A stretch of DNA of 29,640 nucleotides from a virus: the IMG/VR virus record IMGVR_UViG_3300042507_001758, positions 1 through 29,640 of that record. One strand, 5' to 3'. The position numbers and the translations under genes are program-made. The first letter of the stretch is position 1. The number at the start of each line of letters is the position of its first letter. The notes beneath the pieces are model-generated. The model saw only the letters and a program-made list of their open reading frames with translations, was not told the origin of the DNA and searched no databases. Below are positions 1 to 29,640 of this stretch, in pieces.

Positions 1-11
1 CCCAAAAGAAA

Positions 12-1346
12 TTGGGTGGGGGGTATATCGCTGGGGGCGGGGGTGATTCGGCTCCTGCACAACCAACGAGCACAAGTACAACGACATCCAATATCCCTGA
101 CTGGGCCATCCCCTACGCCACAAGAAACCTTGGTAACGCGGAAGACCTAACAAATATAAACAAAAACCCTTACCAGCCCTACAAAGGCAACCGCGTTGCT
201 GATTTTTCCCCAATGCAACAACAGGCTTTTACTGACCTGCAAGGTATGACCCCCAACGCCGGGGTTGGCGATGCAATGAACCAGACGCAGGATATGTACA
301 ACCAGTCTGCTAATGCTGCGCCCTATGCCGCACAAGACTTTGGCAACCAATACGGCACTGGGCCACAGTTTCAGAACATGGGGCTTGGGTATTTAGCAGC
401 AAATGCACCGCAGCTTAACAACTATCAAATGGGGCAAGCAGACCAAGTTAGGTCACAAAACTTTGGGCAGCAGTCTGTACGGGACTACATGTCTCCCTAT
501 CAGCAGAACGTAACCGACTTTCAAAAAGAACAAGCGATAATGGACTACGGGCGCAACCTTCCGGGTCAGAACGCTCAAGCTATTGGGTCTGGTGCGTTTG
601 GTGGTAGTCGTCAGGCGATTGTCGCCGCTGAAGGACAAAGAAACTTACAGAACCAACTTGGCGGTATCCAAGCCGTAGGAAGCCAGAACGCCTACCAAAA
701 CGCGCAGCAGCAGTTCAACGCAGACCAAGCGCGTCGTATGCAAGCACAACTTGCCAATCAAGGGGCCAATCTTACTGTCGGGCAACAAAATCTTGGGGCA
801 AACCTCCAAACACAAGCACTGGGTTCTGGGCAAAGCATGCAAGCGCAACTTGCCAACCAAGGTGCCTTCGGTCAAATGCAAGGTCTTGGCATGCAGCAGA
901 ACCTTTCCGCTAACCAACAGGCTATGCAGAACGCGGCACAAAGAGCGCAGTATGGGTTGGCTGGTCTTCAAGCCGGGGAGCAGTCTAGGCAGTATGGGGC
1001 TAACTACGGGCTTCAGAACCGGCAACAGGCTTTGAATGCAGCGCAGCAGCTTGGTGCTTTGGGACAGACTCAGTATGGTCAGCAGATGGGTATCAATGCG
1101 GCGCAGCAACAAGCCGGTGCTCAACAACAAGCCCAAACTCAACAGGGACTTACCAACCAGTACCAAGACTTCCTGAACCAGCAGAATTACCCGTATAAAC
1201 AGATTGGGTTCATGTCCGATATCTTGCGCGGGACACCTACTTCTGGCGGGGCAGCGTCTGTGTATCAGGCTCCCCCTAGTACGTTTAGCCAGTCGGCAGG
1301 GATGATCGGCGGGTTGGGTAGCCTTGGCGCTGCGCTAATTAGATAA
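12..1346 (+). CDS. Gln/Asn/Ala-rich phage virion protein (5' end uncertain)
   Basis: Probably a structural protein of the tail or an internal/ejected protein; function inferred from family resemblance and position only. The N-terminus is Gly-rich, then a Ser/Thr-rich stretch is followed by IPDWAIPYATRNLGNA (about residues 28-43) and NPYQPYKGNRVADFSPMQQQAF, an arrangement common in environmental phage proteins encoded just before large internal virion proteins. Residues 170-390 are low-complexity, helix-prone repeats rich in Gln, Ala, Asn and Gly; the unit AQLANQGA occurs twice, about 100 bases apart. The TTG start at 12 has no convincing ribosome binding site, and the frame stays open to the left edge (codons from base 3), so the true start may lie outside the window. 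The next gene begins 11 bases after the stop. That this is a real gene is near certain; the role is not. Confidence 0.8.
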   Translation: MGGGYIAGGGGDSAPAQPTSTSTTTSNIPDWAIPYATRNLGNAEDLTNINKNPYQPYKGNRVADFSPMQQQAFTDLQGMTPNAGVGDAMNQTQDMYNQSANAAPYAAQDFGNQYGTGPQFQNMGLGYLAANAPQLNNYQMGQADQVRSQNFGQQSVRDYMSPYQQNVTDFQKEQAIMDYGRNLPGQNAQAIGSGAFGGSRQAIVAAEGQRNLQNQLGGIQAVGSQNAYQNAQQQFNADQARRMQAQLANQGANLTVGQQNLGANLQTQALGSGQSMQAQLANQGAFGQMQGLGMQQNLSANQQAMQNAAQRAQYGLAGLQAGEQSRQYGANYGLQNRQQALNAAQQLGALGQTQYGQQMGINAAQQQAGAQQQAQTQQGLTNQYQDFLNQQNYPYKQIGFMSDILRGTPTSGGAASVYQAPPSTFSQSAGMIGGLGSLGAALIR

Positions 1347-1357
1347 TAGGACTACAT

Positions 1358-3274
1358 ATGACCCAGAACCCATTAGCAAACATAAACTCCGCTGATATGC
1401 AGGAGTTTCGTAGGCACCAAAGCCTTTCACCCGAGCAGCAAAATAGCAACCTGCAACGGCTATTGGGGAATGGATTTAGCTTTAACAAACTTATTGCGCT
1501 TAAAAACCAAGCTGAACAAGCTACAAAAGCGCAGCAAGCGCAGCAGATTATTGCTCAAGCACAGCAAGCTGGTGGGGCACCCGCTCCTATGGGGCAGAAC
1601 ACGACGGTAGCTGACGATCTTAAAGGGCAGATTCGCGCAGCGTTGTACCCCCAGCAAATGCCACAGCAAATGCCACAGCAAATGCCACAGCAAATGGCCC
1701 CCCAAGAGCAACCCCAGATGCCACAGCAGATGGCCCCCCAAGAGCAACCCCAGCAAATGGCGCAAGGTGGTCTGACTCAACTGCCTATTAGTAACTTCCG
1801 CCCTGAAAACTATGCAGGTGGTGGGATTGTTGCTTTTGCCAATAACAAAGACCAACCCATCGGGCAAGATATGCCTAAGACAGATGACACGGAAAGCAGT
1901 GCGGGTATGTTTTTTGGGGCGCTTGGCAATAGGCTTAGTAATCTAGCGGGAACCCCAGAGCAAAAAGAAGCTCTTTCAAAAGCGCAAGAAAAACGCCTTG
2001 GTTTGCAAGCTGCTATTAGCAAACTAGCACCGGGGCCATTCGAGCAACTAACTTCACAAGAACGTGCCCAGAGAAATCAAGCTGTGGACTATTACACTGA
2101 AGAGCTAAAGAACATAGGGCAACCAGAAGTAACCCCCACCCCCGTGCCTGCCGCTGCTCCTGCCACCGCTGCTCCTATACCCACTGCCACTGCTCCTGCT
2201 CCTGCCTATGGCCCTGCCGCTGCTCCTAGAACCGGTATTGCTAAACAAACCCCCGCAGCTAGGGCCAGAAGTTCAGAAGTAAATGCAGGTGTGGGCACTG
2301 GCGAAACTGATACGGCCTATACCGACCTTATGACTAAATTAGGCACCTCTAGTGATGAAGGGCTTAAATTGTTGAAGAGTGGCATACGTACTCCTGAAGC
2401 CACAAAAACTGCAAAAGAATACGCCACTGAAGGTAGGGAACAAGAAAACGCATTCTTGAAAGCGCGAGGATTGCCCACCGCTGAAGAATCCATGAAGGAG
2501 CGCGTAGATAAACTTGCTGCAGCGGGTGTGGATGCTCGTAACAACAGGGATACGGATCGTTGGTTTGCTGCAGCCCAAGGGTTCTTTGCTATGGCAGGGG
2601 GTAAATCACAGTACGCCATGCAAAACATGGCAGAAGGTCTGAATATGGGGGTTAAAGAACTCAGAGCCGTGGAACAAGATTACCGTAAGGTAGATCAGTT
2701 GCAGAAAGATAAAGCGGAGCTTCTTAAAGAAGCCACCAGACAAGAAGCCCGAGGAGACTTTGCTAAGGGCAATGCGCTTAGAAAAGAAGCAGAAGACAGA
2801 AAAGACAAGATTGACGCTGCTAACGTAGTTATTGGGGAGCGTATGACAGCCCATGCAGGTACCGCAATGGGTAACGCTATATCTGCTAAAGGTGCAAGAG
2901 ACGCAAGGATAGATGCAACGCTAATGAGGAAACAGCTTGCAACAGATGCTGCTGTTGTAAGGGAAAGCGCAAATAAGGATAAGGCTTATGTCGCGCAACA
3001 AAACGCAATAACCTTACAAAATAAACAATTAGACGGGGTTAAAAAGCAATTAGACGTTAGATATGCTATCCCTCTAATGAAGCTACAAACTGCTACCGAC
3101 CCAGAAAAATATCAAGCCGCACTCAATGATCCCGGAGTTAGGGCATATATGGCGGAAAGCAAAAAAATTGACGATGCTAAAACAAAACTTGACACCCAAC
3201 TACAAAACGTCCATGCCAATTACGGCGGTGGTGGCGGGGGTTCTGCTGTAGACTTCTCCAAACTTCCTAAGTAG
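1358..3274 (+). CDS. Gln/Pro/Ala-rich phage structural or ejection protein
   Basis: A 638-residue protein of unknown function, probably virion-associated because it lies between two other virion-type genes in one transcription unit. The first 80 residues are Gln-rich helix. Residues about 98-133 are tandem PQQM/APQEQ repeats. The sequence YAGGGIVAFA follows at about 152-161, a Gly-rich turn often seen in this class of phage protein. A Pro/Ala linker lies near 262-300, then long charged helices, likely coiled coil, cover about 370-630. The protein ends in a Gly-rich tail. No signal peptide, catalytic motif or membrane segment is seen. The start is an ATG with a weak AGG seven bases upstream; the stop is 8 bases before the giant gene. 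It could be a tail-tube or head-internal scaffold-like component. Confidence 0.8.
   Translation: MTQNPLANINSADMQEFRRHQSLSPEQQNSNLQRLLGNGFSFNKLIALKNQAEQATKAQQAQQIIAQAQQAGGAPAPMGQNTTVADDLKGQIRAALYPQQMPQQMPQQMPQQMAPQEQPQMPQQMAPQEQPQQMAQGGLTQLPISNFRPENYAGGGIVAFANNKDQPIGQDMPKTDDTESSAGMFFGALGNRLSNLAGTPEQKEALSKAQEKRLGLQAAISKLAPGPFEQLTSQERAQRNQAVDYYTEELKNIGQPEVTPTPVPAAAPATAAPIPTATAPAPAYGPAAAPRTGIAKQTPAARARSSEVNAGVGTGETDTAYTDLMTKLGTSSDEGLKLLKSGIRTPEATKTAKEYATEGREQENAFLKARGLPTAEESMKERVDKLAAAGVDARNNRDTDRWFAAAQGFFAMAGGKSQYAMQNMAEGLNMGVKELRAVEQDYRKVDQLQKDKAELLKEATRQEARGDFAKGNALRKEAEDRKDKIDAANVVIGERMTAHAGTAMGNAISAKGARDARIDATLMRKQLATDAAVVRESANKDKAYVAQQNAITLQNKQLDGVKKQLDVRYAIPLMKLQTATDPEKYQAALNDPGVRAYMAESKKIDDAKTKLDTQLQNVHANYGGGGGGSAVDFSKLPK
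1652..1759 (+). repeat. In-gene tandem repeat coding for PQQM and APQEQ units
   Basis: Four tandem 12-base units of the form cagcaaatgcca run from 1652 to about 1699. Two near-identical copies of a 36-base unit coding for QQMAPQEQPQ follow, with ATG codons at 1694 and 1730. All units are multiples of three, so the reading frame is kept. Such tracts expand and contract by slippage and could vary between related phages. Confidence 0.85.
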
Positions 3275-3282
3275 GGGCTGAT

Positions 3283-6200
3283 ATGGATGTACGGATGCCT
3301 GATGGCACTATTGTATCTAACGTACCTGATGGCACTACTCAGACAGAGCTTCTTGCTAGGTATGGTAAGTACCAGTCTGCGCAACAAAAAGAAGCCCCCA
3401 CTCCTGAATACACTCCTCCTCCCTCTACTAAACGTACATTTGGTGAGGCTGCTGCGGATACAGCGTTGTCTGTGGTTGGTGGTGGTGCAAAACTATTGCA
3501 ATTGCCGGGGCAGATTCAGAGGCTTGTAACCGGTACCGGTGCGCCCGAAGAAGGGCTTGAAGGCTTGGGTAAACGCTCTGAAGCTATAGCAGAGTCAATG
3601 AAGTCCGAGGGCTTGAAGACTCGGGAAGCCCAACGCGGAGAAAAGATAGCCGAAGCCGAAAGCATCGGTGGTATAGAAGGGGTGCTTAAGAGCTTTGGGG
3701 TTGCTGCATGGGAGACTATTAAAGACCCTGCTCTGCTGACATCTCTTCTTGCCGAGCAAATCCCCCAGCTTGCGATTACAGGTGGAGTCGGCAAAGTAGC
3801 TCAAGGTGTAAGTACGGCTAGAATGGTTGCGGCTAAAGCGGCTGCAAGTGAGATAGAACGGGTAGGGCTACGGGTAGGGGTCAACGCCAACATAGCTACC
3901 GGTGCGCTGATGCAGGGCACGGACGTTGGGGCGGATACCTACGATGAGGCGTTTAAGTTCTTAAAGGGGCAAGGCAAGTCAGACGAAGAAGCCCGTGACG
4001 GGGCTATAAACAAAGCCCGTGGTGCTGCCGCTGCCGCCGCTGTTGTGTCTCTTGGTGCCCAAAACCTGCCCGGTGCTAGGAGGATGGAAGAAGCCCTGCT
4101 TGGTGGCAAGTCTGGGACGGGGTTTATTCGTGGTGCATTGGGCACTGGGGTAAAAGAAGCTGGGTCAGAAGCAGTTGAAGAGGGCGGCGGGGCATTCGTT
4201 AAGAACGTTGCTGTACAACAAGTAGACCCTAACCGCTCGTTGCTGCAAGGTGTCGGCACTGCTGCTGGTATGGGCGCAGTTGGTGGGCTGGGTGTAGGCG
4301 CTCCTCTGGGTGGTTTAGCTGGGTTGGGTGCAAAAGCACAGGAAGCTACACAAGCACAACAAGCCCAGACCGCCGCTGAACAAGAACAGATTGAGCGGGA
4401 AATTGAAACAGCAAACGCCCCTCCCCCTCCTGCCCCCGTTCTTGAAGTAGCCCCTCCTGCTTTTGAACCTGCTCCTGAACCTGTAACCACAGCTACACCT
4501 TTTGCCGCTCCTGCTCCTACCGAGGGTCGTACAAAAGAAGAAGTCCTTTCAAAGCTCATTGAAGTCGGCTTAGACCCAGCGTCGGACACAAGTACGCTGA
4601 CAAAGCTCAAAGCCGAGTACAAAAAGTTAACGGGTGAGGCTGCTCCTAATACGCTTGCTTTAGCTGCTATGGCGCAAATAAAGAGTAACGCTCCTGCAGT
4701 TAGTGCAGTTAAAGAAGCCCAAGCTCAAGAGGAGGAGAACCGTGCGGCTATCCCCGGAACAAATCAGCCAAGCACTGGAGTGCCTGTACCATCAGACACA
4801 GCCGAGGGGGGAGTTGCTCCGTTTGAGGTTGCCGGAGTGGGAGGAGTTGATGGCACTATTGGAAGCCCTGTTGGAGGAGCGCAAGAACAGCCCCCTGCAC
4901 TAACCACGCCTATTGAAGCCGCCGCCCCCGCCCCTATTGAAGCCGCCGCCCCCGCCCCTATTGAAGCCGCACCCCAGAAGTCCTCTAAAGATGAAGCAAG
5001 AGAGAACGCGGCTAAAGACATTGGGTCTGGTGTGGTGTCCCCGAAGGTAGAAACTAGGCTGCGTAAAGCGTTCAAAGAGCTAACCGGCAAGGTATTTAAA
5101 CCCGCTGATTCAATGGACTCACGGGAAAAGCGTATAGCGGATTTAACAACCGCTTTAAATCCGTTGCTTGTAGCCCCTAAAGCTCAAACTGCTATGGGGG
5201 TTATAACGGGTGCGGCAAGTGAGGGAAGACCCGCCGCGCTTCCAGAAACAATTGAAGCTGCTGCCCCCGACGTAGTACCCGAAATAACGCCCGAAGAAAT
5301 TGCCGAGGTAGTTGCGGAGCCAAAAGTTGAAGCAGTTGCCGAAGTAGCACCAGAAGCGGTTGCCGAAGCAGAACCAGTAAGTATAAAAGATGCCACTAGG
5401 CAAGCTAGGAATATCCTTACGGCGGCTAAAGAACCGTTGAATACGCACAAAAATACTATAGAAACTGCGACAAACGAAGACGGCACGATAGACTTAGATT
5501 ACCTGCGCACAAACTACCCCCCTAAAGCTCTTTTGGGTGGAGCCGCGCCTAAGCGTGTTATTAAAAAAAGTAAAAAAGGTAAAGAAACTGAGGACACCAA
5601 ACCGTTAAACAGAGCCGGTATAGTTTCTGAAGGTGAAGAGTCCGATCTTCAAACGCGTATAGATAAAGCTACAACGGATATAGACCCAGCGTTTGATACG
5701 CTTACGTTTGGGGATAACGCTTTAGATTACATAATACAAACGGGCAATGCGTTCGAGGCTCTTGTTGCTGCAAGGATAAAACCGTTCGTAAAAAACGTAA
5801 TAATAATGGCGATCAAAAAAGGGCAGACGATCCAAGAGAGGCTCCCTGCGCTTAATGACCCATCTGTACAAGGACAGTTTGATAAAGCTCTAGGGCTGCA
5901 TCTCAAAGTTACTGTAGAGGGCAAACCTAATTCTCTGGTGCTCATACATGCGTCTGATAACGGACGAGCCTCTGGTGCAAACGTGCTTACTATACTGCAT
6001 GAACTGTTTCATGCGGCCACGGTTCAGAAGCTCAGGGTTGGTACCTATAGGGTTGCCCCACAGTCGGAAGTAACACGTATTACCAAAGAGCTAACAGACT
6101 TGATGGCGTACGTTAAAGCCTACTACGACAACAGCGGTAAGAACTTAGGTCTGCCAGAGCATGCGTTTGATAACGTATTTGAGTTTGTAGCCTACGGAAT

Positions 6201-9200
6201 GACCGACGCTAAATTGCAAGCCTTCATGTCGGGGATACAAGGCAAGAAAACCACAGTTTTGAGTCGGTTTGTGGATGCTATTCGCCAGTTGTGGAGCATA
6301 CCTATTGGGCAAAAGAACGCCCTGCTCGACCTTATCGCTAACACCGATGCTTTGCTGGGGGCCAGACTTACTTCTGAGGAACAAAAGTACAGCAAGTACG
6401 TAGCCGCTAAGATGGTCTACGAACGGACAAACAAAATGACAGCGTCGGCAGACGCTATGGCAATGGAAAATACGCTTGCCAAAGCCGACAAGATTGTAGA
6501 CATGATGAAGAAGACGCCCAAGGATGCGGGTAAAACTCTGTCGTACATAAGCGAGTTGTGGAGTGCAAGAGGCAACAAAGAGGAGTTTACAGACCTGCTT
6601 GGTCTAGGCATGGAGAGTGTGCCCAAGAAGTTCCGCACAGTGTTCCTAGGTGCCATGACGCTAGACCAGATAAAGCAAGTTGCTGCACGGTTCCCCAACA
6701 CGGCGTTTGGCACTAAGATAGACACCATCGTGGATGACATGCGTGGGATGATTGCAAAACGCAACGTCATGCTTACTGAAGCGGCTGAGATTGCTAAACC
6801 TTGGGCTGCGTTGGTGCGTAAAAACCCAGACAAAGCCCAGCTACTCGCCAAGGTAATGCACTTCTCAACTATCAACCATGTTGACCCAGCAACTGAAGCA
6901 GGGCGCGCAGTCTCCCCCACACTCTCCGCTATGTGGAATTCGCTGCCCCCCGAAGCGCAAGCTATCTATGTTAAAGCACGGGACTACTACGCAGCGCAGT
7001 TCACTACCTATGTGAAGCTGTTAGAGGACAACATAAGCAAGTCTAGCTTGGATGCTGAAACTAAGCAGAAGACTATTGATGCATTGAAGCTAGAGTTTGA
7101 GGGTAAAGCCAAACTGCAAGTACCGTATTTCCCACTTATGCGGGAAGGCCCATATTGGTTCAAATCGGGTTCGGGCAAGAACACTGAGTACTACATGTTT
7201 GAAAGCCAGATGCAACGGGACTTGTTCCTACGCAAGTACTTCAAAGACCAAGGGGATACCCGCCCTGTTGACACCATCCTCAATGAGAAACCTGAAGACT
7301 ACAGCCAAGGTAACTCCTATAGGAAACTTTACGACTCCTTCGGGCAGTCAAGCAAACTACTGAAGCAAATGATAGATACCATTGATAGTTCCAAGACGGG
7401 TGATAAAGACGCCCTCAAGGACTCCGTATATCAGATGTATCTGATGACAATGCCCGAGCGCAGCTTTCGTAAACAGTTTGTGCATCGTAAAAACACCCCC
7501 GGCTTCTCTGCGGATGCGCTGCGTAACTTTGCAAAGTCCTCTTTCCGCATGTCTAGCCAACTCTCTCGGCTGGAGTACGGTAGCAAGATTCTTAATACGT
7601 TGGACGAGGCACGGAAAGTTTCTGAGGGCGACCCAGTTAACAAGCCCAAGATGGATGACTACGTTGATGAAGTAGCTGATCGCGTCCAGTACGGGTTGAA
7701 CCCAGAAGAGCAGAACGGACTGGGTGAGAGGGCTGCAAACGTTGCCAATCAGATGAGCTTCGTGTGGTATCTGACTTCCCCCGCGTCCGCTATTACGAAC
7801 TTCTCGGCTTTGCCTGTATTTGCGTACCCAGTATTTGTATCTAGGTTTGGGGCTGGCCCAGCTAAAACAGCGGCAGTTATGGGTGGTTTTGCAAAACGGG
7901 TATTTAGCATGAAGGGGGTATTAAAGACAGAGAACGGTAAAACCACGTTCCAATCCCCCTCATTGCGGGACACGCTAACTAACGCGGATGAGCTACGAGC
8001 TTTTGATGACGCAATTAGAACTGGTGCTATAAGCCAGACGTTTGTGGCGGATATGGCTGGACTGTCCACAACGCCTTCAGATCAGTACACGGGCGCTACA
8101 CAGACGGCGATGAAAGCGGTTAGCCAACTATTCCATAGTTCAGAACAGATCATGCGCGAGATTGCGTTTATGTCAGCTTATCGGTTGGCAAAGGACTCAG
8201 GGTCAGGGCATGAGGCGGCAGTTAAACGTGCAACCGACGCGATGTATGAAGCCCTTGGTGACTTCTCCTCCATAAACAAAGCTAGGTTCCTACGTGCCCC
8301 CATAGCTAGGGTGATGTTCCAGTTCAAATCTTTCTCCCAAATGGCTACGTTTTATCTTGTGAACAACTCCTTTGAGGCGCTTAAGGGCGCTACCCCCGAG
8401 ATAAAGAAGGAAGCCATGACACGATTGTTTGGCACGCTGGGTATGACTGGTTTGTTTGCAGGTGTTACCGGCATGCCTTTGTTCAGCACCATAACGGCTG
8501 TTATAGAACTTGTGCGTAACGCGTTAAAAGATGATGACGAACCGGAAATCAATCAGGACTTGTGGTTCCGTAACTGGCTTGCAGATACTTTTGGTGGCAA
8601 ACTTGCTGGAGAAGTAATAGCCCGTGGGCCTATCAGCGCATTCTCAGATATCAACTTTAGTGACCGTACCAAGCTTGATAACTTGTGGTTCCGTGGTGTA
8701 CGGCAATCCAAAGACGAAGCCGAGTGGATGCGTAACTTCATTACCGACCAGCTTGGGCCAACGGTTGGGTTGCTGCTTAGTACTGGGGAAGCATCTAAAC
8801 TGTTTGGTGAAGGCAAGTTTGAACGTGGCGCGGAGAAGATGCTACCTGCGGTGCTTAAGAATCTGTTTGTCGCTGAACGGTTTAACCGTGAGGGTGTGAA
8901 GACACTTAAAGGTGTTACTGTCTTTGCAGAGGATGAGATAAGCAAGGGGGATGTTGTATGGCAAGCTCTTGGGTTCTCCCCTACCCGCGTAGCCGATTTA
9001 ACCCAAGCCAACATAGCAATAAAAGGTATGGAGGTTAAAATAAAAGCTTCCCAACTCCACCTTCTCAACGAGATAGCCGACGACGTTAAACATAACGATT
9101 CAGAGGAAATTGAAAAAACTCTGGACAAGATCAGCAAGTTCAACGCGCAGTACCCCATGTACAGCATAAAGCCCGAGACCATACGCAGTTCTATTAAGAC

Positions 9201-9297
9201 ACGCATGGAGAATGAGCTTATGGCTGTACGCGGGTTGCAGGTAGCTAAACCCCTGCGGTCATTCTTGGAACCTATGGGGGAATACGCCAGACCATAA
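3283..9297 (+). CDS. Giant polyvalent virion protein with candidate metallopeptidase domain
   Basis: This 2004-residue protein has the layout of phage large polyvalent proteins, which are packed in the virion and delivered with the DNA. Residues 1-35 form a small module (VPDGTTQTELLARYGKY) common at the start of such proteins. Residues about 150-350 are Gly/Ala-rich and hydrophobic. Pro/Ala linkers span about 355-710 and include a PIEAAAPA tandem repeat. A zincin motif HELFH lies at 906-910, with a later NVFEFVAYG placing Glu967 as a likely third zinc ligand. Long helical regions follow. The C-terminal third has hydrophobic stretches near 1490-1530, 1673-1700 and 1715-1749, resembling LPD38/PLxRFG-type regions of polyvalent proteins (recalled, not searched). 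The ATG has AGGGG eight bases upstream. It is the last gene of the rightward arm; a terminator for the opposite strand abuts its stop. Peptidase activity is an inference from the motif. Confidence 0.85.
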   Translation: MDVRMPDGTIVSNVPDGTTQTELLARYGKYQSAQQKEAPTPEYTPPPSTKRTFGEAAADTALSVVGGGAKLLQLPGQIQRLVTGTGAPEEGLEGLGKRSEAIAESMKSEGLKTREAQRGEKIAEAESIGGIEGVLKSFGVAAWETIKDPALLTSLLAEQIPQLAITGGVGKVAQGVSTARMVAAKAAASEIERVGLRVGVNANIATGALMQGTDVGADTYDEAFKFLKGQGKSDEEARDGAINKARGAAAAAAVVSLGAQNLPGARRMEEALLGGKSGTGFIRGALGTGVKEAGSEAVEEGGGAFVKNVAVQQVDPNRSLLQGVGTAAGMGAVGGLGVGAPLGGLAGLGAKAQEATQAQQAQTAAEQEQIEREIETANAPPPPAPVLEVAPPAFEPAPEPVTTATPFAAPAPTEGRTKEEVLSKLIEVGLDPASDTSTLTKLKAEYKKLTGEAAPNTLALAAMAQIKSNAPAVSAVKEAQAQEEENRAAIPGTNQPSTGVPVPSDTAEGGVAPFEVAGVGGVDGTIGSPVGGAQEQPPALTTPIEAAAPAPIEAAAPAPIEAAPQKSSKDEARENAAKDIGSGVVSPKVETRLRKAFKELTGKVFKPADSMDSREKRIADLTTALNPLLVAPKAQTAMGVITGAASEGRPAALPETIEAAAPDVVPEITPEEIAEVVAEPKVEAVAEVAPEAVAEAEPVSIKDATRQARNILTAAKEPLNTHKNTIETATNEDGTIDLDYLRTNYPPKALLGGAAPKRVIKKSKKGKETEDTKPLNRAGIVSEGEESDLQTRIDKATTDIDPAFDTLTFGDNALDYIIQTGNAFEALVAARIKPFVKNVIIMAIKKGQTIQERLPALNDPSVQGQFDKALGLHLKVTVEGKPNSLVLIHASDNGRASGANVLTILHELFHAATVQKLRVGTYRVAPQSEVTRITKELTDLMAYVKAYYDNSGKNLGLPEHAFDNVFEFVAYGMTDAKLQAFMSGIQGKKTTVLSRFVDAIRQLWSIPIGQKNALLDLIANTDALLGARLTSEEQKYSKYVAAKMVYERTNKMTASADAMAMENTLAKADKIVDMMKKTPKDAGKTLSYISELWSARGNKEEFTDLLGLGMESVPKKFRTVFLGAMTLDQIKQVAARFPNTAFGTKIDTIVDDMRGMIAKRNVMLTEAAEIAKPWAALVRKNPDKAQLLAKVMHFSTINHVDPATEAGRAVSPTLSAMWNSLPPEAQAIYVKARDYYAAQFTTYVKLLEDNISKSSLDAETKQKTIDALKLEFEGKAKLQVPYFPLMREGPYWFKSGSGKNTEYYMFESQMQRDLFLRKYFKDQGDTRPVDTILNEKPEDYSQGNSYRKLYDSFGQSSKLLKQMIDTIDSSKTGDKDALKDSVYQMYLMTMPERSFRKQFVHRKNTPGFSADALRNFAKSSFRMSSQLSRLEYGSKILNTLDEARKVSEGDPVNKPKMDDYVDEVADRVQYGLNPEEQNGLGERAANVANQMSFVWYLTSPASAITNFSALPVFAYPVFVSRFGAGPAKTAAVMGGFAKRVFSMKGVLKTENGKTTFQSPSLRDTLTNADELRAFDDAIRTGAISQTFVADMAGLSTTPSDQYTGATQTAMKAVSQLFHSSEQIMREIAFMSAYRLAKDSGSGHEAAVKRATDAMYEALGDFSSINKARFLRAPIARVMFQFKSFSQMATFYLVNNSFEALKGATPEIKKEAMTRLFGTLGMTGLFAGVTGMPLFSTITAVIELVRNALKDDDEPEINQDLWFRNWLADTFGGKLAGEVIARGPISAFSDINFSDRTKLDNLWFRGVRQSKDEAEWMRNFITDQLGPTVGLLLSTGEASKLFGEGKFERGAEKMLPAVLKNLFVAERFNREGVKTLKGVTVFAEDEISKGDVVWQALGFSPTRVADLTQANIAIKGMEVKIKASQLHLLNEIADDVKHNDSEEIEKTLDKISKFNAQYPMYSIKPETIRSSIKTRMENELMAVRGLQVAKPLRSFLEPMGEYARP
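4909..4970 (+). repeat. 24-base tandem repeat coding for PIEAAAPA
   Basis: Two perfect 24-base copies (4909-4932, 4933-4956) and a partial third (from 4957) lie in the Pro/Ala-rich linker of the giant protein. They keep the frame and extend a flexible linker. Confidence 0.85.
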
Positions 9298-9324
9298 AAA
9301 AAACCCCGACACCGAGGTGCGGGG
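9296..9324 (-). terminator. Intrinsic terminator of the leftward replication arm
   Basis: Read on the minus strand, a GC-rich hairpin (pairing 9304-9308 with 9320-9324, five base pairs, then CAC/GTG inside) is followed directly by eight U residues, the complement of the A-run at 9296-9303. It lies 43 bases past the stop of the primase-helicase gene, which ends at 9367. On the plus strand no T-run follows the hairpin, so it should act mainly on leftward transcripts. The A-run includes the last bases of the stop codon of the convergent giant gene. Confidence 0.75.
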
Positions 9325-9366
9325 CAAAGGGGGGTGGCGGCATCAAGAACAGCCATCAGTGTAGCA

Positions 9367-12192
9367 CTACTGAGTGCCGTCGCTCCCGTCTGGCGTAAGT
9401 CCTGTAATGTCTAGTAGGTCAAAGGTCTCCCCATCGAATATGAGCGCATCTATAGGGGGGGATATCATTTTTGTACCACGGGTCATCTGCTTCTTTTTAT
9501 CCCCAAGCAATACGTTAGCCGTTTTGAGTTCCGTTAAAACATCGTTATAGGTTATCTGGTTCTCAGAGCAGAACTTACGGAACGCTTTACGCACGATAGA
9601 TAGCTGCTTGGTGTCGGGTTCATACCGAATAAGCAACTCCCCACGCGGCTCCATAAGCGGTGCCCTGTATAGATTGGTGCGCAAGTCGGACTTAGCATCT
9701 ACGATCAGAATGTTGCTAATGTGCTGGGTAATGAAGTCCCCAATTATCTCGCTGTAGTTAATTGAAGCCCCGCCGCCAACATCCCTCTTCATACCTGTCA
9801 GCATGGGTATTGCCCACCCATAGATACGCTTCATATCATAGCTATGCAGGTTCAAGTTCTGCGCAATTATGCCGCCAGCGATGTTACATGCAGCGGTGCC
9901 AGACCAGAATCTGTCCCGGCTATCCATGCCCACATCCTTGTCTATCTTGTTCTGCACCCTCTTAATAGTCTCAATAACAGCCGGTAGGTTCTCCACCACA
10001 TACGCCATGTACACCGCCATAGCGTGCCCATAGTTTGTGTGCAGTTTGCTAAATACGGAGTCGGCTTTGGCCTTGTTAAGATTGTTGGTCAGGTCAATGC
10101 GGTACTCCAACATACGCATCATTTCGCCATCGGGGGTGTTCTTCAACGTCATCAGCTTGTCGTAGAAACTTGCGTTAGACGTAGCCAGAAAGATAGTGGC
10201 CCATTTGGTTGTGTTTATGCGCTCTTCATTAGCCGATTGCTTCATCCTATTCTTGCCCCGCCCTTGCGACATGCTGTAGGCCAAGTCCGAAAACAAGTCG
10301 GCGCTCATCTTCGTCAACTCATCAATGCCCACCATAAGGTTGTTCATAACCCCAAAGCGGTTGATGATGGAGTTATAGGTGTCCTTCCAGTTTAGAAGCT
10401 GTTCTTCTGGGTGCCCATACACGCTGCTAGACATCCGCAGTATGGTTGACTTACCCGTGCCTGACGTATTGTTAACTAGGTTAATTAGGCATCCTTTCAA
10501 ATCAAGGAACTTAAGCAACGGTGCTCCGAAAGCCGACAACGTCGCAAAAGCATGTGGCTCAAAACCCTGTAAAGCATACGTGTCAAACACACTCTTCCAC
10601 TCATGAAAGTCTCCCTTGGGTTCCATGAAGGGGGCTAGGCTCATCGTCGTTACGGATGGGGGGCTGTAGACTACGCCTCGTTGTGATATTTCCTTGTCCC
10701 CGAGGATGAACTTGGTATCGTTATCAGCCCACCCGAACTGTGTCCTCATCTTTTCTGCGCTCTTAACCACTTGCAGTTCCTTCACTGACGCAACCATATA
10801 GGCCATGATGTTATCCCAAGCTTTTGGCATGGCTACTATGCCATGTAGACTAGCTGCCTTACGTAGCTCTTCCTTAGAAGTAAGGCTAACAAGTGGGAGC
10901 GAGAATTCTTTCCAACCATCCTGCGGTAAGAACCTACGAACCAGCGCACACTCCCCGCTATTTGGGTCAACAAGCCGTTTGGTTACAATCAAATCATGCT
11001 CATATACAAGGGTAGGCGTATCGTCTTTTACTTCTTTATATACCCCACCTACCTTGCCCCGAAAGAAGGGCCACGGATATGAAGCCGAAATGCCCCCACT
11101 AGTAGTGGCAACAGGGTCATCCTCATCTCTTTCCTCATACCCTTCGTCGCCGTCACCTTCCTCTTCCGCTCGGGCTATGTCGTGCCCAAGTACCACTGGA
11201 GATTTTATCTTCCCCTTGTGGGCGCACCCGTCACACCCACCAGCCCTAAGCTCTTCAAACGTAGCGCATGTGTACGGCCCTTTTGTGCCCCGTGCTTTCT
11301 TGTCGGCATAGGCAGGGTTGTACTCATTATGCTCATTGGATATGTTTGTTATTGCAATATCACGGTCTTCACATACATTAGCTATGGATAATCCTGCCCT
11401 CCACAGCGGCTCATCTAGTCCTTCTTGATTCATTACTATGTGGGCGAGTTGCGCACAGCCTTCCCCAGCGGCTGTTTTTATCATTATAGTTTTGAACACC
11501 GATACGCGGTTCCCCGCCAAAGCAAGAGTAAGTGCGCTAGGGCGGGTTGATATGAACGGCGCTGGTTCTTCTTTTGGTGCTTCTGCTGCACCGATAATCT
11601 GGCGCAGTAACTCATACTCTGTCGGCTCACCAAGATGTAATACTTTAACGCCAAGCGGGTTGTTTATGTCCTTAAAGTTAAAGGTTTCAGGCACCCGCAA
11701 TATACGTGCTGAGTCTGCGGGAACGGAGGGGTCTATTTCAAAGCTTTGTTGCTCACATAGTTGTTTTAACTTGTTTGCAACAACCTGCCATTGCAACCTA
11801 TTTATAGTGCTCGTTAGCGGCCAGTACGCGTGTAGCCCTCTACCAGAGTTAACCAATGTAGGACGAGGCAGCGTGTTAGCGGTACAGAAAATATCTAGCG
11901 CCGTGTTACCTTCGGCGTGGTCGGCGTAGGGCTTACCCACCCCACAATCTATGTCCAACCAAAACGATTTAAAGTACGTGGCGTTCTTCTGCGCCCTGCT
12001 TTCCGAACCTAAGAACTTTGCACACCCAAAATATACATCCATGTTAGCGGTGAGTAGTTCTTGAACCAAGGCATCAACTTCACCTATGGACTCCACAAAC
12101 TGTTGCTTCGGCATGTCGCCTTTTTTGAGACCCACGATGCAGTACCACCCTTCGGATGGCAATACATTATTAAGCAAGTCTGTGGTTGACAT
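9367..12192 (-). CDS. Primase-helicase: AEP-like primase fused to SF3/DUF927-like ATPase
   Basis: Replication primase and helicase in one 941-residue chain. Residues 1-200 resemble archaeo-eukaryotic-type primases: an hhhDhD motif in FWLDIDCG (Asp90, Asp92), the sxH-type motif SGRGLHAYW (His121), and a later SARILRVPETFNFK. Residues 240-335 form a helical segment with Cys274, Cys309, Cys320 and Cys323, a possible PriCT-like zinc site. An acidic linker (about 341-360) leads to a DUF927/SF3-like ATPase with Walker A NNTSGTGKS (574-582) and Walker B VGIDEL (621-626). A late WATIFLATSNASF resembles sensor 1. It is the last gene of the leftward arm. The ATG has only a weak binding site and lies directly after a terminator-like hairpin (12205-12230), so expression may depend on read-through. 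The primase and ATPase assignments rest on motifs and are fairly secure; the exact family is not. Confidence 0.88.
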   Translation of the reverse strand: MSTTDLLNNVLPSEGWYCIVGLKKGDMPKQQFVESIGEVDALVQELLTANMDVYFGCAKFLGSESRAQKNATYFKSFWLDIDCGVGKPYADHAEGNTALDIFCTANTLPRPTLVNSGRGLHAYWPLTSTINRLQWQVVANKLKQLCEQQSFEIDPSVPADSARILRVPETFNFKDINNPLGVKVLHLGEPTEYELLRQIIGAAEAPKEEPAPFISTRPSALTLALAGNRVSVFKTIMIKTAAGEGCAQLAHIVMNQEGLDEPLWRAGLSIANVCEDRDIAITNISNEHNEYNPAYADKKARGTKGPYTCATFEELRAGGCDGCAHKGKIKSPVVLGHDIARAEEEGDGDEGYEERDEDDPVATTSGGISASYPWPFFRGKVGGVYKEVKDDTPTLVYEHDLIVTKRLVDPNSGECALVRRFLPQDGWKEFSLPLVSLTSKEELRKAASLHGIVAMPKAWDNIMAYMVASVKELQVVKSAEKMRTQFGWADNDTKFILGDKEISQRGVVYSPPSVTTMSLAPFMEPKGDFHEWKSVFDTYALQGFEPHAFATLSAFGAPLLKFLDLKGCLINLVNNTSGTGKSTILRMSSSVYGHPEEQLLNWKDTYNSIINRFGVMNNLMVGIDELTKMSADLFSDLAYSMSQGRGKNRMKQSANEERINTTKWATIFLATSNASFYDKLMTLKNTPDGEMMRMLEYRIDLTNNLNKAKADSVFSKLHTNYGHAMAVYMAYVVENLPAVIETIKRVQNKIDKDVGMDSRDRFWSGTAACNIAGGIIAQNLNLHSYDMKRIYGWAIPMLTGMKRDVGGGASINYSEIIGDFITQHISNILIVDAKSDLRTNLYRAPLMEPRGELLIRYEPDTKQLSIVRKAFRKFCSENQITYNDVLTELKTANVLLGDKKKQMTRGTKMISPPIDALIFDGETFDLLDITGLTPDGSDGTQ

Positions 12193-12204
12193 GGCCTGTA
12201 GATA

Positions 12205-12230
12205 GAAAAGGGCCGAATTTCTCCGGCCCT
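12205..12230 (-). terminator. GAAA-tetraloop terminator or attenuator upstream of the primase-helicase gene
   Basis: On the minus strand, nine base pairs (AGGGCCGGA with UUCGGCCCU, one G-U) close a GAAA tetraloop, followed by UUUCUAU. It sits between the stop of the HTH gene (12246) and the start of the primase-helicase gene (12192). It has the form of an intrinsic terminator, though the U-tract is short and interrupted. Because the primase start follows within about 13 bases and no good promoter lies between, partial read-through (attenuation) is a likely role; RNA 3'-end stabilisation is the alternative. Confidence 0.65.
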
Positions 12231-12245
12231 ATAGGGTTGAACTAC

Positions 12246-12482
12246 TTATAATCGCGCTGAGAGCTTGACTACTATTTTAGTTATGAACTCGACTTTATTG
12301 GATTGGGGGCTAGTTGCTCCCCTGAACCAATTGTATACCGTCATCCGAGAGACTTTACAGAACTTGGCTACTTCTGTAATGGGTATGTCCAGTCTAATGC
12401 AGACCCTACCCAGCTTAACGCCTAGGTTGTGGGTATCAGCGTTTCTGTTAAAAGAGACTAGCTGTCTGCTGTATCCGTTCAT
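12246..12482 (-). CDS. Small helix-turn-helix protein (Xre/Cro-like)
   Basis: A 78-residue protein with one helix-turn-helix: VAKFCKVSRMTVYNWFRGATSPQ at residues about 38-60 has the spacing of a phage repressor-type HTH, with the recognition helix at SRMTVYNWFRG. It probably binds DNA and may regulate the neighbouring replication genes; its operator is not known. The ATG at 12482 lies 6 bases after the upstream stop, with GGGAG about nine bases before it. It is followed by the terminator-like hairpin before the primase gene, so it is the last gene before a transcription decision point. The HTH reading is good; the regulatory target is inference. Confidence 0.8.
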   Translation of the reverse strand: MNGYSRQLVSFNRNADTHNLGVKLGRVCIRLDIPITEVAKFCKVSRMTVYNWFRGATSPQSNKVEFITKIVVKLSARL

Positions 12483-12488
12483 GCACCA

Positions 12489-13370
12489 CTACTCCCATTT
12501 CTTCATTACTTCAGCAAGGTCTTTCTTACCGGTGTCCGTTACTTTGGGCTTGGTGTTCTCCCGTTTCTTTGGCTCTGCTACTTCATCGTCGGCACCGTCT
12601 GTATTCTCGACCTTAGCCTCTACCGGCTTAGACTCCACCAGCTTAATCAACTTCTTACCCGCGTCGGTCTGGGACACAGTAAATACGATGGCGCGTTTAG
12701 CTTCGTCTGACTTACCAGCCTTTATTGCTGACTCATGCTGCTCCCTCGACACATGGGCAACTGCTTTGAAGAACAGCTTGGGAGTGGCGCTGTCGGTATC
12801 AAACGACATCTCTGTAATGACGTCCTCAATACTACGCCCATTGCCGGAAAGGTACTTAGCATACTGCTCAAACGGCATGTTGTCGCCGTCGCCCTTGCCG
12901 AATATGGACTGGGAGGGTAGCACAAACTGATATACGTCTTCCGTAGGGTCACCTACAATCTGCAACGCCAGACGACGCGAGAACCTACAAGCACGGCTGG
13001 TGCCCTGCCCAGACCCCTTAATATTATTCGGGCACTCTTGGCAATTGCTGTGCGCCGGTTCTTCTACCGCTGCATCTGGTACGTCACCGTTGTTAGACCA
13101 GCAGCTAGGCGGGGCTTTGTTATCTGCGCTATACGTACCCGCATAGAAGGTGCGGGAGTTCTTAGGTGCGCCATTGACAATGATTACTTGCAAGGAGCGG
13201 CCTTCAGCTTTCCTTACTTCTTCCCCACCAACTACCATACGGAACACAGACCCACGGATGGACAACCGCTTGTTGCCTGTACTTCCAGCGAGTGACTTAG
13301 TCAATGCGCTAGGCTGCGTATTCTTAAGGTAGTCCGGTACTTCTTGATTAAACAAAGTTACGTTTGACAT
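12489..13370 (-). CDS. Conserved phage replication-module protein, putative ssDNA-binding
   Basis: A 293-residue protein of a kind often seen beside replication genes in uncultured phages. Residues 36-75 look like beta-strands (LSIRGSVFRMVVGGE, SLQVIIVNGAPKNSRTFYAG). A Cys-containing block follows: Cys90 in PPSCWSNNGDVPDA, Cys110 and Cys113 in NCQECPNN, and Cys128 in SRACRFSRRLALQIVG, probably a zinc site. Residues 235-293 are a charged, disordered tail rich in Lys and Glu ending in MKKWE. A beta-rich core, a charged C-terminal tail and its position suggest single-stranded DNA binding, but no diagnostic OB-fold motif is seen. It sits between the 143-residue gene and the HTH gene, all from the promoters near 13810-13870. 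Confidence 0.8.
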   Translation of the reverse strand: MSNVTLFNQEVPDYLKNTQPSALTKSLAGSTGNKRLSIRGSVFRMVVGGEEVRKAEGRSLQVIIVNGAPKNSRTFYAGTYSADNKAPPSCWSNNGDVPDAAVEEPAHSNCQECPNNIKGSGQGTSRACRFSRRLALQIVGDPTEDVYQFVLPSQSIFGKGDGDNMPFEQYAKYLSGNGRSIEDVITEMSFDTDSATPKLFFKAVAHVSREQHESAIKAGKSDEAKRAIVFTVSQTDAGKKLIKLVESKPVEAKVENTDGADDEVAEPKKRENTKPKVTDTGKKDLAEVMKKWE

Positions 13371-13379
13371 ATTGTCCTC

Positions 13380-13811
13380 TTAGTTATTTTTACCACGGCG
13401 TACTACGATTGTGTACTCACTATCAATGTTCAACCCTGCTGGCTTCAAGTCGGGGTTTTCTTCTAGGAACTGCTTCATATTGGTTTGGTGCAGTCGTTTC
13501 TCCAACAATGAGAATGCGTTGTTGTCCGATATGAAGGAGTACATACTCTCCCAGTCACCAGTCCAGTAACGGCTCTTAATGCTGCGGATTGCTGTACCTT
13601 CTTTTGTTTTGATGCTATCTGCACCCATCGCCTTACAAGTTTCCAGCAGCGAAAGTTCTATCAGCCGCAACTGCTGCACGTATTCTTCATCCCGAGTCTC
13701 GTACTGGTGCTTCGCTTCATTACGGCTATCCCTAATTCTTACATAGGTAGCCATAAGCTTTTCTGGGTTTAGCGCACTTTTCTGCGCTTCTTCGACCACA
13801 TCATCTATCAT
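13380..13811 (-). CDS. Conserved phage protein, coiled-coil N-terminus, unknown function
   Basis: A 143-residue protein beginning MIDDVVEEAQKSALNPEKL. The first half is charged helix (RIRDSRNEAKHQYETRDEEYVQQLRLIE), likely coiled coil. The middle (SIKTKEGTAIRSIKSRYWTGDWESMYSFI) and the C-terminal KPAGLNIDSEYTIVVRRGKNN resemble small phage proteins of unknown role found beside DNA-binding proteins. The frame is open to a TTG at 13844, but that codon overlaps the -10 box of a strong promoter and precedes the expected transcript start, so the ATG at 13811 is preferred; it has only a weak GGGG six bases upstream. A role accessory to replication or recombination is inferred from location. Confidence 0.75.
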   Translation of the reverse strand: MIDDVVEEAQKSALNPEKLMATYVRIRDSRNEAKHQYETRDEEYVQQLRLIELSLLETCKAMGADSIKTKEGTAIRSIKSRYWTGDWESMYSFISDNNAFSLLEKRLHQTNMKQFLEENPDLKPAGLNIDSEYTIVVRRGKNN

Positions 13812-13835
13812 AGGAACCCCATTTAGTTGTGTCAA
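13807..13835 (-). promoter_or_regulatory. Second tandem sigma70-like promoter
   Basis: On the minus strand TTGACA (13830-13835), 17 bases, then TATGAT (13807-13812). The start codon of the 143-residue gene lies inside the -10 box, so a transcript from here would begin within that gene and could only serve the downstream genes or an internal start. The TTGACACA block is an exact copy of the one 36 bases upstream, so it may instead be a repeated operator. Confidence 0.45.
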
Positions 13836-13843
13836 GCACCCCA

Positions 13844-13871
13844 AGTATATAGAAGTATTTTACTGTGTCAA
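13844..13871 (-). promoter_or_regulatory. Strong sigma70-like promoter for the DNA-binding/primase genes
   Basis: On the minus strand a perfect TTGACA (13866-13871), a 16-base spacer and TATACT (13844-13849), five of six matches to consensus. The expected transcript start is near 13837, giving a leader of about 25 bases before the ATG at 13811. The -35 box overlaps the 3' end of the SNF2 helicase gene (stop at 13868). Confidence 0.75.
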
Positions 13872-15427
13872 GGGTTATCAGAAATAATTTCTCTGTATAG
13901 ATCAATTAGTTTTCCGTGGATGCTTATACGATTCTTCAACATTGAATACAAACGGGTTTCTACTTCGCTGCCGGATATATGTATTATGGTCATGGGGTGC
14001 TTTTGCCCCGGTCTATCTATACGGGCATTGGCTTGTAGGTATGTCTCTACAGACGTTACTGGGGCATACCAGATAATCGTACTGGCGGCTGTTAAGGTAA
14101 GCCCATGAGAAGCAGCCTGCGGTTGGATAAGCAATACTTTGGGGTTGGGCTTGGTCTGGAAGGCATCGAAGATTGCGGAGCGTTTGTTTAGGCTAACCTC
14201 CCCGTTGATAATTTCAGAGGTTATGTTGGCCTTGTTAAGATGTTCCTGTAGCAGTCTCAAAGTGTGCTTGAACGGCACGAATACTAGTACCTTTTGCAGA
14301 GACTCATTTATCACCTCTTCTACCGCCGCCAACCTATTGCTCACATCAAACAGTATGGTTTCCCCACTATCTGAGTACACCGCACCGCCTGATATTTGCA
14401 GCAGCTTGCTCATATTAACTGCCGCATTTATTGCAGTGACTTCTTCCCCATCCGCCACGATAGACATACGCGCTTTAAGTTGCTTGTAAAACTTAACTTG
14501 TTGCGGGGTTAGTGGGGCGTCTCTGTCGAGATAGGTAACTAATGGCAGGTCTAAGCAGTCTTTCTTCTCAAACCGTATGGCGGGTTGGAGAGCTTTATGG
14601 ACAAGCTGCTCGGCTTGTGGGCGCATAGCCCATTTAAACTGCGATACCTTGGTTAACACCATGTCCCTAAACTGCCCGAAGAACTTAGGTATCACATCAG
14701 GGTTGATAATTTTAGCCAGCCCATACGCATCTGTAGGGGATTGCGCGGCGGGTGTGCCGGTCATCATCCATACCATAGGCTTGAACACCAGTACATCGCG
14801 TAGTGTTTTCCACCGTACCGTTTGCACGTTCTTATAAGCGTTAGCCTCGTCTATAATCACCAAGTCAAACCACTTCTTCTCCAGCAACGTGCTTTGTATC
14901 GTACCTACTCCGTCATGGTTAATGACTACAAACTCGGTGCTACCTCGTATTACCCTCTCCCGTTGTGTGCGAGTACCGTACGCCACATCGCAGCTTCTGT
15001 GAACCGCAAACTTAAACAGGTCTGCTATCCACGCCGATTTCATTATGGACAGGGGGCAGATTATCAACACACGTTTAACCAGCCCTTTATTCATAAGGTA
15101 GTCAGCCGCCCATATAGCCGACGCTGTTTTGCCCGTGCCTTGTTCGTTAAAACAGAAAGCACGGTGCCTCAAGGATAAAAACTCTGCTGTTGTCTTTTGA
15201 TGCGCAAATGGCGTGTACATACCGGGCCACTCATACTCCACGCCCATCGGGGATGGCACGTTCTTAATCAGCTTGGATAGCACACTCGCTTCTTGCATAT
15301 CCCACTTGACTAGTACTTGGTGTACCCCATCTTCTTCCCCAATTACTTCACTATTTACAATGGCGTCGGTTATACGTTGTGGGTTTCTAGTTCGTACCAA
15401 CAACGCTCTGTTATCAATAATGTCCAC
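13868..15427 (-). CDS. SNF2-family DNA helicase/translocase
   Basis: A 519-residue superfamily 2 ATPase that would translocate on or remodel DNA during phage replication or recombination. Motifs appear in order: motif I NEQGTGKT (94-101), motif Ia LIICPLSIMKSAW, motif II DEAN (193-196), motif III MMTGTPAAQSPTDAYG, then the second RecA lobe with a motif V-like SHGLTLTAASTIIW and motif VI QANARIDRPGQ. The DEAN box, TGTP and the final RPGQ are typical of compact phage SNF2 helicases. The start is GTG at 15427, three bases after the upstream stop, with no good binding site, so translation may be coupled. The upstream neighbours are nucleases and the polymerase. The family assignment is secure; the substrate is unknown. 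Confidence 0.93.
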   Translation of the reverse strand: MDIIDNRALLVRTRNPQRITDAIVNSEVIGEEDGVHQVLVKWDMQEASVLSKLIKNVPSPMGVEYEWPGMYTPFAHQKTTAEFLSLRHRAFCFNEQGTGKTASAIWAADYLMNKGLVKRVLIICPLSIMKSAWIADLFKFAVHRSCDVAYGTRTQRERVIRGSTEFVVINHDGVGTIQSTLLEKKWFDLVIIDEANAYKNVQTVRWKTLRDVLVFKPMVWMMTGTPAAQSPTDAYGLAKIINPDVIPKFFGQFRDMVLTKVSQFKWAMRPQAEQLVHKALQPAIRFEKKDCLDLPLVTYLDRDAPLTPQQVKFYKQLKARMSIVADGEEVTAINAAVNMSKLLQISGGAVYSDSGETILFDVSNRLAAVEEVINESLQKVLVFVPFKHTLRLLQEHLNKANITSEIINGEVSLNKRSAIFDAFQTKPNPKVLLIQPQAASHGLTLTAASTIIWYAPVTSVETYLQANARIDRPGQKHPMTIIHISGSEVETRLYSMLKNRISIHGKLIDLYREIISDNP

Positions 15428-15430
15428 AAA

Positions 15431-15847
15431 TCAAATCTTTACGAATGAATCAACTGGTATGTAGACGCACCGTTCCATATCTTTATCGTCGGCTCTGTCG
15501 GTGCGCCCCCCTATGTATTCCTCATACGTATCCTTAGCTACAGTCATGAATACCCCATCTGTGAACTTGATGAGTATGATGAACGGGACGTTCTCGGTAT
15601 GCGCCCAGTTTTTACCTCGTTCCCATTTGGCAGACCCCATCAGTACGGTGGGGTACTTTGTGCTCCTATTGTTCCGAGTCTTTATCTCAACCACCGCTAT
15701 GGTTTTGTCTTTTTGCGTTAACTTACCGTTAACGGGATGTCTTGGGGGGTATTGCTCATATTTGCATTCAAAAACTTCACAAAAATAAGCAGCGGTTTCT
15801 AGTTCCCTAGCCACATCAGCGGCCTTTTCATATGCGGGTCTGTTCAT
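15431..15847 (-). CDS. Putative PD-(D/E)XK-fold endonuclease
   Basis: A 138-residue protein with Glu16 in an N-terminal helix, a following Cys/Glu-rich strand (FCEVFECKYEQYP), and the core AVVEIKTRNN with Glu54-X-Lys56, the E-X-K half of a PD-(D/E)XK nuclease site. YPTVLMGSAKWERG follows, then strands FIILIKFTDGVFMTVAK. The length and strand order fit a minimal restriction-endonuclease-like fold. It could resolve or degrade DNA intermediates with the SNF2 helicase three bases downstream. The ATG at 15847 overlaps the stop of the HNH gene by four bases (ATGA), so the two are probably translated together. The nuclease role is inferred from motif and context. Confidence 0.72.
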   Translation of the reverse strand: MNRPAYEKAADVARELETAAYFCEVFECKYEQYPPRHPVNGKLTQKDKTIAVVEIKTRNNRSTKYPTVLMGSAKWERGKNWAHTENVPFIILIKFTDGVFMTVAKDTYEEYIGGRTDRADDKDMERCVYIPVDSFVKI

Positions 15848-16119
15848 TTAGTTGGCTTATTCTTTTTAACCGTGTGGTCTGAGTTGCGGCTGAAGCTACG
15901 ATTAGCACTTGGGCTTTTCAGCTTGAGGTTGCTGGGTGCATTAGTGCCACCCTTGGATAGCGGGATGGTGTGGTCGATGTCCTTACCAGTGCGGTCAATA
16001 CCTTTCGCATCCATCTCACGCCGCGCCTTCTGACGCACATCACGGTTGGGGGCTTCTCCCCGTTCCTTCTGTTGTTGGTATTCTTTCTTGTACGGTCTTG
16101 GCTTAGTAACGTATGGCAT
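15844..16119 (-). CDS. HNH endonuclease
   Basis: A 91-residue protein with a basic N-terminus and a compact HNH core: DIDHTIPLSKGG (Asp49-His50), then NAPSNLKL (Asn64) and SPSANRSFSRN (Asn73). This matches the H-N-N form of small phage and restriction-type HNH nucleases; zinc Cys pairs are absent. Metal-dependent cutting of DNA is the known family activity. It lies between the RecB-like and PD-(D/E)XK nuclease genes, transcribed in line with them, and shares an ATGA overlap with the latter. It is more likely part of the replication/recombination set than a free-standing homing gene, since it fits the operon without disrupting it, but a homing-type origin cannot be excluded. Confidence 0.88.
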   Translation of the reverse strand: MPYVTKPRPYKKEYQQQKERGEAPNRDVRQKARREMDAKGIDRTGKDIDHTIPLSKGGTNAPSNLKLKSPSANRSFSRNSDHTVKKNKPTK

Positions 16120-16128
16120 GTCTATCTC

Positions 16129-16794
16129 CTATCTATGTTTGCCATTATGGTGACAGTCAGTCACGGGGCAGTAGTTTCTGCATGTAAAGTTCTGCGTCGG
16201 GTTCCACACGTTGTTCTCATACGCGCTATCTAGCCGCGTGGTTTCCTGCCGCCACTTCTTCCACAATTCAACGGAGTCGGCTTTGCTATACGAAGCGGGT
16301 ACAAAGTCTTTATGTACTACGAAGAGTAGCCCAGCTTTAGTGTTTTGGATTTGAGGGTAGTGTGCGAACACGGCGAGGGACAGAAGCTCAAGTTGTTTGG
16401 TATCGGCATACCGGCTATTACCTGTCTTGTAGTCTAGTATCCGTGCCGTTTCCCCTTGAAGAATGACCAAGTCGGCAATACCTCGCCACCAAGCATTGGG
16501 GTCATCAAAGCCACAAGGGGCCAAGTCTTCAGTGACTGCTAACTTCATCTCGCAGTGCTTCTCCCCTTTCATAGCAATAAGGGAGTCTAGTATTGGTTTC
16601 AAGTACGCATACGCTGGAGGTATTTCCTTGCCGTCGCGTATGTACTCCTCCGCTATCTTGTGTGCTTCAAGCCCGTATATTATGGCGGTTGATGGGGCGT
16701 CTTTAACCTTCTTTACCACCCGCAATTCGTGGTACTTTTTGGGGCATTGTTGGAACAGCGACAGGCTGCTGTATGACCATTTAACAGTCTCCAT
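16129..16794 (-). CDS. PD-(D/E)XK exonuclease of the RecB/Cas4 type
   Basis: A 221-residue nuclease with the full PDDEXK_1 pattern: WSYSSLSLFQQCPKKY (6-21), GLEAHKIAEEY with His45, WRGIADLV with Asp108, LDYKTG with Asp121 and Lys123, and QLELLSLAVFAHY. Cys17 and the C-terminal Cys205, Cys209 and Cys214 (CRNYCPVTDC) could hold an iron-sulfur cluster as in Cas4 and AddB, although the C-X3-C-X4-C spacing differs from the usual C-X2-C-X5-C. Family members are single-strand or end-processing exonucleases. It overlaps the end of the polymerase gene by 14 bases. A CRISPR role is unlikely: no cas1, cas2 or array is present, and such proteins are common in phage replication modules. Confidence 0.88.
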   Translation of the reverse strand: METVKWSYSSLSLFQQCPKKYHELRVVKKVKDAPSTAIIYGLEAHKIAEEYIRDGKEIPPAYAYLKPILDSLIAMKGEKHCEMKLAVTEDLAPCGFDDPNAWWRGIADLVILQGETARILDYKTGNSRYADTKQLELLSLAVFAHYPQIQNTKAGLLFVVHKDFVPASYSKADSVELWKKWRQETTRLDSAYENNVWNPTQNFTCRNYCPVTDCHHNGKHR

Positions 16795-18604
16795 AACTCA
16801 TACCTCTACCTGACTCACAGTTTAAGGGTAGCCCCGCCGCCCATACGGGGGCTATTCGCATCTGGTTCTCTATGTATGCCTGAGCTGTTAGCACTTCATG
16901 TTCCGGCACTACGCATGCTATAGCGTCATGCACCGTCAACACCACCTTGTGCTTATCAGCTATGTTGACCAACTGCTCTCCTATAATACACCTAGCTAAG
17001 GCTTGGCATACGTTTTCTACGAGTTTCCCACCATATATTTTAGTGGCAATAACCTGTCTGCCCTTCTTGGAATCGTAGACGTACTCGTACCGCCCCTCAT
17101 CGTTCGCCACTTTACGTAGGTTGGGGTATTTTAAGAACAGCCCGTTAGGTAGCCTTATGCCCCGCTTGCCATGCACCTCTATCACCCCCGCCCTGCCCAG
17201 ATCACAGGTCTTGTCGTTCTCCATAGCTGCAATGGCCTTCTGCGCCGCAGCCCATAGCTTAGATATCTCGGGGTAAGTTTCCCTGTACACATTTATAACG
17301 TGCTCGGCTTCGGAATCATCCATAGACACTCCGTACTGCTTTAGCTGTGCCTGAAACTTACGCCATCCCATACCGTAGCCGCACCCCAGAATCGTAGTCT
17401 TACCTACGAACCGCTCCCCCTGATCTATTAGGGCTTCCTCTTTGCTGTATATGCTAGAAGCCATGATGCGATACACATCCTGCCCCGCTGCAAACGCGCT
17501 AACCAAATCGTCTTGTTCAGCAAGCCACGCCAACGTACGCGCTTCAATCTGCGAGGAGTCCGAGTCAACTATCATGTAGCCCGGAGGTGCAAGCATTGCC
17601 TTCTTTAGCGGGGATTTACGGGGGATGTTCTGGAGGTTTATCTTGTCATCACCACCCCAACGTCCGGTGTGCGCTGCGTAGTAACGTAAGGGAACTGGCA
17701 TAAGCCCACGACTAGCTAAATCTATGAACCTCTGGGTGCGGGTCTCTTCCAACGTAGACTTAATTCCAAGCCTAGCAGCTACTGCCATCTGAACAAGTGG
17801 GTCTTCATGATCTAGTAAGGCTTTAAAGGCTTCGTCGGTCTTGGCAAAAGCGTAAGTTTCCTTACCTGTAGTAGGGCTAATCTTCATAGGTGGCTTTACC
17901 CCCATCAGCCTAAGCGCATCCGCCAGCTTGAGGTTGCTCATCAGGTCTTCCTTAGACAATCCCACAGTATCAAGCAACTGTGACTTGGTCTCCTTGATGC
18001 TGTTCAAATGGGATATGAGGTCTACCGAATGCAGCACTAGCTTGGGTTCTGTGAACATGCGGATAGTCAGGTCTATCAACCGCATCTCTGACTTGTCAAA
18101 CGCTCCCGACAGGCACAGGAATAAATCAAAAGTAAGTGCAACGTCGTTCTTGCAGTACTCCCCGTAACGCCCTAAGTCCTCGTCACTGAAGTCCCCCCGC
18201 CTCTTACCAAGTGCAGCAACAACCTCCGTACCCTTCACGCCTAGCTGATAGTGCTCGGCTAACACCTTAAGGCTCCCGCCTACCTCCGTACCATGCACCG
18301 CCCTAGCCATTGAGAGGGTGTCGGCTATGTGTTTGGGTTGTATGCCGAAGTGCCAGTTGAGGATAGCTGCATCGAATACGGCGTTATGTGCCACAGCCAT
18401 GCTATTAGCCCAATCAAACTCCCTGAGCCATACCGCTGTGTCCTGCTTGGTTCCACTAAACCATTGCACGGGGTCTTGGTTAACCTGTACTGCTATGCCG
18501 ATTGCCTCAAACAACGGGTTACGAACATACTCCTCAGTAGTAAGCTTCGACAACGAATAGTCCTTGTCGTAGTATGTTTCAAAATCGTAGGTTATTAAGT
18601 TCAT
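16781..18604 (-). CDS. Family A DNA polymerase with 3'-5' exonuclease domain
   Basis: Replicative phage polymerase, 607 residues. The proofreading exonuclease shows Exo I YDFETYYD (Asp7, Glu9), Exo II AHNAVFD (Asp78) and Exo III GEYCKNDV (Asp154). The polymerase domain has motif A DSDSSQIEAR (catalytic Asp349), motif B RFVGKTTILGCGYG (Arg398, Lys402, Tyr410) and motif C TVHD (His559, Asp560). In motif B, the position equal to Phe762 of E. coli Pol I is Leu406. No 5'-3' exonuclease domain is present, as usual for phage PolA. The start ATG overlaps the preceding stop (ATGA at 18604). The helicase and primase partners are encoded downstream. Confidence 0.95.
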   Translation of the reverse strand: MNLITYDFETYYDKDYSLSKLTTEEYVRNPLFEAIGIAVQVNQDPVQWFSGTKQDTAVWLREFDWANSMAVAHNAVFDAAILNWHFGIQPKHIADTLSMARAVHGTEVGGSLKVLAEHYQLGVKGTEVVAALGKRRGDFSDEDLGRYGEYCKNDVALTFDLFLCLSGAFDKSEMRLIDLTIRMFTEPKLVLHSVDLISHLNSIKETKSQLLDTVGLSKEDLMSNLKLADALRLMGVKPPMKISPTTGKETYAFAKTDEAFKALLDHEDPLVQMAVAARLGIKSTLEETRTQRFIDLASRGLMPVPLRYYAAHTGRWGGDDKINLQNIPRKSPLKKAMLAPPGYMIVDSDSSQIEARTLAWLAEQDDLVSAFAAGQDVYRIMASSIYSKEEALIDQGERFVGKTTILGCGYGMGWRKFQAQLKQYGVSMDDSEAEHVINVYRETYPEISKLWAAAQKAIAAMENDKTCDLGRAGVIEVHGKRGIRLPNGLFLKYPNLRKVANDEGRYEYVYDSKKGRQVIATKIYGGKLVENVCQALARCIIGEQLVNIADKHKVVLTVHDAIACVVPEHEVLTAQAYIENQMRIAPVWAAGLPLNCESGRGMSYGDC

Positions 18605-18858
18605 TTAAGGGTCTTTGCAACCGTGATTTTTATAGCTGGGACAGCTAAAGCATTACGTAGCACTGAGTTTTTAGTTAACTGTATGGCAGTAGCGCGGCAG
18701 GCTAAGGTGAGGTACACCCGATCTATTACGCTAAACGTCCCCCCACGAATAATGCCTAGGCAGGTTTCAACTTCAAGCAACAAATTATCGCCTACTACCT
18801 TTGCCGCCAGTATCTTTGCTTCAGGAGAAGCTATGGCCCGTAGTAATTTTTCCAGCAC
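18601..18858 (-). CDS. Small conserved protein between nuclease and polymerase, unknown
   Basis: An 85-residue protein, apparently alpha/beta, with hydrophobic strands (NLLLEVETCLGIIRGG) and Ala/Leu-rich helices. No motif is recognised. It starts at GTG 18858 with GGAG nine bases upstream, inside the last 38 bases of the VRR-NUC gene, and its stop overlaps the polymerase start as ATGA. This dense coupling supports a real gene. Weak DNA-contact or polymerase-accessory roles are possible but unsupported. Confidence 0.65.
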   Translation of the reverse strand: MLEKLLRAIASPEAKILAAKVVGDNLLLEVETCLGIIRGGTFSVIDRVYLTLACRATAIQLTKNSVLRNALAVPAIKITVAKTLK

Positions 18859-19147
18859 GTATGTTCTCCAATATGGTTTCTAATTCTTTTATGTTCGTTT
18901 CGTCCACGACCAAAGCGATACCCCCCGCTGCGGATATGGCAGCGAGTTCTCGTTTTTGTAACTCGGTTGGTTTGTTCCCGTTGGCTTTACATTCAATGCC
19001 AATGAAAACCCCCAGCAAACAGGCAGTGATGTCGGGGATGCCTGACCTGCCGTAGCCGTGTGTGGATGAGAAGAAGTAGTACGCGCCATATGCTTTAAGC
19101 AAGGCTACTACTTTGTGCTTGACCTTTGCTTCGGGTGTGAGTGCCAT
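18821..19147 (-). CDS. VRR-NUC family nuclease
   Basis: A 108-residue stand-alone VRR-NUC domain, a PD-(D/E)XK-fold nuclease of the type found in phages and fused to eukaryotic FAN1. It begins MALTPEAKVKHKVVALLKAYGA, then HGYGRSGIPDI places the metal ligand Asp39, IECKANG gives Glu52-X-Lys54, and a conserved Gln follows in TELQKREL (Gln64). Phage members cut branched structures such as Holliday junctions, and often accompany SNF2 helicases as here. No ribosome binding site precedes the ATG. A promoter (TTGCCA, 17 bases, TATAGT) ends seven bases upstream, so the mRNA may be leaderless. It is the first gene of the polymerase/nuclease unit. Confidence 0.92.
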   Translation of the reverse strand: MALTPEAKVKHKVVALLKAYGAYYFFSSTHGYGRSGIPDITACLLGVFIGIECKANGNKPTELQKRELAAISAAGGIALVVDETNIKELETILENIRAGKITTGHSFS

Positions 19148-19155
19148 ATATTGAC

Positions 19156-19184
19156 ACTATATAACATTACCCGCAAGGTGGCAA
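19156..19184 (-). promoter_or_regulatory. Sigma70-like promoter giving a possibly leaderless VRR-NUC mRNA
   Basis: On the minus strand TTGCCA (19179-19184), 17 bases, TATAGT (19156-19161), five of six matches at each box. The transcript start is expected at about 19149, two bases before the ATG at 19147. No Shine-Dalgarno sequence exists for that ATG. Confidence 0.65.
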
Positions 19185-19199
19185 GCGAAACTGAGGGGG

Positions 19200-19363
19200 A
19201 GTTCGGGGGTAGTGCAGATTCCACGCCCCCGGTCGTGGCTTAAGGAGGAACAAACAGGGTAGCATTTCAACACTCCGTACCTGTTTGCCCCCACCAAACA
19301 TGATCGCATCTGCAAGGTTACTATGTTTGGTGTCTGATGAACCAGTCTAATATCTACGGAGTG
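19200..19363. ncRNA. Candidate structured RNA with pseudoknot (unassigned class)
   Basis: The 215-base gap between the RHH-like gene and the VRR-NUC gene holds three perfect inverted repeats. Helix 1 pairs 19251-19258 (CAAACAGG) with 19280-19287. Helix 2 pairs 19293-19301 (ACCAAACAT) with 19323-19331. Helix 3 pairs 19271-19279 (CACTCCGTA), inside the loop of helix 1, with 19355-19363, making an H-type pseudoknot in which helix 1 and helix 3 strands are directly adjacent. At 19204-19231 a CGGGGG/CCCCCG hairpin competes with CCACG/CGTGG (19221-19225, 19234-19238). All pairs are Watson-Crick, so the strand cannot be told from pairing; on the minus strand the element starts right after the RHH-like stop. 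No match to hammerhead, HDV-like, pistol or tRNA cores was found by eye. Multiple DNA operator sites are the alternative. Confidence 0.5.
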
Positions 19364-19567
19364 CTATTCAATTTTACTCCCTATTTCTGGTAGCTGTAAT
19401 GCTTCCCGCAGTAGCGTGCTAATTCCTTTGCGCCACTCTTCTCCATACGTCGCTATGATATGGGAATGTAAATCTTTATCCAGCCGCATGGACACGTACA
19501 CTTTTCGCGGCCTTTTTCCCGGCCCTCTTACTTTTCTTACGGCTCCTTGGGGGAGTTGCTCTAACAT
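19364..19567 (-). CDS. Small ribbon-helix-helix-like protein
   Basis: A 67-residue basic protein. After a Lys/Arg/Pro-rich lead (residues 11-22), RKVYVSMRLDKDLHSHIIA gives a strand and helix, and EEWRKGISTLLREALQL a second helix, as in ribbon-helix-helix proteins of the BrnA/Arc type. It would bind DNA as a dimer and may regulate nearby genes. The ATG has AGGAG seven bases upstream, and the first 92 bases lie inside the preceding gene in another frame; both have good start signals, so the overlap appears real. Directly after its stop comes the inverted-repeat region, which might be its operator. RHH is a shape-based call, moderately sure. Confidence 0.68.
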   Translation of the reverse strand: MLEQLPQGAVRKVRGPGKRPRKVYVSMRLDKDLHSHIIATYGEEWRKGISTLLREALQLPEIGSKIE

Positions 19568-19841
19568 TTAGTGCTCCTATTCCGTTAGGTTTTACATATT
19601 TTTTAGCGTATACAACATCGTCTTTTTTGCGTTTGCCGCTTGCCATTGTAAAGGCCAACACATTGTCGTCGCATAGGGTATGTTCTCTGCATGCTACTTT
19701 GTCAAGCGTACCCGCTATGTGCGCCATGTCCGACATTAGGTAGAACACAGCCTCACGTGTAGGCAACGGTTCCCATATAGGGGGAGGGTAGCTCCCCACA
19801 AAAGCATTTAGTTTTTTACCCTCATCGGTACTGTCTGTCAT
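19476..19841 (-). CDS. Unknown phage protein with basic C-terminus
   Basis: A 121-residue protein of no recognised family. The first 80 residues look folded (VGSYPPPIWEPLPTREAVFY, MAHIAGTLDKVACREHTLCDD). The C-terminal 30 are Arg/Lys/Ala-rich (PRSRKKSKRAGKKAAKSVR), a probable nucleic-acid-binding tail; part of that tail arises from the overlap with the RHH-like gene. The ATG at 19841 overlaps the stop of the HicA-like gene as ATGA, so translation is probably coupled. Placed between a HicA-like and an RHH-like gene, it could be a partner of either, but it is not a recognisable HicB. Confidence 0.65.
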   Translation of the reverse strand: MTDSTDEGKKLNAFVGSYPPPIWEPLPTREAVFYLMSDMAHIAGTLDKVACREHTLCDDNVLAFTMASGKRKKDDVVYAKKYVKPNGIGALNVRATPPRSRKKSKRAGKKAAKSVRVHAAG

Positions 19842-20032
19842 AGTTTAAGGTCTTTGCGTATGTTGTTGATGGCCCGTCCGTCACTGGGGGATATGCTAAC
19901 GGTAGCGGTCTTGCCTGAAGAGTGGGTGCCCTTAATGTGATTCTTGCCTCGAACGAACGTCCACCCTTGCTGCTCTGCCCCCTTCAGCACGTTCCTAAGT
20001 TCCTTGTGGTTAGTCAGCACACCTCCTCCCAC
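19838..20032 (-). CDS. HicA-like small dsRBD-fold protein
   Basis: A 64-residue protein resembling the HicA/YcfA fold: a helix (LRNVLKGAEQQGW), strands FVRGKNHIKGTHSSGKTATVSI with a His at 32 where HicA has its catalytic His in a GSH motif (here KNH), and a final helix (INNIRKDLKL). HicA toxins cleave mRNA and pair with HicB; no HicB is visible here, and the motif is altered, so it may be a phage-adapted RNA-binding protein. Two GTG starts are possible (20032 and 20020), both within the AGGAGG-rich end of the zinc-ribbon gene. Its stop overlaps the next ATG. The fold call is moderate; toxin activity is unproven. Confidence 0.65.
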   Translation of the reverse strand: MGGGVLTNHKELRNVLKGAEQQGWTFVRGKNHIKGTHSSGKTATVSISPSDGRAINNIRKDLKL

Positions 20033-20205
20033 ACCGTCTTAGGGTAAACATGCTCATGGTCTTCGACGGCGCTGCACTTGTTGCATACATGGGTGAAGGG
20101 TTTGTCTGCGTATGAGATGTTGAACTTATGCTCAAACTCGCCACCGCAATCGCACATCAGACGGTGTACTTTCCATTCTATAGGCTTGATTGTTATGTAG
20201 TTCAT
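20014..20205 (-). CDS. Small zinc-ribbon protein
   Basis: A 63-residue protein with two Cys pairs, CDC at 18-20 and CNKC at 41-44, around beta-strands (GGEFEHKFNISYADKPFTHV): a zinc ribbon. Similar short proteins are common in phage early regions. The ATG overlaps the preceding stop (ATGA) and its 3' end overlaps the HicA-like start. It may bind nucleic acid or a host protein; no target is evident. Confidence 0.75.
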   Translation of the reverse strand: MNYITIKPIEWKVHRLMCDCGGEFEHKFNISYADKPFTHVCNKCSAVEDHEHVYPKTVWEEVC

Positions 20206-20432
20206 GTGTTCTTCTCCTTGAGTTTGGCTTCAATGGCACGGGAAAAAAAGTACATCTCTCGCGTCTCTTTATACCCTTCGGTGTTGTGGATTTCATCATC
20301 CGTCAGACCTACCCAAGGCTTTTTCTCAGGGTTAAACTCAAGCTGCGGCGCAGCATGGGCTTCCAATCTTTCTTTGTTCCAGTAACTATCCCGCCGAAAT
20401 TCTTTGTCTTTTGCGTCACTCTCTTTGCTCAT
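20202..20432 (-). CDS. Small phage protein with PWVGLTDDEI motif
   Basis: A 76-residue charged helical protein. PWVGLTDDEIHN is a short motif seen in many phage early proteins of unknown role; it is followed by a Tyr/Lys-rich helix (REMYFFSRAIEAKLKEK). The frame is open to an ATG at 20444, but the ATG at 20432 overlaps the stop of the 52-residue gene as ATGA, matching the pattern of the whole cluster, so 20432 is preferred. Function unknown. Confidence 0.72.
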   Translation of the reverse strand: MSKESDAKDKEFRRDSYWNKERLEAHAAPQLEFNPEKKPWVGLTDDEIHNTEGYKETREMYFFSRAIEAKLKEKNT

Positions 20433-20587
20433 TTCTTCACCCATTTATTTCCGAAGCAAAGCCACTGCATTTTGCGCCAGAACCAACATGGCACATCGTC
20501 CTTTTTTGGATTCCGCATTATGATGAAGTGGGGGGTCACCGTGAATTTACTGGTGTCTAAAAGAATGTTTGTTTTGTCGTCGCTCAT
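20429..20587 (-). CDS. 52-residue phage protein
   Basis: A short gene filling the gap between the 183- and 76-residue genes, joined to both by ATGA overlaps (start 20587, stop 20429-20431). The product begins MSDDKTNILLDTSKFTVTP and ends with an aromatic, basic segment, CWFWRKMQWLCFGNKWVKK. No family is recognised. The two overlaps and lack of any other use for this stretch are the evidence for a real gene. Confidence 0.7.
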   Translation of the reverse strand: MSDDKTNILLDTSKFTVTPHFIIMRNPKKDDVPCWFWRKMQWLCFGNKWVKK

Positions 20588-21135
20588 TTCATATCCCCCT
20601 CAACAGAATAATTCTTAGTCGGCGTTTGCCATTCTCTGTTTGGGGCGGGGGTAATCCATGACGGGTCATGCCATACCAATCTGTTATTCGGGTAAGCAAT
20701 CCACGGCCCTGACTCCAACGCAATAACGTGGTGGTTTTTGTGCTGGTCTGGCACCTCGCTCCAACCTGTTTTCATCCAGTCAATTGTGAACAGGTAGTTA
20801 CCCTTGCGTATTTGACCGTCACGCGCTAATGCGGTTACTGCATGCCCCTTGAGAAACGGCAGCGCAACAACGGTGAATTCGTAGCCGTAAGAATCCCACC
20901 ACGTTGATTGCTCAACGGGCAACGGGTCGCAGGGCTTGCTGCAAATCATGTGAATAGGGACTCGCGCCCACTGCGCCCCACTGTCCAGCATGACCTGAAA
21001 CATAGGGACACGCGCTGGCTCTGCTCTAAACGCAAACACTATCGCCGGGGTAAATTCGCCATGCCCTTTTTGCTCGTCAAACAGGAATTCATTCCGCACA
21101 AAACATGAAACGTATGGGGTTTCTCCGAGTAACAT
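20584..21135 (-). CDS. Conserved phage protein, unknown function
   Basis: A 183-residue protein, beta-rich with many Trp, Tyr and Pro residues (STWWDSYGYEFTVVALPFLKG, NYLFTIDWMKTGWSEVPDQHK, KNHHVIALESGPWIAYPNNRLVWHDPSW). The pattern IDW..........HK..H...L..G...A.PNNR.. has the look of a conserved enzyme-like core, but no family is recognised. The ATG at 21135 has GGAGG seven bases upstream, inside the end of the previous gene. Soluble, with no membrane segment or signal peptide. Confidence 0.78.
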   Translation of the reverse strand: MLLGETPYVSCFVRNEFLFDEQKGHGEFTPAIVFAFRAEPARVPMFQVMLDSGAQWARVPIHMICSKPCDPLPVEQSTWWDSYGYEFTVVALPFLKGHAVTALARDGQIRKGNYLFTIDWMKTGWSEVPDQHKNHHVIALESGPWIAYPNNRLVWHDPSWITPAPNREWQTPTKNYSVEGDMK

Positions 21136-21136
21136 C

Positions 21137-21637
21137 TCACACCTCCAGCCGGTCTATCTGCAACTGCAATGCTGCCGTGATAACCTCAAGCCGGTCTGCC
21201 GTTGCGTTAAGGTCAATGTTCAGCGGCGAATTACCCTGTTTTGTAGCGCGTGTCTCGGCAGGGAAGCTATCGTCGGTGTTGGTCGTGACAGGCTTCAAGC
21301 TAATAAACAGCCGTTCCGTTACCGCTTGCAACTGAGTGATGCGTAGGTCTAGCAACTCTACTGCATTCCTGATTGGGCTTGTGGGTGTGGCAGAACCTAG
21401 CTGTTGTGGTCGCATATCTTCCCTTTGCGCTACCATTTTTTCGTAGTACGCTTTTTCCTGCATGTCTTTTGTGTTCATTTCAGGTTCCTTTTTATAAAAC
21501 CCTGCCGAGTTTAAAATCCCAACAAGGTTGGGGCCACATATTTTAGTGGGCACCTTATGTTTGTATTCTTCATACGCCTTATCAAACGCGGTTTTTACTT
21601 CGGCTAGTTCTGATAATGCTTTTTCGGGAAGTGACAT
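21137..21637 (-). CDS. Phage protein with coiled-coil halves and an internal start site
   Basis: A 166-residue protein. The N-terminal 50 residues (SLPEKALSELAEVKTAFDKA, ICGPNLVGILNSAGFYKKE) and the C-terminal 110, with helices IRNAVELLDLRITQLQAVTE and DRLEVITAALQLQIDRLEV, look like two units. The ATG at 21637 overlaps the preceding stop (TGATG) and has GGAG upstream. A second ATG in frame at 21478 has AAGGA seven bases upstream, so a shorter product of about 113 residues may also be made. No family is recognised. Confidence 0.72.
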   Translation of the reverse strand: MSLPEKALSELAEVKTAFDKAYEEYKHKVPTKICGPNLVGILNSAGFYKKEPEMNTKDMQEKAYYEKMVAQREDMRPQQLGSATPTSPIRNAVELLDLRITQLQAVTERLFISLKPVTTNTDDSFPAETRATKQGNSPLNIDLNATADRLEVITAALQLQIDRLEV

Positions 21638-21939
21638 CACAGACTCCTAGCAATTGCCGCGTAGACTTCAGCGGCTCTAACTGTTTCACGACCCATGCGC
21701 TTGATTGCGTCCCGATCATTCGGACGCTGCGCACCAATCTTTTCGGCCCAATCTGCAACTATTTTAAAGTTAGCCTCAAACGCCATCACCGCAGCCTTGC
21801 CTTCATTGCCGCCAGCCTTGGCTACTTCTTTGGCTCGTCGGGCAGTCTCCATTGCAAGGTTCTCTTGGGTGTTCCAACAGTCGCTTCTGGCGCACACATT
21901 GCTGGTTCTTTTCCCACATTGCCTGCATGATAGTTCCAT
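21637..21939 (-). CDS. Small zinc-finger protein
   Basis: A 100-residue protein opening with MELSCRQCGKRTSNVCARSD and a further Cys at 21: Cys5, Cys8, Cys16, Cys21, a likely zinc site. The rest is Ala/Lys-rich helix (ETARRAKEVAKAGGNEGKAA, IGAQRPNDRDAIKRMGRETV). The ATG has GGGAGAG about five bases upstream. Its first 118 bases overlap the end of the 76-residue membrane-type gene in another frame. Role unknown. Confidence 0.72.
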   Translation of the reverse strand: MELSCRQCGKRTSNVCARSDCWNTQENLAMETARRAKEVAKAGGNEGKAAVMAFEANFKIVADWAEKIGAQRPNDRDAIKRMGRETVRAAEVYAAIARSL

Positions 21940-22052
21940 ACATCTCTCCCGAAAAAGCCGATAAAGAAAAATATTGAGCAGCTAAGTAGAGCCGACAGTG
22001 CGGCAGACCTGACTGCATGAGGGTGTACTTCTTCGATTACATGCGGGTTCAT
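21822..22052 (-). CDS. Small putative membrane protein overlapping the zinc-finger gene
   Basis: A 76-residue product with one hydrophobic segment (LSALLSCSIFFFIGFFG, about residues 20-36), probably a membrane helix, after a short charged N-terminus. The ATG overlaps the preceding stop (ATGA) and has GGAG seven bases upstream. The last 39 residues lie within the zinc-finger gene in a different frame and look like an unconstrained tail. The start signals favour a real gene; without them I would have called it a shadow. Confidence 0.5.
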   Translation of the reverse strand: MNPHVIEEVHPHAVRSAALSALLSCSIFFFIGFFGRDVWNYHAGNVGKEPAMCAPEATVGTPKRTLQWRLPDEPKK

Positions 22053-22390
22053 CTCGCATCTCCTTTGATTGACATTAAGATTTCAGTAGCGCCCTTTTGA
22101 TTGCGCTTCACATCGCCCAACTCTAGCGTGTCTGAACTAAGGCATCGCCCATCTCTGTACAAAGTTCCTGTTATGGCATCAACGTAAGTAATGCCACGTT
22201 TAAAAAACACGCGGTTTGTATCAGACGTATAAAGCTGCCGCCATTCCAGCCACGCTTCTTTTGCTGCTTTCTGTGCTGTTGGCATCCAGCACTCGCTAGA
22301 GGTAGCACAGTCGCCTTCATCGCTCAATACAATATCGTCCATTTGCCGTTTCTTAGTGCGGCGGCGCGGATCGGGTTCTCTTGTTTTCAT
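22049..22390 (-). CDS. Hypothetical phage protein
   Basis: A 113-residue protein with a basic N-terminus (REPDPRRRTKKRQMDD), a middle helix (TAQKAAKEAWLEWRQLY) and a beta-like C-terminal half (RVFFKRGITYVDAITGTLYR). No family is recognised. The ATG overlaps the stop of the 45-residue gene (ATGA), and its own stop overlaps the start of the membrane-protein gene in the same way. Confidence 0.68.
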   Translation of the reverse strand: MKTREPDPRRRTKKRQMDDIVLSDEGDCATSSECWMPTAQKAAKEAWLEWRQLYTSDTNRVFFKRGITYVDAITGTLYRDGRCLSSDTLELGDVKRNQKGATEILMSIKGDAR

Positions 22391-22524
22391 TTATGCCCCC
22401 ACTTGGCAGCACCACCCTCAAGTACCCACAAGTTCTTACTCCTCATGTACCTGATAGCCAAAACCCACTTGGCTGCGTTCCTGCGGCAGGGGTGTATCTC
22501 TGCGGCTCGTTTGGTTAGGCTCAT
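22387..22524 (-). CDS. 45-residue basic phage protein
   Basis: A short gene exactly filling the gap between the 73- and 113-residue genes, with ATGA overlaps at both ends (start 22524, stop 22387-22389). It begins MSLTKRAAEIHPCRRNAAKW and ends KNLWVLEGGAAKWGHK; it is basic, helix-prone and Trp-containing. No family is recognised. The double overlap is the main evidence. Confidence 0.7.
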   Translation of the reverse strand: MSLTKRAAEIHPCRRNAAKWVLAIRYMRSKNLWVLEGGAAKWGHK

Positions 22525-22742
22525 GACTGTGCCATACGTTCAGCAAGATCAAGCACCATGTCAGAATCTTTCAGGTGATCCAACAGGAACTCATCCAGAT
22601 CAAACCTCATCGTTCCATGTCTTGGGTAATAACCACAATCAAGAATACATTCAACCACCTCTATAAGTGCGCGATCAAGGTACTCTTGATCCACCGGGTC
22701 TTCCAAGTCCTCGTCGCCGTGGGCTTCGTTTTCGTAGCTCAT
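22521..22742 (-). CDS. Small acidic phage protein
   Basis: A 73-residue, strongly acidic protein (ENEAHGDEDLEDPVDQEYLD, DLDEFLLDHLKDSDMVLDLA) predicted mostly helical. Acidic small phage proteins may mimic DNA or bind host factors, but nothing specific is shown here. It has ATGA overlaps with the genes before (22739) and after (22524). Confidence 0.7.
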   Translation of the reverse strand: MSYENEAHGDEDLEDPVDQEYLDRALIEVVECILDCGYYPRHGTMRFDLDEFLLDHLKDSDMVLDLAERMAQS

Positions 22743-23038
22743 TTCTGAATCCTTTCAAGAAGGGCAAGGTATCCAACAGCATCAACCAAGCTATCGCGGT
22801 GGGTAATGTCGTTCCCTAACCGCGCTGCTTTCAACAGCGTCATCATGATGCAGACATCGGCACCCGTGATAGCGTGGTGTACACCGAACCTAGTCAGTAT
22901 GTGATTGCTCCAGTACCCAGCGATAGCGACAAGGTTCTTGTCTGGCGAACCGTAGGTCTTCTCCCTATCCCCGTAGATAATCTCTTTAGCGTCATCAAGG
23001 ATAGACTGGGGCGTCTCTGGTTTGGTTGCTTTCTTCAT
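22739..23038 (-). CDS. DUF6378-like phage protein
   Basis: A 99-residue helical protein with the conserved pattern ILDDAKEIIYGDREKTYGSP, then VAIAGYWSNHILTRFG, DVCIMMTLLKAARLGND and HRDSLVDAVGYLALLERI. This matches the DUF6378 family of phage proteins as I recall it. Its all-helical shape and spaced acidic residues recall MazG-like nucleotide pyrophosphohydrolases, an unproven link. It is coupled by ATGA overlaps at both ends. Confidence 0.8.
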   Translation of the reverse strand: MKKATKPETPQSILDDAKEIIYGDREKTYGSPDKNLVAIAGYWSNHILTRFGVHHAITGADVCIMMTLLKAARLGNDITHRDSLVDAVGYLALLERIQK

Positions 23039-23958
23039 TTTGTTTCTCCAAAGGTTTCGTTGTTAGTTACATCCATGGCTATTGCATAGTATTTATCCGA
23101 CACGCGTACTCCTACATCACGCACGAATTGCGTAGGCTCCACCAACTTCAACAGCCCCATCTTCCTACGGAACCACTCAGGTAGCCCATTACCGGCATTG
23201 TCATCAAGCGCCACCAGCTTGCCATCTACGTCGAACACATGTACTTGCTGATGGGTAACCAATGCGTATGTTAGGGGGGTTCTTGCTACTTCGGTGCATA
23301 TGGCAAGGTCTTGCTTGGTATCTAAAGCTTCCGCAAACATAGCACTGTGAGCGCGGAACACATTGTTAAACGTATCTGCATGGGCTGCCGCAAAGCTGAG
23401 TAACGCTAGGCGTAAATCGTTTTTACCTATAGTTATGAGAAGCTTACTTTGTGCGGTACTCACGGCATTATTTACAACTTTACGCGCCTCCTCCACTGCT
23501 TTTTGGCCCATCTCTAACACAGTGGGGGAGTACATGTACTTAATACACGTATTTAATGCCGACGCTTGCTTGGTCGTCAGCATAATGTGGGATTCCCCCC
23601 GCTTCTTAAGAATCCTATTGGATTCGACGTAATAGTTTGTGCAGTGCTTACCTATCCTTGCTGAGTACCCCTCACTAACTATTATGTTGCCTAGGCGTTC
23701 TGAGTTCTCCCATACCATCACCGACCTATACGCAACTGTATACTCAGGCACCAGAGAGTCACCCAGTGGCTTCTTAGCACCAAAATTAACGCGGGTTTCA
23801 AACCTCCATGTCGGCTTTTTAGCGTTAAGCTTTATGAGTATCTCCAACAGGTCTGGGTGTAACGTAATCTCCTTTGCCGCTTCTAACTCCGCTATTTCAT
23901 TGCGTGCCGTGGGGGGGTATATTTTTACGTATGGGGGTACATTGGCTGCTAGTTGCAT
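23035..23958 (-). CDS. Unknown 307-residue protein downstream of the DUF3150 gene
   Basis: No family is recognised. The N-terminal half has beta-rich stretches (WRFETRVNFGAKKPLGDSLV, YTVAYRSVMVWENSERLGNI), the middle is helical (VLEMGQKAVEEARKVVNNAV), and the C-terminal part returns to strands (YALVTHQQVHVFDVDGKLVA). Two ATG codons lie together at 23964 and 23958; TAAGGA directly abuts the first but is six bases from the second, so 23958 is preferred. It follows the DUF3150 gene by nine bases and probably acts with the MoxR/VWA set. Its stop overlaps the DUF6378 start. Confidence 0.75.
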   Translation of the reverse strand: MQLAANVPPYVKIYPPTARNEIAELEAAKEITLHPDLLEILIKLNAKKPTWRFETRVNFGAKKPLGDSLVPEYTVAYRSVMVWENSERLGNIIVSEGYSARIGKHCTNYYVESNRILKKRGESHIMLTTKQASALNTCIKYMYSPTVLEMGQKAVEEARKVVNNAVSTAQSKLLITIGKNDLRLALLSFAAAHADTFNNVFRAHSAMFAEALDTKQDLAICTEVARTPLTYALVTHQQVHVFDVDGKLVALDDNAGNGLPEWFRRKMGLLKLVEPTQFVRDVGVRVSDKYYAIAMDVTNNETFGETK

Positions 23959-23967
23959 TGTCATTCC

Positions 23968-24831
23968 TTACCAGTTGAACTTCTCAATGATGGCGTCTAC
24001 TTTACTTTTCACTGTGTTGCGTGCGTCGGCACTATCCCGCACAGTCTCGACATGCACACCCGACAGCGTCCGCTCCAACTCCTGCCTAGCCATCTCAAGA
24101 TGCGGGTCATTAGTGATGTTGAGCTTGGTAAGCAAAGAGCATTGAGAGAGGGCGTTGTCTATCAACGTAGACCGGAACCTTCTATGCGTGACGTCCCCGC
24201 TCTCTGTCTTAACATCAGCAAGACTGCCCGACATGTGCAGGAGGACTCCGTGCAGTTGCTTCCACAGGTCACCCATAGCCGCCTCTTCCTTAGCTTTGAG
24301 GTTGTCGGCGTGCTGCTGCATTAGCTCTTCCTTCATGCCGTTCTCTGCATCAATACGGAAGTCCCCAGCCTCTGCTATGGGGGAGTACTCCAAGGCGAAT
24401 CTAAACTTAGTCTTCACCACATCTACAGGTGGATACTCTGACAGGTCGCACATCGCCCCTAGCCTAGCTACAGCCGAAGTAACTAAATTTGGGTAGTCAG
24501 CATAGAACGTATCGCACAGCGCGTTGAATTCATTGCGGCGGTCATTGATACCAGTTTTATGCCCCATGAAATTCCTAGTCGGCAACAAGCGCGTGCCTGT
24601 ATCTGACCACGGTAGCGTCTGCTGTATGTTCCACAGCCGTGTGCTTGATGCGTGCTTGACGATGTTGTCCAGAGACGCGCTACCAGCCAGCAGATTCTTG
24701 GAGTAGTTACCTGCACGTACGGTTGTACCCTTCATCGTATCTACTTCCTCGGATACCTTCTTGTCCAACTTACGCGCTGTCCATACGGATATAGACAGGT
24801 CACACATAACTGCGGATGATGAGATGCTCAT
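23968..24831 (-). CDS. DUF3150-like phage protein
   Basis: A 287-residue, mostly helical protein. The block TLPWSDTGTRLLPTRNFMG (72-90) followed by RRNEFNALCDTFYADYPNLV and RLGAMCDLSEYPPVDVVKTK is the pattern of DUF3150, a phage family usually encoded next to a MoxR-like ATPase and a VWA protein. The C-terminal half is coiled-coil-like (LMQQHADNLKAKEEAAMGDL). It may be the substrate adaptor or target of the ATPase. The ATG has AGGGG upstream. Family recalled from memory; confident on pattern. Confidence 0.82.
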   Translation of the reverse strand: MSISSSAVMCDLSISVWTARKLDKKVSEEVDTMKGTTVRAGNYSKNLLAGSASLDNIVKHASSTRLWNIQQTLPWSDTGTRLLPTRNFMGHKTGINDRRNEFNALCDTFYADYPNLVTSAVARLGAMCDLSEYPPVDVVKTKFRFALEYSPIAEAGDFRIDAENGMKEELMQQHADNLKAKEEAAMGDLWKQLHGVLLHMSGSLADVKTESGDVTHRRFRSTLIDNALSQCSLLTKLNITNDPHLEMARQELERTLSGVHVETVRDSADARNTVKSKVDAIIEKFNW

Positions 24832-24848
24832 AAGTTTCCCCTAGTTGG

Positions 24849-25118
24849 TTAGTTAGATTCTCGTTTGCCAGCAAGCTTCGCGCATAGATACAGATCACGC
24901 GAAATCGTTTCGACCGAACCAATCCCCGACTCCTCCCATACATGGTGGGTCACTGAATTACTCTTGTAGTCCGTATGTTTCTCGTATAGCTGGGCGTTGT
25001 TCATGGCAATCAGCACGGTTAGCGCCTTGTCCGCTGGTAGCACGTAATGGGCATAACCAAACTTCAGCACCACCATTGCTTCGTCCTCGTTACTTAGCTT
25101 GTCTTTCTCGGCTTTCAT
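24849..25118 (-). CDS. Small conserved phage protein with a KFGYAHYVLP motif
   Basis: An 89-residue protein beginning MKAEKDKLSNEDEAMVVLKF. The KFGYAHYVLPADKAL segment is a recurring motif in small phage proteins found beside MoxR/VWA genes. The frame is open upstream to 25274, but that part overlaps the VWA gene; the ATG at 25118 has AGGAG five to six bases before it and is preferred. Function unknown; context suggests a component of the ATPase cassette. Confidence 0.72.
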   Translation of the reverse strand: MKAEKDKLSNEDEAMVVLKFGYAHYVLPADKALTVLIAMNNAQLYEKHTDYKSNSVTHHVWEESGIGSVETISRDLYLCAKLAGKRESN

Positions 25119-25158
25119 GATACTCCTATTCTTTACTTTGTCAATAAGTTGTTTAAGG

Positions 25159-26367
25159 TTAAACCACATGAACTGTCTTGCCAGTAGCTGCAACTGTGCT
25201 GGCGCTACCACCCACGATGCACCACAGCACAGGACTCGGCCAGTTGGCACCCCAGTCACCACCCACATACCCATCTGTCAGCATGATTGTGCATTCGGGA
25301 ACCAACTGCTTACCGCCCAACCAGTCCGTAACGCAGCAGGGTGCCGTGCCTCCCCCACCTTTAGGTTTAGTGGAGTTAACCAAGTCGCCCAAGTTACTTG
25401 CGTCGTACTCCTCATGCTGGGCTACTGCTGTATCCCAATACAACAGGTCTACCTTTGACGGTCTAACATCGTCGGCTATGGACTTAACCTCGCTGAGGAA
25501 CTTAGCTATGTCCTCTGCCCCAATAGACCCCGATGTATCCACACCAATAACTAGATGCCCTACGGTTTCACCTATTAGGCTAGGCATGTAAGTATCCATG
25601 CCATCCCCACCACCTGCGAGGAACCTGCGGTTGGGTCTACGCCAACTACTCACATCTGGCGCACGGCACGTTGCCTTGACGAACTCCCGCAACTCTTCAC
25701 GCCAATCTACTTGCGGAGCAAGCAAGCCCTGCAGCTCAATGCTAAGACCACCAGCACCAACCCCTGCTTTCTTAGCAGCCATCAAGCCCTGACGTATGGC
25801 GCTCTGTATCTCGCGCTCTATCTCCTTCTTCTCCTCATCGCTACGTCCTTGGGCTTCCTCCCATCCATGCTCATCGAACCCATCCCCACCCTTACCCTTG
25901 CTCTCGCCTTCTTGCTTGAGGATGTCGAACACTTGCTTGCTGTTCATCCCACGGAACCTTACGTCGAGGGCACCCATGACGCCGCCATCTTTCTTGCGTG
26001 GTATGGCTATGTGTTCTTCGCGGGGGTCAAGGTCAAACAACTCCACGTTAATCACGTAGTCACATGCCAAGTTAGCCAGCCTCGGGTTCTCCTTGTATAG
26101 CTTCAGCCATATAGTTAGGTGCATGTACAGGTCGTGCATAGCCTCATGCAGTACAACAAACGCCAACTCTTTGTCCTTCAACCCCTTAATGAACTGCCGT
26201 CCGAACTTGCGGTTGCGCCCATCTGTGTACGCTGTAGGGAAGTCTTCATCCACATACGTGCGCCCTGACATGAGGATGCCGCTGTAGAACGCAAACTTCT
26301 TCTGCCTCATCAACGCTATGATGGCGCGGCTCAACCGTCTCTCTTCTTTATGCGAAGTGTCCGCCAT
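25159..26367 (-). CDS. Metallopeptidase-VWA protein (DUF2201 type, CobT-like)
   Basis: A 402-residue two-part protein. The N-terminal DUF2201-type putative metallopeptidase has HEAMH (74-78) in VVLHEAMHDLYMHL. A charged linker (150-200) leads to a VWA domain with the MIDAS motif DTSGS (277-281), Thr341 in GGGGTAP, and LTDG (363-366). It partners the MoxR-like ATPase encoded just upstream; in such pairs the ATPase and VWA protein together remodel or insert metal into a target. Phage copies are often labelled cobT, but no other cobalamin genes are here. The ATG has AAGGAG nine bases upstream. Domain calls are firm; the target is unknown. Confidence 0.88.
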   Translation of the reverse strand: MADTSHKEERRLSRAIIALMRQKKFAFYSGILMSGRTYVDEDFPTAYTDGRNRKFGRQFIKGLKDKELAFVVLHEAMHDLYMHLTIWLKLYKENPRLANLACDYVINVELFDLDPREEHIAIPRKKDGGVMGALDVRFRGMNSKQVFDILKQEGESKGKGGDGFDEHGWEEAQGRSDEEKKEIEREIQSAIRQGLMAAKKAGVGAGGLSIELQGLLAPQVDWREELREFVKATCRAPDVSSWRRPNRRFLAGGGDGMDTYMPSLIGETVGHLVIGVDTSGSIGAEDIAKFLSEVKSIADDVRPSKVDLLYWDTAVAQHEEYDASNLGDLVNSTKPKGGGGTAPCCVTDWLGGKQLVPECTIMLTDGYVGGDWGANWPSPVLWCIVGGSASTVAATGKTVHVV

Positions 26368-26397
26368 ACCCTTAAACTCCTTTTCCCTATTTATGTA

Positions 26398-27456
26398 TCA
26401 AAGAAGGTCTTGATTCTTGGCAACCCATTCGCTGAACTTGCGGTTCTGGAATGCCATACTCTGCTTGGAACTCTTGGCTAGGTTGATACAGAATACTGCT
26501 TGCCATTCAGCAGGGAACCGTTCGATGTACTCCATAAACGGAGTCATGGTGTCCTTGTCTACCCATGAGATGCCACCGAACATGATGATGCTCTGTGCTG
26601 CTGGACTCACCGGTACAGGTGCGGTCTTGGGGTTAGCCAGCACGTAGTCCTTGGATGGAAGCTGGTCGCTGAACTCCAGATAGGCATGGAACGCCCTAGC
26701 GAATGACTCCCCACATGTGCCAGACAGCGCAGCTACGACAGACTCGGCATCGAGGTTGCTCCTTGCTTTGACGATATCGCTTGCTTTGTACAGTGAGCGG
26801 GGGCTGACGAACGCATCTTGCTGCTTCTTTGGATGGTAGATGTACGGGTTCTCGCTTGCCGACGGCTCTGTGTAGCTTGCGAATATCTCTTGGAACTCTC
26901 TAGCAAACGCAAGCATCGTAGGCTCTACCTCGTTGTCGATGCCCCACCCTATCCACTCCTCTGCGCTGGGCTTCCTCACGGTCAAGGTAGTAACCCTGTT
27001 CTTACTGTGGGCCTTCATCGTATCGCCCACTCCATCCGAACTCAGGTTGCCCGTCATGAACACAATAGTGTCGGGGTGCAGCATAGTGTCGCCAAGCCGC
27101 CCCTCGTTCAGCATGGGGTGCAGCATGTTCTTAACCGGGTCGGCCCCTTTACTGTACTCATCTAGCAGAATGCATACTGGTTTGCCTGTGTGTATCCCGA
27201 ACCGTGCGTTGGGGTAATACGTTGTCGTCTTGGTATCACGGTCGATGACAGGCATTGATACGTCGCCAAGGTCAAGGTTAGGTACGTCGACGTACACCAT
27301 CTCATGCCGTGGCAGGAGCTTCTTTAGTGTTGCCAGCAGCATAGTCTTGCCGATGCCCGGTTCCCCGCGCAGATAGAACCGCACCGTGGGCGTCGATGCT
27401 ATGAGGTTGGCTGCTTGCTTGAGAGACACCGAAGTGCCGAAGTTAATTTGTGCCAT
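26398..27456 (-). CDS. MoxR/CobS-like AAA ATPase
   Basis: A 352-residue AAA+ ATPase of the MoxR/CobS type. It shows Walker A GEPGIGKT (31-38), Walker B ILLDEY (96-101), sensor 1 FMTGN (133-137) and an Arg-rich SKNRVTTLTVRKPSAEEWIG that would hold the arginine finger. It would form a ring that remodels a partner bound by the VWA protein 30 bases downstream. It is the first gene after a strong promoter (27516-27544), with AAAAGGA upstream of the ATG. The cobS label common for phage homologues should be avoided, because no cobalamin pathway is present. Confidence 0.9.
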   Translation of the reverse strand: MAQINFGTSVSLKQAANLIASTPTVRFYLRGEPGIGKTMLLATLKKLLPRHEMVYVDVPNLDLGDVSMPVIDRDTKTTTYYPNARFGIHTGKPVCILLDEYSKGADPVKNMLHPMLNEGRLGDTMLHPDTIVFMTGNLSSDGVGDTMKAHSKNRVTTLTVRKPSAEEWIGWGIDNEVEPTMLAFAREFQEIFASYTEPSASENPYIYHPKKQQDAFVSPRSLYKASDIVKARSNLDAESVVAALSGTCGESFARAFHAYLEFSDQLPSKDYVLANPKTAPVPVSPAAQSIIMFGGISWVDKDTMTPFMEYIERFPAEWQAVFCINLAKSSKQSMAFQNRKFSEWVAKNQDLL

Positions 27457-27515
27457 TTGGTTCTATGTCCTTTTATGGTTGTTGTGTTACGGGTTGTTCT
27501 CTCACTACAGACTAC

Positions 27516-27544
27516 ATTGTACCACAAGTAGGGTTCTAAGTCAA
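27516..27544 (-). promoter_or_regulatory. Sigma70-like promoter of the MoxR/VWA unit
   Basis: On the minus strand TTGACT (27539-27544), 17 bases, TACAAT (27516-27521), five of six matches at each box. The expected transcript start is near 27509, leaving a leader of about 50 bases. About 28 of 34 bases match the promoter at 29410-29438, including the spacer. Confidence 0.78.
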
Positions 27545-27556
27545 GCTTTCAGGCTC

Positions 27557-28474
27557 TCAGACCCACTTAGCGTAGGTATCCTTCTTCACCTTGCCCAGCG
27601 GCAGTGGTGTCTTTATGAGCGTAGCCTCCGCATGCAGTGCCAGCAGCACCTTGTCGAATGCCGCCGCACCGTTTGTTAAGAGCACCTGCCCCGTGTTAGC
27701 CCTCCACAGCTTTACCCCCATCGTCAGGGCCACCCACTGCGCAGCTTGCATCCACTTGGCATACTTATCTGGGTCACTGTCGGCTGCGTTTATCAAGTCC
27801 ATGAACTGCGTCTTGACGTACGGGTCTTTGTTGCCCAGCAGGGTATATGCCATCGTGTTGTCGTACCCCCGTAGCACCCGCAGTGAAGTTAGCGCCTCAC
27901 CCTCATTGAACCTACCTTCTGTGAGGTTAAGCACCCCCTTTAGCCACACCCTGAATGCCTTGTGCTGCTTCTTCAGGGCGTTGACCACGGGCATGTTGAG
28001 CTTGTGTGTGTACTCACGGTAGCTGTCTATGTCCTTCACTGTCCACACCCCCTCGGCATTCTTGCGCCACTCCATGCTGTGCTCGTCGCCAACTATCAGA
28101 CCATTGACCCGCACCTTCATCCTCTCCCGCGTAGCCCGTAAGCCCCTTGGCAGCACTTGGTTAATAAATGCAGCAGTTGTCGAGGAGTGCCACTTATCCA
28201 CACCTATAGTTAGCACTTGCTCTCCCCCCTCAATTAGCTGCTCAACAGGCTCCATCCACCTGACACACTCGGTTTGGTAGAACTTGGCTGCTATGTATTT
28301 TTGTGAGCTGACTATGCTCATGCTGTGCGCCGCCCTCCGCAGTCCTAGTGGGCGTATGTTGTTTGACCCCCGTATTTCTTTAGTGTTGTCGTACCACTTC
28401 TTAGCCTCCGCATATGTACTGAATGACGGTAAGGCATACATGGCGCTGTTACCGTTGTTGTTTCCCCAGCCCAT
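27557..28474 (-). CDS. Unknown 305-residue phage protein
   Basis: No family is recognised. Gly/Asn-rich start (MGWGNNNGNSAMYALPSFST), a basic segment (NNIRPLGLRRAAHSMSIVSS), a region of strands (EGGEQVLTIGVDKWHSSTTA, RERMKVRVNGLIVGDEHSM) and a long helical C-terminal half ending in LIKTPLPLGKVKKDTYAKWV. The strand pattern near residue 120-140 is compatible with a small beta barrel, but this is guesswork. It lies between the NinX-side genes and the promoter of the MoxR unit, with TCTTTAGT-type purine-rich GGAG upstream of its ATG. Confidence 0.75.
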   Translation of the reverse strand: MGWGNNNGNSAMYALPSFSTYAEAKKWYDNTKEIRGSNNIRPLGLRRAAHSMSIVSSQKYIAAKFYQTECVRWMEPVEQLIEGGEQVLTIGVDKWHSSTTAAFINQVLPRGLRATRERMKVRVNGLIVGDEHSMEWRKNAEGVWTVKDIDSYREYTHKLNMPVVNALKKQHKAFRVWLKGVLNLTEGRFNEGEALTSLRVLRGYDNTMAYTLLGNKDPYVKTQFMDLINAADSDPDKYAKWMQAAQWVALTMGVKLWRANTGQVLLTNGAAAFDKVLLALHAEATLIKTPLPLGKVKKDTYAKWV

Positions 28475-28475
28475 G

Positions 28476-28715
28476 TTATTTCTCCTTCTTTAGTATTGGT
28501 TTGGTGTCGGCCAGCACATCGACCGCCTCGTCCAGCAGTTCTTCTAGGTCGCTGAGGTTGCCCCCCCGCTTCAATATAGCGTTCACCAGCCGGTTCAGGG
28601 CTACCCACAGCAGGGTTCTATCGTCGGCCAGCAGTGCATTCACGGTATCCGCATCTATGGCTTTGTTTGCTGCAACCCTAGCCGCGTCCCAATAAACTGT
28701 CTTCGTCTTAGTCAT
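28476..28715 (-). CDS. Small helical phage protein
   Basis: A 79-residue protein beginning MTKTKTVYWDAARVAANKAI, mostly helical and acidic towards the end (LSDLEELLDEAVDVLADTKP). The frame is open to 28787, but the ATG at 28715 has AAGGAG seven to eight bases upstream and follows the 33-residue gene, so it is preferred. No family is recognised. Confidence 0.72.
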   Translation of the reverse strand: MTKTKTVYWDAARVAANKAIDADTVNALLADDRTLLWVALNRLVNAILKRGGNLSDLEELLDEAVDVLADTKPILKKEK

Positions 28716-28726
28716 TTCGCTTCTCC

Positions 28727-28828
28727 TTAGTATGGTGCCGCAGGTATCTGTGGCATTGGTTGCTTTATGGCCTTGCCCCACGGCCACCCCAATGATGGGG
28801 TTACGATTACGCGGGTTAGTTTGGTCAC
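28727..28828 (-). CDS. 33-residue phage peptide
   Basis: A very short gene with a GTG start at 28828 overlapping the stop of the NinX-like gene (GTGA) and GGAGGAG six bases upstream, a strong ribosome binding site. It begins MTKLTRVIVTPSLGWPWGKA and ends PMPQIPAAPY; basic and Pro-rich. The stop lies 11 bases before the next ATG. The overlap and binding site make translation likely; the role is unknown. Confidence 0.6.
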   Translation of the reverse strand: MTKLTRVIVTPSLGWPWGKAIKQPMPQIPAAPY

Positions 28829-29151
28829 CTTAACTCCTCCGGTATCTCAACTTCATCGCCCAGCTTTGAGGAAACGTAGCAGCGCATCGCTGCGATGAGG
28901 GGGGTGGGGCCGTAATAATAAGGGCCGGGCCTGTCTTGCGCCCTGTCGTATGGCGCTTGCACTCGCCAGCTTCCGCCATTGAGTCGCTCCAGCGTGGCAA
29001 TACATTTCTCCCGCTCAATGATCGGGCCACCTTGCGCCCAGTCGATGGTGGTATCTATTACGTGCTTCCACACGTAGTCAATATCATTACCAACCTCGCA
29101 CTTCATCACCGCCCAGTCAAGGGCAGCGCCCTGCAGTTCACTTGTTTTCAT
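28825..29151 (-). CDS. NinX-like protein (DUF2591)
   Basis: A 108-residue protein with the DUF2591 pattern: MKTSELQGAALDWAVMKCE at the start, IDWAQGGPIIEREKCI in the middle, and GPTPLIAAMRCYVSSKLGDE near the end. This is the family of phage P22 NinX, an early-region protein of unknown biochemical role. The ATG lies at the end of the preceding zinc-protein gene with a four-base overlap. The family assignment is confident from the conserved blocks. Confidence 0.88.
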   Translation of the reverse strand: MKTSELQGAALDWAVMKCEVGNDIDYVWKHVIDTTIDWAQGGPIIEREKCIATLERLNGGSWRVQAPYDRAQDRPGPYYYGPTPLIAAMRCYVSSKLGDEVEIPEELR

Positions 29152-29360
29152 CTCACCAGCCCCCCCTTGTTGTTAAGTCCGATTAAATCGTCGTGGTTAG
29201 TTATTAGCACATAGTTGCTCTTGTGCATGGGTGCTATGCACCAGTCCGCTCGTTCCTGTCGGGCTTGCTCCTCCCCACATACTAAGCAGACGCGATAACC
29301 CAAGTCCCAACGCGATAGGCTGACGTCAGCCCCGCACCACGTGCATAGTTTGCATGTCAT
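29148..29360 (-). CDS. Small treble-clef-like zinc protein
   Basis: A 70-residue protein with CTWCG (Cys6, Cys9) and CLVCGEEQA (Cys25, Cys28), a four-Cys zinc site, followed by WCIAPMHKSNYVLITNHDDL and GLNNKGG. This ending is typical of a widespread small phage protein of unknown function. The ATG has AAGGA eight bases upstream. It is the first gene after the promoter at 29410-29438, so it is probably expressed early. Confidence 0.82.
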   Translation of the reverse strand: MTCKLCTWCGADVSLSRWDLGYRVCLVCGEEQARQERADWCIAPMHKSNYVLITNHDDLIGLNNKGGLVR

Positions 29361-29409
29361 CTCGATTCCTTGTTTAGTTGGTGAGGGGTTATTCCCATAC
29401 CATACCTAT

Positions 29410-29438
29410 AGTGTAACACAGATAGGTTTCTAAGTCAA
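29410..29438 (-). promoter_or_regulatory. Sigma70-like early promoter at the start of the leftward arm
   Basis: On the minus strand TTGACT (29433-29438), 17 bases, TACACT (29410-29415). The expected transcript start is near 29403, some 43 bases before the ATG at 29360. The box sequences and much of the spacer match the promoter upstream of the MoxR gene. Confidence 0.72.
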
Positions 29439-29640
29439 GTTTTCTAGGGGTGAGATTAGGAAAGTTTTGGCAGAGGAAACAAGGATAGCGTTTTAGGGGC
29501 ATTTCGGGCACAGTTTGGAGGGGCAAGATTTAGGCGCTTAAAAAAGAGGCACGTTGCTGTAAGTCCTTGATAAACGGTATTATTCCATTTATTCTATAAT
29601 GTTCCTGAGCAATAGAATAATTCAAACTGTAACACAAACG
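29439..29640. other. Non-coding right end with an AT-rich inverted repeat
   Basis: About 200 bases without a convincing gene. A perfect nine-base inverted repeat, TTATTCTAT (29589-29597) and ATAGAATAA (29612-29620), separated by 14 bases, could be an operator. A TATAAT at 29595-29600 on the plus strand lacks a -35 box. On the minus strand a frame runs open from the right edge to a TAA at 29530-29532 (36 codons), which could be the end of a gene outside the window, but this length is also expected by chance. Confidence 0.4.

Follow-up and report, generated by a model that had tools for sequence, protein, structure and literature searches.

What separates the RHH-like gene from the VRR-NUC-like gene in the virus record IMGVR_UViG_3300042507_001758, and what might it do? 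We analyzed positions 1 to 29,640 of this record (29,640 nucleotides, hereafter the window). Our analyses indicate that the gap encodes a folded RNA of ~160 bases.

The gap holds interleaved inverted repeats

A first-pass annotation of the window had reported three perfect inverted repeats in otherwise empty sequence, with RHH-like, VRR-NUC, and HicA-like genes as neighbors. The repeats are present where it placed them, no credible ORF was found in the gap, and the neighbors (RHH/BrnA-like, VRR-NUC-like, and HicA-like genes) are as described. Repeats S1 (9 bp) and S2 (8 bp) are perfect. The third, helix 2 (H2), was correctly positioned but is 10 bp long, one pair more than the 9 given. S1 and S2 interleave exactly as had been noted, forming a pseudoknot in which the 5' arm of S2 (S2a) abuts the 3' arm of S1 (S1b) with no spacer.

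We shuffled the 219-base gap 5000 times, preserving dinucleotides. Perfect repeats of at least 8 bases numbered three or more in 0.06% of the shuffles, and an adjoining pseudoknot whose two arms each reached 8 bases or more formed in 0.02%. Across the whole 29.6-kb window, ~0.1 adjoining pseudoknots of such size are expected. Minimum free energy (MFE) folding of either strand gave a stability not above that of shuffles (z of -0.5 and 0.07). Because MFE folding is blind to pseudoknots, energy alone would have missed the element.

Two further hairpins (19204-19231 and 19221-19238) had been read as mutually exclusive. They are real but interleave, being helix b and helix a, respectively, of another pseudoknot (pseudoknot 2), and relatives keep both. 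As each varies with compensation there, the two helices most likely coexist. The minus strand, the family status of the element, and a 7-bp kissing contact between the H2 loop and pseudoknot 2 had all escaped the first reading. The segment of pseudoknot 2 that kisses the H2 loop is AAUCURCA. In the predicted fold, H2 sits in the first loop of one H-type pseudoknot (S1/S2); a second H-type pseudoknot (a/b) follows, and the kiss clasps both (Table 1). The first bases of the C/U-rich linker J3 may add a few weak pairs to S2.

Table 1 Parts of the RNA, and the promoter-like sequence beyond it, in window coordinates.
Feature	Position	Strand	Basis or remark
Whole RNA, S1a to b'	19204..19363	-	Homologs and covariation; begins right after the stop codon of the RHH-like ORF (19366-19364)
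S1 5' arm CACTCCGTA	19355..19363	-	9 perfect pairs with 19271-19279; covariation
S1 3' arm TACGGAGTG	19271..19279	-	Perfect pairing with 5' arm
H2 5' arm	19323..19332	-	10 perfect pairs with 19292-19301
H2 3' arm	19292..19301	-	Perfect pairing with 5' arm
H2 apical loop motif K1 CCTTGCAGATGCGA	19304..19317	-	Core G-Y-AGAT-G, conserved also in the K1-free scan
Kissing segment TGCAGAT in H2 loop	19308..19314	-	Pairs with 19213-19219
S2 5' arm CAAACAGG	19280..19287	-	No spacer to S1b; chimera test
S2 3' arm CCTGTTTG	19251..19258	-	Perfect pairing with 5' arm
Loop L3 of pseudoknot 1	19259..19270	-	Sequence
C/U-rich linker J3 TTCCTCCTTAAG, anti-Shine-Dalgarno-like	19239..19250	-	Sequence and enrichment across groups
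Pseudoknot 2 helix a, 5' arm CCACG	19234..19238	-	Covariation
Pseudoknot 2 helix a, 3' arm CGTGG	19221..19225	-	Covariation
Pseudoknot 2 helix b, 5' arm CGGGGG	19226..19231	-	Covariation
Pseudoknot 2 helix b, 3' arm CCCCCG	19204..19209	-	Covariation
K2 motif AATCTGCA, partner of the H2 loop in the kiss	19213..19220	-	Pairing and covariation
Promoter-like TTGCCA-17-TATAGT between RNA and VRR-NUC	19156..19184	-	8 nt separate the end of the -10 from the ATG at 19147

The RNA has relatives in phages and a few bacteria

Homologs of VRR-NUC led to six further contigs (L009, L013-L016, and L023) with the same anatomy and different helix sequences; one of them, L014, has a cut-down copy. A first scan of IMG/VR, with the H2 loop motif K1 plus the K2 motif, retrieved at least 120 stretches. 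A second scan used the pseudoknot 2 motif only, leaving out K1, and retrieved 105. After near-duplicates were removed, at least 72 distinct groups remained, mostly of uncultured phages; the RNA also occurs in a few Limnohabitans-type bacteria. The invariance of K1 in the first set arises partly because the search pattern contained it; the second scan, in which the loop core is again conserved, corrects for this. No real match was found by blastn against named phages and plasmids, and none by tblastn of VRR-NUC against named phages. For a 17-mer spanning the S2a/S1b junction, both of the other matches were chance occurrences inside coding sequence.

A scan of bacterial genomes gave 24 pattern matches, of which six fold and the others look like chance. 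These six copies (L210, L216, L222, L214, L217, and L220) are from Limnohabitans, Rhodoferax, or related Burkholderiales. Each is flanked by genes for a MerR regulator and a VIT/VWA-type protein, with the domains confirmed for L210. Relatives of the MerR protein occur in 27 of 401 sampled genomes from the family to which the L210 genome belongs, with a VIT/VWA match nearby in all 27. The Limnohabitans genome is the only one of these 27 with the RNA, and the MerR and VIT/VWA genes nearly abut in most others. An additional, lone Limnohabitans copy (L352/L354) precedes a 62-aa ORF and has no adjacent upstream ORF. We found no more copies on sampling ~400 genomes across the order and the phylum, using a filter that loses weak matches. 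The family is so scarce on bacterial chromosomes that it does not allow a conserved host partner to be traced.

The element also comes and goes. In L003, which is ~80% identical to the window, ~158 nt holding S1, H2, and S2 are absent, and pseudoknot 2 is retained with a mutated K2. This absence and the cut-down copy in L014 indicate that the element is gained and lost as a unit. Operons that otherwise resemble each other likewise differ in whether they carry the RNA, the bacterial MerR-VIT/VWA operons among them.

Covariation supports the fold and the strand

A helix parser with flexible boundaries resolved S1, H2, S2, a, and b in the groups, some S1 and S2 ends being approximate. Because MAFFT failed to align the S1 and S2 arms, these were tested against chimeras, which combine helix arms from two groups, instead of by column counts. 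The S1a sequence is different in each of the 72 groups, yet S1 has a native pairing score of 9.95 versus 6.32 for chimeras. For S2a, there are 69 different sequences in 72 groups, the native score is 11.69 versus 7.10, and natives exceed the chimera 95th percentile in 64/72. The S2a/S1b spacer is -1 to 2 in 61 of the 72 groups. H2 pairs at 8.69 in natives versus 5.20 in chimeras, and both sides changed in all 10 of its alignment pairs. Both-side changes were found in 5/5 pairs of helix a and in 5/6 of helix b, which is 93.7% paired.

H2, the kiss, a, and b were scored together on fixed columns in 42 sequences. The covariation score was 0.425 versus 0.156 when shuffled (0/500), and the signal was lost once the partner column was offset by one, two, or three positions. 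Compensatory changes beyond both shuffled and slid controls are what a conserved structured noncoding RNA should have. The kiss covaries as well. At position 19-131 in the K1-free set, all 58 of 58 pairs are standard with no mismatch (A-T 26, T-A 21, G-C 8, G-U 2, and C-G 1). Position 21-129 in the first set has T-A 81 times and C-G 38 times with no mismatch among the matches listed. One kissing pair is broken in a few loci carrying TTGTATATG.

Across the helices, G-U occupies 103 cells and A-C 44 (~2:1), and in S1 plus S2 the ratio is 33 to 5. G-U exceeds A-C in S1, S2, H2, and a. This excess points to the minus (gene) strand as the RNA strand. The one line of evidence that suggests transcription is this same G-U over A-C bias.

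Compensatory change among relatives was the test that the first-pass annotation had proposed for its reading of the repeats as folded RNA. Every helix shows such changes, and the reading is borne out. The comparative evidence shows that the gap encodes, on the minus strand, a member of an RNA family outside Rfam with the fold described here, and we consider it almost certain that this family is real.

The RNA follows stop codons in phage operons

Both genes flanking the gap are on the minus strand, as is the RNA, which reads from 19363 to 19204. Among 121 loci, VRR-NUC lies downstream of the RNA in 104, DNA polymerase A is nearby in 94, and a DUF3310 gene occurs in 92 (upstream in nearly all), each on the strand of the RNA. 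In 59/66 groups, S1a has a stop codon no more than 15 nt upstream, compared with 13% at random positions, and S1a overlaps the ribosome footprint at this codon.

The gene that follows is less constant. VRR-NUC is the first gene 3' of the RNA in 39/67 groups; the others are DNA polymerase, small unknown ORFs, DUF2201/VWA peptidase and, in bacteria, VIT/VWA. VRR-NUC started by a Shine-Dalgarno (SD) sequence follows the RNA in 27 groups, and many copies lie 15-40 nt ahead of an SD-started gene. A promoter and a leaderless-like start separate the RNA from the next gene in 44 of the 121 loci, a layout comparable to that of the window. There, the sigma70-like promoter of VRR-NUC and the lack of an obvious SD suggest a leaderless mRNA. 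In L095 and L172, which form one group, the RNA ends the operon and the next gene is convergent. This convergent ORF, endolysin-like by eye, ends beside the 3' part of the RNA. A C-run and a U-run follow some copies (L009, L128, and L149). Together, the varied or convergent next gene, the own promoters, and the pattern of presence and absence indicate a self-contained module and not simply a VRR-NUC leader.

Other features of these regions were also recorded. The RHH-like ORF (19364-19567, minus strand) overlaps the preceding 121-aa ORF (19476-19841, minus strand) by ~92 bases in a different frame, and L003 keeps a similar overlap (1516-1878 and 1751-1933). Positions 25159-27456 encode a DUF2201 metallopeptidase/VWA protein adjoining an AAA ATPase. 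A DUF2201/VWA gene comes directly after the RNA copy in L290, and in bacteria a VIT/VWA gene comes after the RNA. In the replication arm, a PDDEXK_14 endonuclease lies next to an HNH-like ORF (15431-16119).

Comparison with known RNAs

The proposed covariance search against Rfam was run. At the gathering threshold, none of the 4227 families of Rfam 15 matched the window, 18 phage loci, or 6 bacterial loci. The window element had no match even at E<=10, where two homologs gave only far sub-threshold chance matches. No description of the RNA was found in the text of the open-access papers searched.

The manA and wcaG RNAs are conserved folded RNAs that comparative genomics found in intergenic regions of phages, cyanophages, and some bacteria (PMC2864571). 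The window RNA resembles them in its setting and in how it was found. However, manA and wcaG are 5' leaders of metabolic genes, whereas the window RNA follows stop codons in replication operons and has no covariance match to them. GOLLD, ROOL, and OLE (PMC12286853) share with it an elaborate fold with kissing loops and the lack of a clear function, but the window RNA is far smaller (about 150-160 nt) and has no Rfam match. Like the intergenic IRES of dicistroviruses, a triple-pseudoknot RNA (PMC12221177), it lies between two cistrons; unlike in those eukaryotic viruses, the next gene here may have its own promoter or be convergent.

ToxI, the antitoxin RNA of type III toxin-antitoxin systems, likewise forms an H-type pseudoknot and belongs to phages or plasmids. 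It consists of short tandem repeats beside toxN, whereas the window RNA is a single copy, with no tandem repeats in the gap and no ToxN-type gene among the neighbors scanned. In IncI-type plasmids, a pseudoknot couples repY and repZ together with a short leader peptide and an antisense RNA, and its formation is tied to the ribosome at the upstream stop codon. The window RNA likewise has a pseudoknot at an upstream stop codon, but it follows ordinary genes and has a larger fold.

The classes first suggested for the element (riboswitch, ribozyme, or antitoxin RNA) are weakened by the missing Rfam match, the lack of a ToxN-like partner among the scanned neighbors, and a next gene that varies and is not always part of the same transcript. 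The family and its fold appear to be new and are missing from Rfam, and the mechanism could still be of a known type.

What the RNA may do

We tentatively favor a co-transcribed, trans-acting noncoding RNA, to which we give a little under an even chance. The RNA, which adjoins the stop codon of the gene before it, would be made as part of that gene's transcript and would fold into a compact, self-contained domain working independently of the next gene. It would most likely be released, or persist, as a putative trans-acting noncoding RNA. Its candidate contact surfaces are the conserved loop nucleotides and the C/U-rich, anti-SD-like J3, which may contact a protein or the SD sequences of mRNAs.

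J3 is nearly free of G and contains CTCC, TCCT, or CCTC in 46/72 groups, compared with 13.5 after letter shuffling. It is equally anti-SD-like whether the next gene has an SD or none. No RNA segment was found to covary with the downstream leader, a test that is weak for J3 because the SDs are alike. These results argue against a simple leader that masks the SD, and they fit an RNA that acts in trans or at the end of the upstream mRNA. Sequestration of the SD is not supported: no covariation with the leader was found (a test blind where SDs are alike), and J3 is as anti-SD-like without a local SD as with one. Against the trans-acting reading, most copies precede a co-directional gene, as a cis-regulator would, and the L352/L354 chromosomal copy looks like a 5' leader of its 62-aa ORF. 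J3 could also be a structural linker.

A riboswitch-like or other cis leader, in which the RNA would control the downstream cistron by sensing a ligand, a protein, or the terminating ribosome, is a rather unlikely alternative that fits several of these observations: the many copies shortly ahead of SD-started genes, the overlap of S1a with the ribosome footprint, and the chromosomal copy before a small ORF. Against it stand the loci with an own promoter and a leaderless-like start and the convergent gene in L095/L172, where the RNA does not lie in the 5' leader of a gene that it would control. Downstream functions are not coherent, no segment covaries with the downstream leader (weak for J3), and J3 is not more anti-SD-like at SD-type loci.

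We regard as unlikely that the fold acts in cis at an mRNA end or processing site, blocking 3'-5' decay of the upstream cistron or separating upstream and downstream mRNA stability. This would explain why the RNA adjoins upstream stop codons, its 3'-UTR position at the L095/L172 convergent junction, and the C- and U-runs after some copies. However, the sequence-specific conservation of the loop exceeds the need of a generic roadblock, and one copy has no adjacent upstream ORF.

A new class of self-cleaving ribozyme is improbable. Two-pseudoknot folds are typical of several nucleolytic ribozymes (PMC10085705), and the RNA shares this fold, its intergenic place in phages, and conserved unpaired nucleotides. 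However, it matches no Rfam ribozyme even at E<=10, and no cleavage site is evident in the sequences. A CTGATGA on the plus (wrong) strand recalls the hammerhead, but the remaining core is absent and there is no Rfam match.

It is very improbable that the element acts as DNA (a cruciform, origin, or operator). It does lie beside replication genes (DNA polymerase A and VRR-NUC) in most phages, but the excess of G-U over A-C mismatches in S1, S2, H2, and a, and the shared strand with the adjacent upstream gene, speak for RNA. The chromosomal copies in a MerR-VIT/VWA operon unrelated to replication weaken the origin reading further. Chance inverted repeats, compatible with the ~0.1 pseudoknots expected in 29.6 kb and the unexceptional MFE, are refuted by the homologs and all covariation results.

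Returning to the trans-acting RNA, we propose more speculatively, as a possibility somewhat short of probable, a new class of autonomous phage RNA. Such a kiss-clasped double pseudoknot would be freed from early operon transcripts, would act in trans either on translation, in the host or the phage, or on a host protein, and would pass as a self-contained unit between phages and Limnohabitans-type bacteria. It is rare for a new RNA fold this complex to be well supported, and the present family is common in uncultured phages. Its two pseudoknots and kissing clasp would make it a good target for three-dimensional structure. The copies in Limnohabitans sp. Jir72 and JirII-31, together with the unit-wise presence and absence of the element, would make its function directly testable if the strains are obtainable.
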